Below are positions 1 to 64,000 of a stretch of 64,000 nt of DNA, piece after piece (position 1 is the stretch's first letter; every line of letters begins with the position of its first letter). The position numbers and the translations under genes were made by a program. This DNA comes from Prochlorococcus sp. AG-355-N16. GTDB taxonomy: Bacteria; Cyanobacteriota; Cyanobacteriia; PCC-6307; Cyanobiaceae. Where the stretch lies: positions 372,001-436,000 of the forward strand of contig QCEF01000001.1 of assembly GCA_003278545.1 (NCBI GenBank). The letters are read 5' to 3'. The notes beneath the pieces were generated by a model. It had not been told where the DNA came from. It ran no database searches and saw only the letters and a list, made by a program, of their open reading frames with translations.

Positions 1-1099
1 CTTTACATAAAAGAGTGTTATTTTTCCTGTTCTGCAAACTTATTCTTGCCCACTTTTCGTCCAGAAATCTAAATGAATTGCATTCTCTTAGCAAGATTCC
101 TTTATTTTCTAAGTATTTTATATTTGATGACAAGGATGTTTTACTTTCTATTAAAAAAAAGTTGGTTGAAGAGTTATGAACTTTAAGGTTCTCAATTTTT
201 GATAATTTTTCAAATACTCTCTTTTTTTCAATATTTATCCAGCTGTGAATCTGTTTTGTCCACTGTTCATAGAATTTCTTATTACTTAGTAGATCAATTC
301 CGGCTTTAATAGCAAATGAATTTAAAGGCCAAGGATCTCTATTTATTTCCCATTGTTTAAGTTTTTTCGATGAGCCAATAACGTAACCTAATCTAAGACC
401 AGGAATATTGAAGATTTTGGTCAAGCTTCTCAGGACTAATAAATTATCAAATCTTTGGGTTAATGGTATTAAAGATTCTTTGTCTCCGTTTGGTGTTATC
501 GATAAGAAAGCTTCATCACAGATAACTAATTTATATTTTTTCACAACTTCCTCCAATGAATTTTTATTCCATAATTGGCCGGTAGGGTTATGTGGATTTG
601 TTATCCAAATAACATCACCTTTTGGATGAAGCGGAAATGATTGAGGAAAAATATTATTCCAGTTTTTTGGTAATTCGCAATGTATAAAATTGCTATTCCA
701 ACAATTTAAAGATCTTTCATAATCAACAAATGATGGAGAAGGAATGCAACTTATTCCAAATTTGGATGCTTCATAACCTGCCCAAGTTATTAGTTCAGAA
801 GCTCCATTTCCAGGCAATATATTGTCTGGATTTATTCCATGAAATTTACCTATTATTTCTTTCAGATCACTCAAGTTTCTATCTGGGTAATATCTAAATC
901 CAAGATTCTTAATTTCCGAATTTAATGAATCTATTACTATTTGAGGTGGATCAAAGGGTACTAACGAGGCACTTGCGTCAATGATTTCAGAGGGTAATAA
1001 ATTTAATTTTTTTGCATTTGCGAATACATTTCCTCCATGCTTTAAGTTTGATATTTGCATGGCTAATGTTGAGTAATCATTAATTTCCGATTTATTCAT
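1..1099 (-). CDS. CobD-like threonine-phosphate decarboxylase / class I-II aminotransferase (partial)
   Basis: PLP-dependent fold-type I enzyme. The frame reads from the ATG at 1099 to the window edge without a stop, so the 3' end is missing. The translation shows the substrate-site segment PGNGASELI, the ITNPHNPTG motif, the CDEAF aspartate that contacts PLP, and the Schiff-base lysine in RSLTKIF followed by PGLRLGY. This combination fits the CobD/HisC branch. CobD makes the aminopropanol-phosphate arm of (pseudo)cobalamin, which Prochlorococcus synthesises de novo, and the cobO-like gene at 46.3 kb fits the same pathway. A histidinol-phosphate aminotransferase is the main alternative. It lies 17 bp downstream of pyrD on the same strand and is probably the tail of that transcript. 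Confidence 0.75.
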   Translation of the reverse strand, partial: MNKSEINDYSTLAMQISNLKHGGNVFANAKKLNLLPSEIIDASASLVPFDPPQIVIDSLNSEIKNLGFRYYPDRNLSDLKEIIGKFHGINPDNILPGNGASELITWAGYEASKFGISCIPSPSFVDYERSLNCWNSNFIHCELPKNWNNIFPQSFPLHPKGDVIWITNPHNPTGQLWNKNSLEEVVKKYKLVICDEAFLSITPNGDKESLIPLTQRFDNLLVLRSLTKIFNIPGLRLGYVIGSSKKLKQWEINRDPWPLNSFAIKAGIDLLSNKKFYEQWTKQIHSWINIEKKRVFEKLSKIENLKVHNSSTNFFLIESKTSLSSNIKYLENKGILLRECNSFRFLDEKWARISLQNRKNNTLLCK

Positions 1100-1116
1100 T
1101 ATTCATTTTCTAATTT

Positions 1117-2286
1117 TTATTTTACCCATCTTAAATCTGATCCAATGGCCTCTTTTATATTGGACAATTGATGGATATTGAGTTGCTTTAAAATCCCTTC
1201 AAGTATGCTGGGAACTAATTGTGGTCCTTTATATATCCATCCCGTATAAAGTTGAATTAATGATGCTCCAGAACAAATTCTTTCCCAAGCCGACTCAGGA
1301 CTATCGATTCCACCAACGCCAATTAAGATAATCTTTTTATCAATATTGTGAATATGTTGTATTATTTGATTTGCTTTTTTTTGTAGAGGCTTTCCACTTA
1401 ATCCTCCATTTTCTTCAGAAAGTAATAATCCTGTTTGCCTGATCTTCCTATTTTCAAGACCTAATCTATCTATGCTGGTGTTAGTAGCAATTATCCCATC
1501 GATATTTTCCTCGGTTATTAACTGGCAAATATCTTCAATATCTTTAAGGCTTAAATCTGGCGCAATTTTTACAAATAATGGTGGACAATTAGGTAAGTTT
1601 TTAATTTCCCTAAGAAGTTCTTTTAGAAGTATTGGGTCTTGCAACTTTCTTAGTCCTTCAGTATTTGGAGAACTTACGTTTATTGCTGCGTAATCACAAT
1701 ATGGAATTAATAATTTTAGAGAAGTTAAATAATCATCTTTTGCTTGAGATAAGCTTGTGATTTTAGACTTGCCGAAATTTATCCCTAAACAAATATTCTC
1801 CCTGTTTTTTTTGAACTCAATCCCCTGGTCAAGAAAATTTTTAACCAGATTTTCTGCACCATTATTATTGAAACCCATCCTATTTAATGCTGCTTCTTCT
1901 TCAGCTAATCTAAATAACCTTGGTTTTGGATTGCCATTTTGAGCAAATTTAGTTACTGTACCAAGTTCTGCAAATCCAAAACCAAAATCTTTCCATATAT
2001 TTGCAGCACTTCCATTTTTGTCAAAACCTGCAGCTAAACCAATTGGATTACAAAAATTTATTCCACATATATTCTGACTTAACCTTTTATCAATTACGGA
2101 AAATTCTTCATTTAGATTTTTTAGGATTGATGATACTAAAGGCCAATTATATTTTCTTGAACTAAATGATAGAAGGCTAAGAGATAAATTAGTTAAATAT
2201 TCTGCATCTATTCCAGAATCATTTTTTAGTATAGGGGTTATCAAGTTTTTATAAAGATTTTTAAATACCCCCTTCTGTTCATTCAT
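1117..2286 (-). CDS. pyrD: Dihydroorotate dehydrogenase, quinone type (class 2)
   Basis: Membrane-associated flavoenzyme that oxidises dihydroorotate to orotate in pyrimidine synthesis, passing electrons to quinone. Visible family signatures are NPIGLAAGFDKNG near the N-terminus, the AINVSSPNT block with the catalytic serine region, FVKIAPD, TNTS, and the FMN phosphate-binding end IGVGGI followed by GASLIQLYT. The frame is open further up to an ATG at 2319, but that start would overlap rnhA. The ATG at 2286 gives 389 residues and a 5-bp gap after the rnhA stop, so I prefer it. The N-terminal helix before the barrel is what places it in class 2. pyrB is about 33 kb away. Confidence 0.95.
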   Translation of the reverse strand: MNEQKGVFKNLYKNLITPILKNDSGIDAEYLTNLSLSLLSFSSRKYNWPLVSSILKNLNEEFSVIDKRLSQNICGINFCNPIGLAAGFDKNGSAANIWKDFGFGFAELGTVTKFAQNGNPKPRLFRLAEEEAALNRMGFNNNGAENLVKNFLDQGIEFKKNRENICLGINFGKSKITSLSQAKDDYLTSLKLLIPYCDYAAINVSSPNTEGLRKLQDPILLKELLREIKNLPNCPPLFVKIAPDLSLKDIEDICQLITEENIDGIIATNTSIDRLGLENRKIRQTGLLLSEENGGLSGKPLQKKANQIIQHIHNIDKKIILIGVGGIDSPESAWERICSGASLIQLYTGWIYKGPQLVPSILEGILKQLNIHQLSNIKEAIGSDLRWVK

Positions 2287-2291
2287 AAAAA

Positions 2292-3011
2292 TTAGGATTC
2301 TTTTTTTTCTATTATCCAATATTTTTTATCTTTAGGAATCAATCTCCAATTACGCCATTCAAAAAGTAAATATTGTTCTATCTTTATGTGGTTTTCTTCA
2401 CCTAATAAATTACTTAGTTCTTGTGAATTTAACAAGTACTTTTTGTCAGCAAATTTTTGAATTAATTCATTTCTTGATAATAATTCCTGAATTTCTGAAG
2501 GTGCATTTTTTTCAAAAAAATCTACTGAAGATTCAGACTCTTTTAAGTTACTCTTTAGAGATATACCTTTGCTATAGTTGGTCGCGATTTTATCTACCCT
2601 ATCGTTTTGTTTGTCGCCGCTATGGCCTTTAACATATTCCATTACAAGACCATTAATTCTTAATTGATCAATTTTTTGCCATAAATCAAGATTTTGAACT
2701 GATTTTCCTGAGCTTGTTTTCCATCCATTTCTCTTCCAATTAATAATCCATTTTGTATACCCTTCTATTACATACTTACTATCAGTTCTTAATTTAAAGT
2801 TTTCTTTTAATTTATAGGTTTTTAATTTCTCAAGTGTTTTTATAGCAGCAGTGAGTTCCATTCTATTATTAGTAGTATTTTGCTCGGAACCACCTATTTC
2901 TAATTCACTTTTGTCATCAAAAATTATTAGACCACCCCAACCACCTGGACCTGGATTACCACTGCAGGCTCCATCTGTTGCAGCTTCAATTGCAATACTA
3001 TCAATATTCAT
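2292..3011 (-). CDS. rnhA: Ribonuclease HI with a C-terminal extension
   Basis: Cleaves the RNA strand of RNA:DNA hybrids. The four acidic catalytic residues sit in TDGACSGNPGPGG, the RMELTA helix, TDSKYV, and the aspartate after VKGHSGDKQN. The catalytic domain ends near residue 155. The protein continues to 239 residues with a lysine- and glutamate-rich linker and a predicted small helical module ending in two tryptophan-rich strands (EWRNWRLI, KYWII). The E. coli enzyme is about 155 residues, so the extension is real added sequence and not a start-choice effect. It lies between rplL and pyrD on the same strand with short gaps. Confidence 0.93.
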   Translation of the reverse strand: MNIDSIAIEAATDGACSGNPGPGGWGGLIIFDDKSELEIGGSEQNTTNNRMELTAAIKTLEKLKTYKLKENFKLRTDSKYVIEGYTKWIINWKRNGWKTSSGKSVQNLDLWQKIDQLRINGLVMEYVKGHSGDKQNDRVDKIATNYSKGISLKSNLKESESSVDFFEKNAPSEIQELLSRNELIQKFADKKYLLNSQELSNLLGEENHIKIEQYLLFEWRNWRLIPKDKKYWIIEKKES

Positions 3012-3058
3012 AATTTTTGAAGCCGATATAAAGTCTATCGGCTTGAAAAAATATTCTC

Positions 3059-3454
3059 TTACTTAAGTGTAACTTTACCGCCAGCTTCTTCAATCTCTTT
3101 CTTTAAAGATTCAGCATCTGCTTTAGCAATTCCTTCTTTTACTGTTTTTGGTGCAGATTCAACAAGTGCTTTTGCATCGCCAAGACCTAGACCAGTTGCA
3201 TTTCTAACAACTTTAAGTACTTTGATTTTTGCAGTTGCATCAAAGCTTTCGAGAACTACATCAAATTCAGTTTTTTCTTCAGCAGCGCCACCATCTGCGT
3301 CACCGCCAGCTGCTCCTGGAGCTGCCATTACTACACCTGCAGAAGCTGCAGCAGATACACCAAAAGCCTCTTCAATTTGCTTTACAAGCTCTGATGCTTC
3401 TAAAAGTGATAGAGATTTTAATGATTCAAGAATTTCTTCAGTTTTTGCGGACAT
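3059..3454 (-). CDS. rplL: Ribosomal protein bL12 (L7/L12)
   Basis: Stalk protein of the large ribosomal subunit that recruits translation GTPases. The N-terminal dimerisation helices are followed by an Ala/Gly-rich hinge (around residues 35-58) and a C-terminal domain containing [10 protein letters not shown] and [12 protein letters not shown]. At 131 residues it is the usual length. It follows rplJ by 28 bp and shares its L10-leader control. The alanine-rich hinge is more GC-rich than its surroundings and creates long open frames on the opposite strand that are not genes. Confidence 0.98.
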
Positions 3455-3482
3455 TTTCTTAAAAGTTAATTAGGTTTTGAAT

Positions 3483-4010
3483 TTAGGATTCTGATTTTTC
3501 AGAATGTTGTTTAAGTGATCTAGCAAGTCCAGAAGGTACTTCATTAATAGAGATCGCAATTTTTGTTGCAACGCCATTAAGAGCGCCAGCAATTTTTGCC
3601 ATCAATACTTCTTTAGATGGAAGACTTGCAATTTCTTTTATTTCAGAATCGCTTAGAAGTCTGCCTTCAAATAAAGCTCCTTTGGTTTCGGATTTTTTGG
3701 TGTCTTTTTGAAAAGATTGGATAGCTTTTACAGCACCACCAACATCTTCTTTGATTAAGACAAAAGCATTTGTTCCGGTCAGTAAAGATTCAAGATCGTT
3801 CCAATTACTATCTCCATCAATAGCTTTACGCATTAATGAATTTTTAGTAACTTTGCAAATGCCATTAGTTGTTTGCAATCTAGATCGCAAATCTGACATT
3901 TCTTTGATAGTTAAACCTTTATAGTCAAGAACTACAGCCATTTCCGAGTCGTTTAATAGAGATTTAATCTCAGTAACGATTTGTTGCTTATTCTCTAGTG
4001 TTCGGCCCAT
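3483..4010 (-). CDS. rplJ: Ribosomal protein uL10
   Basis: Anchors the L7/L12 dimers on 23S rRNA and, in many bacteria, represses its own mRNA through a leader RNA. The protein has the N-terminal [12 protein letters not shown] start, the LDYKGLT motif and KNSLMRKA in the RNA-binding domain, and a C-terminal helix that binds L12. The ATG at 4010 lies 6 bases after the long-range stem of the leader described at 4011-4200. First gene of the rplJ-rplL pair. Confidence 0.97.
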
Positions 4011-4200
4011 TGATGTTTTTTGGATCGTAATTTAGGAAGAGCAGGAAATGCGGCAAAGTCCTTTTAAAGAGGCCGCTTTTATTAGATCCAAAAAGAAATA
4101 ATTTAAGACGAGTCCTCGGTAGGAATTAAAAATTTAGAATAACTAAATCAACCTACTTTCTTTGGCCGTATTATTGCAATTAAAATTATACTACAAAGCG
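4011..4200 (-). promoter_or_regulatory. L10 (rplJL) leader RNA with its promoter
   Basis: The 190-base gap between rplA and rplJ. On the minus strand a TATAAT -10 box lies at 4190-4185, just after the rplA stop. The leader then has a GTAGG/CCTAC stem (4156-4152 with 4123-4119). A perfect 10-bp long-range stem follows (4094-4085 with 4026-4017), enclosing a GCGGC/GCCGC hairpin (4076-4072 with 4054-4050). The long stem ends 6 bases before the rplJ start. Position and shape fit the known L10 leader class, where L10-L12 binding represses translation. The fold is my reading by eye. Confidence 0.75.
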
Positions 4201-4908
4201 TTAACCTTCAGGTTGGTAATCTTGTACAGCATTTATGTCTACTTGAACCGAAGGCCCCATTGTTGAAGTTACATAAAAAGTTTTCCAATATTTTCCCTTA
4301 GCTCCACTTGGTTTATTTTTATCAATTGATTCTTGTAAGGTTTTTAAGTTGTCAAATAGAGCCTCTTTTGTGAAACTTGCTTTTCCAAAGCGGACATGAA
4401 CGATTCCAGCTTTATCTGCTCTAAATTCGAGCTTACCGGCTTTGAATTCTTTTATTGCATTAGCAATGTCATTAGTTACTGTCCCTGCTTTAGGATTAGG
4501 CATTAAACCTCTAGGTCCTAAAACTCTTCCTAATTTTGCAACCTTTGGCATCATATCTGGAGTTGCAATAAGAAGATCAAACTCCATATTCCCCTTGTTG
4601 ATGCTTTCCACAAGATCTTCTTCGCCAAATAAATCTGCACCAGCAGCCTTAGCTTTTGATACATTCTCACCGCTCGCAATTACTGCAATTTTGATGCTTT
4701 GGCCAGTACCATGTGGTAATGCAACAGTGGTCCTTAATTGTTGATCAGTATATTTTGGATCAATACCTAAACGTATATGTGCTTCAATAGTTTCATCAAA
4801 TTTTGCATTCGCATTTTCCTTGATAATACTAAGAGCTTCAAGTGGTGCGTAAATGCGATCTTCTATCTTAGTTGATAGAGCCGCCATTCTTTTGGAAAGT
4901 TTTTTCAT
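4201..4908 (-). CDS. rplA: Ribosomal protein uL1
   Basis: Binds 23S rRNA at the E-site stalk. The 235-residue length is typical. The translation contains the L1 signature around [11 protein letters not shown] and the preceding LGRVLGPRG, plus the C-terminal [11 protein letters not shown]. It follows rplK by 66 bp and belongs to the rplK-rplA pair common in bacteria. The promoter for rplJL begins directly after its stop codon. Confidence 0.98.
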
Positions 4909-4974
4909 AATAATATTGGGTGCAAACGGTTATTAACTAACCTCCCCTAAATAAAGAGAAATTTTGTAATGAAC

Positions 4975-5400
4975 TCAATCAGTGATAGAGACGCCCATAT
5001 TACGAGCAGTACCCTCAATTACTTTCATTGCTGATTCAACACTAGAACAGTTTAGATCAGGAAGCTTAGTTTTGGCTATTTCTTCTAATTGAGCTTTACT
5101 TATATTTCCAACAGAGCCTTTTGCAGATTCACCTGATCCTTTTTCTATACCAGCTGCTTTTGTTATTAAGACGGAAGCAGGAGGTGTTTTTGTGATAAAA
5201 GTAAAGCTTCTATCTTCAAAAACAGAAATCTCGACTGGAATTACAAAACCTGCTTTATCTTGTGTCCTTGCGTTGTATTCTTTGCAAAATGCCATGATAT
5301 TGACACCATGTTGTCCTAAAGCTGGCCCTACAGGAGGAGCAGGATTTGCTTTGCCTGCTTGAAGAGCAAGCTTGATAACTGCAACAATTTTTTTTGCCAT
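4975..5400 (-). CDS. rplK: Ribosomal protein uL11
   Basis: Component of the GTPase-associated centre of the 50S subunit. The 141-residue protein starts [10 protein letters not shown] and has the conserved [17 protein letters not shown] segment, then [11 protein letters not shown], and the C-terminal rRNA-binding domain with GTARNMGV. It sits 67 bp downstream of nusG, which is the usual bacterial order secE-nusG-rplK-rplA. Confidence 0.98.
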
Positions 5401-5467
5401 TAGATTAGAGAATTTAAGCTGAAGTAGAAAATCATAATTTTACTCGATAAACCAAATTAATTAGAAA

Positions 5468-6079
5468 TTAATTTTGTTTATTGATTTGGGAGAATTCTAA
5501 TTCTACAGGAGTCTCGCGCCCAAATATTGAAAGTAATGCTTTTAATTTATTTCTTTCTCCGGAAACTTCTATAACTTCTCCCTGGAAATCCTTGAATGGA
5601 CCACTAGTTACAATGATTCTGTCTTTTTCTTCAATATCTAATTTGATTACAGCTTTTTTCTCTGATGCGCGCTTAAAGATTCTATTAACTTCTTGTCTTG
5701 ATAATGGTCGAGGTTTGATATGACCTCGCGATCTTCCGCTTCCTCTACCGTCTTCAGCACCGACAAAGTTTATTACATTGGGAGTACTTTTAACAGCCAT
5801 CATTGTATCTTCATCCAGAATCATTCTTACGAGGACATAACCTGGGAAAACTTTTTCTTCAGTAGTTTGTCTGCTTCCATCTTTTTTTAATTTAATTCCT
5901 GGAGTTTGGGGAATTTCAATTTCAATGATTCTATTATTAACACCTAAAGTTACTGATCTCTGCTCAAGAGTCGCTTTTACTTTTTTTTCACAACTTGATG
6001 CTACTTGAACTGCATACCATCTTGCGATGCTTGTATTTGCTTGTGAAGAAGCAAGGTTTGTAGTTAATTCATTACTCAT
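5468..6079 (-). CDS. nusG: Transcription elongation and termination factor NusG
   Basis: Binds the RNA polymerase clamp to support processivity and links it to Rho or ribosomes. The N-terminal NGN domain includes RWYAVQV and the FPGYVLVRM strand. The C-terminal KOW domain includes VTSGPFKDFQGEV. At 203 residues it is slightly longer than E. coli NusG, with about 20 unstructured residues before the NGN domain. It lies between secE and rplK on the same strand. Confidence 0.97.
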   Translation of the reverse strand: MSNELTTNLASSQANTSIARWYAVQVASSCEKKVKATLEQRSVTLGVNNRIIEIEIPQTPGIKLKKDGSRQTTEEKVFPGYVLVRMILDEDTMMAVKSTPNVINFVGAEDGRGSGRSRGHIKPRPLSRQEVNRIFKRASEKKAVIKLDIEEKDRIIVTSGPFKDFQGEVIEVSGERNKLKALLSIFGRETPVELEFSQINKQN

Positions 6080-6130
6080 TTTTCTTGAAGCTTAATTAAG
6101 ATCTTTATTAATGGATATTCGGGAGATAAT

Positions 6131-6373
6131 TCAACCAAAAATTTGCGAGGCTGCCCATCCATAGAATCTGCTAACAGAAGCAATGGCTGCAGCAGAAAAC
6201 GATACCATAATTATAACTGCTACTGATTCGCTAAAAAGTTGTTGTTTGTTAGGCCACACGACAAGTTTAAGCTCATCGTAGGTAGATCTAAAAAAATTAT
6301 TCTTTTTTTTAGGCTCTTCAACTTCAGGAGAATCTTTTTTAAGAGGTTCTTTATTAGTAGTAGGACTTGTCAC
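6131..6373 (-). CDS. secE: Preprotein translocase subunit SecE
   Basis: Single-span subunit of the SecYEG channel. The 80-residue protein has a charged cytosolic N-terminus rich in lysine and glutamate, the conserved amphipathic segment with ELKLVVWPN, and one hydrophobic helix (about residues 50-72). The short one-helix form is typical of cyanobacteria and most bacteria outside the enterics. It is the first gene of the secE-nusG-rplK-rplA run. clpB lies 60 bp upstream on the same strand. Confidence 0.95.
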   Translation of the reverse strand: MTSPTTNKEPLKKDSPEVEEPKKKNNFFRSTYDELKLVVWPNKQQLFSESVAVIIMVSFSAAAIASVSRFYGWAASQIFG

Positions 6374-6433
6374 AAATTTTGTTTTAAATTAAGCTTTACG
6401 CTTTAATTCTATTTTAGCTTATTGATTTACTCC

Positions 6434-9190
6434 TCAGCTAGGTTTGAAAACGATCTCATCTTTTTTAGCGGGGTTAAGTTTAATTGTTATATTTTTTTTG
6501 TTTTTGAAGTTTTCCTCTAAAAGTTTTGCAGCCAAAGGATTTTCTATTTGTCTTCTAAGTTCCCTGCTAAGTGGCCTAGCACCATATTCAGGTTCGTAAG
6601 AATCATTTGCAATTTTATTAATAACTTTTTTGTCTATAGCAATATTTATTTTCTGTTCAAGTAGCAGGTTTTTTAAATCTTCTGTTTGTAAGATTATTAT
6701 TTTTTGAAGTTCATTAATAGATAATGGATTAAACTTTACTACTTCGTCAATTCTATTTAAAAATTCAGGTCTAAAAATTGAAGACAATGTATTACTAATG
6801 GAATCATCTAAGGTTTGCTGGTCTTTTTCTAACTTTCCCTCACTTTTAGAAATCTTTTGTGCATACTCCAGTATAGATTTACCAGCTAGGTTGCTTGTCA
6901 TTATGATTACTGTATTTTTGAAGTCTACTGTCCTTCCTTGAGAGTCCGTTAATCTTCCTTCATCTAAGACTTGTAGAAGGATATTAAAAACTTCTGAATT
7001 TGCTTTTTCTATCTCATCAAGAAGTATTACTGAATAGGGTTTACGTCTTATAGCTTCAGTTAATTGACCTCCTTCTTCATAACCAACATAACCTGGAGGA
7101 GCGCCCAAAAGTCTTGCTACGGCATTTTTCTCCATATATTCACTCATGTCTAATCTTAAAAGTGCGTCTTCTTCATCAAATAAAGCTGTTGCAAGAGATT
7201 TTGCTAATTCTGTTTTGCCAACACCTGTAGGACCCATAAATAAAAAAGATCCGATAGGTCTTTTAGGACTTTTCATGCCAACGCGAGCTCTTCTAATTGC
7301 AGCAGAAACAGCTTCTATAGCTTTTTCTTGTCCAATAACTTTTTCACTTAGTTCTGTTTCTAGATTGACTAATTTCTTACGTTCATTTGAAACTACTTTA
7401 GAAATTGGAATACCTGTAATTTTTGAGACAACATCAGCAATATCATCAGGTTCAACTTGATATTTAAAAGGGAAATTTCTATTTTTCTTAATTTTATTAA
7501 AGTTTTCTTCAACTTTTTGTATTTCATTCTCTATTTCATTTAACTCTTCTTCAAGCTTTTCTAAATAATCCAGATCATTTTCAATTTCGCGATTTGATTT
7601 ATCTTTAATTTGTTTAGTTATCTTATCTTCTTCTTTCATTAAAATAGATAATTGCTCCATTTCTTCTCTCAAATTGTTCCAATTGTCCAAAAGAATGTTC
7701 AATTTTGCCTCTGATTGTTGCCTCATATTCAACAGTTTTTCTTGAGCTTCGATATTTTCTCCTTGCAAATTATTCAATTTTTCATCGATAGTATTAAGTT
7801 TGTTTTCTTGTTGGAGAATGATTTGAGGCATATTATTAGACTCGATTTTCAACTGTGCAGCTGCTTCATCAATTAAATCTATTGCACTATCAGGGAGACA
7901 TTTATCGCTAATGTATCTATTGGCCAATTTTGCGGAATAGTTTACAGCCTCTTCAGAAATTTTTATGCCATGATGTGATTCATATTTCTTTTTGATCCCT
8001 TGTAGTATTTTTGCGCTTAATTCTACTGAAGGTTCATTAACAGCTATCTTTTGAAAGCAATTATTTAATGCCTGATCTTTTTCAATAGTTTCACGAAATT
8101 TCTCAGGGGTTGTTGTACCGATACATCTAAGTTCTCCTTCAGCTAGTAAAGGTTTTAAGATATTACTTATATCGGTAGAAGATCTGTCAGAACTTAATAT
8201 TGAGTGTATTTCATCAATAAATAGAATCATTCCTTGATTTGGATTATTTAGTTCCTTCATTATTAAGCTTAGTCTTTCCTCTAGTTGACCTCTAAATTTG
8301 GTCCCAGAAACTAATGCACCTAAGTCAAGTGAAATAATTGTCAAGTCCTTTAAAGTATCAGGAACTTTTTTGTCTACAATTAATTGAGCAAGTAATTTTG
8401 CAATTGAGGTTTTACCAACTCCAGGATTACCAATAAGTATAGGGTTATTTTTGTTTCTTCTGCAGAGTACCCTCATTAAATTATTGATCTCATTTTCTCT
8501 TCCTAAAACGGGATCCAGAAAGCCTTTTTTAGCTGATTCTGTTAAATCTTTTCCATAAATTGAAAGAGCATTTTCATCTTTTCCAACTTGTTTTTTGGTT
8601 TCAATTTGAAGTTCACTTTTCGGTAATGGAACGATAGCTTTTTTTAATTTTTCTTCTTTAACTAAAGTTTCTTTGTCTGATTCAAAATTAGATTGATTAT
8701 TTATTTCAATTACATTCCCATAATTAAAAGAATCTTTTGATTTATTAATATTTGGGTAAAACTTTAATTCTTCCTCTAATTTTTCTATTGAAAGGTTTCC
8801 TTCTTCAAAAACATAATTTCCAATTCTTAAATCTCTTCCAAGAGCAATTAGTAAATGAGGGATTTCTATTAATCTCGATCCCCATTGAGTTTTAATCTGA
8901 TTCGCGTTATCTAATAAAATTTCTAAATCTTCTCCGATAGTAAAAATATCTGAATCATTTGTTGGTGTCTCTTCTAAAAAATCTTCTGTTATGTCTAAAA
9001 CTGTATCTTGGTCGATTGATAATTTTTCAATGAAAGCAAAGAATTCACTGGATGAGAACAATGTATGAATTATGTGTTCAATATTAAATTCGCTATGATC
9101 CCATTTTTTTGCAGTTTCTTCCCCTAATAAAAGGAGGTTCCAACTGATATCGCTAAATAGTTCAGGACTGGATGTAAGGGTTTCTCTCAT
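6434..9190 (-). CDS. clpB: ClpB-type Hsp100 disaggregase (second, divergent copy type)
   Basis: Two-ring AAA+ unfoldase. Walker A motifs are GNPGVGKTS (about 253-261) and GPTGVGKTE (about 653-661), with Walker B LFIDEIHS and ILLDEIEKA. Between the rings is a coiled-coil middle domain at about 455-570, diagnostic of ClpB as opposed to ClpA/ClpC. I see no ClpP-docking IGF loop, so I infer disaggregation rather than proteolysis. The first-ring pore loop reads KFRG where canonical ClpB has KYRG. The N-domain is weakly conserved and followed by a charged linker. Its place beside enolase suggests the accessory ClpB2 of marine picocyanobacteria. Confidence 0.88.
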   Translation of the reverse strand: MRETLTSSPELFSDISWNLLLLGEETAKKWDHSEFNIEHIIHTLFSSSEFFAFIEKLSIDQDTVLDITEDFLEETPTNDSDIFTIGEDLEILLDNANQIKTQWGSRLIEIPHLLIALGRDLRIGNYVFEEGNLSIEKLEEELKFYPNINKSKDSFNYGNVIEINNQSNFESDKETLVKEEKLKKAIVPLPKSELQIETKKQVGKDENALSIYGKDLTESAKKGFLDPVLGRENEINNLMRVLCRRNKNNPILIGNPGVGKTSIAKLLAQLIVDKKVPDTLKDLTIISLDLGALVSGTKFRGQLEERLSLIMKELNNPNQGMILFIDEIHSILSSDRSSTDISNILKPLLAEGELRCIGTTTPEKFRETIEKDQALNNCFQKIAVNEPSVELSAKILQGIKKKYESHHGIKISEEAVNYSAKLANRYISDKCLPDSAIDLIDEAAAQLKIESNNMPQIILQQENKLNTIDEKLNNLQGENIEAQEKLLNMRQQSEAKLNILLDNWNNLREEMEQLSILMKEEDKITKQIKDKSNREIENDLDYLEKLEEELNEIENEIQKVEENFNKIKKNRNFPFKYQVEPDDIADVVSKITGIPISKVVSNERKKLVNLETELSEKVIGQEKAIEAVSAAIRRARVGMKSPKRPIGSFLFMGPTGVGKTELAKSLATALFDEEDALLRLDMSEYMEKNAVARLLGAPPGYVGYEEGGQLTEAIRRKPYSVILLDEIEKANSEVFNILLQVLDEGRLTDSQGRTVDFKNTVIIMTSNLAGKSILEYAQKISKSEGKLEKDQQTLDDSISNTLSSIFRPEFLNRIDEVVKFNPLSINELQKIIILQTEDLKNLLLEQKINIAIDKKVINKIANDSYEPEYGARPLSRELRRQIENPLAAKLLEENFKNKKNITIKLNPAKKDEIVFKPS

Positions 9191-9275
9191 AAACTATAAA
9201 ACTACAGTTGATTATTAATTAATATTCTAAATAGGATCTGCATTAATAATCATCCAATAATTTTCAAATTGTAAG

Positions 9276-9350
9276 ATGAATTTCAAAAATATTTTTATTA
9301 GAGGTGTTGCGGGGACTTCGGAATTAATAAAAGTGTTAACTAATATCTAA
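9276..9350 (+). CDS. Possible 24-residue ORF in the eno upstream region
   Basis: A short ATG frame encoding 24 residues with a basic, hydrophobic N-terminus. It overlaps the only relatively G-rich patch (about 9302-9320) in an otherwise A+T-only intergenic stretch. No clear ribosome-binding site precedes it. The patch may instead belong to a structured RNA (see the inverted repeat at 9340-9403). I do not recognise it and give it low weight. Confidence 0.15.
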   Translation: MNFKNIFIRGVAGTSELIKVLTNI

Positions 9351-9403
9351 ACTGTTATGAAATAAAAAATTATAATTTTTAACATATATATTTCAGATAT
9401 TAG
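9340..9403 (+). repeat. 9-bp inverted repeat in the eno leader
   Basis: CTAATATCT at 9340-9348 is the exact reverse complement of AGATATTAG at 9395-9403, separated by 46 A+T-rich bases. It lies 48 bp before the eno start and could form a leader stem or a protein-binding site. In sequence this A+T-rich, a 9-bp match can occur by chance. Confidence 0.3.
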
Positions 9404-9447
9404 CCAAATAGTTCAGCTATTAATAGGATTTAAATAGTAATAATTAA

Positions 9448-10743
<1,296 letters not shown>

Positions 10744-10748
10744 TTTTA

Positions 10749-12416
10749 TTAGCGCTTAAGTTTTTCTAAACGAGAGCCTTTTCTCATACTTAATTGGCAT
10801 TTTATCCAATCAATACTTATTGGGAGTGCAAAAAAAAGTGGCAACAATGCAAAATTATTTTGTTTATTGGTTACAAGTAAAGCAGATGCAATTGATAAGC
10901 TTCCTATAAGAATTGAATGTCCTAAAGTTTTTTGAGCAGTAAACATTTTTTTGAATTGCCTATCAGACTCTCCCATTCTTATTTGCAATTGCAAATCTCC
11001 TTGCTCTAATCTTTCTAAACTTTCATCTATTCTTTTGGGAATGCCAACAGCTTTCGATCCTAGTTCACCTACTTGCCTTCCAAATTGGTTAATTAAATCG
11101 TTAGGCGTTTGATTATTTGAAGTCATAAGTTCTATTAAATAAGGCTTGGTAACTGATACAAGGTTAAACCCTGGATCGAGCATTCTGCCAACTCCTTCAA
11201 AAGTTGATAAAGCTCTCATCACAAAGATTAAATCTACTGGCAGTTGAAATGGTGTTTCATAAACAAGTTCATATAAATCTCCAGATAATTTTTCAATAAT
11301 ATTTGGACTAAATGGCGGAGTTAAGGCTTCTTTAAGCATTAATCTGACTAATCTTCTAACTGGTCCTACATCAATATCTTTTGAAATTAGCCCAGCTTGT
11401 TGTAATTGACTAACAAGTGATAAGGCGTCTCTCAGAGCGGCAGCCTTAACCATCCCACCTAATCTTGTTTGAAGATTATTTGAGATATTACCCATCATCC
11501 CAAAATCATAAAAAATTAATTTACCTTCATTTGAAACTGCTAAATTACCTGGATGAGGGTCTGCATGAAAAAAACCGTAATTTACTAATTGTTTGAAATA
11601 GCTTATTGCACCAATTTCTGCAATTTTAGGTAAATCAATTTCTTGTGATTGTAATTTTTCTAAATCGCTTATTTTTGTGCCTTCTAGATAACTTAAACAC
11701 AGTACTTTTTCGCTACTCATATCCCAAATTACTTCAGGAACTTCAACATTTTCATCATCAAGAAATTGTTGTCTAAATCTTGCAGCATATTGTGCTTCAC
11801 AATTAAAATCAAGCTCTTTCATGAGAACTTTTCTACACTCTTTAGCAATCTCAACCCAGTTTCTACCTCGACTCCAATTCTTATTTTTCTGCAATAAGCC
11901 TGCTATTTGCTGCATTATCCCTAAATCGATAATAAACAATTCTTTTAAGTTGGGTCTTTGAACTTTAAATACTACTTTCTTACCATCTTTTAAAGTCGCC
12001 CTATGAACTTGAGCTAGTGATGCCGATCCAACCGGATCACTTATTATTTGATCTATTTCATTAAACTTAGTCCCTAGTTCATCTTTTATAGTTTCTTCAA
12101 CTTGCGCAAATGAAAAATTTGGAACTTGATCCTGCAATTTTGATAATTCCTGTATCCAGGTATTAGGAATTAAATCAGGTCTCGCTGATAATAATTGTCC
12201 AATTTTAATAAATGCTGAACCAAGCTTTATTAATTGATTGGTAAACCACCTAGCTCTTTGACTTTGGACCCTACTTTTTTCATTGTTCTTAGTTTGGAAA
12301 ATTGTAAATCTAATATTATCAATCCACAAATTTATTAAAAGCAAAATTAAAGTTACCCAAATAAGAAAGGCTCTCTTCAATTTTTTTAAACGATAATTAA
12401 GAATGTGATAACTCAT
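10749..12416 (-). CDS. UbiB/ABC1 (ADCK-like) atypical kinase family protein
   Basis: Membrane-associated atypical kinase/ATPase family tied to prenylquinone biosynthesis or storage. The KxGQ helix is seen as FIKIGQLLSARPDLIP. The ATP-site lysine is in VFKVQRP, the catalytic loop in HADPHPGNL, and the metal aspartate in FYDFG. A hydrophobic segment near residues 15-32 and a C-terminal hydrophobic pair suggest membrane anchoring. Cyanobacteria carry several paralogues, so assigning it to plastoquinone metabolism is inference. It overlaps the 107-residue gene upstream by 4 bp, indicating translational coupling. Confidence 0.88.
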   Translation of the reverse strand: MSYHILNYRLKKLKRAFLIWVTLILLLINLWIDNIRFTIFQTKNNEKSRVQSQRARWFTNQLIKLGSAFIKIGQLLSARPDLIPNTWIQELSKLQDQVPNFSFAQVEETIKDELGTKFNEIDQIISDPVGSASLAQVHRATLKDGKKVVFKVQRPNLKELFIIDLGIMQQIAGLLQKNKNWSRGRNWVEIAKECRKVLMKELDFNCEAQYAARFRQQFLDDENVEVPEVIWDMSSEKVLCLSYLEGTKISDLEKLQSQEIDLPKIAEIGAISYFKQLVNYGFFHADPHPGNLAVSNEGKLIFYDFGMMGNISNNLQTRLGGMVKAAALRDALSLVSQLQQAGLISKDIDVGPVRRLVRLMLKEALTPPFSPNIIEKLSGDLYELVYETPFQLPVDLIFVMRALSTFEGVGRMLDPGFNLVSVTKPYLIELMTSNNQTPNDLINQFGRQVGELGSKAVGIPKRIDESLERLEQGDLQLQIRMGESDRQFKKMFTAQKTLGHSILIGSLSIASALLVTNKQNNFALLPLFFALPISIDWIKCQLSMRKGSRLEKLKR

Positions 12417-12736
12417 TTAATGTGATTATTTATGGATTCATTAAAGAGATCAATTTGCTTATTGATCTCTTCTATTTCGTCTAAAGCTTTTTGTATTTCG
12501 GAGACTTGATAAGTATTTTTAGACTCATTTTCTTGAATATTTTCGGCTTTTTCCATCCTTGAGGCTTCTTCGATTATGGATTCTTTGAAACTATCAAATT
12601 CTTTTTTGAGAATTTCCGGAGCATCCTGAGCAATATTTGTTGCTTCCTCAATTTTTTCAACCAATATTTCGTTTAATTTTTCGGTTACTTTCTTAATGGC
12701 AGCTTTTAAAAGGTAATCAGAGTTGGTCATGAACAA
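12413..12736 (-). CDS. Conserved small helical protein coupled to the UbiB-family gene
   Basis: Not recognised. The 107-residue product is acidic and lysine-rich, with heptad-like hydrophobic spacing over most of its length (helix around 8-55, second helix around 80-105), so coiled-coil structure is likely. There is no signal peptide or membrane span. Its stop overlaps the UbiB start in an ATGA arrangement, which argues for co-translation. A partner or regulator of the kinase is possible but only inferred from position. Confidence 0.7.
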   Translation of the reverse strand: MFMTNSDYLLKAAIKKVTEKLNEILVEKIEEATNIAQDAPEILKKEFDSFKESIIEEASRMEKAENIQENESKNTYQVSEIQKALDEIEEINKQIDLFNESINNHIK

Positions 12737-12985
12737 TATAATGTTTCAATGGCAATTGATTTTTCGATATGACCTAATAATAGATCAATACAGAACATTT
12801 CACGTAACTGATCTTTTTGATAATTAATTTTTTATGTTTTTCCTATGTAAGTTTGTTTCTATATTAAGCTTTTTTCTCTTTTATCTTTTAACTTATATCT
12901 ATATAAAGGTTCAGGTATTTACTTTAAAAATATCTTATAACCAAGAACTCATCTAATTAACTACTAAAAAAGGAGTTTTTTAAAA

Positions 12986-13942
12986 TTGGAAATCATTGAG
13001 TCAGATGTAGTTATTATCGGAGGAGGTCCGGCAGGATGTACTTGCGCACTATATACATCTCGTTCAAACTTAAAGACAGTAATTTTAGATAAAAATCCAT
13101 CTGTTGGCGCCTTAGCAATAACTCATCAAATAGCTAATTATCCAGGGGTACCGGTTGATATAAGCGGAGAGAAATTACTTACTCTAATGAGAGAACAGGC
13201 TGTGCAATACGGCACAGATTATAGAAGAGCGCAAGTTTTTGGAATAGACGTTAGTGATGAATGGAAAATGGTTTATACGCCTGAAGGAACTTTCAAAGCA
13301 AAAGCACTTGTACTTGCAAGTGGAGCCATGGGTAGACCTGCATCATTTAAGGGCGAAGCGGATTTTCTTGGAAAAGGAGTAAGTTATTGTGCTACATGTG
13401 ATGGGGCTTTTTATAAAAATAGAGAAGTTGCCGTTGTTGGAGTGAACAAGGAGGCAATTGAAGAGGCAACTGTTCTAACTAAATTTGCATCAACTGTGCA
13501 TTGGATTACATCAAGTGACCCTAAATCAGATAATGAAGAAGCTATGGAATTGATGGATAATTCAAATATAAAACATTGGAGTAGAACAAGATTATTGGAA
13601 ATATTAGGCGATGATATGGGTGTGAATGGGGTTGTTGTAAAAAATAAACAAGAAGAAAATCCTATTAACTTAAATTTAGATGGAGTGTTTGTCTACATGA
13701 GTGGTTCAAAGCCGATTACTGATTTTTTAGGGGATCAAATTGCTTTAAAAGAAGACGGAGGAGTTATTGTTGATGACTTTATGTCTACAAATTCTGATGG
13801 AGTATGGGCTATTGGAGATATAAGAAATACACCATTTAAGCAAGCTGTAGTTGCGGCTTCTGATGGATGTATTGCTGCAATGTCAATTGATAGATACTTA
13901 AATAGTCGAAAAAATATAAGAGTAGATTGGATTCATTCTTAA
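12986..13942 (+). CDS. Flavin thioredoxin reductase lacking the NADPH motif (FFTR/DDOR-like)
   Basis: Low-molecular-weight thioredoxin-reductase fold. It has the FAD motif GGGPAG (about 12-17), the redox pair CATC (135-138), and the C-terminal FAD segment WAIGDI. The NADPH-binding GxGxxA motif of ordinary NTRs is replaced by GVNKEA (about 152-157), and the downstream HRR basic cluster is absent. Prochlorococcus is known to have a ferredoxin-dependent flavin thioredoxin reductase (FFTR, earlier DTR), and the related diflavin DDOR also lacks NADPH residues. I infer this gene is one of these. The TTG start is supported by AAGGAG at 12970-12975. It is convergent with the SbtB-like gene. Confidence 0.8.
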   Translation: MEIIESDVVIIGGGPAGCTCALYTSRSNLKTVILDKNPSVGALAITHQIANYPGVPVDISGEKLLTLMREQAVQYGTDYRRAQVFGIDVSDEWKMVYTPEGTFKAKALVLASGAMGRPASFKGEADFLGKGVSYCATCDGAFYKNREVAVVGVNKEAIEEATVLTKFASTVHWITSSDPKSDNEEAMELMDNSNIKHWSRTRLLEILGDDMGVNGVVVKNKQEENPINLNLDGVFVYMSGSKPITDFLGDQIALKEDGGVIVDDFMSTNSDGVWAIGDIRNTPFKQAVVAASDGCIAAMSIDRYLNSRKNIRVDWIHS

Positions 13943-13963
13943 AATGAATATTGCTACTTTAAT

Positions 13964-14245
13964 TTAAAGGGGTGTTGCTTCAGAAATATAAGCAACTCCT
14001 CCGTAGTAGCTTAAATCGTCCCTGATGTTATCTCTCATTTTATCTATTAATTCTTGCTCACAAAAAACGATTACATGAGCATTGGCTCCTAATCCTGTAA
14101 ATTCCATATCTTCAGTAACAACTCTTTCAGGCCCTCTGCCTGTGGCGTGTTTCATAACTGTATATCCAGGAACATTAGCTTTTTCTAATGTTTTAATGAT
14201 TGCATCTAGTTCTCTTTCACTAAATATTAAGTCTAATCTTTTCAT
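13964..14245 (-). CDS. sbtB: SbtB-like PII signalling protein
   Basis: PII-superfamily ferredoxin-like fold of 93 residues, located 2 bp downstream of sbtA. In other cyanobacteria SbtB binds adenine nucleotides including cAMP and gates SbtA. A T-loop-like stretch (about 33-52, GRGPERVVTED) and the C-terminal strand GGVAYISEA are visible. Canonical SbtB is about 110 residues and ends in a CGPxGC redox loop. This protein stops before that loop, so redox control through it is impossible here. A classical GlnB is unlikely because the Tyr-51 T-loop motif is missing. Confidence 0.82.
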   Translation of the reverse strand: MKRLDLIFSERELDAIIKTLEKANVPGYTVMKHATGRGPERVVTEDMEFTGLGANAHVIVFCEQELIDKMRDNIRDDLSYYGGVAYISEATPL

Positions 14246-14247
14246 TT

Positions 14248-15246
14248 TTATAGAGGGGGCAATGGGATAATGGTATTTACTAAACTCATATATATAGGAA
14301 TGCCAAGAACTATATTGAATGGGAAAGTTAGACCTAGTGTAGTTGAAATATAATAACTAGATTTAGCTTCTGGAACTGTCATCCTCATCGCAGCAGGAAC
14401 TGCTAAATAAGAGGCGCTTGCACATAAAACCACAAATAAAAGTGCGTTGCCAGGTCCTAAAGATAAAAATCTTGCAACGAAAACACCAATAAATGCGTTA
14501 AACAAAGGCATAAAAATGGAAAAGCCAATCAAGAATGAACCCGCATTCTTCAGTCTCGGCAATCTTTGAGCAGCGACTATTCCCATATCTAACAAGAAGA
14601 AGCATTCTGCTCCATAGAATAATTGTCCAGTAAAAGGCTCCATTTTTGCAATCCCTGAGGGATTACTGGAAGCAGTGAGAAAGCCTACAATTAAGCTTGA
14701 GAGCAATAAATAAACTGATCCATTCAAAAGTGATTCGTGTAATATCGCGCTTAGATGCATTTTTCTTGATTTTGGTCTATTTTTGGGAGCTGCAAATTTC
14801 ACAAGTAATAATCCAACAATTATTGCAGGAGATTCCATTAAAGCTAAGGCGCCAACCATAAACCCATCAAAAGCAATTTTTTGATTTTCCAAAAAACTTT
14901 CAGCGGAAATAAATGTAACAGCACTAATTGAACCGTATGCTGCTGCTATGGCGGCTGAATTAAAGACATCAAACTTAAATCTTAAAATTAAAAATCCAAT
15001 CAGCGGTATTACAAGTGACATCAGTATTGCAGCACTTAAAGTAGGCAATACTTGATTTGTAAAACCACTTTTCTGTATCTCTATACCTCCTTTAAATCCA
15101 ATAGCTAGTAGTAGATATAAGGAGAAGAGTTTAGGTAATGGAGCTGGTATTTCTAAATCAGATTTAAAGAGTACTGATATCGCTCCAATCAAAAAGAAAA
15201 GAACTGGCGGGGCTAATACATTTTGCAGAATTGGATTTATTTCCAT
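14248..15246 (-). CDS. sbtA: SbtA-family sodium-dependent bicarbonate transporter
   Basis: Inner-membrane Na+/HCO3- symporter family that concentrates inorganic carbon for carboxysomes. The 332-residue protein has about ten hydrophobic spans in two inverted halves. Family hallmarks include the N-terminal half with AIGFKGG and the second half with FFLLDMGI and CASASYLAVPAAMR. It is shorter than the Synechocystis protein, with a brief central loop. It lies directly between bicA and sbtB. The Prochlorococcus proteins form a distinct clade, so transport kinetics should not be assumed. Confidence 0.88.
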   Translation of the reverse strand: MEINPILQNVLAPPVLFFLIGAISVLFKSDLEIPAPLPKLFSLYLLLAIGFKGGIEIQKSGFTNQVLPTLSAAILMSLVIPLIGFLILRFKFDVFNSAAIAAAYGSISAVTFISAESFLENQKIAFDGFMVGALALMESPAIIVGLLLVKFAAPKNRPKSRKMHLSAILHESLLNGSVYLLLSSLIVGFLTASSNPSGIAKMEPFTGQLFYGAECFFLLDMGIVAAQRLPRLKNAGSFLIGFSIFMPLFNAFIGVFVARFLSLGPGNALLFVVLCASASYLAVPAAMRMTVPEAKSSYYISTTLGLTFPFNIVLGIPIYMSLVNTIIPLPPL

Positions 15247-15252
15247 AGATTA

Positions 15253-16929
15253 TTAGGCTATCTCATTTAGAGCAGTTTCTAAAGCTTCTTTTCTTGTTTC
15301 AATAATGCCTTCAACTCCAAACTTAGCTAATCTATCTTTTACTTTTTCATTAGCTCCAGCAACATATGCTTTTCTGGAATTATTTTTTGCTTCTTGCATC
15401 ATATCCTCTATTGCCAGAGTCGCAGTAACTCCAAGTCGTGGTACATCGGTAATATCTAATATCAAAACTTTATAGTTTCTTACAAGCATCATTCTCTCAG
15501 ATATGCCTTTAGCTGCTCCAAAACTAAGTGGTCCTTTAAGTCTAAATAGCATTACCTCGCCTGAACATCTATCTAGAAGTGCTTTTTCATCAGCAGGCAA
15601 AGCATTTTTTCCTTGATCATCTTCTGATAAAGGATTATCCTCATCCATACCTTCTAGTTGAGTTTCAGTTATTGAATCAATAGTGAGCATATTCGCTATG
15701 AATACACCGACTAAAACTGCCCAAATTAAATCCCAAAAAACAGTCATTAAAAGTACACCGTACATTACTACTGATGTTTTTAAAGATAATTTGTGAGCCC
15801 TCCTCAAGAATCCCCAATCAATAATATCTAGGCCTACTTTTATAAGAATTCCTGCTAGCAATGCAGTTGGTATTTGCTCAGCTAAAGGTCCTGCACCAAC
15901 TAATACTATCAACAACACAACCGAGTGAACCATACCAGAAATTGGGGTTGATCCTCCAGATTTAACATTTATAACTGTTCTCATGGTTGCTCCTGCTCCA
16001 GGTAAGCCTGAAAACAAACCAGCAACAGCATTTCCTATTCCTTGACCAATAAGTTCTCTATCAGAATTATGTTTTGTTTGAGAGATATTGTCTGCAACTA
16101 GAGATGTCAGTAAGGAGTCAATTGCGCCAAGTACTGCTAGGACTAATCCTGCTTTGAAAATAATTGGAAAATATTGATTAAAACTTGGGAAATTTAAAGA
16201 AGGAACTCCCCTTGGGATTTCTCCAATTCTATCAATAGATCCGTCACCAAAAATTAATATTGATATTGGGGTAACTATCAATAGGGCTAAGAGAGGAGAA
16301 GGAACCCACTGACTAATTTTTCTAGGAGTAAGAAATACTATACCTAGAGTCATTATTGCTACTCCAATAGCAGCGCCATTGGGCTGGAAATTTGAAAATA
16401 CAGTCGTTAAAGATTCGACTACTCCACCTCGAGTGCTAATTCCAAGTAATGGTCCAATCTGAAGCGCAATAATTATTACTCCAATACCAGACATAAATCC
16501 TGAAACAACAGAATATGGAACTAAAGTAATGTATTTTCCTAGTTTTAGAATCCCGAATAATATTTGAAGTAAGCCGCCAATGACAACCGCTGCCATAACT
16601 AAAGGTAAAATTTGCCCTGCAGAAAGATCTCTTGGAACACCTACTGCTGCTAAGCCTGCTACTACACCTGCAACTGTTACACTCATGGGACCAGTAGGTC
16701 CACTAACTTGAGCAGGTGTCCCGCCGAATAATGCTGCTAAAAAACCAACTACTACTGCTCCGTATAGTCCATAAATTGCTCCGCCAGGCCCTAACGCAGC
16801 ATTACCAAAAGCAAGAGCGAGAGGTAAAGCCACTACTGCTGCTGTAATGCCTCCGAGAATATCGCCTCTTACATTTTTCAGATGAAATCCATTAATTATT
16901 TTCAAAGATGCTCTCCTTAAAATAAACAC
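15253..16929 (-). CDS. bicA: SulP-family anion transporter with STAS domain, BicA-like
   Basis: SLC26/SulP transporter. The 558-residue protein has an N-terminal membrane domain of 12-14 segments, opening with the AALVALPLALAFG type motif (here AVVALPLALAFG) and GPTGPMSV, followed by a C-terminal STAS domain (about 440-558) with LILDITDVPRLGVT. BicA in cyanobacteria imports bicarbonate with sodium. The location 6 bp upstream of sbtA makes bicarbonate the best guess, but sulfate transport is a known alternative in this family. It probably heads a bicA-sbtA-sbtB operon. Confidence 0.82.
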   Translation of the reverse strand: MFILRRASLKIINGFHLKNVRGDILGGITAAVVALPLALAFGNAALGPGGAIYGLYGAVVVGFLAALFGGTPAQVSGPTGPMSVTVAGVVAGLAAVGVPRDLSAGQILPLVMAAVVIGGLLQILFGILKLGKYITLVPYSVVSGFMSGIGVIIIALQIGPLLGISTRGGVVESLTTVFSNFQPNGAAIGVAIMTLGIVFLTPRKISQWVPSPLLALLIVTPISILIFGDGSIDRIGEIPRGVPSLNFPSFNQYFPIIFKAGLVLAVLGAIDSLLTSLVADNISQTKHNSDRELIGQGIGNAVAGLFSGLPGAGATMRTVINVKSGGSTPISGMVHSVVLLIVLVGAGPLAEQIPTALLAGILIKVGLDIIDWGFLRRAHKLSLKTSVVMYGVLLMTVFWDLIWAVLVGVFIANMLTIDSITETQLEGMDEDNPLSEDDQGKNALPADEKALLDRCSGEVMLFRLKGPLSFGAAKGISERMMLVRNYKVLILDITDVPRLGVTATLAIEDMMQEAKNNSRKAYVAGANEKVKDRLAKFGVEGIIETRKEALETALNEIA

Positions 16930-17128
16930 TTAACTAGAAGATATTATCTCTTAATGATGTAAATTTGTGAAAAATGAAGATTGTGCAAAATATTTTTGTA
17001 ACTTTTTTTGCTCTTACTAAATAAATTTTAGTTAATTTTCCTGAACAAAAGTAGTCTCTGATTGATTTATGTGCGAGGCGAGCGATTAATGTATTAAATA
17101 AATATTTTTCAATTTAAATAATATTCAA

Positions 17129-18130
17129 ATGAATTCGATTATTCGTCCTAGAAGATTAAGAAGAACTGAAGCAATTAGAGAAATGGTTAGAGAAAACCAT
17201 CTAATGGCATCTGACTTTATATATCCACTATTTATTCATGAAAAAGACTTTAAAGAGGAAATTTCAGCAATGCCCGGAACTTTTAGATGGGATATTAATG
17301 GCTTAATAAAGGAGGTTACTAGAGCATGGGAATTGGGAATAAGGTGTGTGGTTCTTTTCCCAAAAATTAAGGATACTTTAAAGACTGAAGATGGAGCAGA
17401 GTGTTTTAATGAAGACGGTTTAATTCCCAAAGCTATTCGAATATTAAAGAAAGAGATTCCAGAAATGGCAATAATGACAGATGTTGCCTTGGACCCATAC
17501 TCTTGTGATGGTCATGATGGATTAGTTGATGAAACTGGAAAAATATTGAACGACGAAACAATCGAAATTTTAAAAAAACAAGCTTTAACACAAGCAAGAG
17601 CTGGAGCAGATTTTATTGGCCCTAGTGACATGATGGATGGGAGAGTTGGAGCGCTTAGAGCTGCTCTTGATAGTCAAGGATTTAGTGATGTAGGTATTAT
17701 TAGTTACACAGCAAAATATTCATCTGCTTATTATGGACCATTTAGAACTGCTTTAGATTCGGCTCCTAGAGAAAATAGTAAGAAAATAATTCCAGACAAT
17801 AAGTCTACTTATCAAATGGACCCTGCCAATTCAAAAGAGGCTTTAATTGAATCTGCATTGGATCAGTATGAAGGAGCTGATATTTTGATGGTAAAACCAG
17901 GAATTTCATACTTGGATATTGTTTATAGATTAAGCACTTTTTCAAATAAACCAATAGCTGCATATAACGTTAGTGGGGAGTATTCCATGGTAAAGTCTGC
18001 TGCTATGAAGAACTGGATTAACGAAAAAGATATTGTATTAGAAACATTGCTTAGTTTTAAAAGAGCAGGAGCAAAATTAATACTCACTTATCATGCTTGT
18101 GATGCATCTCAATGGTTGCAGGATACTTAA
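17129..18130 (+). CDS. hemB: Porphobilinogen synthase (delta-aminolevulinate dehydratase)
   Basis: Condenses two 5-aminolevulinate molecules to porphobilinogen, the shared precursor of chlorophyll and heme. The translation has RPRRLRRTEAIR at the N-terminus, the DVALDPYSCDGHDG metal-site region, the lysine in SYTAKYSSAYYGPFR, and the second active-site lysine in LMVKPG. At 333 residues it is full length. It has its own upstream gap of about 200 bp and is followed by the glyoxalase-fold gene. Confidence 0.97.
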   Translation: MNSIIRPRRLRRTEAIREMVRENHLMASDFIYPLFIHEKDFKEEISAMPGTFRWDINGLIKEVTRAWELGIRCVVLFPKIKDTLKTEDGAECFNEDGLIPKAIRILKKEIPEMAIMTDVALDPYSCDGHDGLVDETGKILNDETIEILKKQALTQARAGADFIGPSDMMDGRVGALRAALDSQGFSDVGIISYTAKYSSAYYGPFRTALDSAPRENSKKIIPDNKSTYQMDPANSKEALIESALDQYEGADILMVKPGISYLDIVYRLSTFSNKPIAAYNVSGEYSMVKSAAMKNWINEKDIVLETLLSFKRAGAKLILTYHACDASQWLQDT

Positions 18131-18192
18131 AAACTCATTATTAACAAAAATTTGGTTTATTCTTAGATAAGTAATAAATTAACTGCTTTGTT

Positions 18193-18579
18193 TTGAAGTT
18201 TTCTCAAGGAGTAAATAGGATTGGTCACATTGCACTTAGAGTAGAGAATCTCGAAAGGGCGAAATCTTTTTATATAAAGCTGGGTATGAATTTAGTTTGG
18301 GAAGATAAAGATTGGACTTATTTAGAAGCTGGTAAAGGTAAAGATGGACTTGCGTTGTTAGGCCCTAGCTACAAAGCTGCGGGACCTCACTTTGCTTTTC
18401 ATTTTGAAAATAAAAAAGAAGTGGAAAATATTCAAAATGATTTAAAAAATTCTGGCGTAAAAGTTGGACCTTTACATGAACATAGAGATGGAACAGCATC
18501 TTTTTATATGAAGGATACTGAAGGAAACTGGCTCGAGATGCTTTATGTTCCTCCTGAAGGGATTCAATCGAATGTTTGA
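18193..18579 (+). CDS. Glyoxalase/VOC-family protein
   Basis: A single vicinal-oxygen-chelate domain of 128 residues. It has the paired beta-alpha-beta-beta-beta modules, starting IGHIALRVENLERAKSFY and ending DTEGNWLEMLY. Metal ligands are consistent with His in the first strand and Glu in the last. The family includes lactoylglutathione lyase, but substrate cannot be read from sequence. The start is TTG at 18193, preceded by no strong ribosome-binding site. Its stop overlaps the region before mutS2, and the two are likely co-transcribed. Confidence 0.75.
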   Translation: MKFSQGVNRIGHIALRVENLERAKSFYIKLGMNLVWEDKDWTYLEAGKGKDGLALLGPSYKAAGPHFAFHFENKKEVENIQNDLKNSGVKVGPLHEHRDGTASFYMKDTEGNWLEMLYVPPEGIQSNV

Positions 18580-18593
18580 TTCTTTTTTTTTGT

Positions 18594-21005
18594 ATGCAAG
18601 AGAAAAGTTATTCAAAAAAATTATATTCAGATAACACCCTTGAAGAAGAATCTATAAGCCTTTTAGAGTGGGATACGTTAAAAACGCATTTATCTTCGTT
18701 CGCCTCAACGGAAATGGGTAAACGAGCAGTTTTAAGTTTTTGTATCCCTTCAGAATACGAAGCCTCTAAAAGACTTTTGAATGAAACTATTGAAATAAAT
18801 GAGCTAGAAAATAATTTAGATAAATCAATTAGTTTTTCTGGTGTTTTTGATATTAGTAGAAATATCGAAATTTGTTCAAAGGCAGGTGTGATTTCATCTT
18901 CTGAATTGTTAGAAATAGCGAAAACAATCGCTACAGCAAGAAATTTAAAAAAAATCTTATTAGATTTTGAACAAAGGCCTTATATTTCATCATTTACAAA
19001 AAATTTAGTTGACCATCAGAATATCGAAACGATTTTTAAAAAAGGCATTGAATCTAATGGAAGGATTTCAGACAATGCTAGTAATGAAATTTCTATTCTT
19101 AGAAAAGAAATATTATCTAAGAAACTTGAAAGAAAAATATTAGTTGAGAAATTTATTCAAAAGAATTTAACTTATTTGCAAGATACTACTATTGGAGATC
19201 GATATGGTAGGCCTGTTTTAGCAGTGAAAGTTAATTATGTAGATAAATTTAAAGGCATAATTCATGACTCTTCATCTTCAGGAAATACAGTATATTTTGA
19301 GCCTGATAGTGTAGTAACTAAAGGTAATAAGATAGCTTCTTTAGAAGCTAGAATCACAGCAGAAGAATTTAAATTACTTAAGAAATGGTCCCAAATTGTT
19401 GGTGATAATTCAGAAAATCTTATTGAAATGGCATCCATTTTATTGAGATTAGAAAATGCTCTAACTCGTTCAAGATATTCGAAATGGATTGGAGGCAAAG
19501 TTCCTACGTTTGAGAAAAATCCTATTATTTCTTTAATTGGTTTTTCTCATCCTTTATTGATTTGGGAATATAAGAAAAAAGGAGGCCCTTCCCCAGTGGC
19601 TGTCGATTTTCATATAAGTAGAAATATTAAGGTTGTAGCTATTACAGGTCCAAATACTGGAGGCAAAACGGCAGCTTTAAAAGGCTTGGGTTTGTCTTTA
19701 CTTATGGCTAGAGCAGGATTATTGATACCCTCAACTAATAACCCTATTATCCCTTTTTGTCCAAATATATATGTGGATATAGGAGATAATCAATCATTAG
19801 AAGAAAATTTATCTACCTTCAGTGGGCATATATCCCGCATAAAAGAGATATTAGATTCACTTGATAATAAGAAAGGACTATCAGTTGTTTTGTTAGATGA
19901 GATTGGATCTGGTACGGATCCTCTTGAAGGAAGTGCTCTTGCGATGGCTTTATTAAAAGAATTTGCAAATAAATCCGATATCACTTTAGCAACTACACAT
20001 TATGGAGATATTAAGGCTTTAAAATATAATGACTCCAGATTTGAAAACGTATCAGTTGCCTTTGATGAGGATTCTTTGAAGCCAAAATATATACTCAACT
20101 GGGGAATTCCTGGGAGAAGTAATGCTTTATCAATTTCAAAGAGAATTGGTCTCGATGAAAGAATACTCAATGAAGCTGAAAATTATCTAAAGCCGAAACA
20201 AGTTGATAATATTAACAGTATTATTAAAGGACTTGAGGAAGAGAAGATTAAACAACAAAATTCTGCAGAAGCTGCCGCAGAACTGATTGCAAGGACTGAA
20301 ATACTACATGACGAATTGAAGAGGAATTATGAATATCAAAAAATAAATGCTGAAAAAATCCAGGAAATTGAAAGGTCTAAATTATCAAAACATATTGTAT
20401 CTGCTAAAAAAGAGGTAATAAATTTGATTAAAAAATTAAGAGATAAAAATGTTAATGGAGAGGATACGAGAATTATTGGAAAAAGATTAAAGGAAATTGA
20501 GGCGGAATATTTAACCCAAAAAAAAGTTGAAAAGTCAATATCATGGAATCCTCAGGTAGGCGATTTTGTAAAAATTAAAAGTCTCAATAGTACGGGACAA
20601 ATTGTAGATTTAGATAAAAAAGATGGTTTTTACGAAGTTAAATGTGGTTCATTCAGAAGCACATTATCTATAAATGACTTTGAAGGTATTAATGGAGAAA
20701 AGCCTAATTTCAAAAGGTCAAAAATTGAGATCAAGTCTACAAGGGAAGATTTTTCTTTTTCTAAGATTAGAACGAGTAAAAATACAATTGATGTAAGAGG
20801 GCTAAGAGTTCATGAAGCAGAAATAATTATTGAAGAGAAAATTAGAAAATTTCATGGACCGCTATGGATTGTTCATGGAATTGGAACAGGGCAATTAAAA
20901 AAAGGACTAAGAAATTGGTTATCAGGTTTAAATTATGTTGATAAGATTGAAGATGCAGCCAACAACGAGGGTGGACCTGGTTGCAGTATTGCGTGGATAA
21001 AATAA
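18594..21005 (+). CDS. mutS2: MutS2 family DNA-binding ATPase/endonuclease
   Basis: MutS-like ABC ATPase without the mismatch-recognition domain. Walker A is GPNTGGKTA (about residues 350-358), Walker B VLLDEIGSGTDP, then the TTHYGDIKAL helix. A coiled-coil region at about 515-660 leads to a C-terminal Smr nuclease domain with IDVRGLRVHEAE and IVHGIGTGQLKKG. In other bacteria MutS2 suppresses recombination or rescues collided ribosomes. The frame also opens with TTG at 18576, overlapping the previous stop. I prefer the ATG at 18594, which gives 803 residues. Confidence 0.93.
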   Translation: MQEKSYSKKLYSDNTLEEESISLLEWDTLKTHLSSFASTEMGKRAVLSFCIPSEYEASKRLLNETIEINELENNLDKSISFSGVFDISRNIEICSKAGVISSSELLEIAKTIATARNLKKILLDFEQRPYISSFTKNLVDHQNIETIFKKGIESNGRISDNASNEISILRKEILSKKLERKILVEKFIQKNLTYLQDTTIGDRYGRPVLAVKVNYVDKFKGIIHDSSSSGNTVYFEPDSVVTKGNKIASLEARITAEEFKLLKKWSQIVGDNSENLIEMASILLRLENALTRSRYSKWIGGKVPTFEKNPIISLIGFSHPLLIWEYKKKGGPSPVAVDFHISRNIKVVAITGPNTGGKTAALKGLGLSLLMARAGLLIPSTNNPIIPFCPNIYVDIGDNQSLEENLSTFSGHISRIKEILDSLDNKKGLSVVLLDEIGSGTDPLEGSALAMALLKEFANKSDITLATTHYGDIKALKYNDSRFENVSVAFDEDSLKPKYILNWGIPGRSNALSISKRIGLDERILNEAENYLKPKQVDNINSIIKGLEEEKIKQQNSAEAAAELIARTEILHDELKRNYEYQKINAEKIQEIERSKLSKHIVSAKKEVINLIKKLRDKNVNGEDTRIIGKRLKEIEAEYLTQKKVEKSISWNPQVGDFVKIKSLNSTGQIVDLDKKDGFYEVKCGSFRSTLSINDFEGINGEKPNFKRSKIEIKSTREDFSFSKIRTSKNTIDVRGLRVHEAEIIIEEKIRKFHGPLWIVHGIGTGQLKKGLRNWLSGLNYVDKIEDAANNEGGPGCSIAWIK

Positions 21006-21046
21006 AATTTAAAAAACTTAGAAAACAATTTAATAATCCTAATTAA

Positions 21047-22030
21047 GTGCAATTTATTGATCAGGCAAACATTATTCTAAAAGCTGGAAAAGGTGGAAAT
21101 GGAATAGTTTCATTTAGAAGAGAAAAATTCGTTCCTGCTGGAGGACCTTCCGGGGGGAATGGTGGCAGAGGGGGTTCAGTTATTTTGATGGCTGATAATA
21201 ATCTTCAAACATTATTAGATTTTAAATTCAAACGAGAAATAATTGCTGAAGATGGATGCAAAGGAGGTCCTAATAAGAGGTCAGGTGCTTCAGGTGAGGA
21301 TAGGATCCTTAAAGTTCCCTGCGGCACAGAAATAAGGGATATTAAAACCGGCATAATTTTAGGAGACTTAACTAAAGATAAACAGAGCTTAACTATTGCC
21401 ATTGGAGGAAGAGGTGGACATGGTAATGCTTATTATTTAAGTAATCAAAATAGAGCCCCAGAATCATTTACTGAAGGAAAAGATGGTGAGATATGGGAGG
21501 TTCAATTAGAACTAAAACTTCTTGCAGAAGTTGGAATTATAGGCCTTCCCAATGCTGGTAAAAGTACTTTGATTTCCGTAGTATCATCTGCCCGTCCAAA
21601 AATCGCAAATTATCCTTTCACGACTCTAATACCTAACTTAGGTGTAGTAAGAAAAATTGATGGTAATGGTTGCCTTTTTGCTGATATTCCTGGACTAATA
21701 TCAGGTGCAGCTGATGGAGTAGGTTTAGGGCATGATTTTTTAAGGCATATCCAAAGAACTAAGATACTTGTTCACTTAATTGATGCAATTGCAGAAAATC
21801 CTTTATATGATTTTGAGATTATTGAGCAGGAATTAAAAAAATATGGCAAAGGTCTTTTAGATAAAGAAAGGATAATAGTATTGAATAAAATGGAGCTTGT
21901 AGATGATGAATATTTGAAAATAATTACAAAAAAGTTAGAAGATTTATCTAAAAAGAAAGTTTTAGTTATTTCTTCATCTTTAAAAAAAGGTTTATCTTCA
22001 CTGCTTTCTGAAGTATGGAAGAGGATTTAA
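21047..22030 (+). CDS. obg: Obg-family GTPase (ObgE/CgtA)
   Basis: Ribosome-assembly GTPase. The glycine-rich Obg fold occupies about residues 1-158 ([26 protein letters not shown]). The G domain follows with G1 GLPNAGKST, switch I PFTTL, G3 DIPGLI and G4 NKMEL. It ends at 327 residues and lacks the C-terminal OCT domain found in Bacillus and E. coli relatives. The start is GTG at 21047. It follows mutS2 by 41 bp on the same strand. Confidence 0.95.
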
Positions 22031-22116
22031 TTTAAATTAAAAATTTTTTTGTAGAAAAATATACTTGATTTAATAATGAAAATTAGTCATAAATAAGATA
22101 CGTCTTTATAAACAAT

Positions 22117-22299
22117 ATGAATTTCTATACTTGTTTTGATCAACAAGGAAAAATAATAGCTAGATGTCAAACGATACAAGATATCGAGGTTTTGAAGAAA
22201 ATGGGAAGACCAATTGTAGAAGTCAAGGAAATGAAAAATGAGGAATCGGTTGTTTGTTCGCTTACAGGAAGTCCATCCGACTTTAATAGAGATTACTAA
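22117..22299 (+). CDS. Conserved small protein of unknown function
   Basis: Not recognised. The 60-residue product is soluble, with an N-terminal beta-like segment (NFYTCFDQQGKIIAR) and a central stretch ending GRPIVEVKEMKN. It contains two cysteines. An overlapping 74-residue frame exists on the other strand, but this strand fits better because it runs with obg and ends just before a strong terminator at 22314-22341. Confidence 0.6.
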   Translation: MNFYTCFDQQGKIIARCQTIQDIEVLKKMGRPIVEVKEMKNEESVVCSLTGSPSDFNRDY

Positions 22300-22313
22300 A
22301 GAATTTAACAAAT

Positions 22314-22341
22314 AAAAAAAAGGGCTTTAGAGCCCTTTTTT
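22314..22341 (+). terminator. Bidirectional intrinsic terminator
   Basis: AGGGCT (22321-22326) pairs with AGCCCT (22331-22336) around a TTAG loop. The stem is flanked by an A-run on the left and a T-run on the right, so it can end transcription from obg and the 60-residue gene on the plus strand and from cp12 on the minus strand. Confidence 0.85.
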
Positions 22342-22368
22342 AATGTGCATTATCGATCAAAAGAAAAC

Positions 22369-22587
22369 TTAATCATCATAAACAAGACATTCCGGTTCAT
22401 CCGGATTGGCATCGCAGAAAAGTTCCAAAGCATTAGGGTCATGTTTATCCTCTGGATGATGATCCTTATATTCTTCGAGTTCTTTTAGCTCTTCAGTTAA
22501 ATGTCTGACCTTTGGAAGATTGCCCTCTGCTTTTGCAGATTCGATTTCCGATTGATCTTTTTGAATGTGTTCGTCAATGGATTTCAT
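22369..22587 (-). CDS. cp12: CP12 Calvin-cycle regulator, C-terminal-cysteine form
   Basis: Small disordered protein that bridges GAPDH and phosphoribulokinase in the dark and inactivates both. The 72-residue sequence is highly charged and ends in the CP12 signature ALELFCDANPDEPEC, with cysteines at about 58 and 67, then LVYDD, the tail that enters the GAPDH active site. The N-terminal cysteine pair of plant CP12, which binds PRK, is missing, and the AWD-VEEL core is degenerate. Forms with only the C-terminal pair are known in cyanobacteria. Gene stands alone, bounded by the terminator at 22314-22341. Confidence 0.85.
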   Translation of the reverse strand: MKSIDEHIQKDQSEIESAKAEGNLPKVRHLTEELKELEEYKDHHPEDKHDPNALELFCDANPDEPECLVYDD

Positions 22588-22715
22588 TTTAAGCTTTTCG
22601 TACTTTAGTAGACATACATAACATAGTTAATTTCTAATGAAATTGCATTATCTATAAACTAAATAAGTGTTCATTACAACATCATTTTTTTTTCTAAATT
22701 GATTTATGTATTTTT

Positions 22716-23660
22716 TTAGGACTCTATTCTCATTATTTCCTCTAAAGATGGCAAAACTGGGATTAGTTGATTTGGGTTTAAAGGGAATAAAGCTTTGTAG
22801 TAATCTTTTTTCCATTCATTGTCGAAGCATGTCCTTTTTACGTTAGATAAGTTAAAGAATTTTAATCTCCATTCAATAATCTTTTCGAAACTTGATAGTT
22901 CTTTTTCAGTGCATTTGAAAAGTTTGCTATATATCAATTCCCATCTTATAAGCGTTGGAAAAAGGTAAATATCTGCGTAGGTTAACTCATCTCCAAACAT
23001 CCAGTCCCCTTTGTTTTTCTCTAGTAAATTTTCAACTTCTTTGATAGCTGCGAAAAGATTTTGACTTGCTTTTTCGTAAGCTGACTGTTTTCTGGCGAAA
23101 CCACATTTATATACGCCATCATTAATGCTGTTATTAATTAAATCTAAAAATTTTTGATTACAATCTTTGATTCTTAATTTCTGATATTTCGATTCACTTT
23201 TTATTGAATTGAGCAATCTTATAATCTGTGAACTTTCATTAGACAAAATATTTACTTCATCTTTTACAAAACTAATTAAAAGAGGTAATGTAGCTCTAAA
23301 AATAATCTTTTCATTAGCTTTTTTGTAAAGGTCTGAAAGTCTCATACATCCTTTAATACTTGTATTGAAAATCCATTCGCCATGCTCAACATCTGCTTTT
23401 AAAAAAATAACCTTAACTTTTTTTGATAAATATTTTATTTCGTGGACGAGTAAAGTTCTTTGACACCATGGACAAGAATGACCTACTAATAAATAAATTT
23501 GTCCATTCTCATTATTAATATCGTATTCACTATTAATGGTTATACCTTTAGGCCTTTTATAATTACCTTGTAAATCTGATGGCGCGAAGCCATTCATTAA
23601 TTGGGTCCAAAACCAAAACCAGAATTTTCTGGAAACCTTTATAAGGTATTTATTTTGCAT
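22716..23660 (-). CDS. Glutathione S-transferase of the ECM4/YqjG (Xi) family
   Basis: Related to glutathionyl-hydroquinone reductases, which remove glutathione from quinol conjugates. The thioredoxin-like N-domain carries the active cysteine in HSCPWCQRTLL. Family markers SNESSQIIRLLN, the INDGVYKCGFA helix and TYADIYLFPTLIRWE follow. The motif is CPWC, while most family members have CPWA. The protein is 314 residues, near the usual 320-330. It is divergent from the aspartoacylase-family gene, with 23 bp between the starts. Confidence 0.78.
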   Translation of the reverse strand: MQNKYLIKVSRKFWFWFWTQLMNGFAPSDLQGNYKRPKGITINSEYDINNENGQIYLLVGHSCPWCQRTLLVHEIKYLSKKVKVIFLKADVEHGEWIFNTSIKGCMRLSDLYKKANEKIIFRATLPLLISFVKDEVNILSNESSQIIRLLNSIKSESKYQKLRIKDCNQKFLDLINNSINDGVYKCGFARKQSAYEKASQNLFAAIKEVENLLEKNKGDWMFGDELTYADIYLFPTLIRWELIYSKLFKCTEKELSSFEKIIEWRLKFFNLSNVKRTCFDNEWKKDYYKALFPLNPNQLIPVLPSLEEIMRIES

Positions 23661-23683
23661 AAAATTTTATTTTTAAAGAAAAA

Positions 23684-24589
23684 ATGACTGTTCAAAGAAT
23701 ACTTATTGTTTCAGGTACTCATGGGAATGAAATTAATCCTGTTTGGGCTGTTAAGCAATTTAATAGAAAGGAAAATAGTTTAAATAATGGTATTGAGTAT
23801 GAGTACATCATAGGTAATCCTGCTGCCTATGAAAAAGGTTGCAGATATATAGATGTAGATTTAAATAGATCTTTTAAAGAAAGTGAGAATTTTGATCAAC
23901 ACAATAATAGCTTTTATGAAACTAATAGAGCCAATTTTTTAGTAGATGAATTTGGAATTGACGGATCTAAACCCTGTCAAATTGCAATCGATTTGCACAC
24001 TACTACTGCAAATATGGGAACGAGCATTGTTATGTATGGGAGGAGATCCAAAGATTTTTGTTTAGCTGCATTACTGCAGAATAAATTTGGATTGCCTATT
24101 TATTTGCACGAAAAAGATAAAGCCCAAACAGGATTTCTTGTAGAGGCTTGGCCATGTGGTTTAGTTATTGAAATAGGAGCTGTCGCACAAAATTTTTATG
24201 ATCAAAATATCATAAATAGATTCTCTCTAATAATTAGTTCCCTAAGGGAAGAGATAGATAAATTAAAAAATAACTTTATAGAACTTCCAAAGGAATTAGT
24301 GGTTCACGTTCATCAAGAGAGTATAGATTACCCAAGAGATGAAAAGGGAGATATTGATGGCCTAATTCACCCTAAGAGAATAAACCAAGATTGGAAAATG
24401 ATTAAAAAAGGAGATCCATTATTTCTGGATAGCCAAGGAATAATCCACAAATATGAACGGGACCAATTGATTTGGCCTGTTTTTATTGGAGAAGTTGCTT
24501 ATAAGGAAAAAAAAATTGCCATGAGCTACACAAAAAAAGAAGTGATTTGTTCCAAAAAACAATGGGTTCAAGAGTTTGAAAGTTTTTAA
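23684..24589 (+). CDS. Aspartoacylase / succinylglutamate desuccinylase family zinc hydrolase
   Basis: Zinc carboxypeptidase fold acting on N-acyl amino acids. Zinc ligands are visible as His and Glu in SGTHGNEINP and His in AIDLHTTT. The substrate arginine region is VDLNRSF and the catalytic glutamate lies in VIEIGAVAQ. The 301-residue length matches aspartoacylase. True substrate is unknown in Prochlorococcus, where there is no N-acetylaspartate pathway known to me. It ends 119 bp before the broken ORF next to psbA. Confidence 0.82.
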   Translation: MTVQRILIVSGTHGNEINPVWAVKQFNRKENSLNNGIEYEYIIGNPAAYEKGCRYIDVDLNRSFKESENFDQHNNSFYETNRANFLVDEFGIDGSKPCQIAIDLHTTTANMGTSIVMYGRRSKDFCLAALLQNKFGLPIYLHEKDKAQTGFLVEAWPCGLVIEIGAVAQNFYDQNIINRFSLIISSLREEIDKLKNNFIELPKELVVHVHQESIDYPRDEKGDIDGLIHPKRINQDWKMIKKGDPLFLDSQGIIHKYERDQLIWPVFIGEVAYKEKKIAMSYTKKEVICSKKQWVQEFESF

Positions 24590-24707
24590 ATTAAGAAACC
24601 GGAACAATAAATCGTTGAAAATTAATAAGGATTTTTTATTTTATAGATAAGTTTATTTAATATTTAATACTTTATTTTTTTTTTTTCTAATTTTTAAACC
24701 TTAAAAA

Positions 24708-24873
24708 CTAAATTCTTTCACTCCAGTAAATAATAGCTCCAAAAGCCTCTAATTGCAGTCTTCTATGCTTAGCCTCTCTTAAGGTAACTACCTCTCTGGA
24801 TCTTTTCCCGTTAAGAAGCCATTCGATTATTACCAAGTTGAATTCCTCAATAACAAAGAAAATCTTAAGACAT
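24708..24873 (-). pseudogene. Small frameshifted ORF divergent from psbA
   Basis: On the minus strand AGGAG (24890-24886) precedes an ATG at 24873, but the second codon is followed by a TAA. Shifting by one base at about 24867-24870 opens a 52-codon frame to the TAG at 24708. The predicted product begins M-S-K-I-F-F and has EWLLNGKRSREVV, EAKHRRLQLE and ends IIYWSERI. Codon choice is richer in G+C than the flanking DNA and resembles psbA. It could be a pseudogene, a sequencing error, or a programmed +1 frameshift. I do not recognise the family. Confidence 0.5.
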
Positions 24874-24925
24874 TGAAGTTCTTTTCTCCTGTTTTCAAAA
24901 AATAAGTTTATTTAAAGAAAAAATA

Positions 24926-25010
24926 TTTACACATTTTTAGCGATTTTGGTCTAAAATCTTCGAAGCGGAAATTTTTTTCCGTTTTTATTTACACGTCTCA
25001 CTTTAGAGAC
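24926..25010 (+). promoter_or_regulatory. psbA promoter and structured leader
   Basis: A candidate -35 TTTACA (24926-24931) and -10 TAAAAT (24952-24957) lie 20 bp apart, longer than the usual 17. A start near 24964 would put a CGGAAA/TTTCCG hairpin (24966-24981), followed by five T, at the very 5' end of the mRNA. A second hairpin, GTCTC/GAGAC (24995-25010), lies 15 bases before the ATG. No Shine-Dalgarno sequence is present. Hairpins in psbA leaders influence mRNA stability or translation in other cyanobacteria. That role here is inference. Confidence 0.55.
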
Positions 25011-25025
25011 ATACTTTACGAACTC

Positions 25026-26108
25026 ATGACAACTATTCAGCAGCAGCGTTCTTCGCTGTTAAAAGGTTGGCCACAGTTTTGTGAGTGGGTAACATCAACT
25101 AACAACAGAATTTATGTTGGTTGGTTCGGCGTCTTAATGATTCCATGCCTTCTTACAGCAGCGGCTTGCTTCATCGTTGCATTCATCGCAGCGCCACCAG
25201 TAGACATCGACGGAATTAGAGAGCCAGTTGCTGGTTCATTCCTATACGGAAACAACATCATCTCAGGTGCAGTTGTTCCTTCATCTAACGCTATTGGTCT
25301 ACACTTCTACCCAATTTGGGAAGCAGCTACTGTAGATGAGTGGTTATACAACGGTGGTCCTTACCAGCTTGTAATTTTCCACTTCCTAATTGGTATCTCA
25401 GCATACATGGGAAGACAGTGGGAGCTTTCATACCGTTTAGGTATGCGTCCTTGGATCTGTGTTGCATACTCTGCTCCAGTTTCAGCAGCTTTCGCAGTAT
25501 TTCTTGTATACCCATTCGGTCAAGGTTCATTCTCTGACGGAATGCCTCTAGGTATCTCTGGAACATTCAACTTCATGTTTGTTTTCCAGGCAGAGCACAA
25601 CATTCTTATGCACCCATTCCACATGGCTGGTGTTGCTGGTATGTTCGGAGGATCTTTATTCTCAGCTATGCATGGTTCACTTGTTACTTCATCTCTAATC
25701 AGAGAAACAACTGAGACAGAATCTCAGAACTATGGTTACAAGTTTGGACAAGAAGAAGAAACATATAACATCGTTGCAGCTCACGGCTACTTCGGTCGTT
25801 TGATCTTCCAATATGCAAGTTTCAACAACAGCAGAAGTCTTCACTTCTTCCTAGCTGTATTCCCAGTTGTTTGTGTATGGTTAACTTCAATGGGTATCTG
25901 CACAATGGCATTCAACCTTAACGGTTTCAACTTCAACCAGTCAGTTGTTGATGCAAACGGTAAGATTGTTCCTACATGGGGTGACGTTCTTAACAGAGCT
26001 AACCTAGGTATGGAAGTAATGCACGAGCGTAACGCTCACAACTTCCCACTTGATCTAGCAGCAGCTGAGTCTACAACAGTAGCTCTTTCAGCTCCAGCTA
26101 TCGGTTAA
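25026..26108 (+). CDS. psbA: Photosystem II reaction-centre protein D1
   Basis: Carries the water-oxidising manganese ligands, TyrZ, pheophytin and the QB site. The 360-residue protein has five membrane spans. Visible hallmarks are [11 protein letters not shown], the [15 protein letters not shown] segment, the QB loop, and the C-terminal manganese ligands in the [13 protein letters not shown] end. The precursor tail after that alanine is removed by CtpA. The residue equivalent to position 130 is glutamine, as in D1:1-type proteins. The gene is distinctly richer in C-ending codons than its neighbours, typical of very high expression. It has its own promoter and a strong terminator. Confidence 0.99.
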
Positions 26109-26130
26109 GCTTAAAGTTCTTAAACTAATA

Positions 26131-26156
26131 AGCCCCCTTTTTGGGGGCTTTTTTTT
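26131..26156 (+). terminator. psbA intrinsic terminator
   Basis: AGCCCCC (26131-26137) pairs perfectly with GGGGGCT (26143-26149) around a five-T loop, followed by a run of eight T. This is the strongest terminator in the window and isolates psbA from aroC. Confidence 0.93.
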
Positions 26157-26216
26157 GTTTAATTTTCAATTGGTTTCATATAATGTTTATATATAGATAA
26201 AACATTTGATATTTCT

Positions 26217-27314
26217 ATGAGTAGTAGTTTTGGAAAAATTTTTCGTGTTAATACTTTTGGAGAATCACATGGTGGTGCAGTAGGAGTTATCCTGGATGGA
26301 TGTCCCCCTAAGTTAAAAGTAGATATAAATCTAATACAAAATGAATTAGATAGGCGAAGGCCTGGCCAAAGTGACATTACAACACCCAGAAATGAAGAAG
26401 ATAAAATTGAAATATTAAGTGGGATAAAGGAAGGGTTCACACTTGGAACTCCAATAGCGATGTTGGTAAGAAACAAGGATCAAAGACCAGGAGATTATGA
26501 TAATTTGGAGCAAGTATTTAGACCTTCTCATGCAGATGGTACCTATCATCTGAAATATGGAATTCAGGCAAGTTCTGGTGGTGGAAGAGCCTCTGCAAGA
26601 GAAACAATTGGGAGGGTAGCTGCTGGTGCTGTAGCAAAACAATTATTAAAAAAATTCTGTAACACTGAAATACTATCTTGGGTAAAGCGTATACATGATA
26701 TTGATTCTGATATAAATAAAGAAAAGATTTCTCTCAACAAAATAGATTCTAATATTGTTAGATGTCCTGATGACCAGGTATCAGCAGAAATGATAGAGAG
26801 AATTAAGCAATTAAAGCGTCAAGGAGACTCTTGTGGCGGTGTTATTGAATGTCTAGTAAGAAATGTCCCTTCTGGTCTTGGAATGCCTGTTTTTGATAAA
26901 TTAGAAGCTGATTTAGCGAAGGCTTTGATGTCTTTGCCTGCCACAAAAGGCTTTGAAATAGGTTCAGGTTTCTCTGGAACTTATTTAAAAGGAAGCGAAC
27001 ATAATGATGCCTTCATTAAATCTGATGATATAAAGAAGTTAAGAACAATATCTAATAATTCAGGAGGTATACAGGGAGGAATAAGTAATGGCGAAAATAT
27101 TGAGATGAAGATAGCTTTTAAACCTACAGCAACTATCGGGAAAGAACAGAAAACAGTAAATGCTGAAGGGAAAGAAGTTTTGATGAAAGCGAAAGGGAGA
27201 CATGATCCATGCGTTCTACCAAGAGCAGTTCCTATGGTTGATGCTATGGTAGCTTTAGTACTTGCTGATCATTTACTACTGAATCAAGCTCAATGTGGCT
27301 TAATCAATAATTAG
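26217..27314 (+). CDS. aroC: Chorismate synthase
   Basis: Last step of the shikimate pathway: converts EPSP to chorismate using reduced FMN. The three family signatures are visible: [17 protein letters not shown] near the start, the [18 protein letters not shown] block, and the C-terminal [19 protein letters not shown]. At 365 residues the length is normal. It starts at ATG 26217, about 60 bp after the psbA terminator. Confidence 0.98.
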
Positions 27315-27348
27315 TAGTTTTGTTAAATAAATTATATTTATCTTTGAT

Positions 27349-27975
27349 TTAATTATTTTTGAGCCATTCATATATTTTTGGATCAAATTTTTTTTTAATA
27401 ATACCTTTATCTCCAATCACGATTGCTTTATATCCTAAAGATTGATAAGTTTTTACATCATTGATTGATAGGCCTCCAGCAGCAATAAAAGTAATACTTT
27501 CAAAGTTGAGTATATCTATTGAACTAGCTTTACTTTTGATTGGATAAATTTTGATAATGTTGCAATTTAAATTTATGGCTTCCTCAAGATCTTTTAAATT
27601 TTTAATTCCAGGTATTAATAAATAATTTTTTGACTTCGAATAAATAAAAAGATCTTTGTCCCAAAATTTCATCATAGAAAAATTTAATCCAATTTTTAAT
27701 GAATCTTCAATTGATTTCTTATTAACAATGGAGGAAGAGCCTAAATAAATTTGTGGAAAATTGAGTTTGATTTCGGATACAAAATCCAACCACTTTTCGT
27801 TGTTTGACCAACGTATTTCAATATTTTTTAATCCTAATTTTACTAAGTATCCTAATTCTTCAAAAAATGAATTTCTTATAGAAGTATTTGAGTAAATATT
27901 ATCTTCCGGTTTTACGAGTAAAAAAAAAGATTCTTTTAGCAGCAAGTCAGAAAAAGAATCTTCTTTAATATTCAT
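27349..27975 (-). CDS. eda: KDPG/KHG aldolase family protein
   Basis: Class I aldolase with a TIM-barrel fold. The catalytic glutamate is in KNIEIRWS and the Schiff-base lysine in IIKIYPIK. The phosphate-binding end is AAGGLSIND followed by AIVIGDKG. Eda completes the Entner-Doudoroff route, known to operate in cyanobacteria including Prochlorococcus. The sequence is divergent from E. coli Eda, so specificity is inferred. It lies 19 bp downstream of ftsH on the same strand. Confidence 0.8.
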   Translation of the reverse strand: MNIKEDSFSDLLLKESFFLLVKPEDNIYSNTSIRNSFFEELGYLVKLGLKNIEIRWSNNEKWLDFVSEIKLNFPQIYLGSSSIVNKKSIEDSLKIGLNFSMMKFWDKDLFIYSKSKNYLLIPGIKNLKDLEEAINLNCNIIKIYPIKSKASSIDILNFESITFIAAGGLSINDVKTYQSLGYKAIVIGDKGIIKKKFDPKIYEWLKNN

Positions 27976-27994
27976 TAAATATTTATTTTTAAAA

Positions 27995-29851
27995 CTAAAT
28001 ATAATTCGCTACTTTAACTTCTGATCGGTTGAGCAAATCTTGGATATCTTCAGTGTCTATAGTTTCTCTTTCAATTAGCATTTGAGCCATCTCGTCAAGA
28101 ACAGTTCTATTATCTGTTAAGACTTTTGTAGCTCTTTTATAGGCAACATCAACAAGTTCTGAAACCTCTACATCAATTGTTGCGGCTGTGTCTTCAGAGA
28201 AGTCTCTTGTAGAACTCATATCTCTTCCGAGAAACATTCCACCTTGAGATTGACCTAGAGCGACTGGACCTATTTTGTCGCTCATACCGAATTTAGTAAT
28301 CATTTGTCTGGCTACATTGGCAACTTGTTGTAAATCATTAGAAGCTCCAGTTGTTACTTCTTCTTCGCCATAAACGATTTCTTCAGCAACTCTTCCACCA
28401 AGAGCTACAGCCATTTGATTTTGAAGATAAGAACGAGAGTAAAGACCAGATTCCATTCTTTCTTCACTTGGAGTAAAGAAGGTTAGACCTCCAGCTTGAC
28501 CTCTTGGAATGATTGAAACTTTTGCTACTGGATCATAATCAGGCATTAATGCTCCAACGAGTGCATGACCAGCTTCGTGATAAGCAACTAATTCTTTTTT
28601 CTTATCACTGATGACTCTATCTTTCTTTTCTGGCCCAGCCATAACTCTTTCAATAGCATCACCGACTTCATCGTTACTTACTTTATCTAAATCTTTTCTA
28701 GCTGCTAGAATTGCTGCTTCATTTAAAAGATTAGCTAAATCTGCTCCAGTAAATCCTGGAGTTCTTCTAGCAACTTTATCTAGATCAACGTCTTTTGAAA
28801 GAGTTTTATCTTTCGCATGAACATTTAATATCTGTAATCTTCCAGCATAATCTGGTCTATCTACTGTTACCTGTCTATCGAATCTTCCAGGGCGCATTAA
28901 AGCTGAATCTAAGACATCTGGTCTGTTAGTGGCAGCAACTATTATTATTCCAGAATTACCTTCGAAACCATCCATTTCGGTTAGGAGTTGATTTAATGTT
29001 TGTTCTCTTTCATCATTTCCTCCGCCCATACCAGCGCCTCTTTGTCTTCCAACTGCATCTATTTCATCAATAAACACAATGCAAGGAGCATTCTTTTTAG
29101 CTTGTTCAAAAAGATCTCTAACTCTGCTAGCTCCAACACCTACAAACATCTCAACAAATTCTGAACCAGATATTGAGAAGAAAGGTACACCTGCTTCTCC
29201 AGCAACTGCTTTTGCTAACAATGTTTTACCCGTACCAGGAGGGCCGACAAGAAGAACTCCTTTTGGAATTTTTGCTCCGACTGCGGTAAATCTGTCTGGG
29301 CTCTTAAGAAAATCTACAACTTCTGTAAGTTCTAATTTTGCACCTTCAACACCGGCAACATCTGAAAAGGTTACTTGTGTAGATGGTTCCATTTGCAATC
29401 TAGCTTTGCTCTTGCCAAAACTCATGGCAGGGTTACCACCACCTCCAGCATTACCACTTTGGGATCTTCTGAAAAGAAAAAATAGGCCTCCAATTAAAAG
29501 TACTGGAAAAATCAAGCTACTTATAGCCTGTTGCCATGGATTAGCTAATTTTGTAGGAGTTACAGCTATATCTACATTATTCTCAGTCAAGATTTTTAAT
29601 AAGTCTTTATCAGGGGCTAAATTGACCTCAGACCTGCTTCCATCATTTTCAACAACTTGAGCTGTGGCATTATCTGGAGATATTAGGACTCTACTGATTT
29701 CTTTATCTTGCACTGCTTCTATAAAATCACTATATCTTAAGGTCTTTGTGGAACTTTCAGTACTAGGTTTATCAAAAACTGAAGTACCAATGAAAATTAC
29801 AGTAATAACAGCTAGGACATAAAGTCCTACGTTTCTCCAACGTTTGTTCAC
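27995..29851 (-). CDS. ftsH: FtsH ATP-dependent zinc metalloprotease
   Basis: Membrane AAA+ protease that removes photodamaged D1 in thylakoids. The N-terminus has two membrane spans (about 8-27 and 115-132) flanking a lumenal domain. The AAA core has Walker [14 protein letters not shown] (about 205) and the SRH motif [18 protein letters not shown]. The protease motif is HEAGH (about 430). At 618 residues it matches the cyanobacterial thylakoid FtsH2/FtsH8 type. Its position close to psbA suits repair, though cyanobacteria have several paralogues. Confidence 0.95.
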
Positions 29852-29897
29852 GATAAAAAATCTTTAATAAATCTATAATACTAATAATAAAACAATA

Positions 29898-31073
29898 TTA
29901 AGAGCGTCTTAGAACATCTACTACACTTTTGAATGCAAACCACTCAGGAATTGGTTCGCCATTCCTCAATTTCTTTCTAAATTCAGTACCACTAAGTTTC
30001 ATAATTTCATAATTAAATTCTTTGGCTTCTTCAGCTGTTATGTATCCTTTTTCCTTGGTATAAACTAAATTTTTTGAAGGAACAGTTTGCATCATCAATT
30101 CATCTGCACACTTATTAGCAAAATTTTGGGCGTCATATGGACCATAAAAATCTTCACCAGTTGATGACGACTTACAACCAGCCATATCTCTACCAATAAT
30201 AAAGTGGGTGCATCCATAATTTCTTCTGATTATCATATGTTGTAGTGCTTCTCTTGGCCCTGCCATATGCATTGAATAAGGTAAAAAAGCCCATTTTATT
30301 CTTTCATCAGATACTTCCTCTTCTAATTCTTTATAGGTCAAATATCTAACTTTTCCAGGGATATCATCTTGTTGAGTTGGCCCACAAGTTGGATGAACTA
30401 AAACAACTGAGTTAGAGGAGACATTATCTGAAAGCAAGGCATTAGTAAATAATTCATAATGTGCTCTATGAATTGGATTTCTGCATTGAAATGCAACTAC
30501 ATCATGATTTGATGGAAGTGTAGATCTAACTTCTTCTGGGGTTTTGCAGGGGAATTCTCTAATTGGAAGTTCGAAACCATAAACTCTTCCTCCTATATAA
30601 AATCTCCCTCTCTCGTTGAAAATCATCTTAACAGCAGGATGATTTAGAGAATTAGTACCATAACAAAGTTCAGCCTCTAAGGATTTGTCAGGCTCCCATT
30701 TAGAGCTAACTTCTAAAACTGCTATTTTTTGTTTTTTATAAGTAAGTAATATTGACTCTCCAGCTTTTACTTTTTCATTATTTGAATCAAATACAATAGG
30801 TAAGCCAAAAAGCAACCCATTTGTATTTCTATTATTTTTAATTACCGAATTGTAGTTATTTTCGTCCATAAAACCTTCCAATGGAGAAAAAGCTCCAACC
30901 ATCAAAAGTTCTACATCGCATGCATTTCTCTCGCTACATTCAAACTCATAAGTAGCTTTAGAGATAAGATCATTTTTAAGGTTTTTATCTTTGATAATTA
31001 AATTTTTTAGTTCCCCTCCATAAGGCGGTATTAGTCCATTAGTATCTGTTTTGGTTTTTTGTTGTAATTCCAT
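29898..31073 (-). CDS. sat: ATP sulfurylase (sulfate adenylyltransferase)
   Basis: Makes adenylyl sulfate from ATP and sulfate, the first step of assimilatory sulfate reduction. The family motifs are QCRNPIHRAHYEL, HPTCGPTQQDDIPG and GRDMAGCKS (usual form GRDHAG). The 391-residue protein is the bacterial one-domain form without an APS kinase tail. It lies downstream of psbO, separated by a terminator, and 46 bp upstream of ftsH. Confidence 0.96.
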   Translation of the reverse strand: MELQQKTKTDTNGLIPPYGGELKNLIIKDKNLKNDLISKATYEFECSERNACDVELLMVGAFSPLEGFMDENNYNSVIKNNRNTNGLLFGLPIVFDSNNEKVKAGESILLTYKKQKIAVLEVSSKWEPDKSLEAELCYGTNSLNHPAVKMIFNERGRFYIGGRVYGFELPIREFPCKTPEEVRSTLPSNHDVVAFQCRNPIHRAHYELFTNALLSDNVSSNSVVLVHPTCGPTQQDDIPGKVRYLTYKELEEEVSDERIKWAFLPYSMHMAGPREALQHMIIRRNYGCTHFIIGRDMAGCKSSSTGEDFYGPYDAQNFANKCADELMMQTVPSKNLVYTKEKGYITAEEAKEFNYEIMKLSGTEFRKKLRNGEPIPEWFAFKSVVDVLRRS

Positions 31074-31100
31074 TTTTTAAATTGTTAAAGAAAAATTTTG

Positions 31101-31130
31101 AAAAAAAAAGAGGGGTTTAACCCCCTTTTT
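31101..31130 (-). terminator. psbO intrinsic terminator
   Basis: Read on the minus strand, GGGG pairs with CCCC around a TTAAA loop and is followed by a run of T (plus-strand A-run at 31101-31109). It lies 15 bp after the psbO stop and separates it from sat. Confidence 0.85.
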
Positions 31131-31144
31131 CTCATAAGTAGGAT

Positions 31145-31939
31145 TTATGCCTTTCTTCCGTAAAGCTCCCCAATTATTTTGACATCAAGTGGATCCTTTG
31201 AACCCATATCTGTGTCTGAAGGTTGAATTGCTTCAAAAGTACCAGCAAATTCGTCTGTGTCAGAATCTACATTGTTGATTGAAAGAGTAATAACGCCAGT
31301 ACCGTTAACATCAACTTTAATATTTTCTTTTGCAAGTTCTTCGTCATCTCCTCCTAATGCAACTAAACCTTGAGCATATTCAACACCAGTATTTTTAGCT
31401 CTTGCCTTAGGATCTAGAAAGTCACCAGTTCTGTAGTTAGGTGTAAATGTTGAACCACTAACCTCAGTGCCTGGCTCAATAGATGAAGGTAAATCAGCTG
31501 TAAGATCTTTTGCTGAGAATGCAAATGGCACCTCTAAACCACCAGGAGTTAATACAGTAATAAGTTGAAAATCAATACCACCTTTTTCAGTGAAAGTTCC
31601 TGAATCTATATCTCCATAAACTTCTGTCACTGTCGTGTTATTTCTAGGACTAATAATTTTTGTAGAAACAAATTCTGCAGCTTTTCGTTTTGTCCCAGGC
31701 ACTTTTACATAAACTTCTGTTGGATGCATGCATATTCCTTTAAGGCTATCTCCATTCCCTAGAGATATTGATCCGACAAGAGATGAGTCTAATGTAGGGC
31801 AATCATTAGCTTTCCCTGTGTTAACAACATCTGTGAATTGTGCATTTCCTCTTTCAGAAAAAGCAAATGTTTTAACAGGTACGAAAGCAAAAGTTATACA
31901 AATTGAAATAACAAAAGCTAAGAAAGAACGAATTCTCAT
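31145..31939 (-). CDS. psbO: Photosystem II manganese-stabilising protein PsbO
   Basis: Extrinsic lumenal protein that stabilises the Mn4CaO5 cluster. The N-terminus MRIRSFLAF followed by a hydrophobic stretch ending in TFAFS is a Sec signal. The mature part shows the CPTLD and GICMHP cysteines that form the PsbO disulfide, the GDIDSG and GGIDFQLITVLTPGG strands, and the C-terminal VKIIGELYGR. The frame extends to 31984, but the ATG at 31939 gives a proper signal peptide and 264 residues. Single gene with its own terminator. Confidence 0.96.
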   Translation of the reverse strand: MRIRSFLAFVISICITFAFVPVKTFAFSERGNAQFTDVVNTGKANDCPTLDSSLVGSISLGNGDSLKGICMHPTEVYVKVPGTKRKAAEFVSTKIISPRNNTTVTEVYGDIDSGTFTEKGGIDFQLITVLTPGGLEVPFAFSAKDLTADLPSSIEPGTEVSGSTFTPNYRTGDFLDPKARAKNTGVEYAQGLVALGGDDEELAKENIKVDVNGTGVITLSINNVDSDTDEFAGTFEAIQPSDTDMGSKDPLDVKIIGELYGRKA

Positions 31940-32156
31940 AATTAAAGTTGCAGTAAAGTTCTGTGACGATAGATTAAAGGTCATCTAATAAGTTCAGTAC
32001 GGATATTACAAGGGAAAGGACCATAAAAGATAGGACTATTAAATCCTCGAAACAACCCGTAGCTTTTTAGATATTAAAAAACTGGAATTATTTTAAGCTA
32101 TCACATAATTTTTAATGATTAAGATTACAAAAAAATACAAATTAAAAATTTTTTTT

Positions 32157-33413
32157 TTATTTTTTTAATGAAATAATTTGGGTTATTAATTTATTTGCTA
32201 AATCAATTTTTGATGTTTTGTTAATGTAGTGTTCCATATTGTTCGTATCGAATAGCCAACCTTCATTTTGTGCCAAAAAGCCAAATCCTTGGCCTGCAAG
32301 ATCAATTGGATTTGCGAATAGATAATCACAACCCTTTTGGATAATCTTTTCTTTAATTGTCATTCGTGCTTCTTCGATAGATCCTGTAAAAGCACAAAAG
32401 CCTACAAAAACTTGGTTATCTTTTTTTGATTTACTAATTGTTTTTAAAATATCTGGGACTAGCTCAAAGTTTTGATTCAAATGATCATTAATTTGATTTT
32501 TTGGAATTTTAGCTGAAGTATCAGAGGTTATTTTGAAATCAGATACTGCTGCATTCATGAAAAAATAATCGCAATTTGATATTTCATTATTAATTGCCCT
32601 AATTAAATCAACGCTTGTTTCAATTTCATATCTTTTTATTCCATCAGTAAGATTCTTATCGATTTTCAGAGGACCATGAACATATTTTACTTGTGCTCCC
32701 CTGAACCTCGCTACTTGAGAAAGAAGTAGGCCCATTGCTCCAGAACTTTTGTTAGTAATATGTCTTGCCGCGTCAATTTTCTCAGAGGTACCCCCTCCAG
32801 TTATTAAAATTTCTTTATTAAGTAAGTCTTTGCGATATTCATTTTGTTTATGTGAAGCTATAAATTCAAGAGCTAATTGGATTAGATCATTTGGAGGTAT
32901 CTTACCGATGCCAATAGCATCACATGCTAAGAGACCTTCACTTGGTTGCAAAGACAAAACATTTTTGTGTTTTTGTAAATTCTCATAATTTTTTTGGACA
33001 GCTTTATTTCCCCACATTTGTGTATTCATTGCTGGTGCAACAATAATTGGTTTTATATTTGCTATTAAGATGCTGGGGATCAATCCTTCTGCATTTCCAG
33101 TTACCCATTTTGCTAATGTTGTCGCTGTTAAAGGGGCGATGATTAAAATATCAGCCCAATTACTTAGCTCTATGTGAAGAGGTGTTGATTGCCTATCAGA
33201 CCATTGATCATTTTCTAAAATGCACGGGTTTCTACTTAAAATAGAAAGAGAAAGCGGCTTTATTAATTTTTCTGCATTTTTTGATAAAACGCATCTTATT
33301 TCATAATTTTCTTTCGCTAATTGGCTAACTAATAATGGAATTCTTACAGCTGCAATACTTCCAGTTATTAATAAAAGAACCTTTATTTTGGAGTCCTTAC
33401 TTTTAGTTTTCAT
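32157..33413 (-). CDS. coaBC: Bifunctional phosphopantothenoylcysteine decarboxylase/synthetase
   Basis: Two steps of coenzyme A synthesis in one protein. The N-terminal flavoprotein decarboxylase (about 1-180) has GSIAAVRIPLL, the catalytic histidine in TPLHIELSNWADI and the PAMNTQMW loop. The C-terminal CTP-dependent synthetase (about 200-418) has ITGGGTSEKIDAAR, the FMNAAVSDF motif and GFCAFTG. Length 418 is typical. It overlaps the DUF2555 gene upstream by 11 bp. Confidence 0.95.
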   Translation of the reverse strand: MKTKSKDSKIKVLLLITGSIAAVRIPLLVSQLAKENYEIRCVLSKNAEKLIKPLSLSILSRNPCILENDQWSDRQSTPLHIELSNWADILIIAPLTATTLAKWVTGNAEGLIPSILIANIKPIIVAPAMNTQMWGNKAVQKNYENLQKHKNVLSLQPSEGLLACDAIGIGKIPPNDLIQLALEFIASHKQNEYRKDLLNKEILITGGGTSEKIDAARHITNKSSGAMGLLLSQVARFRGAQVKYVHGPLKIDKNLTDGIKRYEIETSVDLIRAINNEISNCDYFFMNAAVSDFKITSDTSAKIPKNQINDHLNQNFELVPDILKTISKSKKDNQVFVGFCAFTGSIEEARMTIKEKIIQKGCDYLFANPIDLAGQGFGFLAQNEGWLFDTNNMEHYINKTSKIDLANKLITQIISLKK

Positions 33414-33624
33414 CGAAAGGTTCCTGATCGAGGAGATGGGTATAATTAGTTGTTAATTCAGGTCTATTGATTGCAAGAGCCCTCAGTAAGTGCCAGTCTT
33501 TTAAACCATCAAATGGAGAATTATAATTATCTTCTTCTAACCTTTTAGCGAGCTCAAAGGTCATTTCTTCATTAAAAGAATTTACTAGTTCCTCACTTAT
33601 TTTATTTTCAGAAATGAATTTCAT
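33403..33624 (-). CDS. DUF2555 cyanobacterial conserved protein
   Basis: Small acidic soluble protein found across cyanobacteria, function unknown. The family core ELAKRLEEDNYNSPFDGLKDWHLLRALA is recognisable in shorter pieces such as LAKRLEEDNY and DWHLLRALAI. The frame opens at 33639, but I prefer the ATG at 33624 (73 residues). It overlaps the coaBC start by 11 bp and is probably translated just before it. Confidence 0.75.
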   Translation of the reverse strand: MKFISENKISEELVNSFNEEMTFELAKRLEEDNYNSPFDGLKDWHLLRALAINRPELTTNYTHLLDQEPFDEN

Positions 33625-33842
33625 ATTGAGTAAAGTCAATATAGTCTAATAATAAAGCCTCAAGTAATTATTTAAAATTGATATAAGAATTAAGTACACA
33701 TTTTCAAGGATATGATAATTTTCAATTTTCATAATCGTTTCAAATTGTTGTTAGGTCATTTATCTTCATTCTCAGTTATAAATATGCAAACACTCCTTTT
33801 CAAAAATATTCTTTCTTAAAATGAAATTTAAAAGTTCATATC

Positions 33843-34043
33843 ATGTCGCAAACCAAAAGAGAGCAAGTCATTAGTCACATACGCTATTTAAGGCAAGAGC
33901 TCAGAGAAATGCATTTAGGAATAAAAGAAGATGACCTTTTCCCTGACCCAGGGGAATTAAGAGGGTTGATGGCTCAGTTGGAAGCATTACTTGAATTAAT
34001 AGAAGGAAATACTAAAATTCAATCAAACTCTGAAGCGGCTTAG
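33843..34043 (+). CDS. Conserved small cyanobacterial protein
   Basis: Not assigned. The 66-residue product looks like two helices (HIRYLRQELREMH and LRGLMAQLEALLELIEG) joined by an acidic turn rich in proline (DLFPDPGE), so a helical hairpin is likely. It has a separate upstream gap of about 200 bp and lies 11 bp before the Ycf20-like gene, suggesting one transcript. Confidence 0.65.
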   Translation: MSQTKREQVISHIRYLRQELREMHLGIKEDDLFPDPGELRGLMAQLEALLELIEGNTKIQSNSEAA

Positions 34044-34054
34044 TTGAATGCAAA

Positions 34055-34396
34055 ATGGTTGTTAAACCTCAAAAGACAAAATTTCAGCTAAAAATTGTGG
34101 AAAATATTCAGACATTAAGTATTTGGGCTAATAATCCATGGCGAAGATACTCAATATCATTGATTACACTTTTAATCGGATACTTTTTTGGAAGTTCTCT
34201 TGGTATGGTAAGTGCCGTCGTGGAACTCATGGATCCTGTAGCTGCTTTTCTATCAGTAGTTTTTATAGAGTTTTTAATAGTTTTGAGAAGAAATTTTAGA
34301 TTTGAAAGGAAAAAGAAATTTTTAGTACTTTTATTAGATTCTTTAAGATTGGGATTATTTTATGGCTTCTTTACTGAAAGTCTTAAGTTGCTATAA
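34055..34396 (+). CDS. ycf20: Ycf20-like membrane protein (DUF565)
   Basis: The 113-residue protein has the family pattern WANNPWRRYSISLI followed by a glycine-containing membrane span (GYFFGSSLG), a second span (about 62-80) and a basic loop before a third hydrophobic segment. DUF565/Ycf20 proteins occur in cyanobacteria and plastids. Algal relatives affect non-photochemical quenching. That role is not shown for Prochlorococcus. It is convergent with pyrB, 2 bp apart. Confidence 0.75.
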   Translation: MVVKPQKTKFQLKIVENIQTLSIWANNPWRRYSISLITLLIGYFFGSSLGMVSAVVELMDPVAAFLSVVFIEFLIVLRRNFRFERKKKFLVLLLDSLRLGLFYGFFTESLKLL

Positions 34397-34398
34397 AT

Positions 34399-35415
34399 TT
34401 ACTTGTTGTTTTTCTGTAATAGATATAGCAAAGCCATTCTTATAGGGATACCATTTGCAACTTGATTATTAATTAAGCAATTAGGATATCTATCTACCAC
34501 TTTGCTACTAATTTCAATATCTCTGTTAATGGGACCGGGATGTAGAATTGGAATTTCTTTATTATTTAAAGATAATTTCTCTGGGGTTAAGCCATAATCC
34601 AAACTATATGAATCAATGCTACTTAGTAAATTTTCCATCATTCTCTCTTTCTGGAGTCTTAAAACAATAATCGCATCTGCAATTTTTATTGATTCTTCCA
34701 ATGATCTAGAAATTGTTATAGAACCTCTTGATTTGACAGGATCTTCTGTTTGATTTGGCGCGGGGATTTTTAAAAAATTGATAAATTCATCAGGTATTAA
34801 TGTCTTAGGACCACATAAGATTATATCGGCGCCGAATGCACTCAAAGCCCAAAGATTTGACCTGGCAACCCTTGAATGATTTACGTCACCAATTATTAAA
34901 ATTTTTTTGGAATTTAAAACCTCTGGATTAAGTGTTTTTGGGGAAAAGAATTTTATCAATGTATAGATGTCAAGCAATCCTTGGCTGGGGTGACTATGTA
35001 ATCCATCTCCTGCATTAAGAACCGAAGTCTTGGCATTTATTGCATCAAGTTTTTTTGCGATCTCAAAGGTTATGTAACTTGATGAATGTCTGATAACTAA
35101 TGTATCTGCCCCCATAGCAGAATAAGTTATGGCTGTATCAATTATTGTTTCGCCTTTTGTTAAAGAGCTGGAGGATGGAGCAAAAGTTTGGACATCAGCA
35201 GAAAGTCTTTTTGCTGCAAGCTCAAAACTATTTTTTGTTCTTGTACTAGCTTCAAAAAATAAAGACGTTACCAAAGTCCCTTGTAAGGCCGGTATTTTTT
35301 TTGTTCCTGCATTCTTTAGTGCATCAAATCTATTAGCTAATTCAAATACTGACTCATAATCTTTAATTGAAAAATTAGCTAGTGTGTGGATATGTTTATG
35401 AGGCCAAATTTGCAT
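34399..35415 (-). CDS. pyrB: Aspartate carbamoyltransferase catalytic subunit
   Basis: Forms carbamoyl-aspartate, the first committed step of pyrimidine synthesis. The carbamoyl-phosphate motif [13 protein letters not shown] and the aspartate-site loops SLTKGET and [11 protein letters not shown] are visible, as is [15 protein letters not shown]. At 338 residues it is a little longer than E. coli PyrB. No pyrI regulatory subunit is in the window. Confidence 0.96.
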
Positions 35416-35436
35416 TACGCTTAAAAAGAAAAATGA

Positions 35437-36024
35437 TTATTGAAATTTAGGTGTTCTGTCACCTTTTAATCTTTTACTTACACTCCTACAATTTTTGAGA
35501 TACCAACGCCATTTTATATTTTTTGCCTTTGATATGCCAATTCTCGTAGTCTGAATAATATCTTTTTCTTCTATAGTGGAGTCTCTTGGAGAAATCCATA
35601 AAGTTTTGTTATTAAGAATTTCAAGTGAGTTAAATGTAATGTCTACACTGAATGTTTTTGTTACTAGGCCAGGTCCAGAAGCTAATCTTTCATTCTTATT
35701 TGAGATAAAAACTGATCTTATCAAAACACCACTCGCAAAATTTTCTTTATCAGTAACTATGTTTAAACAATGATGAATTCCATAAGATTTGTAAATATAA
35801 AATGTGCCAGGTTTCCCAAATAATGATTTGTTTGATTCAGTCATTTTGCGGTAGCCATGACAGGCCTCTTCTTCCTGTGAATAAGCTTCAGTTTCAACAA
35901 TAACCCCTTTAACTTGATCTATCTCATTATTTTTTTTTATGAGGTAACAGCCTATTAAATCAGGAGCAACAAGTTTAGAGTGCCGATAAAAAAAATTTTT
36001 TGGAAAGAATTCTTCTTTTATTTT
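35437..36024 (-). CDS. mpg: DNA-3-methyladenine glycosylase (AAG family), start codon unresolved
   Basis: Base-excision glycosylase. The catalytic glutamate lies in VIVETEAYSQEEEACHGYR, upstream of the first ATG (35844), so a start there would give an inactive fragment. The frame is open to 36024, just after a TGA, and encodes a complete family N-terminus with FFYRHSKLVAPDLIGCYLI. No ATG, GTG or TTG occurs in that 60-codon stretch. The second codon is ATA (36021-36019) followed by AAA GAA. Alternatives are a non-standard start or a one-base error in the A8T6 tract at 35988-36001: one base fewer would join it to a TTG at 36026. Confidence 0.8.
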   Translation of the reverse strand, partial: KIKEEFFPKNFFYRHSKLVAPDLIGCYLIKKNNEIDQVKGVIVETEAYSQEEEACHGYRKMTESNKSLFGKPGTFYIYKSYGIHHCLNIVTDKENFASGVLIRSVFISNKNERLASGPGLVTKTFSVDITFNSLEILNNKTLWISPRDSTIEEKDIIQTTRIGISKAKNIKWRWYLKNCRSVSKRLKGDRTPKFQ

Positions 36025-36190
36025 TCAATATCTATCTAATAACATATTTAGCTGAGAAAAATACTTAAGGCTATTAATTGATATTGATTTTCAAAAAATG
36101 TGATTATTTTTTAAATTATCTACAATTCAAAGGATATGTAAATAAATTGTTCTTAATAAACTATTATTTAATAAGAAAGATATTAAATGT

Positions 36191-36484
36191 ATGACGAAAA
36201 TAACTAAAGAGGAAGTAAAAAAAGTTGCTCATTTAGCGAGATTAGAACTAAATGAGAATGAAATTAATAATCATGCAGAACAATTAGAAAAGATATTGGA
36301 TTATATAAGACAACTTGAAAAAATTGATACAGATGATGTTCCCTGTACAACGAGAGCTATAGAGGTTGTAAATGTATTTAGAAAAGACGAAAAGAAAAAT
36401 TCTGATTGCAATGAAGAACTTTTAGAATTGGGTCCATCGAGAGAAGATAAATATTTTAAAGTACCAAAAATTATAAATGAATGA
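36191..36484 (+). CDS. gatC: Glutamyl/aspartyl-tRNA amidotransferase subunit C
   Basis: Small structural subunit of GatCAB, which converts Glu-tRNA(Gln) to Gln-tRNA(Gln). The family N-terminus is seen as KEEVKKVAHLARLEL, with the central LEKILDYIRQLEKIDTDDV and the C-terminal REDKYFKVPKII. The 97-residue length is typical. gatA and gatB are not adjacent. It is convergent with crtR, with 5 bp between stops. Confidence 0.95.
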   Translation: MTKITKEEVKKVAHLARLELNENEINNHAEQLEKILDYIRQLEKIDTDDVPCTTRAIEVVNVFRKDEKKNSDCNEELLELGPSREDKYFKVPKIINE

Positions 36485-36489
36485 ATAAG

Positions 36490-37521
36490 TTAGTTGCTTC
36501 CAATAAATGTTTTGTTGACTATCTTTAATAAAAATTTTTTTATCTTAAAGCCTGGATATAAATTTATGATTTTTCTTATTTTCCCCCTCTTTTTGCTATG
36601 ACTCCTTACACCTATTAATAAATCATAAATAAAGTTAAAAATGTCTTCTTTACTTTCAAATATCCCAACCCTTTGAGGGGAACCTTTTTTATCCAATAAA
36701 GGTTTAGTTTTTTCATAAGCTATTTTGTATTCAAACCAAGGAATCGAAGGCCAAAGATGATGAATGAGATGGTAATTTTGTCCCATTATTAATAAATTCA
36801 TAAATTTGCTTGGATAAACTCGAGAATTTATCCATTTATTTCTTGATCGAAATGGTCTATGGGGTAAATAATCAAAAAATATTCCTAAAGTGACCCCTAC
36901 CATTAATGCTGGGCCAAACCATAAATTATAAATTAAATTCATAAAGTCAAATTTCAAACCTGCTAAGATAATTGTTAGGAATATGGATCTTTCAATTCCC
37001 CATTGTAATAATTCATATCTTCGCCATAGTTTTCTTTGAAAGAAAAACACCTCATGATAAAAAAATCTTGGAGCAATTAGCCAAATTGGACCAAAAGTAC
37101 TGACAATATGATCTGGATCATTTTTGGGGTGATTTACGTGAATATGATGTTGTAAATGAACTCTTGTAAAAACTGGGAAGCTAAACCCTAATAGAATAGC
37201 AGAGCCGTGGCCCATTGCTTGATTTATCCAAGGAACTGGATGAGCAGCTTTATGACAGGCATCATGAATAACAGTACCTTCAATATGTAAAGCTAAAAAA
37301 GCAGTGGCTACAAGTAATGGTAAAGGCCAAACACCTCTATACCATTGCCATATACTAAGAAAAGCGAGAAAATAACCGCCAAAAAATAAACCTAATGTTG
37401 GATTCCAAAAACTTGGCGGATCTACGTAATTTTTAATCTCTTTTTGCCAATTAAATGTTCTTGAAGAATTAGTATTTGTAGTTGTATTTTTACTAGTTAA
37501 GTTAGAAATCGTTTCTTTTAT
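36490..37521 (-). CDS. crtR: Beta-carotene hydroxylase, ATA start proposed
   Basis: Di-iron membrane hydroxylase that makes zeaxanthin, a major Prochlorococcus carotenoid. Three histidine boxes are visible: HDACH, HLQHHIHVNHP and HLIHH. The first box lies upstream of the only in-frame ATG (37215), so that ATG cannot be the true start. The coding sequence continues without ATG, GTG or TTG to an in-frame TAA at 37527-37525. The best candidate start is ATA at 37521, reading I/M-K-E-T-I-S-N-L, giving 343 residues, normal for CrtR. An ATT at 37509 is the other option. Confidence 0.85.
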   Translation of the reverse strand: MKETISNLTSKNTTTNTNSSRTFNWQKEIKNYVDPPSFWNPTLGLFFGGYFLAFLSIWQWYRGVWPLPLLVATAFLALHIEGTVIHDACHKAAHPVPWINQAMGHGSAILLGFSFPVFTRVHLQHHIHVNHPKNDPDHIVSTFGPIWLIAPRFFYHEVFFFQRKLWRRYELLQWGIERSIFLTIILAGLKFDFMNLIYNLWFGPALMVGVTLGIFFDYLPHRPFRSRNKWINSRVYPSKFMNLLIMGQNYHLIHHLWPSIPWFEYKIAYEKTKPLLDKKGSPQRVGIFESKEDIFNFIYDLLIGVRSHSKKRGKIRKIINLYPGFKIKKFLLKIVNKTFIGSN

Positions 37522-37678
37522 TCTTTAAATAATATAACTAATATTTTAAGATGATTGCATGCTTAAACATAAAAAATTTCTTTTAGGAGATTTTTAATTT
37601 AATTTTAATGTGTCAAATTAATCATCTTAAGAAAAAAAATTTTTAAAATAAACCTCTTTCAATTATTATTTGATTTGA

Positions 37679-37760
37679 GCGGTCGTGGCGGAATTGGTAG
37701 ACGCGCGAGTTTTAGGTACTCGTATCTTCGGGTGTGGGAGTTCAAGTCTCCCCGACCGCA
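37679..37760 (+). tRNA. tRNA-Leu (UAG anticodon)
   Basis: Cloverleaf by eye: acceptor GCGGTCG/CGACCGC, D-loop with GGTAG, anticodon stem CGAGT/ACTCG with loop TTTAGGT (anticodon TAG), a class II variable arm, and T-loop GTTCAAG. The discriminator is A. The 3' CCA is not encoded and there is no intron. Confidence 0.96.
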
Positions 37761-37831
37761 CTTAAGGAAATTCTGATAGATAGTTTGTTTATTGATATCC
37801 ACTCTTATAATTTAATTAAGCTGTTAATTTA

Positions 37832-38281
37832 ATGCATAGTTTGATATTTTATTTAGGAACTTTTTTTATTTTGGTTGGAACCATTTTTCTAACTGTACCC
37901 ATAATTTATCTTGAGCTCGGTAAACCAAAAGACTTAATAAAAGCTTTTTTAAATTTATTAATAGGTTTGATATTAATAATTAAAAATAAAACACTAGATG
38001 AATCATCTTTTGTAATTTTCCTTTTTTTAACAGTACTAGTTATTTTTTATCTAATAGAGATTTTTTTATCTAGATGGTACCAATTGACAGAGAATGAAAA
38101 GAAAAAATTAATTACCTTTTTGGAGTTTAAAAATAACTTTTTAAAAATATTAGAATCTATAAATCTAGTATTTGGTGATTTCAAGAAACCTTTAAATTTT
38201 TTTAATTTTGGTAGCAATAATAAAAGTACAACCCAAAAAAAGTGGGTAAGAAATGATAAAAATGATAATATAAAAGTCTGA
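37832..38281 (+). CDS. ycf66: Ycf66-family membrane protein
   Basis: The 149-residue protein has three hydrophobic spans in its first 85 residues and a charged, asparagine-rich tail. The N-terminal half, with LGTFFILVGTIFL and YLELGKPKD, resembles the Ycf66 N-terminal domain of cyanobacteria and some plastids. Function is unknown. It lies between tRNA-Leu and ileS on the same strand. An overlapping opposite-strand frame at 38047-38484 is not credible. Confidence 0.7.
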   Translation: MHSLIFYLGTFFILVGTIFLTVPIIYLELGKPKDLIKAFLNLLIGLILIIKNKTLDESSFVIFLFLTVLVIFYLIEIFLSRWYQLTENEKKKLITFLEFKNNFLKILESINLVFGDFKKPLNFFNFGSNNKSTTQKKWVRNDKNDNIKV

Positions 38282-38402
38282 AGTCTAATAAATTGGTTAT
38301 TTGAAACATCCCAAAAAAACAACAGGTCAGTTAAGAAAGAATATAATGTATTAGATTTATTTAAATAATTCTTTTGATCACCAATATTTCTTATATCGTG
38401 GC

Positions 38403-41309
38403 ATGAAATCTCAAAATAACAAAGAACAAAAATCAGACTTTTCTTATAAAGAAACTTTAAATTTATTAAAAACTGACTTCTCAATGCGCGCTAACTCAGT
38501 TGTAAGAGAACCTGAGATACAGAATTTTTGGGCTAATAATGATATAGATTTCAAATTAGGTTCAAAAAATTCAGGCGAAATATTTACCTTACATGATGGC
38601 CCTCCTTATGCAAATGGAGCTCTTCATATGGGTCATGCTCTAAATAAAGTTTTAAAAGACATAATAAATAAGTACAAAACCTTAAAAGGATTTAGGGTTC
38701 ATTTCGTACCTGGTTGGGACTGTCATGGATTACCTATTGAATTAAAAGTTCTTCAGAATTTAAAATCTGATGAAAGAAAAAATCTTGACACCCTTAACTT
38801 AAGAAAAAAAGCAACAGATTATGCCCATATCCAAATTAATAATCAGAAGGAGGGTTTCAAAAGGTGGGGCATATGGGGAGATTGGAATAACCCTTACTTA
38901 ACTCTTAAGAAAAGTTATGAATCTGCTCAGATTGGAGTATTTGGGAAAATGTTTTTAAATGGCTATATATATCGAGGTCTTAAACCTGTTCATTGGAGTC
39001 CAAGTTCAAGGACTGCACTTGCAGAAGCAGAATTAGAATACCCTGATGAACATTATTCAAAAAGTATTTATGTTTCATTAAAAATCACTAAAATACCTGA
39101 GGAAATTCTATTGAATTTCATCCAAGAAAACCTTAATATCAAAAAAGATTTTTTTCAAAATAATTCTTTCATAACTATTTGGACCACTACTCCTTGGACC
39201 ATACCTGCAAATGAAGCAGTTGCAGTAAATCCAAAAATAAACTACGTTTTTGCTATCGATGATGAGAAGAAAATTTACCTTTTTGCTGAGGATTTATCTT
39301 CTGAAATAAGTAAGAAATTTAATAAAGATTTCAAGGTACTATTAGAGGTTAAAGGCTCCAAATTGGAAAATATTGAATATCAACATCCGTCTAAGAATAA
39401 AAATTGCAGAATTGTAATTGGAGGTGATTATATTACAACAGAATCAGGAACTGGAATTGTTCATACTGCTCCTGGTCATGGGATAGATGATTTTAATGTG
39501 GGTCAAAAATATGATTTACCAATAACATGTGTCGTTGATGAAAAAGGTAACTTAAATGAATATTCTGATCAATTCGAAGGATCAAATGTCCTGAAAGATG
39601 CAAATGATTTAATTATTGAACATTTAAAAGGAAAAAATTTGCTTCTATTACAAGAAAATTATAAGCATAGATATCCGTATGACTGGAGAACTAAAAAACC
39701 AACTATTTTTAGGGCAACAGAACAATGGTTTGCATCTGTAAATGGCTTTAGATCATCTGCATTAGAGGCAATCGAAGATGTTGAATGGATGCCAGAGACT
39801 GGGAAGAAAAGAATTTATTCTATGGTTGTTGGTAGAGGAGATTGGTGTATTTCTAGACAAAGGTCATGGGGAGTCCCTATTCCAGTTTTTTATAAAAAAA
39901 ATGGTAATGACATTCTCCTTAACAAAGAGATAATTAATCATATTCAAGATCTTTTTAGTGAACATGGAGCAGATATTTGGTGGGATTGGGATGTTAAGAA
40001 TCTTTTGCCAGAAAATTATGCAAAAGAATCTGATCTTTGGAAAAAAGGAACTGATACAATGGATGTTTGGTTCGATTCAGGATCTAGCTGGGCCGCAGTA
40101 TGTGAACTAAGAAGTGAATTAAAGTATCCAGCAGATCTTTATTTAGAGGGCTCAGATCAACATCGAGGATGGTTTCAGTCATCTTTGTTAACATCTGTTG
40201 CAGTCAATAATAAACCTCCATATAAGAAAGTTTTAACTCATGGTTTTGCACTTGATGAAAATGGAAGAAAAATGAGCAAATCTTTAGGAAATGTTGTTGA
40301 TCCAAATATAATTATTAATGGAGGTAATAATAAAAAAACTGATCCTGCTTATGGTGCTGATGTTTTAAGGCTATGGGTAAGCTCAGTAGATTATTCAGTA
40401 GATGTTCCAATTGGTTCAAATATACTCAAGCAACTTTCAGACGTTTATAGAAAGGTTCGTAATACTGCAAGATATCTTCTAGGTAATATTCATGATTATG
40501 ATCCTAAAATTGATAGTTTTGATATTGATCAATTGCCTCTTTTAGATCAATGGATGTTAGGGAGATTAGTTGAGGTTACAGATCAAATATCAAGTGCTTA
40601 TGAAAATTATGAATTTTCAAAATTTTTCCAAATTTTGCAAAGTTTTTGCGTTGTAGATCTATCAAATTTTTATTTGGATATTGCGAAGGATAGGTTATAT
40701 GTAAGTTCTAAATCACAATTTAGGAGAAGATCTTGTCAGTTCGTCATGTCAAAAGTTGTTGAAAATTTAGCCGTACTTATTTCTCCAGTGCTTTGTCATA
40801 TGGCTGAAGATATTTGGCAAAATATTCCATACTCAACTGAAGAAAAATCAGTCTTTCAAAGAGGATGGCCAATATTTTCTCAGTCATGGAAAAATCAAAT
40901 ACTTAATGAGCACATTGCAAATTTAAGAAATTTGAGAGTTGAAATTAACAAGGCTATAGAAGGATGTAGGAACAAACAAATAATTGGAGCAGCTTTGGAA
41001 ACTGAAGTTAATTATTTACCTGAAGATAAAGCTTTACAAGAGTCACTTTCTTGGCTAAAAGAATTTGGTAATCAAGATGTAGATTTATTTAGAGACTGGC
41101 TTATAGTATCAAACTTCCAAGTGGTGTCCGATTTAGTGGAGAATTCTCTGATTATTGATAACAATTCACTTGGTAAAATTCAAATAAATAAAGCTCAAGG
41201 TCAAAAATGTGATAGATGTTGGCATTATCAAAAAGAAACTTTTAATGGAATCCAAAATACAAAATTATGCAAAAGATGTTCAAATATTATTAATTTTGAA
41301 TTAATTTAA
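38403..41309 (+). CDS. ileS: Isoleucyl-tRNA synthetase
   Basis: Class I synthetase charging tRNA-Ile. The HIGH motif is seen as ALHMGHAL (about residue 75) and the KMSKS loop as [10 protein letters not shown] (about 623). The CP1 editing domain has [12 protein letters not shown] and [14 protein letters not shown]-terminal zinc ribbon with CDRC and CKRC ends the protein. The 968 residues are full length for the bacterial type. Its stop overlaps the convergent neighbour by 4 bp. Confidence 0.98.
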
Positions 41310-41614
41310 ATCCAGTTTTTTTGATTCAAAAAGAAATCTGATTTTTGATTTTCTCTCATAAAATTCTCTTCGTTTTCAGTTAACGGTGCTTTATAAAGTT
41401 TAAAGTTTGTAATTGTATAAGAAAGTGTTATTACTTTTTTTTCTGAATCTATTTCAATTGGATGAGTTGTTGAGCTACTGAAACCTCTGAAAATAAGTAT
41501 TTCTAATTGTTCTTTTTGATTTTCTTTTAGAATGAATCCATCTAGTTTAAGTATCCTATCAGGTATCTCGGAACTTATTTTTTCAAGACTATTTATTAAA
41601 TCAATTTTTGCCAT
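41306..41614 (-). CDS. Conserved cyanobacterial protein of unknown function
   Basis: Not assigned. The product is about 102 residues from the ATG at 41614 (frame opens at 41641). It is soluble with alternating strands: [28 protein letters not shown] and [17 protein letters not shown], followed by an acidic helix. The central [13 protein letters not shown] stretch looks conserved-domain-like. The gene overlaps the end of the DUF3177 gene upstream by 14 bp, so the two are likely coupled. Confidence 0.65.
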
Positions 41615-42224
41615 TTTCCGAGAAGCAGGAGTTTCTTCCATTTTTAGGTAATTTGATTATTGACCATTGAATAAGGCCTAAAATATAGATTAATAATGAA
41701 AATAATCCTAAGAATTTTGATATCGGCTGGGTAAAGTTAGCTCCAAAGAAAAAATTAAATAAATTTTTTAAAGTAATATATAAATTTGAAGAAGGCTGAA
41801 GCCATATTGCACACGCATCGGAATTAATAAAAGAAAAGCAGTTTAAGTTTTGTAAACTCTGAATAAAGAAATTGAGAGATATAAAAGTTATCGTCCATCT
41901 CCATATTTTTGTCGTTGTGGTAAGTGAGTAAGAAAAATCATATTCTCGTAATTCATCATTAATATCGTTCCAAAACCAAACTGAAACTGTCATTAATAAT
42001 GTTGAAATATTTGTTATCACAAGAGAATAATTATACTTTCCTATTAAAAGTAGAAGGCTTATAAAAAATAAAAGGGATACTTTCCAATAAATTGATAGAA
42101 GTTTAATAACTGCTTTATTTCTTTTTTTAATTGACCAGAAGGATAGAGTAACAGGAATACCAATAAGGAAAATTATTGAAAGTTGAAAGGATAGCCAAAT
42201 AGAAAGTTGATTAAAAACGTTCAA
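41601..42224 (-). CDS. DUF3177 membrane protein
   Basis: The 207-residue protein has five or six hydrophobic spans and an internal loop WFWNDINDELREYD that matches my recollection of the DUF3177 family, found in cyanobacteria. Two cysteines (NCFSFINSDAC) lie in a predicted external loop. Function unknown. It overlaps the downstream gene at its 3' end and is divergent from trmB with a gap of about 120 bp. Confidence 0.7.
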   Translation of the reverse strand: MNVFNQLSIWLSFQLSIIFLIGIPVTLSFWSIKKRNKAVIKLLSIYWKVSLLFFISLLLLIGKYNYSLVITNISTLLMTVSVWFWNDINDELREYDFSYSLTTTTKIWRWTITFISLNFFIQSLQNLNCFSFINSDACAIWLQPSSNLYITLKNLFNFFFGANFTQPISKFLGLFSLLIYILGLIQWSIIKLPKNGRNSCFSENGKN

Positions 42225-42346
42225 AACTTTTTCTTTTTAAACACATAATAATTAAACATCAAACTGTTACTTTTGAACTTACTATTGTCATAGTTATGAA
42301 TATTATGCATCCTTATATTATTGCCTAGGAATATATTGATAATTGA

Positions 42347-42976
42347 ATGAGACAGCATGTTAATCCTCTTAGTAGTAATTTCAATCAAATTGAGAGTATA
42401 CCTTCTTTGAGCGAAATGTTTGATGATTCTAAATCGAATCTTCATTTGGATATAGGTTGTGCTGCTGGTGAGTTTCTATTTGATTTGGCTTTAGTTAATA
42501 ATAGTTGGAATTATTTAGGAATTGAAATCCGTGAGAAATTGGTCAAAAATGCTAAATTAAAAGTTATTGAACGAGAAATCAAAAATCTATATTTTATATT
42601 TGGTAATGCTAATAATATTTTGAATGATGTCCAAAATAAATTTATTTTCAATAATCTAAAAAGTATTTCTTTTAATTTCCCTGATCCTTGGTTTAAAAAG
42701 AGGCATTATAAAAGGCGTGTAATTCAGCCAGGATTAATCAATATGCTCTCAAAATCATTGCAAAAAGGAACCCTAATTTTTATAAAAACAGATGTAAAGG
42801 ATTTATTCGATTATATGGATTGCACAATATCAAGTAATTTTCATTTTAAAACAATAGATAAAAAAGATTTTAATTGTTCTGAAAGTTTTAATCCCATTAA
42901 AGTTAAAACTGATAGGGAAAAGTATGTGATTGTTAATCAACTTGATATTTATGAAAAAATTTATATAAAAATTTGA
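42347..42976 (+). CDS. trmB: tRNA (guanine-N7-)-methyltransferase
   Basis: Methylates G46 of tRNA using S-adenosylmethionine. The SAM-binding loop is [15 protein letters not shown], the acidic IEIR follows, and the catalytic region is [17 protein letters not shown]. The C-terminal KTDREKYV is typical. It starts RQHVNPLS after the methionine, the canonical family N-terminus. At 209 residues it is slightly short but complete. It lies 1 bp from the convergent glmM. Confidence 0.95.
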
Positions 42977-42977
42977 T

Positions 42978-44336
42978 TTATCGTTGATGTATTATTTTAT
43001 CAATTTCTAAAAAGAGTTTGTTAGTTATTTCGCTTGATAAAGAATGAACTTCCTTATGATTTTTGGTCTCAACTAGAACTCTGATTACAGGTTCTGTACC
43101 GCTAGGTCTTATAAAAACTCTACAATTATCCGAATATATTGCCTGAAAATTTTTTATAGATTCATCAATTAAGATTTTGTTTTTTGGATTTAATTTATTA
43201 ATATTAAAATCTAATTTAATATTAGTTAGTTTTTGAGGAAAAGGTTTGAAACTACTTTTAAGCCAATCATTTAAATTAATATTTTTCTTTTTACAATGTT
43301 TAGAAATTTGAAGTGCAGTCAATATCCCATCACCAGAAAAGTTATTAATTTTTGAAAGTATATGACCTGATTGCTCACCTCCTAAAACAGCTCTTTTTTT
43401 CTTAATTGCGTCATGAACATATTTATCTCCTACATCAGTCCTATGTAAAATTCCTCCAATTTTCTTCCAGGACTTTTCAAAACCTAAGTTTGCCATTTGT
43501 GTTGATACTAGTAAATTATTGGTGAGAATTTTTTGTTCCATAAGTTCTCTTCCCCAAAGAAAAAGAATATGATCTCCATCTAGCACATTGCCTTCTGAAT
43601 CGATTCCAATTACTCTATCGGCATCTCCATCGAAGCTGAATCCCATATCTGCAGGACTCTCTCTTAATGCTTTTTTTAATGGTTCGAGGTTAGTAGAACC
43701 ACAATTCAAATTAATTTTCAAACCATTTTTAGAGTTATTGATAACTTTTACATCAGCACCAAGAGACTGAAAAATTTTTTTTGCGCAAGTTGTCCCTGAT
43801 CCATAGCATGTGTCTAATATTATTCTCAACCCGCTTAAACTTTCTCCGCCCATTGTTTGGATTAGGCTTTTAATATAACTATCCATAAGATCGTGACTTG
43901 TTTTTAGTGAAACCACTTTTGCAGGAATTGATATATTTTGGTTTGACTCTTCAATTATTTTTTGAATTTTACTCTCAAAACTTTTAGTAATTTTTTGACC
44001 ATTATGATCAAAAATTTTTATTCCATTATATTCTGGCGGATTATGGCTTGCAGATATCATGACACCACTGCTCAGGTTCTCTTTTTTGATTAAAAAAGGT
44101 ATAGCTGGGGTTGGGCAGATTCCAAGATTTATAAATTTTTGGCCACTTTCATTTATACCTTGTGTTATTGCATGAAGCAGAATATCTCCACTAATTCTTG
44201 TATCTCTTCCAATTAATATTGGATTTTTATTTTCCAAACTTGAACCTAGAGCGTAACCTACTTTGTAGGCTAGAGAATAAGTTATCTCTTCATTAAATCT
44301 TCCTCTTATCCCATCAGTTCCAAAGATTGATTGCAT
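42978..44336 (-). CDS. glmM: Phosphoglucosamine mutase
   Basis: Converts glucosamine-6-phosphate to glucosamine-1-phosphate for peptidoglycan and LPS. The protein starts [14 protein letters not shown], has the phosphoserine loop [13 protein letters not shown], the metal loop [10 protein letters not shown], the GGEQSGH sugar loop and the phosphate loop [11 protein letters not shown]. At 452 residues the length is typical. A general phosphohexomutase is less likely because the TDGIRG opening is GlmM-like. Confidence 0.95.
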
Positions 44337-44474
44337 AATTAGATTTTGGGAATCAAAGAAATTTTTGATAACTATTCATTTCTTATTTTATCAGTTGATT
44401 AAAACACTATAGTTTTTAATTCTCTTTATTTGTTTAACTTATTTAAGATACATTTAGTTAATAATACTTTAGTA

Positions 44475-45020
44475 GTGCAATCTGAAAGTCGAGAGCCAAT
44501 TTTAAAAACAAATTTTAAAATAACGCTTGTTTTGATTATATCTATTGTTATTATTTCAATGTTTTTTTTAAAAAATCTATTTTTTAAATCAACTTATCTT
44601 CTAAAGAGTTTTGGAGAATTATCTGTTGAGCCTGAAATAGCTTTTACAAATAATAAGCCTACATTTTTGGAATTTTATGCTGAGTGGTGTGAAGTCTGCA
44701 AAGAAACGGCTCCACAAGTTTCTGCTTTTAAAGATGAATACGAAAAAGATATTAATTTTGTTTTTTTAAATGTTGATAATCAAAAATGGGCTAAGTACAT
44801 CCAAAAGTTTGCTGTCAACGGGATTCCTCAAGTTAATCTTTTTGATAAAAAGGGTAATCTAATATCCACTTTTATTGGTAAACAAGATGAAATGAAAATA
44901 AGAAAATCTATTAATAATTTAGAGAAAGAAGAGAAACCTTATGAGGAAATTATTAATGCTGAATTTTCAACAATTCAAGAAAATAAAAATAATGAGGTTA
45001 ATCCTCGTAGTCATGGGTAA
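44475..45020 (+). CDS. Membrane-anchored thioredoxin-like protein (TxlA/HCF164 type)
   Basis: The protein has one N-terminal membrane span (IIVIISMFFL region) followed by a lumenal or periplasmic thioredoxin domain with the redox site AEWCEVC and the cis-proline turn NGIPQVNLF. Relatives (TxlA, HCF164) reduce apocytochromes and help assemble cytochrome b6f. The frame opens with TTG at 44430. I prefer GTG at 44475, which removes a stretch with no similarity to the family. It lies 3 bp from the convergent thyX. Confidence 0.82.
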   Translation: MQSESREPILKTNFKITLVLIISIVIISMFFLKNLFFKSTYLLKSFGELSVEPEIAFTNNKPTFLEFYAEWCEVCKETAPQVSAFKDEYEKDINFVFLNVDNQKWAKYIQKFAVNGIPQVNLFDKKGNLISTFIGKQDEMKIRKSINNLEKEEKPYEEIINAEFSTIQENKNNEVNPRSHG

Positions 45021-45023
45021 TTT

Positions 45024-45656
45024 TTACCACTCTAAAGATTTTGATACGATAGGAAAACTTTTTTTAAAAATAGACTTGCAATCTTGGGCTATAGACTTGT
45101 GTTCTTTTTGGGTGCCGTGAGCTGATCTTAAATGAATGTAATGGATCCACGATCTGCATGATCCAGACATATAGATTCTTGTTGGAGTCGCTAATGGTAA
45201 AACAAATCTCGCACATTCTTTGGCTACACCTTCAGCAAGTAAATCTTCATATAATTCTGAAGCAGCCTGAAAATGTAAACCAATTTTTTCATTAAATCTT
45301 TTTTTTAACTCATCAGGAAGATCAGGAATTGAATTTTGCCTGTTTTTAAAATCTTGACGCCTTAACTCTGGTAAGGGGATATTACCCAATTGAGAACTAT
45401 CTGCATATCTCTGTGAAAATTCCTGGAAAGTAAATGATCTATGTCTTAAAATTTGAGCAGCGATTCCTCTGTTAGTTTCTATTTGCAAGGTCATAAATGA
45501 CTGTTCAAAAACACTCCAATGTTCATTTTTAATGCAATAACTCAATAATTTCGAATAGTCTTCATTTTCTTGATTTTTTGGATTACTAACTCTTGCAATG
45601 TAAGCCATTGTTTTTTCTGCATCAGGAGTTAGCGAAATTAGTTCAACTTTACTCAT
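45024..45656 (-). CDS. thyX: Flavin-dependent thymidylate synthase ThyX
   Basis: Makes dTMP from dUMP with FAD, NADPH and methylenetetrahydrofolate. The ThyX motif RHRX7S is present as RHRSFTFQEFS. The C-terminal segment RSWIHYIHLRSAHGTQKEH is conserved. The frame begins at 45671, but the ATG at 45656 places the start 1 bp after the dcd stop and is the better choice. Next to dcd, it forms a pyrimidine deoxynucleotide pair. Confidence 0.95.
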   Translation of the reverse strand: MSKVELISLTPDAEKTMAYIARVSNPKNQENEDYSKLLSYCIKNEHWSVFEQSFMTLQIETNRGIAAQILRHRSFTFQEFSQRYADSSQLGNIPLPELRRQDFKNRQNSIPDLPDELKKRFNEKIGLHFQAASELYEDLLAEGVAKECARFVLPLATPTRIYMSGSCRSWIHYIHLRSAHGTQKEHKSIAQDCKSIFKKSFPIVSKSLEW

Positions 45657-45657
45657 T

Positions 45658-46251
45658 TTAGATCTTTGCAAGAGTTACTTTTTCTGGTTGGTTTTGATAT
45701 TTACCTCTTCTATCTTCATAGGTTGTAGAGCACGGATCACCTTCAAAAAAGAGTAGTTGGCAAATACCCTCTTCAGCATATATTCTGCAATCTGCACCCG
45801 AACTATTACTAAACTCTAAAGTTAGATGACCTTCCCACCCTGCCTCTGCAGGTGTTGTATTAACAATAATTCCAAGTCGAGCATATGTACTTTTTCCTAT
45901 ACAGATTACAGTTATATTTTCTGGCACTTTCATCTTTTCTAGAGCAACTCCTAAACCATAGGAGTGAGCAGGAAGAATAAAAAAGTCTCCATCATTATCA
46001 TGGTGAAGAACAGTTTTTTCTAAATTATTAGGATTAAACTTTTTGGGGTTCATCACAGTCCCAGGGATATGTCTGAAAATTAGGAATTCTTTTGATGAAA
46101 GTCTTAAATCATAGCCATAAGATGAACATCCGTAACTCAAAACTGGCTTTTGTTTATTATTAGGCTCAAGATGCCTCACCAAATTTGATTGAAAGGGTTT
46201 TATCATACCTTCCGAAGCTTTTTGATTTATCCAGAGATCATTTTTTAGCAT
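45658..46251 (-). CDS. dcd: dCTP deaminase
   Basis: Deaminates dCTP to dUTP, feeding dUMP to ThyX. The dUTPase-like fold has GKSTYARLGI, the catalytic glutamate region TPAEAGWEGHLTLEFSN and the C-terminal KYQNQPEKVTLAKI. At 197 residues it is typical. Located between the cobO-like gene and thyX on the minus strand with gaps of 4 and 1 bp, so one operon is likely. Confidence 0.95.
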   Translation of the reverse strand: MLKNDLWINQKASEGMIKPFQSNLVRHLEPNNKQKPVLSYGCSSYGYDLRLSSKEFLIFRHIPGTVMNPKKFNPNNLEKTVLHHDNDGDFFILPAHSYGLGVALEKMKVPENITVICIGKSTYARLGIIVNTTPAEAGWEGHLTLEFSNSSGADCRIYAEEGICQLLFFEGDPCSTTYEDRRGKYQNQPEKVTLAKI

Positions 46252-46255
46252 TGTT

Positions 46256-46837
46256 TTATGAGCGAAGTTCTGTAATTTGGTTAGCCATTAATAATAAATC
46301 TTTAGGTATATCTGTACCAGTAAGGATTACATCTCCTGATATAAATCGGTTTTCAAGTGTTGAAATCAAATCATCTTTATCGATAATTCTCATATCAATA
46401 GCTAAAAAAATCTCATCAAGTATGATTTGGTCATTCTCTCCAGACTGTAGTTCTTTTTTACAAAAATTCCATAATTCAATAGTAGATTCATGAATAGATT
46501 TTTTTAAATTTTTGTTATTTTCAATTGCTTCAGAATTATATTGATCAAAGGAATGTGATGATCTTACCCAGGTTAAATTACCGCATAGCTTTACTGCATG
46601 ATCAACTCCTTGCTTTACCCCTCCTTTCATAAATTGTATCAGTAGCACTTTCCTGCCAAGTGCAGCATTTCTTAGAGAGTCTCTAATGATAGATGAGTAG
46701 CTACCTCTATATGAAGATTGATAGATTTGAATTTGCCCGTTTTGTGAAAATTTTTTTACGTTAATTTTGTTAGCAGGATTTGTCTTTACAACATCAAGAT
46801 TACCTTTGGAATAAATATGAGATGAACTAATTACCAT
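46256..46837 (-). CDS. cobO: CobO/BtuR-family corrinoid adenosyltransferase with degenerate P-loop
   Basis: The family adds adenosine to cob(I)yrinic acid diamide or cobalamin. Conserved family segments are VLLIQFMKGG, the DQIILDEIFLAID Walker-B-like block and VILTGTD near the end. The usual N-terminal P-loop (GxGKGKTT) is replaced by a serine-rich YRGSYSSIIRDSLR, with no lysine-threonine pair. It may be an altered enzyme or a corrinoid-binding relative. It leads the cobO-dcd-thyX run and is divergent from ntcA. Confidence 0.78.
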   Translation of the reverse strand: MVISSSHIYSKGNLDVVKTNPANKINVKKFSQNGQIQIYQSSYRGSYSSIIRDSLRNAALGRKVLLIQFMKGGVKQGVDHAVKLCGNLTWVRSSHSFDQYNSEAIENNKNLKKSIHESTIELWNFCKKELQSGENDQIILDEIFLAIDMRIIDKDDLISTLENRFISGDVILTGTDIPKDLLLMANQITELRS

Positions 46838-46974
46838 TATTTAGATTCTTTCTACATGCAGTATAATTAGAAACTAATGACGCTGCATATAGTGTAATTT
46901 TACTTAAAAAAGGGTTAAGCAATTTAAAATTGACTAAAAAAAGCTTATTGATATTCTGATAAGAATTGAAAATT

Positions 46975-47016
46975 GTTACTGTTGATACAAGATATTTTAA
47001 GGTGGCTCCTTAAATT
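46975..47016 (+). promoter_or_regulatory. Putative NtcA-activated promoter of ntcA
   Basis: GTT-N8-TAC at 46975-46988 differs by one base from the NtcA consensus GTA-N8-TAC and also reads TGT-N10-ACA. Exactly 22 bp further is TAAATT (47011-47016), matching the TAN3T -10 element of class II NtcA promoters. It lies 21 bp before the ntcA ATG, implying a very short leader. Autoregulation of ntcA is established in other cyanobacteria. Confidence 0.65.
46996..47014 (+). repeat. Perfect 7-bp hairpin inside the ntcA promoter
   Basis: TTTAAGG (46996-47002) pairs with CCTTAAA (47008-47014) around a TGGCT loop and is followed by T-rich DNA. It sits between the NtcA-like site and the -10 box and overlaps the latter. 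It may be a weak terminator of upstream transcripts or an operator. Confidence 0.45.
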
Positions 47017-47036
47017 TTTTAATAGTCAAGATATTT

Positions 47037-47771
47037 ATGATACCTGCTTCAAGAGGATTCAATCGCTTTAGTTCGCAATATTCCGGACAAAGTAAAATCA
47101 ACTCCGTTGGAGAACGTTTTCCAATAAATAGAACTTTAATGGAAGTTATTAAAGGTCTAGATGGTGCAAGCACAGAAATGGTTGAGAGGTCTAAAACAAT
47201 ATTCTTCCCTGGAGATCCTGCTGAAAGGGTTTATCTTATAAGAAGAGGAGCAGTAAGACTATCAAGAGTTTATGAGTCAGGCGAAGAAATAACTGTTGCT
47301 CTTTTAAGAGAGAATAGTCTCTTTGGTGTTTTATCTCTACTAACAGGCCATAGATCCGATCGTTTTTATCATGCCATAGCATTCACAAGAGTTGAAATGA
47401 TAACAGCACCTGCAAATTCTGTTTTAAGAGCTATAGAGGAAGATGCATCAGTAGGACTATTACTTTTACAAGGGCTTTCAAGTAGGATCCTGCAAACTGA
47501 AACAATGATAGAAACTCTTACACATAGAGATATGTCTTCTCGTTTAGTAAGTTTTTTAATGGTCCTTTGTAGAGACTTTGGAGTTGCAGGTGAAAAAGGT
47601 ATTACGATAGATTTAAGGCTTTCACATCAGGCAATTGCTGAAGCTATTGGTTCTACAAGGGTAACTATTACAAGATTATTGGGAGATTTAAAGGATTCTG
47701 GGCTTCTTAATATTGAAAGAAAAAAGATCACAGTGTTCGATCCAATTGCTCTTGCAAAAAGATTTAATTGA
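47037..47771 (+). CDS. ntcA: Global nitrogen regulator NtcA
   Basis: CRP/FNR-family activator that responds to 2-oxoglutarate. The effector domain has [25 protein letters not shown]-type sequence, seen here in pieces such as [11 protein letters not shown] and FGVLSLLTG. The long dimer helix follows, then a helix-turn-helix with [22 protein letters not shown], the NtcA recognition helix. At 244 residues it has a slightly longer N-terminus than freshwater NtcA. It is preceded by an NtcA-like site, and amt in this window has another, so the regulator and a target are both present. Confidence 0.98.
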
Positions 47772-47810
47772 TTCATCATAAATTATGATGTACTGAGTAT
47801 ATGCAAAAGT

Positions 47811-48776
47811 GTGGCTTGGATTTTAATTGTTTTTTTAATATTATTAGGTGGATTAATTGCACCATTTGGGGATATTCTTGGAACAAAGATTGGTAAAGCA
47901 AGATTTAGTATATTAAAATTAAGACCGAAAAAAACAGCAACTATAATAACTGTTATTACTGGTGGGTTTATTAGTTCAATATCAATAGGGTTATTGATTT
48001 TAGTAAGCGAAGAATTTAGACAAAGGCTTTTTGTTGATATTCCTTTATTGCAAAAAACTTTAGATGAAAGCAAAAAGGCTTTAATCCCTTTACAGGAAGA
48101 ACAAGAGGAACTTGAAGGTAAAATTATTCAAAAAGAAAAGGAGTTAAATCAATTAAAAAATAATATTAAAGAATTTAGGAGAGGAAATGTTGTTATTAAA
48201 AGAGGACAGACTTTATTTATAGCTGAAATCAACTCTAACTCAAATGTAAAACGAGACTTTCCAAAAATCTACAATGAAGCTGATAAATTTGTTAGAAAAA
48301 TAGTTATTCCTATTAATAAAGAAGCAAAAAATATTCTTTTATGGAAACCTAGTGATATTACAAAAATTCAGACAATAGCTGCTAGGGGTGGTAACTGGAT
48401 TTTACTAATCAAATCAGCAACAAATGTCTTAAAAGGTGATAACTATGTTTTTGTATCTCCTGATTTATTAGAGAATAAATTAATAGTCAAAAAAGGAGAT
48501 GTTATTACAAGTTCAATTCTGGGAGAAAGTGATTTAAACCTTAAATCAATAGATTTACAAATTAAATCAATGCTTAGAGAAACAAGGGATGAAATCAAGT
48601 CAAAAGGATCACAAGTTAGTGAAATAAAAACAAATGGAAATTTTATAAAAAAAATAAGAGACTTTCTTCAAGAAAATCAAAATATCAAATTTAAGTTAGA
48701 AGTAGTATCTTTGAGAGATAGTAAAACTGTAGAACCAATAGTAGTTGAAATCAATATTTTAAAGATTGCATCTTAA
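47811..48776 (+). CDS. DUF3084 membrane-anchored coiled-coil protein
   Basis: The 321-residue protein has two N-terminal membrane spans (about 2-20 and 45-66) with the conserved linker GDILGTKIGKARFSILKLRPKK, a DUF3084 mark. A coiled coil (about 85-130) and a soluble C-terminal domain follow. Function is unknown and the family is cyanobacterial. It starts at GTG 47811 and abuts the RuvC-like gene with zero gap, indicating co-translation. Confidence 0.75.
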   Translation: MAWILIVFLILLGGLIAPFGDILGTKIGKARFSILKLRPKKTATIITVITGGFISSISIGLLILVSEEFRQRLFVDIPLLQKTLDESKKALIPLQEEQEELEGKIIQKEKELNQLKNNIKEFRRGNVVIKRGQTLFIAEINSNSNVKRDFPKIYNEADKFVRKIVIPINKEAKNILLWKPSDITKIQTIAARGGNWILLIKSATNVLKGDNYVFVSPDLLENKLIVKKGDVITSSILGESDLNLKSIDLQIKSMLRETRDEIKSKGSQVSEIKTNGNFIKKIRDFLQENQNIKFKLEVVSLRDSKTVEPIVVEINILKIAS

Positions 48777-49214
48777 ATGCCTAGAGTTATAACTATTGAT
48801 CCTGGGAAAAGTAAATGCGGCTTAGTACTAGCTGAAATAAGTGAAAAAAAAGTTTATAAAGCGATTATCCTTAAGAGTGAATTACTAGAGAATTATGTAA
48901 GACATTTAATTGCTGCTGAGGAAATATCGCAAATTATTATTGGCAATGGTACTACCAGTAACGAAATCAGAGAAAAATTATATTTTTTTAAAAAAGAAAT
49001 AATAACTTTTGAGGAAAAAAATACCACCTACAGGGCTAAAGCAAGATATTTCGAACTTTTTCCAATTAGTGGTCTGAAGTTTTTAATTCCTAGAGAGGTC
49101 TTTATTCTTAATAAAAACCTTGATGCGATATCAGCATTGATAATTTTAGAAGATTATTGCAAGACGAAGTTTACTTTGAATCAAAATATAGATTTTAAAA
49201 CTTGGCAGAAATAG
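48777..49214 (+). CDS. RuvC/YqgF-like RNase H-fold nuclease
   Basis: The 145-residue protein opens with ITIDPGKSKCGLVLAE, the first acidic strand of the RuvC/YqgF fold, followed by QIIIGNGTTSNEI and a later ISALIILEDY helix with acidic residues. It could be a resolvase-like or rRNA-processing nuclease. Neither is proven. It directly follows the DUF3084 gene, and its last 20 bp overlap the convergent DUF3146 gene. Confidence 0.65.
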   Translation: MPRVITIDPGKSKCGLVLAEISEKKVYKAIILKSELLENYVRHLIAAEEISQIIIGNGTTSNEIREKLYFFKKEIITFEEKNTTYRAKARYFELFPISGLKFLIPREVFILNKNLDAISALIILEDYCKTKFTLNQNIDFKTWQK

Positions 49215-49452
49215 TGAACTTATATTCATTCCCTGTTTCTAATTCATAATCTTTTTTCAGTAAAAATTTCAATAAGGCATTTTCAATTAATGCTCTTCCT
49301 AACGGTGGATTTACCTTTAATAGACCTTTATTAAAGGAGTATGTAAAAGTCCATTTAAATTGACTAGCCTCTACAACCCCCTGAATTTGCTTTTTTGAGA
49401 AGCAATATTCCTTAACGCTTACATTTGCAATAGTTACAGGTTTTGAACGCAT
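49195..49452 (-). CDS. DUF3146 cyanobacterial protein
   Basis: The 85-residue soluble protein, likely mostly beta, contains QIQGVVEASQFKWTFTYSF and the central GLLKVNPPLGRALIENALLKFL (pieces quoted), recognisable as DUF3146. Function is unknown. It lies 3 bp downstream of pth. Its 3' end overlaps the RuvC-like gene by 20 bp tail to tail. Confidence 0.7.
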   Translation of the reverse strand: MRSKPVTIANVSVKEYCFSKKQIQGVVEASQFKWTFTYSFNKGLLKVNPPLGRALIENALLKFLLKKDYELETGNEYKFTISAKF

Positions 49453-49455
49453 TTC

Positions 49456-50058
49456 TTAAGGTTGGTCTTTGTTAAAAGAATTTAATTCATTAATAATGTA
49501 ATCTTCTTTTTTAGTATTTATTTGTTCGAGTGATTCTATAACTCTCTTATATACTTTATCCAATATTGATTTTTCTTCTAGAGTAATATTTCCTAATACA
49601 TGTGAAATGGTATTGATATTATTTTTTCCTTTTATTAGAGGAGGTGATCCAATACCAATTCTTATTCTTTTAAAGTTTTGTGTCTGTAATTGTTCAATGA
49701 TGCTTTTAAGGCCGTTATGTCCGCCTGAGCTTCCTTTTCTTCTAAATCTTATTTTTCCAAGGGGAAGATCTTTATCATCAACTATTATGAAAATTTGGTC
49801 TAAATTTATTTTGTACCAATCAACTATTGCTCTGACAGCATCACCACTGTTATTCATAAACGTATTTGGTAAAAATAACCTGAAATTAGAATCATTGATT
49901 TGAAATTCTGAGCAGGAACTTTTAAGCTTATCTTTTAATAAAAAATTTGAATTATATTTTTTCGAAAAATTTTCAAGTAGTAAAAAACCTATATTATGCC
50001 TACTTTTTGAGTATTTTTTACCAGGATTTCCTAATCCAATTAAAAATATTTCTTTCAT
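49456..50058 (-). CDS. pth: Peptidyl-tRNA hydrolase
   Basis: Releases peptidyl-tRNA dropped from ribosomes. The family signatures are GLGNPGKKYSKSRHNIGF with the catalytic histidine, FMNNSGDAV, and IIVDDKDLPLGKIRFRRKGSSGGHNGL. At 200 residues the length is standard. It lies downstream of psbH, separated by the stem-loop at 50146-50176. Confidence 0.97.
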   Translation of the reverse strand: MKEIFLIGLGNPGKKYSKSRHNIGFLLLENFSKKYNSNFLLKDKLKSSCSEFQINDSNFRLFLPNTFMNNSGDAVRAIVDWYKINLDQIFIIVDDKDLPLGKIRFRRKGSSGGHNGLKSIIEQLQTQNFKRIRIGIGSPPLIKGKNNINTISHVLGNITLEEKSILDKVYKRVIESLEQINTKKEDYIINELNSFNKDQP

Positions 50059-50137
50059 TTTTTATTTCTAAATCTCTTTTTTATGTGAGAATTATGGATA
50101 TATACAAACTATAACTAATTAATAAAAACAAAAATTT

Positions 50138-50176
50138 AAAAAAAATTATTTGGCAATTTTCACATTAACCAAATAA
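50138..50176 (-). terminator. Probable psbH terminator
   Basis: On the minus strand TTATTTGG (50176-50169) pairs with CCAAATAA (50153-50146) over a 15-base loop, followed by a T-run. The stem is A+T-rich and the loop long, so strength is uncertain. Confidence 0.5.
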
Positions 50177-50199
50177 CTTTTTGAGAAATTGTCAGAAAT

Positions 50200-50400
50200 T
50201 TAGTTTCCGTTCCAATCTACTGAGAAACCTTGTAGTAGTAGGGATTGGTTGTAGATCTGTAGAAGAATAACTAAGAAAACCAAGAGTAGTAGACCAATTA
50301 CTGTCATGATAGGAACTGCTCCCCAACCAGGTACAACTTTTCCTTGACCTGAATTACCAATTGCTTTTAGAAGACTTCCTAAGGCTGTTTTTTGACCCAT
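50200..50400 (-). CDS. psbH: Photosystem II 10 kDa protein PsbH
   Basis: Single-span PSII subunit near the QB side of D1 and D2. The 66-residue protein has the stromal N-terminus [21 protein letters not shown], a span (about 32-50), and the lumenal end. The N-terminal phosphorylation threonine region of plant PsbH is absent, as in cyanobacteria. It is divergent from psbN with an 80-bp shared promoter region. Confidence 0.97.
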
Positions 50401-50480
50401 GTTAAATTCACAAAATCGAATATTATTTCGCTATTGTATAAGAACTTATACATAAATTGTTTACAAACTTAGCAAAATTG

Positions 50481-50633
50481 ATGCAAACTTTATCATCAGC
50501 TCCAGATCCTGCAGTTTCTATAGCTGTAACAATCCTGGCCCTACTTTTAGCATTGACCGGTTTTGGTCTTTGGACTGCCTTTGGACCTAAAGCAGCAAAG
50601 CTTACTGATCCTTGGGATGATCACGACGATTAG
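50481..50633 (+). CDS. psbN: PsbN, photosystem II assembly factor
   Basis: The 50-residue single-span protein is read from the ATG at 50481. It has SIAVTILALLLALTGFGLW as its span, followed by FGPKAAKLTDPWDDHDD, the typical PsbN end. PsbN aids PSII reaction-centre assembly and is not a stable subunit. psbH/psbN opposite orientation is conserved from cyanobacteria to plastids. psbI follows 108 bp downstream. Confidence 0.96.
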   Translation: MQTLSSAPDPAVSIAVTILALLLALTGFGLWTAFGPKAAKLTDPWDDHDD

Positions 50634-50741
50634 TATCCCTTAAAGTATTTCAAAATTTACCAAAAATACAAAAAGTAAACAATTAACCATAGTTTAATTA
50701 TAAATTTAATAGGATATAAATCTGTCAGCACTAGTATTTCC

Positions 50742-50870
50742 ATGCTCGCCTTAAAAATTTCTGTTTACACTATCGTCTTTTTCTTCGTTGGAATATTTCT
50801 TTTCGGATTTCTAGCAAGTGACCCAACAAGAACTCCAAACAGAAAAGATCTAGAAAGTCCTCAAGATTAA
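50742..50870 (+). CDS. psbI: Photosystem II reaction-centre protein PsbI
   Basis: The 42-residue protein begins [12 protein letters not shown] and has one membrane span, followed by [18 protein letters not shown], the classical PsbI C-terminus. It binds near D1 and stabilises early assembly. It is 22 bp before the DUF3769 gene and may share a transcript with it. Confidence 0.96.
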
Positions 50871-50892
50871 TTTTTTTAATTTAACTCTTAAA

Positions 50893-52896
50893 TTGATTTC
50901 AGGCATATCAAAAAAAGTAATATTTTTCTCTTTTCTTTTTATTAATTTTATTCAGCCATCAAAATCAGCTGAATTTTCAAAAATTAATAAGACTATCAAT
51001 AATTCTAATACTCAATTAACTTGGTTTAAATTACCTAATATAGAAGATTCTTCAAATTTTGATAAGAACCTTCCTAGTAATGAACTTAATGAAAACACTA
51101 ATTATATAAATTCTTTAAATAAAAAAACAGATTCACTCTTGGTCGCCAAAATTGAAGATCAACAAGAGTTAATAATACAATCGGATAAACAATCCGAAAT
51201 TAATAATGTTATTTATGCAGAAGGTAATGTGTCTGTTTCTTATAGAGGCAAACTCCTTAATGCTGATAATTTAATATACGACAAGTTAAATAAAACAATT
51301 GAAGCCAAAGGAAATATAACCTTAATATCAGGCGATCAATTCTTTAGCGCTTCACAATTTGAATACAGTTTTATCAGTGAAAAAGGTTATCTTTTAAATG
51401 TAAAGGGTAATATTAATACTAATAATTTAATTGATGACTTATCTTCAAATTTCAGCTCGTCAGATTCTGAGAAAATAGTAAGTTCATTTGAATTAAAACA
51501 AAAGGAAGTTATAAATACGCCTAACCAGGTTAAGAACTGGTTATTTTTTACAGATAAAATGACTATAGATGGGGATAAATGGAAAAGTAAGAAGGCCATA
51601 TTTAGTAATGATTTACTCGAATTAAAACAAGTAAAATTAGTAATTAATGCATTAGAAGTTTTTCCTATTGATGAAAAACTAAGATTCAAATCCTCATTAA
51701 ATTATTTAATTCTTGAGGAAAAAGTATCAATACCTTTTTGGTTAGGTAGTAAAGAGTATGATTTAAATAAGTTGCAAACTGCAAATAGGTGGAACCTTGG
51801 ATATGAAAATTTAGATAAGGATGGGTATTTTATCGGTAGGAAATTTAACTCTATAAATATTACTGATGATTTTGTTCTTGATTTAGAACCTCAATTCTTG
51901 ATTCAACGCTCACTCAAGAGCTATACAAAAAGTTTTGTTGATAAGGGTGAATCAATTACTTCAGAGAAAGTGAAGAAAAATGCAAGTTTTAAGGATTATT
52001 TTGCTTTGAAATCACAGATAAAAGGAAGAATAAATAATTGGGATTTAGAAATAGATAAGAATTTAAATTCTTTTGATTTTGATAAATTTTCAGATGCATT
52101 TAGATTTAAAACTAAATTGAACAAAGAGATTAATTTTTTAGGTACAAAATGGGATAAAAGTTTTTATGGAATTTACAGAGAGAGGGTTTGGAATGGTTCA
52201 TTGGGTGAAGCAGAAATTTATTCGGGTTATGGTTCGAAATTAAAAAAAGAAAATAATTGGGTTATAAATGGCATCGAAAAGAAAGAATCATTGTCTTTAG
52301 GTTTTGCAAATATAACAGCAGAGGCTTTAAATACAAAAAATCTTGAAAATAACCTAAAAGGAAGCTTATTTTATTCTCTAGACCAGAAATTTCCGATTTT
52401 TATTAAGAAACCTAAAAATAAATCTATTGATATTTCATATAGATACATTCCTCAACCAGTTACTAAAGGATTAAGCCTTAAAACAAGATTAGATGCCTTA
52501 TATGCTTTCTATGAAAATGGTTACCATCAAGAATATATTGGTTTCGGTTTCGGTCCAGAGCTAATTTTGGGTAATTTTAAAAAAAATACTTTTGACTATA
52601 CCCGAATTACTATTTTCCCTTTTTATAAATTTAAAAGCGGAGATAGCGTATTTAAATTTGATCAAATTTCTGACAAATTCACTTTGGATATTGGTTTTGA
52701 TCAACAAATTTTTGGACCAATTATTCTTAAAAATAATGGAACAATAAACTTAGATGGTGATTCCAATGATTATGGGAAATTCATAAATTCAAAAATTTCA
52801 TTGAATTGGAAAAAAAGATCATATGAATTCGGTATTTTTTATCAACCTCATAATCAAGCAGGTGGAATTTCTTTTGAGTTATTTGGATTTAGATAA
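50893..52896 (+). CDS. LptD/OstA-like outer-membrane protein (DUF3769)
   Basis: The 667-residue protein has a signal peptide (about 1-26, ending KSA) read from TTG at 50893. An OstA/LptD-like N-terminal repeat region follows (VIYAEGNVSVSYRGKLLNAD, TIEAKGNITL). The C-terminal 400 residues are rich in alternating aromatic strands and end in GGISFELFGFR, typical of a beta-barrel with a C-terminal phenylalanine or arginine. DUF3769 proteins are the cyanobacterial LptD equivalents for LPS insertion. Zero gap to the convergent leuD stop. Confidence 0.78.
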   Translation: MISGISKKVIFFSFLFINFIQPSKSAEFSKINKTINNSNTQLTWFKLPNIEDSSNFDKNLPSNELNENTNYINSLNKKTDSLLVAKIEDQQELIIQSDKQSEINNVIYAEGNVSVSYRGKLLNADNLIYDKLNKTIEAKGNITLISGDQFFSASQFEYSFISEKGYLLNVKGNINTNNLIDDLSSNFSSSDSEKIVSSFELKQKEVINTPNQVKNWLFFTDKMTIDGDKWKSKKAIFSNDLLELKQVKLVINALEVFPIDEKLRFKSSLNYLILEEKVSIPFWLGSKEYDLNKLQTANRWNLGYENLDKDGYFIGRKFNSINITDDFVLDLEPQFLIQRSLKSYTKSFVDKGESITSEKVKKNASFKDYFALKSQIKGRINNWDLEIDKNLNSFDFDKFSDAFRFKTKLNKEINFLGTKWDKSFYGIYRERVWNGSLGEAEIYSGYGSKLKKENNWVINGIEKKESLSLGFANITAEALNTKNLENNLKGSLFYSLDQKFPIFIKKPKNKSIDISYRYIPQPVTKGLSLKTRLDALYAFYENGYHQEYIGFGFGPELILGNFKKNTFDYTRITIFPFYKFKSGDSVFKFDQISDKFTLDIGFDQQIFGPIILKNNGTINLDGDSNDYGKFINSKISLNWKKRSYEFGIFYQPHNQAGGISFELFGFR

Positions 52897-53520
52897 CTAA
52901 GTGATAGGTGAATTAAATTCTAAATAGGGTAAACAATTTAATTTATTTTCAATAAAATCTTCATTCTCAAGCAGTGTTGAAGTTGCATCCCATTCCCCTG
53001 ATAAAAACATTTTTCTTGAGCTTTCTTTAATCTCAAGATTTAAAGTTAAATCTTTAGATTTTGCTAATGAATTTTTAAGATCAATTTCTAAGAATAAAAA
53101 TTTATTATCCTTGTTATTTTGAACTTCTTGTATTGATTTTTTTGAGAGAGTAAAACAAGGGATTCCTATCGCAATACAGTTACTATAAAAAATATCGGCG
53201 AAACTCTCTCCTATTATTGCTTTTATCCCCCATCTCATAAGTGCTTGGGGGGCATGCTCTCTGCTTGAACCACATCCAAAATTGCTATTAACAATTAGTA
53301 TTGTGGCATTTTTGTTTTCCTCTAGATCGAAAGGATGACTTCCCTTTAAAGTTTCTCGATCATCTTCAAAAACAGATTCACCCAATAAATCAAAGTTAAC
53401 ACACTTCAAGAAACGCGCTGGAATTATTCGATCTGTATCGATGTCGTTACCAATCAAGGAGATACATTGCCCATTTATTTGTGTAATTTTCCCAATTGGT
53501 GGGGTAAATTTTGATTTCAT
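52897..53520 (-). CDS. leuD: 3-Isopropylmalate dehydratase small subunit
   Basis: Swivel-domain subunit paired with LeuC in leucine synthesis. The protein has [17 protein letters not shown], the [12 protein letters not shown] motif that positions the substrate, and FSNCIAIGI-like sequence ([11 protein letters not shown]). At 207 residues it is normal for the LeuD family. It overlaps leuC by 4 bp, so the two are translationally coupled. Confidence 0.97.
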
Positions 53521-54926
53521 TTTTTCATAAATTCACGAACATCGCTTACTTTGCCATTAATCGCAGCAGCAGCAACCATTGCTGGGCTCATTAGAAGTGT
53601 TCTTCCGTTTGGAGAACCTTGCCTACCCTTAAAATTTCTATTGCTTGAACTAGCACTAATTTCATTCCCTATTAGCTTATCTGAATTCATTGCTAAACAC
53701 ATTGAGCATCCTGGCTCTCTCCATTGAAATCCAGAATCCTTAAAGATCATATCAAGTCCTTCTTGTTTTGCTTGGATAGCTACTTTTTCTGAACCGGGGA
53801 CTACAAATGCTTTTACTTCTTTATATACTTTTTTGTCTTTCAATACTTCAGCTGCAACTCTTAAGTCACTGATTCTCCCATTAGTGCAACTGCCTATGAA
53901 ACAAACATCTACAGGAGTATCTTTTATAGATTGCCCTGGATTGAAACCCATATATTCAAAAGCTTCTTCAGCAATAAATTGGTCATTTGGAGACAAGTCA
54001 TCTAAAAGAGGAATCTTCTGATTAATTCCTATACTTTGACCGGGAGTAATTCCCCAGGTTACAGTTGGCTCTACTTTTGAAGCATCTAATTTAATTACAT
54101 CATCGTAAATTGAATTTTCATCGCTTTTTATTGAATCCCACCACGTGATGGCTTTATCCCAATATTTATTTTTTGGAGCACATAATTTATTTTTAATGTA
54201 ACTAAAGGTCTTTTCATCAGGGTTAATGTAGCCACACCTAGCGCCACCTTCAATAGACATATTGCATATAGTCATCCTTTCTTCCATTGATAATTCATCT
54301 ATCGCTGGCCCTGCGAATTCATATGCGAAACCAGCTCCTGCCTTTACACCAAGTTTATTAATGATATGAAGTACTAAATCCTTGGCGTAAACACCTTTAG
54401 ATAATTTATTGTCACACCAAATCTGCCTCACTTTCAATTTGTTCATGGCTATTGTTTGGGTAGCAAGAACATCTCTTACTTGACTTGTGCCTATCCCAAA
54501 AGCAATTGACCCAAAAGCTCCATGAGTTGAAGTATGAGAGTCTCCGCAAGCGATTGTCATGCCTGGCTGAGTTAAACCTAATTCTGGGGCTACTACATGC
54601 ACTATGCCTTGATTACCACTACCAATATTAAAAAATCTTATTTTATGTTCCAAGCAATTTTTCTCAAGTGTTTCAATCATCTGTTCAGCAAGATTATCTT
54701 TGAAAGGCCTGCTCTGATTATCTGTTGGCACAATATGATCAACAGTAGCAACAGTTCTTTCAGGGAATTTTACTTTTAAGTTTTTGTCTTTTAAAGCACC
54801 AAATGCTTGGGGACTCGTCACTTCATGGATAAGATGAAGACCAATAAATATCTGATCAGATCCTCCAGGTAGACTTGAAACTTTATGTAAATCCCAAACT
54901 TTATCAAATAAGGTATTTTGACTCAA
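53517..54926 (-). CDS. leuC: 3-Isopropylmalate dehydratase large subunit
   Basis: Aconitase-family subunit carrying a [4Fe-4S] cluster. Cluster cysteines are visible in FIGSCTNGR and [11 protein letters not shown]. The substrate residues lie in [12 protein letters not shown] and the C-terminal [13 protein letters not shown]. The 469 residues match the bacterial LeuC. It is 13 bp downstream of cinA and forms glyA-cinA-leuC-leuD. Confidence 0.97.
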
Positions 54927-54939
54927 TTTGTAAAAATAG

Positions 54940-56214
54940 TTACTTACTATTCGATAATAGGATTAATCTGAGACTGTTCAAACACACATTTACACTTAGT
55001 GTTTGTATTTCTTTTCTATTTCGGGTTGAGTTAAATAGTTTTTTTATATTAGTTATATGGTTATTTGGTCCTGAAATTGAGATATAGACAAGTCCAACAG
55101 GTTTATCTTGACTGCCTCCGTTAGGACCAGCTATTCCACTAATTGCTATTGCCCAATCTGCTTTTAATTTCTCTTTTACATTTATTGCCATGGCCTCACA
55201 AACTTCTTCAGAAACCGCTCCATATTTTGTAAGCTTTTCTTCAGAAATATTTAATAATGAATTTTTTAGTTCATTACTATAGGAAACAATACTACCTTGA
55301 AAAACTTGAGATGAACCAGATATTGAGGTCAGTGATGAAGATAAAAGGCCTCCGGTGCAGGATTCAGCAAAAACAATAGTTTGGTTTCTCTTCGTTAATT
55401 CTTTTATTAAAACGCTAGGAAGAGTATCATTATCCTCGCCAAAAATAAATTGCGAAAACTTTTTTTTTAATTTTTCTTTTACAGGCTTAATTATATTTTT
55501 TGCTTCTAGGTCATTCTTTGCTCGCGCGGTAATTCTGAGTTTAACCTCTCCTAAGTTGGCATATGGAGCAACTGTCGGGTTTTTAAGATTTAATAGATCA
55601 TTAATTTTTTCTGCAACGCTAGATTCTCCAATGCCTGTAAATTTAAGAGTATTTGAAAAAAAGGAATAATTATCTGAGAATTTGGTTTTAATGAAATCAT
55701 ACGCCGTCTCCTCCCACATAGTTTTCATTTCACTGGGTACTCCAGGAAAAGTAAGGATAGTAAACCCTTTTACTGGTTCCCAAATCATTCCTGGGGCAGT
55801 GCCCCTAGGGTTATTAATAATTTGAGCATTTTCTGGAAAGAAACATTGTTTCCTTAAGCTAGAGGAATCGTCTTGGATCTTTGAGTTTGAAAGTTTTTGT
55901 TTAATTTCGTCCCATAAGTGAGGTCTTTCAAAAAGAGATGCATTAAATGATTTTGCTATTGCTTCAGTAGTTAAGTCATCTGGGGTGGGGCCCAAGCCAC
56001 CTGTTGTAATTAGAAGATTACTTCTTTTCGATATTTCTTGAATTACTCTGATAATTCGATCACAATTATCACCTACAGTTGATTGCCTAAAATGATTTAA
56101 GCCTAATTGAGACAACTGTTCGGAAATCCATTGAGAATTTGTATTGATAATATTTCCTAAAAGTAGCTCTGATCCAATAGAAAGAATTTCAACTTCCTTG
56201 GAATTAGGACTCAT
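54940..56214 (-). CDS. cinA: CinA family protein (MoCF domain plus PncC)
   Basis: Two domains: an N-terminal molybdopterin-binding-like (COG1058) domain with [12 protein letters not shown] and [13 protein letters not shown], and a C-terminal PncC nicotinamide mononucleotide deamidase domain (about 265-424) with [12 protein letters not shown] and [11 protein letters not shown]. In other bacteria it recycles NMN and may repair NAD(P) forms. The ATGA overlap with glyA suggests co-translation. Confidence 0.95.
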
Positions 56215-57482
56215 TTAATTGATGCTTCAAGTTTGCCTTCATAAAGAGGAAAACGATTACATAAAGTTAATACTCTTTCTTTACATTGACTTTCGATCAG
56301 TGCATCGTTTGGGTTAAGTAACCTATCAGCAATAATTTCGCCAACTTCAGCAAAAGCATTCTCATTAAAGCCTCTAGTAGTTAAAGCGGCAGTACCTAAC
56401 CTTAGACCGCTGGTCACAAAAGGTGATTCAGGGTCAAATGGAACAGTATTTTTATTCGCAGTGATATTCACTTCACTTACAAGCAAATCAGCAATTTTTC
56501 CAGTCATATTGATGCTCCTTAAATCGAGTAAAACAATATGATTATCAGTGCCTCCACTAACGATATTAATACCTCTATTTATTAAAGTTGAAGCTAGAAC
56601 TTTGGCATTCTTTATTACTTGTTGGGAATAATTAACGAAATCTGGCTGTAAGGCTTCTCCAAATGCAACTGCTTTAGCGGCAATAATATGCTCTAGTGGC
56701 CCACCTTGAGTTCCAGGGAAAACAGATTTATCAAATTTCTTTCCAAATTCTGCATCTTTACACAAGATAAGTCCCCCTCTAGGCCCTCTTAATGTTTTAT
56801 GAGTAGTTGTAGTTACTACATCACAAAAAGGTATTGGATTTGGGTGAAGTTTACTTGCTACAAGACCTGCAATGTGAGCAATATCAGCCATTAAGAATGC
56901 ACCAACTTCATCTGCAATTTTTCTAAATGATTCAAAATCGATTGTTCTTGGATAAGCAGAATATCCGCATATGATTAATTTTGGTTTTGTCTCAAGTGCT
57001 ATCTCTCTTATCTCATCAAAATTCAATTCACTAGTCTCTTTATTAACACCATAGTGAACTGCATTGAACCACTTGCCACTCATATTAACTGGAGATCCAT
57101 GAGTTAGGTGACCACCGTGAGATAAATCCATCCCCATGATTGTGTCGCCAGGTTTAAGTAGGCTTAAGAAAACAGCAGCATTTGCCTGTGCCCCACTATG
57201 CGGTTGAACATTAGCCCAATTTGCATTAAATAATTTTTTCGCTCTCTGAATAGCTAATTCCTCGATTTCATCAACAAATTCACATCCCCCGTAATATCTT
57301 TTTTGAGGTAATCCCTCGGCGTATTTATTTGTAAGGACGGATCCTTGGGCTTGCATGACGGCAATTGATGCAAAATTTTCACTTGCGATTAACTCAAGAT
57401 GAGTTTCCTGTCTATTTTTTTCAGAGTTGATAAAATTGGATATTACTGGATCTCTTTCTTTAAGACTTTGAAGGATATTCAT
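56211..57482 (-). CDS. glyA: Serine hydroxymethyltransferase
   Basis: PLP enzyme that interconverts serine and glycine, supplying one-carbon units. Visible motifs are [10 protein letters not shown], the GGHLTHG loop, [11 protein letters not shown], and the catalytic lysine in [14 protein letters not shown]. At 423 residues it is full length. It heads the glyA-cinA-leuC-leuD series. Its start is 78 bp from the tRNA-Arg. Confidence 0.98.
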
Positions 57483-57559
57483 TGAATTTGATAAGTAATA
57501 CCCATAATATAGACGATATTTTTTAGAAAAATATAAAAAGAATATTTCAGAATTTTAAA

Positions 57560-57633
57560 CGCGCCTGGAGAGATTCGAACTCCCGACACCCTGATCCGTA
57601 GTCAGGTGCTCTAATCCACTGAGCTACAGGCGC
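57560..57633 (-). tRNA. tRNA-Arg (ACG anticodon)
   Basis: Minus-strand cloverleaf: acceptor GCGCCTG/CAGGCGC, anticodon stem CCTGA/TCAGG with loop CTACGGA (anticodon ACG, expected to be modified to ICG), T-loop GTTCGAATC. Discriminator G, CCA not encoded. Confidence 0.96.
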
Positions 57634-57689
57634 ATAATTATGTAATATCTCTGTTTCAGGGGCTCTTAGTCAACTAGATTTCAGGTAAA

Positions 57690-57971
57690 ATGCTTATTGT
57701 TAACAATCTAATTATTAATATGCCTATTAAGTGGTATGGAAATGGTGATTTAGAAGATCCCATCTATAAACATTTTTCTCGAATAGTAAATTTTGTTATT
57801 CACTGCATGATCTTTACTGCGATAGTAAGTGGCACTTGGCTTTTAAAAGAAATTAAATATGAAATCGCTTTTTTTAATAATTTTGCAATTTTCTGGTCAA
57901 TTCTTTTAGCCTCCCATTTACTATTTGTAATTATGAAAAAACCTAAAGATACTTCAAAACAATCAACTTAA
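57690..57971 (+). CDS. Small membrane protein of unknown function
   Basis: Not recognised. The 93-residue product has two hydrophobic spans (about 37-50 and 63-81) and a basic tail (KKPKD). The segment MPIKWYGNGDLEDPIYKHFSR before the first span looks like the conserved part. A start at ATG 57720 is possible, but CAGG just before 57690 favours the longer form. It lies 14 bp before the DUF3181 gene on the same strand. Confidence 0.6.
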   Translation: MLIVNNLIINMPIKWYGNGDLEDPIYKHFSRIVNFVIHCMIFTAIVSGTWLLKEIKYEIAFFNNFAIFWSILLASHLLFVIMKKPKDTSKQST

Positions 57972-57985
57972 TTATTTTTTAATTT

Positions 57986-58276
57986 ATGGACTCTCAAATA
58001 CGAATAAGTGATCTAGAAAATATTATTTCAGAAAAGGTTTTTATAAAAATAGAAAATTGGAATTTATATCTTGGAGATGCTGGCCTAGCAAGAAATCTTG
58101 CTATTGAATGTATCAGTAATAAAGATCAAGGCCCATTGGAGGCTGCGAAAAAAAGTTTGAAAGCAATAAATGTAAAGGTGGGGGATGGTGTTAACAGTAT
58201 TCCACTGATCAATTTAATAACTAAATCACAAATTCTAGAATTAGAGGATGTTTTGGAAAGTTTTTTTGAAAATTAA
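57986..58276 (+). CDS. DUF3181 cyanobacterial protein
   Basis: The 96-residue soluble protein is alpha-rich with KIENWNLYLGDAGLARNLAIEC and QGPLEAAKKSLKAI, marks of DUF3181 as I recall it. No function is known. It overlaps the convergent murJ stop by 4 bp. Confidence 0.7.
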   Translation: MDSQIRISDLENIISEKVFIKIENWNLYLGDAGLARNLAIECISNKDQGPLEAAKKSLKAINVKVGDGVNSIPLINLITKSQILELEDVLESFFEN

Positions 58277-59895
58277 ATCTTTTTTTCATAAAATTTAAAT
58301 CTATTTACTTTCAGGCATTTTGTAAGAAAAAAATAGATTACAAAAAAAGTTAGAGATCCAAATATTAATAACAAAAATTCTCCGAGATTTGAATTGAAGT
58401 TATTTGTAGTTTTAAGAATAGTAAAACAAAGGGTGCTATCAATAAATGCCGTTAATGACATGAGGATAATTTTCCTTAATAAATCCAAGTTAGGCAAGTA
58501 GATATTTTCATTTTTCAGATTAAAAGAAAGCAAAACACAAACTATAAAGTTGACTATTACTGAAGATATAATTATTCCTACAACTCCAAAATTATATGGA
58601 GAAAGATTTCCAAAATTATTAATTGGGGCACCAATTAAAAACCAATCAAAAAAAATATTTAATATAATTCCTGCAAATGATGACTTGAAAGGGAAGTTTG
58701 TTTTTTCTATTGAATAATAAGTTCTTACTAATAAATCTCTATAAAGATAAAAAGGTATGCCAACTGCATAAGCAATTAATATATTCTTTACTTTTAAAGC
58801 CGCTGAATAATCAAAAGATCCTCTTTGAAAAACTAACTGTACTATTTGATTATTAAATGTTATGAAAAATGCGGTTAAAAAAATAGTTGTCAAGAAACAG
58901 TACTCTATTCCAGAAATCAATTTTTTTTGGAGGCCAATATAGTCTTTATCACTTCTCAATTTAGAGAATTTTGGAAGTAATGGCAAAATCAAAGAGTTAG
59001 ATAATATGCCTAATGGGGCTTGTATCAGAAAGTTTCCGTAAGCTAGTCCCGATGCTGCTCCTTGAAAACTTGAAGCGAAAAACATATCGATAAAAACATT
59101 AATTTGACTGAGACCTGATGAGATAGATGCTGGAATAATTAGTTTGAAAATCCTCCTCTCTTCATTATTAAATAATTGGAATTTTGACTTTAATCTCAAG
59201 AGGCCGATTTTATTTATTTCTGAAATTTGAACAATAAACTGAATTAAAGTTCCTGTCAAAGTTGCAAAAGCTAGTAATCCCGAATAAGTAAAGAAATGAG
59301 AATATGCATTTTCTTGGTTGAAAATCCAACTTAATAAAATAAAAAAAATGGTAGTTACGCTTGTTATTGCTGGACTTATACTTGATAAAAAGAATTTTCT
59401 TTGGGAATTTAACGCGCCAAAGCTTAAACCTATGAACCCGGACAAAGGGATACAAGGGGTAAGTATTTTTAATTGGTAAGTGGCAATTGATTTAGCTTCG
59501 TAACCTAAATTGGGGGCTAATAATTCAATTATTAAATTGGAATTTAAGTATATTAATATAGCTAAACCAATTAAAAATATTGAAAGTTTTATGCTTACTT
59601 GAGTTAAAACAATTCCTCCATTTTTTTTGTTAAGGGGAGTTAGAACTGCAACGACTGCGTTATGTAAGGGACCATTAATTCCTCCAATTATTATGAGCAA
59701 AAAACCTGGAATTATGTAGGCATAATTAAATGCGTCGTATGTTACCCCAACTCCAAAAGCAGCAGCTATAAATATTTGTCTTATACATCCAGCTAATTTA
59801 CTAAGACTAGTACCAAATGAAATTGAAAAAATATTATTTTTTAAAAACGAATGCATTTGGATTTGTCTAAATTTTCCAAGAAGTTTAAGTTTCAA
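58273..59895 (-). CDS. murJ: Lipid II flippase MurJ
   Basis: MOP-superfamily transporter for the peptidoglycan precursor. The 540-residue protein has about 14 hydrophobic spans, with the N-terminal SFGTSLSKLAGCIRQIFIAAAFG segment and the LAPNLGYEAK loop. Family arginines in the cavity are consistent with RQI and RDLLVRTYYS. It is divergent from sfsA, 31 bp apart. Confidence 0.93.
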   Translation of the reverse strand: MKLKLLGKFRQIQMHSFLKNNIFSISFGTSLSKLAGCIRQIFIAAAFGVGVTYDAFNYAYIIPGFLLIIIGGINGPLHNAVVAVLTPLNKKNGGIVLTQVSIKLSIFLIGLAILIYLNSNLIIELLAPNLGYEAKSIATYQLKILTPCIPLSGFIGLSFGALNSQRKFFLSSISPAITSVTTIFFILLSWIFNQENAYSHFFTYSGLLAFATLTGTLIQFIVQISEINKIGLLRLKSKFQLFNNEERRIFKLIIPASISSGLSQINVFIDMFFASSFQGAASGLAYGNFLIQAPLGILSNSLILPLLPKFSKLRSDKDYIGLQKKLISGIEYCFLTTIFLTAFFITFNNQIVQLVFQRGSFDYSAALKVKNILIAYAVGIPFYLYRDLLVRTYYSIEKTNFPFKSSFAGIILNIFFDWFLIGAPINNFGNLSPYNFGVVGIIISSVIVNFIVCVLLSFNLKNENIYLPNLDLLRKIILMSLTAFIDSTLCFTILKTTNNFNSNLGEFLLLIFGSLTFFVIYFFLTKCLKVNRFKFYEKKI

Positions 59896-59926
59896 TTATA
59901 TTTGATTTTAAAATAACGACATATTT

Positions 59927-60667
59927 ATGAATGATCGGATAATTGATTTTGATCCATTAATTGAAGGAGTTTTAATCAAGAGGTATAAAAGGTTTCTTGC
60001 AGATATAAAATTAGAGAGCGGAGAGGTAATAACTGCTCATTGTGCCAATACAGGCCCAATGAAGGGACTTTTGAGTGAGGGAGCAAAGGTAAGAATAAGC
60101 GTTTCCCCTTCTCCAAAAAGAAAATTACCTTTTACTTGGGAACAGATATGTGTTTTAGATGCAAAAAATGAAGAGGTTTGGGTTGGTATTAATACTCTAT
60201 TTGCAAATAAGTTAATCAAAAAGGTTATTGAGAAAAATTTGCTTGACGAAACAATAGGAGAGATAGAGACAATTAAATCTGAAGTTCCTTATGGAAAAGA
60301 CAAAAAAAGCAGAATTGACTTTTTTTTAACCCCAAAATCTTCAAATCCTGATAAACGTAACATTTACATAGAGGTTAAAAATACGACTTGGATTAGAGAA
60401 AATGTAGCTCTATTCCCTGATACAGTAACGAAAAGAGGCCAAAAGCACCTCATAGAATTAAAGGAATTAATTCCTGAAAGTAAAAGTGTATTAGTACTTT
60501 GTATTACAAGAAAAGACGCTTGTTTTTTTGCGCCCGGAGATGAGGCAGATCCCTTATACGGCAATCTTTTTAGAGAATCTATAAGTGCAGGAATGATAAC
60601 GATTCCTTGTTCCTTTGAATTTCATAAAGACCACATATCATGGAGAGGAATTAAACCTTTGAAATAA
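59927..60667 (+). CDS. sfsA: SfsA family nuclease/DNA-binding protein
   Basis: The 246-residue protein has an N-terminal OB-like domain ([12 protein letters not shown]) and a nuclease-like domain with [17 protein letters not shown] and [13 protein letters not shown], the PD-(D/E)XK-like core of SfsA. In E. coli it affects maltose gene expression. The cyanobacterial role is unknown. It lies upstream of amt, but amt has its own promoter. Confidence 0.92.
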
Positions 60668-60750
60668 ATAAAATCTTGATATTTTGAAACTTCTAAAAAC
60701 CAAATTTTTTTAATTTAACAAATATTTTTTAGGGTGCAACTATAAAAATG

Positions 60751-60793
60751 GTATCAACAACTACTAGACACCGATAAGTTTTTTGAATAAATT
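60751..60793 (+). promoter_or_regulatory. NtcA-activated promoter of amt
   Basis: A perfect NtcA site, GTA-TCAACAAC-TAC (60751-60764), is followed after 23 bp by TAAATT (60788-60793), matching the TAN3T -10 element. Ammonium transporter genes are established NtcA targets in cyanobacteria. Confidence 0.85.
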
Positions 60794-60806
60794 TAAATTT
60801 GAAAGG

Positions 60807-60827
60807 AAACAGTAAAACTGTTTTTTT
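60807..60827 (+). terminator. Terminator-like hairpin in the amt leader
   Basis: AAACAGT (60807-60813) pairs with ACTGTTT (60817-60823) around AAA, followed by T to 60827. It lies downstream of the NtcA-type promoter and 19 bp before the amt start, so it could attenuate amt or terminate read-through from sfsA before the true start. Confidence 0.5.
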
Positions 60828-60846
60828 GCAGATCTAATTTTTTTTT

Positions 60847-62307
60847 ATGACCACTGCTTTGCAAACGCCTCAAAGGCGCTCTAGGTCCAAACTTCAAGAT
60901 GCAAGTCTTGTTAATGGACCTATGCTCCTTTTGAGAAGTATTCGAGGATTTAGTTCAAACCGCTCTATGTTGTGGCTTGCGACTGTTCCCCTAGCTTTGT
61001 TTGGTTTAGGTATTTTTAATCTTTCAGCTCACGCAGCTGATTTACCTGAGTTGAATGCAGCTTTTCTTGCTAACAATTTATGGCTTTTGATCGCTACTAT
61101 TCTAGTGATCTTTATGAACGCCGGTTTCGCTATGGTTGAGGCAGGTATGTGCCGTTCTAAGAACGCTGTTAACATTCTTGCTAAAAACCTCTTTGTATTT
61201 GCTCTAGCTGTAACTTCTTATTGGTTTATCGGCTATTCATTAATGTACGGAGGAAGTGTTGCTGACGGTTGGCTTTACTTTGGCGGCTTATTTTTTGATC
61301 CAACAGTTACTGCAGATATGGTAACTGATGCTGGATTAGTCCCAACAGTTGATTTCTTGTTCCAGTCTGCTTTTGCAGGAACTGCGGCAACGATCGTTTC
61401 CGGTCTTGTTGCTGAAAGAGTTAAATTTGGAGAATTTGTTGTTTTTGCTGTTGTATTAACTGCATTTATATATCCAATTGCTGGAAGCTGGAAATGGAAT
61501 GGTGGTTGGCTTGATTCTTTAGGTTTTGTTGATTTTGCTGGTTCTTCAATTGTTCACTCAGTTGGAGCATGGGCGGGTCTTGTAGGAGCTATGCTTCTTG
61601 GACCAAGAATTGGCAAATACTCTGATGGTAAACCACAAGCTATGCCAGGACATAACATGGCTATAGCTACTTTGGGTGCATTAGTCCTATGGATAGGTTG
61701 GTACGGATTTAACCCCGGTTCTCAACTAGCTATGGATCAATGGGTTCCATATGTTGCTGTAACAACTACTCTAGCAGCAGCAGCTGGAGCTATTGGTGCA
61801 ACTATCGTTTCAACATTAACTTCTGGTAAGCCTGATCTTACAATGATAATTAACGGTATCCTTGCTGGTTTGGTTAGTATTACTGCTGGCTGTGGTGATA
61901 TGACTCTTGCTGGAGCCTGGTTCGCAGGACTAGTAGGCGGAATTATCGTTGTATTTTCTGTTGCAGCACTTGATGCCGCTGAGATCGATGATCCTGTAGG
62001 CGCATTCTCTGTTCACGGAGTTTGTGGTGTATGGGGTACTGTAGTTATCGGTCTTTGGGGTACAGCTGTACAAGGTGATGGAGCAGGTATGGGATTGTTC
62101 AATGGTGGAGGTATTACCCTTCTTCTAGTTCAAGCTCTTGGTGCCGCGGCTTATGCTATTTGGACACTAGTTACTTGCTGGATTGCCTGGTCTGTAATTG
62201 GAGGATTATTCGGTGGAATCCGAGTATCTGAAGAGGAAGAGACTCAAGGCTTAGATATAGGAGAGCACGGAATGGAAGCATATCCAGACTTTGCATCTGC
62301 TAAATAA
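60847..62307 (+). CDS. amt: Ammonium transporter (Amt1 type)
   Basis: Imports ammonium across the inner membrane. The 486-residue protein has an N-terminal basic region, a hydrophobic signal-like segment ending SAHAADLPE, and eleven membrane spans. Signature motifs include FAGSSIVHSVGAWAGLVGA and the pore histidines in IVHSVG and FSVHGVCG. The C-terminus has the regulatory GLDIGEHGMEAY tail of cyanobacterial Amt1. It has a consensus NtcA site upstream and a terminator downstream. Confidence 0.97.
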   Translation: MTTALQTPQRRSRSKLQDASLVNGPMLLLRSIRGFSSNRSMLWLATVPLALFGLGIFNLSAHAADLPELNAAFLANNLWLLIATILVIFMNAGFAMVEAGMCRSKNAVNILAKNLFVFALAVTSYWFIGYSLMYGGSVADGWLYFGGLFFDPTVTADMVTDAGLVPTVDFLFQSAFAGTAATIVSGLVAERVKFGEFVVFAVVLTAFIYPIAGSWKWNGGWLDSLGFVDFAGSSIVHSVGAWAGLVGAMLLGPRIGKYSDGKPQAMPGHNMAIATLGALVLWIGWYGFNPGSQLAMDQWVPYVAVTTTLAAAAGAIGATIVSTLTSGKPDLTMIINGILAGLVSITAGCGDMTLAGAWFAGLVGGIIVVFSVAALDAAEIDDPVGAFSVHGVCGVWGTVVIGLWGTAVQGDGAGMGLFNGGGITLLLVQALGAAAYAIWTLVTCWIAWSVIGGLFGGIRVSEEEETQGLDIGEHGMEAYPDFASAK

Positions 62308-62329
62308 TCTAACTAAAAAACTTATTTTA

Positions 62330-62361
62330 GAAGCCTGACTTATGTCAGGTTTCTTTTTTTT
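62330..62361 (+). terminator. amt intrinsic terminator
   Basis: GAAGCCTGAC (62330-62339) pairs with GTCAGGTTTC (62344-62353) with one G-T pair, around TTAT, followed by a run of T to 62361. It separates amt from ispH. Confidence 0.9.
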
Positions 62362-62397
62362 TACGAAAAATTATTTAAAACGTTGTAATATAAACAG

Positions 62398-63594
62398 ATG
62401 GATACTCAAGCCTTTAGAAGATCCCTTCATCATTCTGATAGATACAATAGAAGGGGCTTCGATTCTCCAACAAAAAGAGCTCAAGCGTTAGAAGAAGCTT
62501 ATCAAAGTGATTTGATAAGTTCTATTAGGGATAATGGTTTTACTTATACTAAAGGCAGACTAAATATTAAGTTGGCCAAAGCTTTTGGTTTCTGTTGGGG
62601 AGTTGAAAGAGCTGTTGCAATGGCTTACGAAACTAGAAGACATTACCCTAATGAAAATATTTGGATAACAAACGAAATAATTCATAATCCCTCAGTTAAT
62701 GATCATTTAAGAAAAATGGATGTAAAATTCATCTCAGCTAAAAATGGAATTAAAGATTTTTCTTTAGTTTCTAATGGGGATGTTGTTATACTTCCTGCTT
62801 TCGGAGCTACTGTTCAAGAAATGAAACTTTTGCATGAGAAAGGTTGTCATATTATTGATACAACTTGTCCATGGGTCTCTAAGGTTTGGCATACAGTTGA
62901 AAAACATAAAAAACATATTTTTACATCTATTATTCACGGAAAATTTAAACATGAAGAGACTCTCGCTACAAGTTCATTCGCAGGTAAATATTTAGTTGTA
63001 CTTGATCTAGAAGAAGCACACTACGTTTCTGAATATATTCTGGGGAGAGGTAATAGAAATGAGTTTATGAACAAATTTGCTAAAGCTTGTTCTAATGGAT
63101 TTGATCCTGATAGAGATTTAGATAGAGTGGGAGTTGCAAATCAGACAACTATGCTTAAGAGCGAGACTGAGGAAATTGGAAAGGTTTTTGAAAGGACGAT
63201 GTTAAAAAAATTTGGACCAGAAAATTTAAATAGTCACTTTTTAGCTTTTAATACTATTTGTGATGCAACTGAAGAAAGGCAAGATGCAATGTTCTCTTTG
63301 GTTGATGAAGACCTCGATATTTTAGTAGTTATTGGAGGTTTCAATTCTTCTAATACTACTCACTTACAAGAGATAGCAATTACTAAAAATATTTCTTCTT
63401 TTCACATTGATACGCCAGAGAGGATATCAGTTAAAGAAAACTCAATATTTCATAAACCACTAGGAGCAGAACTAGAACTTAAAAATAATTTTCTACCTAG
63501 CGGAAAAATTAATGTTGGAATTACCTCAGGTGCATCCACTCCTGACAAGGTTGTTGCAGATGTTATTGATAAGTTAATTGATATTGCTTCTTGA
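62398..63594 (+). CDS. ispH: 4-Hydroxy-3-methylbut-2-enyl diphosphate reductase
   Basis: Last step of the MEP isoprenoid pathway, an iron-sulfur enzyme giving IPP and DMAPP. Three cluster cysteines are visible in [19 protein letters not shown] and [11 protein letters not shown]. The [10 protein letters not shown] end is typical. Cyanobacterial LytB/IspH is longer than E. coli IspH, as here (398 residues, with an N-terminal extension of about 60). The ATG is at 62398, after the amt terminator. Confidence 0.97.
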
Positions 63595-63697
63595 ATTTGT
63601 TATTTATTTGTAAATTTGCTTAGTTTTTTTAATTTATAAGTCAGATAATTCCAAAAGATCTACTTTATTAACTAGAATAATGAAAAATTAATGAAGT

Positions 63698-64000
63698 ATG
63701 GAAGACAAAGCAGAAACTAATCAGGTTCAAACTGCAAGTATGAATAGAACTAAAGCTCCCCAAAAAGTTGAAGTTGTAGTTGCAAATTCATCTTCAGGGT
63801 CAGAAGTTAATATCCTTGGAGAACTATCGATTTTTGTTTTAAGAATAGGTTTTTGTGCTTTGATGATTCATCATGGCCTTGAGAAACTTCAGGATCCGCA
63901 AGGTTTTGCAGAGTTTGTAGTAGGTAAGTATTTCCCATTTTTGCCTGGTGATCCTGTTATTTGGACTTTTGGAGCAGCAATTACTCAACTGGTGTGCCCA
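63698..64000 (+). CDS. DoxX-family membrane protein (partial)
   Basis: The frame opens at ATG 63698 and runs off the window end after 101 codons. After a hydrophilic N-terminus of about 40 residues comes the first membrane span (SIFVLRIGFCALMIHHG) and a second region starting WTFGAAI. The RIGF-HHGLEKL pattern is typical of DoxX/SURF4-like four-helix membrane proteins. Substrate is unknown. Confidence 0.75.
   Translation, partial: MEDKAETNQVQTASMNRTKAPQKVEVVVANSSSGSEVNILGELSIFVLRIGFCALMIHHGLEKLQDPQGFAEFVVGKYFPFLPGDPVIWTFGAAITQLVCP

Follow-up and report, generated by a model that had tools for sequence, protein, structure and literature searches.

Does the DNA beside psbA in this Prochlorococcus genome hold a small gene broken by a frameshift, or a whole gene that has been read from the wrong start? 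On the minus strand of the window (the whole stretch of 64,000 nucleotides analysed), an AGGAG at 24890-24886 is followed by an ATG at 24873-24871, the codon TCT and a TAA stop at 24867-24865. From this arrangement the original prediction drew a frameshifted gene whose product of 54 residues would end in IIYWSERI. The AGGAG, the ATG and the stop after two codons are present as described and the frame does end in IIYWSERI, but the 12 extra residues of the longer product were observed not to be conserved as protein. An in-frame TTG (24836-24834) behind a GAGG gives a complete ORF of 42 residues which closes at a TAG (24710-24708), has IIYWSERI as its C-terminus and is missing no part, and which matches a family of 42 positions from end to end. 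The small gene is an intact member of the known family cyano_YWSERL, an ordinary TTG-start gene that had been misread. We put the probability of this anatomy, together with the absence of a frameshift, at about 0.9. A false frameshift is thus removed and the start is fixed for a gene which is easily misread, having a TTG start with an ATG upstream. The features are collected in Table 1.

Table 1. Features of the locus and of its phage relatives, with the basis for each
Feature	Coordinates	Strand	Basis or remark
Small gene, intact, 42 residues	24708..24836	-	ORF, NF058615 match, pN/pS, aligned start
GAGG, Shine-Dalgarno-like	24845..24848	-	Conserved columns
Two-A run with extra A	24843..24844	-	Leader alignments; unique to the window among 83
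TTAAGAT, putative -10 element of the small gene	24862..24868	-	Position and conservation; fits TAnnnT
AGGAG...ATG-TCT-TAA, apparent start and stop	24865..24890	-	Overlaps promoter-like motif; not the start of the gene
psbA (D1)	25026..26108	+	TIGR01151, 746 bits; divergent, 189 nt from the TTG
Aspartoacylase-like gene	23684..24589	+	NF002601, 402 bits; convergent neighbour
Relative in S-CBS4	L143 1486-1626 = record 4880-4740	-	Unannotated in the S-CBS4 record
Phage relatives in IMG/VR	L211 2711-2839; L212 5004-5132; L216 2264-2392		
Phage relatives in IMG/VR	L213, L215, L217 and L219, 4998-5126 each		

Family membership and start codon of the small gene

The 42-residue product was found to match NCBIfam NF058615.1 (cyano_YWSERL) over model positions 1-42 of 42 with 85.9 bits (E 1.3e-24), where the curated cut-off is 50 bits. 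It has the same length as this YWSERL motif small protein, carries YWSERI at its C-terminus and differs from the family in no feature tested. Across 38 aligned rows the Y, W, S and R of the YWSER[L/I] C-terminus are invariant and the E is nearly so. A Pfam search with the product returned no family at E<=10, and PHROGs gave one weak match only, with an E of 0.044 (0.21 with a typed consensus). The terms YWSERL, YWSERI and NF058615 were not found in the literature searched, and this small gene is not named in the accessible parts of PMC2518516 and PMC5069720.

The start codon lies at a single aligned position in 48 of 50 loci, with TTG in 33, ATG in 11 and GTG in 4; the remaining two are L018, whose reading frame breaks further into the gene, and L020, which matched by chance. 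A second set holds 83 leaders, from 80 named genome loci, two IMG/VR contigs and the window; here TTG was observed as the start in 82 and ATG in one. The four GAGG letters are kept in 79, 80, 76 and 81 respectively of the 82 loci other than the window, and the spacing from GAGG to TTG is 8 nt in the window and 7 nt in most relatives. For initiation the ribosome would use this GAGG and the TTG at 24836.

Conservation and selection

Homologues of the small gene are abundant, and the open frame is not the coincidence that it was expected to be if none existed anywhere. When 400 genomes of the window's taxonomic family were sampled, 220 had an NF058615 match at E<=0.001 and 218 exceeded the cut-off; a class-wide sample of 291 genomes holds 24 above the cut-off, all within that family. 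The small ORF is conserved across this family to a degree that is more than chance. A further 46 genomes of the class-wide sample gave sub-cut-off matches at E<=0.1, which we have taken as chance; one of 14 control genomes (Sulfolobus acidocaldarius) matches likewise. No NF058615 match was found in six genomes of the window's genus, among those listed.

The small gene is under purifying selection. A pN/pS of 0.125 was obtained from 81 coding sequences, 70 of them distinct, which comprise the window and the 80 named loci. Furthermore, over 41 codons the variable columns number 14, 7 and 31 at the first, second and third codon positions. The gene has decayed in two of the loci, L018 (frame broken) and L019 (stops within), where the leader motif is still recognisable. 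Copies of psbA were noticed on either side of the small gene in L018 and L019 and also in L017, where the gene is intact, and the two psbA copies of L019 are identical over the 1074 bases compared.

The leader and the apparent frameshift

In 79 of the 83 leaders three codons separate an in-frame stop from the start, and in two others nine codons do. Within the 60 bases compared, only the window and one locus with a leader one base shorter have no in-frame stop. The sequence ATG-N-CTTAA lies 36 nt from the start in 74 leaders, 35 nt in one and 37 nt in one, the window itself, and is missing in seven. At 36 nt the ATG shares the frame of the small gene, yet it is cut off from it by stops. The window differs from most relatives by one extra A located between the GAGG and the start (GAGGAATTC in the window, GAGGATTC in most relatives). 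The ATG is out of frame in the window because of this extra A, and the 54-residue frame is open there because the same base abolishes the near in-frame stop. Given the stops and the variable distance of the ATG, we conclude that the leader is not translated into protein and that the open frame of 54 residues arose by accident. Open frames of at least 56 codons were also noticed upstream of the start in seven loci of other genera (L031, L033, L035, L042, L043, L050 and L053). Their leaders are unlike that of the window beyond the TTAA motif, and in these loci too the match to the family model begins only at the start common to all.

Three other accounts of the ATG were weighed against an ordinary gene starting at TTG. 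If the gene were broken here, a one-base change would have put the ATG of an ancestral 54-residue protein out of frame. It would then be expected, as is seen, that the AGGAG and ATG run into a stop and that the frame downstream is open without an ATG, and the one other leader of the 83 that is open upstream is itself one base shorter. However, not one of the 83 leaders has the ATG in frame and uninterrupted, so that the intact ATG-start homologue on which this account depends was not observed. Most of the 79 leaders with an in-frame stop just before the TTG also carry ATG-TCT-TAA, and relatives with intact coding regions keep the same interrupted leader. The family model spans only 42 positions, all of which the match covers, and the coding region is intact in a family under purifying selection. 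On the leader alignments, the fixed position of the start and the purifying selection, a frameshifted or decayed gene was rejected as extremely improbable. A programmed frameshift from the ATG-TCT leader into the small gene, which conservation of the shift had been expected to indicate, is in our view just as improbable. ATG[TC]CTTAA does occur in 74 of the 83 leaders, but in the relatives the ATG and the gene stand mostly in the same frame with stops between them and no single shift joins both. In addition, the distance of the ATG is off by one base in both directions and the ATG is missing in seven leaders and in other genera; no consistent shift was found in the 83 leaders, and this explanation was rejected as well.

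The remaining account makes ATG-TCT-TAA an upstream ORF of two codons with a regulatory effect on translation of the small gene. It is also improbable, if somewhat less so than the other two. ATG-TCT-TAA is conserved in most close relatives, an AGGAG-like sequence precedes the ATG in the window and some relatives, and among the 82 leaders other than the window 80 keep the A of the ATG and 81 its T. The G stands out, with only 75 keeping it, whereas the counts for the successive letters of CTTAA are 81, 81, 82, 81 and 82. The AGGAG region is variable, and ATG-TCT-TAA is absent from the leaders of other genera, which retain the TTAA motif alone. The conservation of the leader letters and the leaders of other genera thus disfavour an upstream ORF.

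The TTAAGAT motif

In the window TTAAGAT is located 32 nt upstream of the start. All 48 listed loci, other genera included, have the pattern TTAA[GTC][AG]T at a distance of 30-38 nt upstream of the start; L018 and L020 had been left out beforehand. Other genera supplied 27 loci, with 24 different leaders of 45 nt; TTAA[GT][AG]T occurs within -40 to -28 in 25 of these loci, whereas over 2000 rounds of shuffled leaders the mean count was 0.074 and the highest 2. The two exceptions are L146, where the motif lies at -27, and L147, an extra copy of the gene not beside psbA, which has none. The distance from the motif to psbA varies from 129 to 301 nt in 13 loci of other genera, and the motif therefore goes with the small gene.

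TAnnnT is the cyanobacterial -10 consensus. By its position and conservation, TTAAGAT is a putative -10 element of the small gene. Transcription would start just downstream of it, so that the overlapping ATG-TCT-TAA would be promoter DNA and untranslated. A transcription-factor site or an RNA element in place of a -10 box is unlikely, although it is a more serious contender than any of the accounts of the ATG given above. In favour of such a site, Prochlorococcus-type genomes share a longer conserved stretch of leader, the intergenic region also contains a conserved palindrome-like GATTTTAGACCAAAATC (24958-24942), and a consensus promoter scan listed no sigma-70-type promoter on the strand of the small gene. 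Against it stands the spacing of the motif, which is tied to the small gene and not to psbA; the lack of the motif in L147 is compatible with the -10 reading and with a factor site or RNA element alike. Considering the conservation among close relatives, the leader may have some role at the RNA level. An Rfam search of 22000-28000 gave eight matches up to E 1, all under their gathering scores and none overlapping 24708-25025, and a structured RNA at the small gene was set aside as a candidate. It is possible that GATTTTAGACCAAAATC is a shared regulatory site in the psbA intergenic region. The same consensus scan lists on the psbA strand a promoter-like hexamer, TAAAAT, which overlaps this sequence.

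Neighbourhood and link to psbA

The usual place of the small gene is head-to-head with psbA, which does lie on the other strand as had been claimed. A divergent psbA was observed 186-193 nt upstream in 76 of the 80 named loci; the other four are cut by contig ends, with 135-137 nt of upstream sequence only. Of the loci L001-L019, which belong to the window's genus, 18 have psbA upstream and one, L014, lies on a contig that ends before psbA would be reached; psbA is also present at all nine later loci of this genus. In other genera psbA is found upstream in 16 of 27 loci. Five of the 27 (L031, L032, L033, L034 and L147) have no psbA in at least 424 upstream bases, and six (L042, L043, L046, L051, L058 and L144) have none within upstream sequences of at most 331 bases. 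Conversely, aspA and psbA lie side by side without the small gene in L151, of the window's genus, and in L152, of another genus. The codon use of the small gene was also claimed to resemble that of psbA, and it is indeed nearer, with a GC3 of 0.349 against 0.38 for psbA and 0.19-0.26 for six nearby genes, the first value being a count over 43 codons only, stop included.

Side observations were made on the loci without psbA. The YWSERL gene of L147 is one of two copies in its genome (G140), and neither psbA nor the upstream motif is beside it. L033 and L034 have YWSERL genes without psbA in 1500 upstream bases, and the divergent open frame found upstream in both is methyltransferase-like by eye.

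The neighbourhood suggests a functional link to D1. As a tentative proposal, which we regard as possible but doubtful, the protein might be a small binding partner acting in photosystem II or D1 production or in its control. Such a partner would explain why the linkage to psbA has lasted and also why the siphoviruses without psbA described below carry a relative.

Predicted fold

The 42-residue protein is predicted to fold as strand-strand-helix-strand. When only host rows were used, the structure model had a mean pLDDT of 87.7 and the other four models 57-72; once six rows from phage were included the mean rose to 89.9 and all five models were at 88-90. Comparison of the predicted model with the fold library gave near-tied matches, every one with Z below 8, and therefore we treat them as leads only. 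When solved structures were searched by sequence, a deneddylase ranked first (E 0.082), and the E values of GspD and ribosomal L7/L12, which came next, exceeded 0.4. The fold libraries yielded no match in the PDB at E<=0.001 and nothing reaching a Z of 8, and the best viral model had an E of 0.039.

The top-ranking structures for the predicted model include two small chains of phycobilisome cores, 8imi_z (Z 6.0, rmsd 1.7, 42 aligned) and 9v7j_Ac (Z 5.8, rmsd 1.6, 42 aligned), which we take to be ApcC-type linkers, judging by their size and the complex. The predicted model may resemble linkers of the CpcD/ApcC type, and it matches a designed miniprotein about as well (Z 5.8, rmsd 1.3, 40 aligned). 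In contrast to this possible likeness of fold, a profile comparison between CpcD (PF01383) and the small protein gave a probability of 2.2 over four columns, where the three scrambled controls listed, out of 40 run, gave 0.7, 0.6 and 0.3. With this value and no Pfam family at E<=10, homology to CpcD by sequence was rejected and only the likeness of fold is kept. The genome of the window has no PF01383 match, so the small protein persists there without that family. Weaker likenesses of the predicted fold were noticed to T7 Gp2 (4llg_N, Z 5.1, rmsd 2.4, 42 aligned) and to RNA polymerase epsilon, YkzG (4njc_B, Z 3.7, rmsd 3.0, 41 aligned). These Z values are in the range expected from a common arrangement, and the two lists of matches by sequence with E<=10 (seven entries and one) contain neither protein.

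Relatives in siphoviruses

A tblastn search of phage records gave a weak match (E 0.3) in Synechococcus phage S-CBS4. It corresponds to an ORF of 46 residues which begins with an ATG overlapping the gp008 stop by four bases and scores 38 bits against NF058615 (E 1.2e-9), below the cut-off of 50. With a profile made of cyanobacterial members only, the ORF beats all 5,000 of its own shuffles (29.3 against at most 14.4 bits) and outscores every other frame in that record, its 27.4 bits comparing with 12.7 for the best of 2013 frames. Profile scans of IMG/VR returned 10 contigs, and a repeat scan returned the same 10. Seven of them are phage with an S-CBS4-like terL; their terL genes are 92-100% identical to that of L212, which in turn is 87% identical to that of S-CBS4. 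The YWSERL ORF lies about 465-500 nt downstream of terL in S-CBS4 and in the seven contigs, and in the latter it is on the same strand as terL at a distance of about 465-480 nt.

The six distinct proteins of these contigs score 52.4, 50.5, 50.1, 48.9, 46.6 and 45.5 bits against NF058615, the seventh contig's protein being identical to that of L217, and with S-CBS4 included the phage relatives range from 38 to 52.4 bits, on either side of the cut-off. Their C-termini read YWSERK and, in S-CBS4, YWTWRQ. For the six distinct phage coding sequences pN is 0.19 and pS is 0.71, the latter near saturation. Neither the S-CBS4 pieces nor the retrieved parts of the seven contigs, which for the longer contigs are flanks only, showed a psbA. 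The original prediction saw its cyanophage interest in psbA, a gene shared with these phages. Phage relatives of the small gene do exist, but they lie beside terL, with no psbA in the DNA examined, and the proposed route through psbA did not hold.

A curated family named for cyanobacteria thus has cyanophage relatives. Homologues in genuine phage genomes, which a phage auxiliary metabolic gene calls for, were found in S-CBS4 and the seven IMG/VR contigs. What raises the finding above an ordinary misreading is this phage branch, which belongs to a siphovirus lineage where no psbA was observed. The accessible part of PMC6157547 describes a freshwater cyanosiphovirus and 15 other sequenced cyanosiphoviruses as lacking psbA and psbD, and other auxiliary genes have been proposed there as replacements for the two. 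Because the cyanosiphoviruses compared in that part of the paper lack both genes, the phage relative of a psbA-adjacent host gene is a concrete candidate for siphovirus influence on photosystem II. YWSERL might be a small regulator or assembly partner of D1 and photosystem II, of which S-CBS4-type siphoviruses carry a relative in the place of psbA that would act on host D1 supply or transcription. We hold this fuller proposal to be unlikely, and less likely than the binding-partner role by itself. If true, it would make YWSERL a candidate for an auxiliary gene that replaces psbA in cyanosiphoviruses, of the kind discussed in the accessible part of PMC6157547.

Host-phage mosaic contigs

The host block aspA-YWSERL-psbA was observed in the other three IMG/VR contigs, L141 (the same as L214 and L226), L142 (the same as L218) and L220. 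These were not counted as phage carriage; in the two whose psbA was compared, this gene is host-like only at its 5' end. The three contigs are host-phage mosaics, probably assembly chimeras formed at a gene which both sides share, though they may be the product of true recombination. Measured against the closest of 76 host copies, the psbA of L141 is 98-100% alike over its first 630 bases and 80-92% over the remainder. The psbA of L142 is host-like only over about its first 270 bases and from base 451 it is mostly 89-99% like that of phage P-HM1, so the break points differ between the two contigs. The DNA beyond psbA in L141 and L142 matches T4-like cyanophages, and beyond the psbA of L220 there is an ORF which by eye is closely similar to one of the phage-side ORFs of L142.
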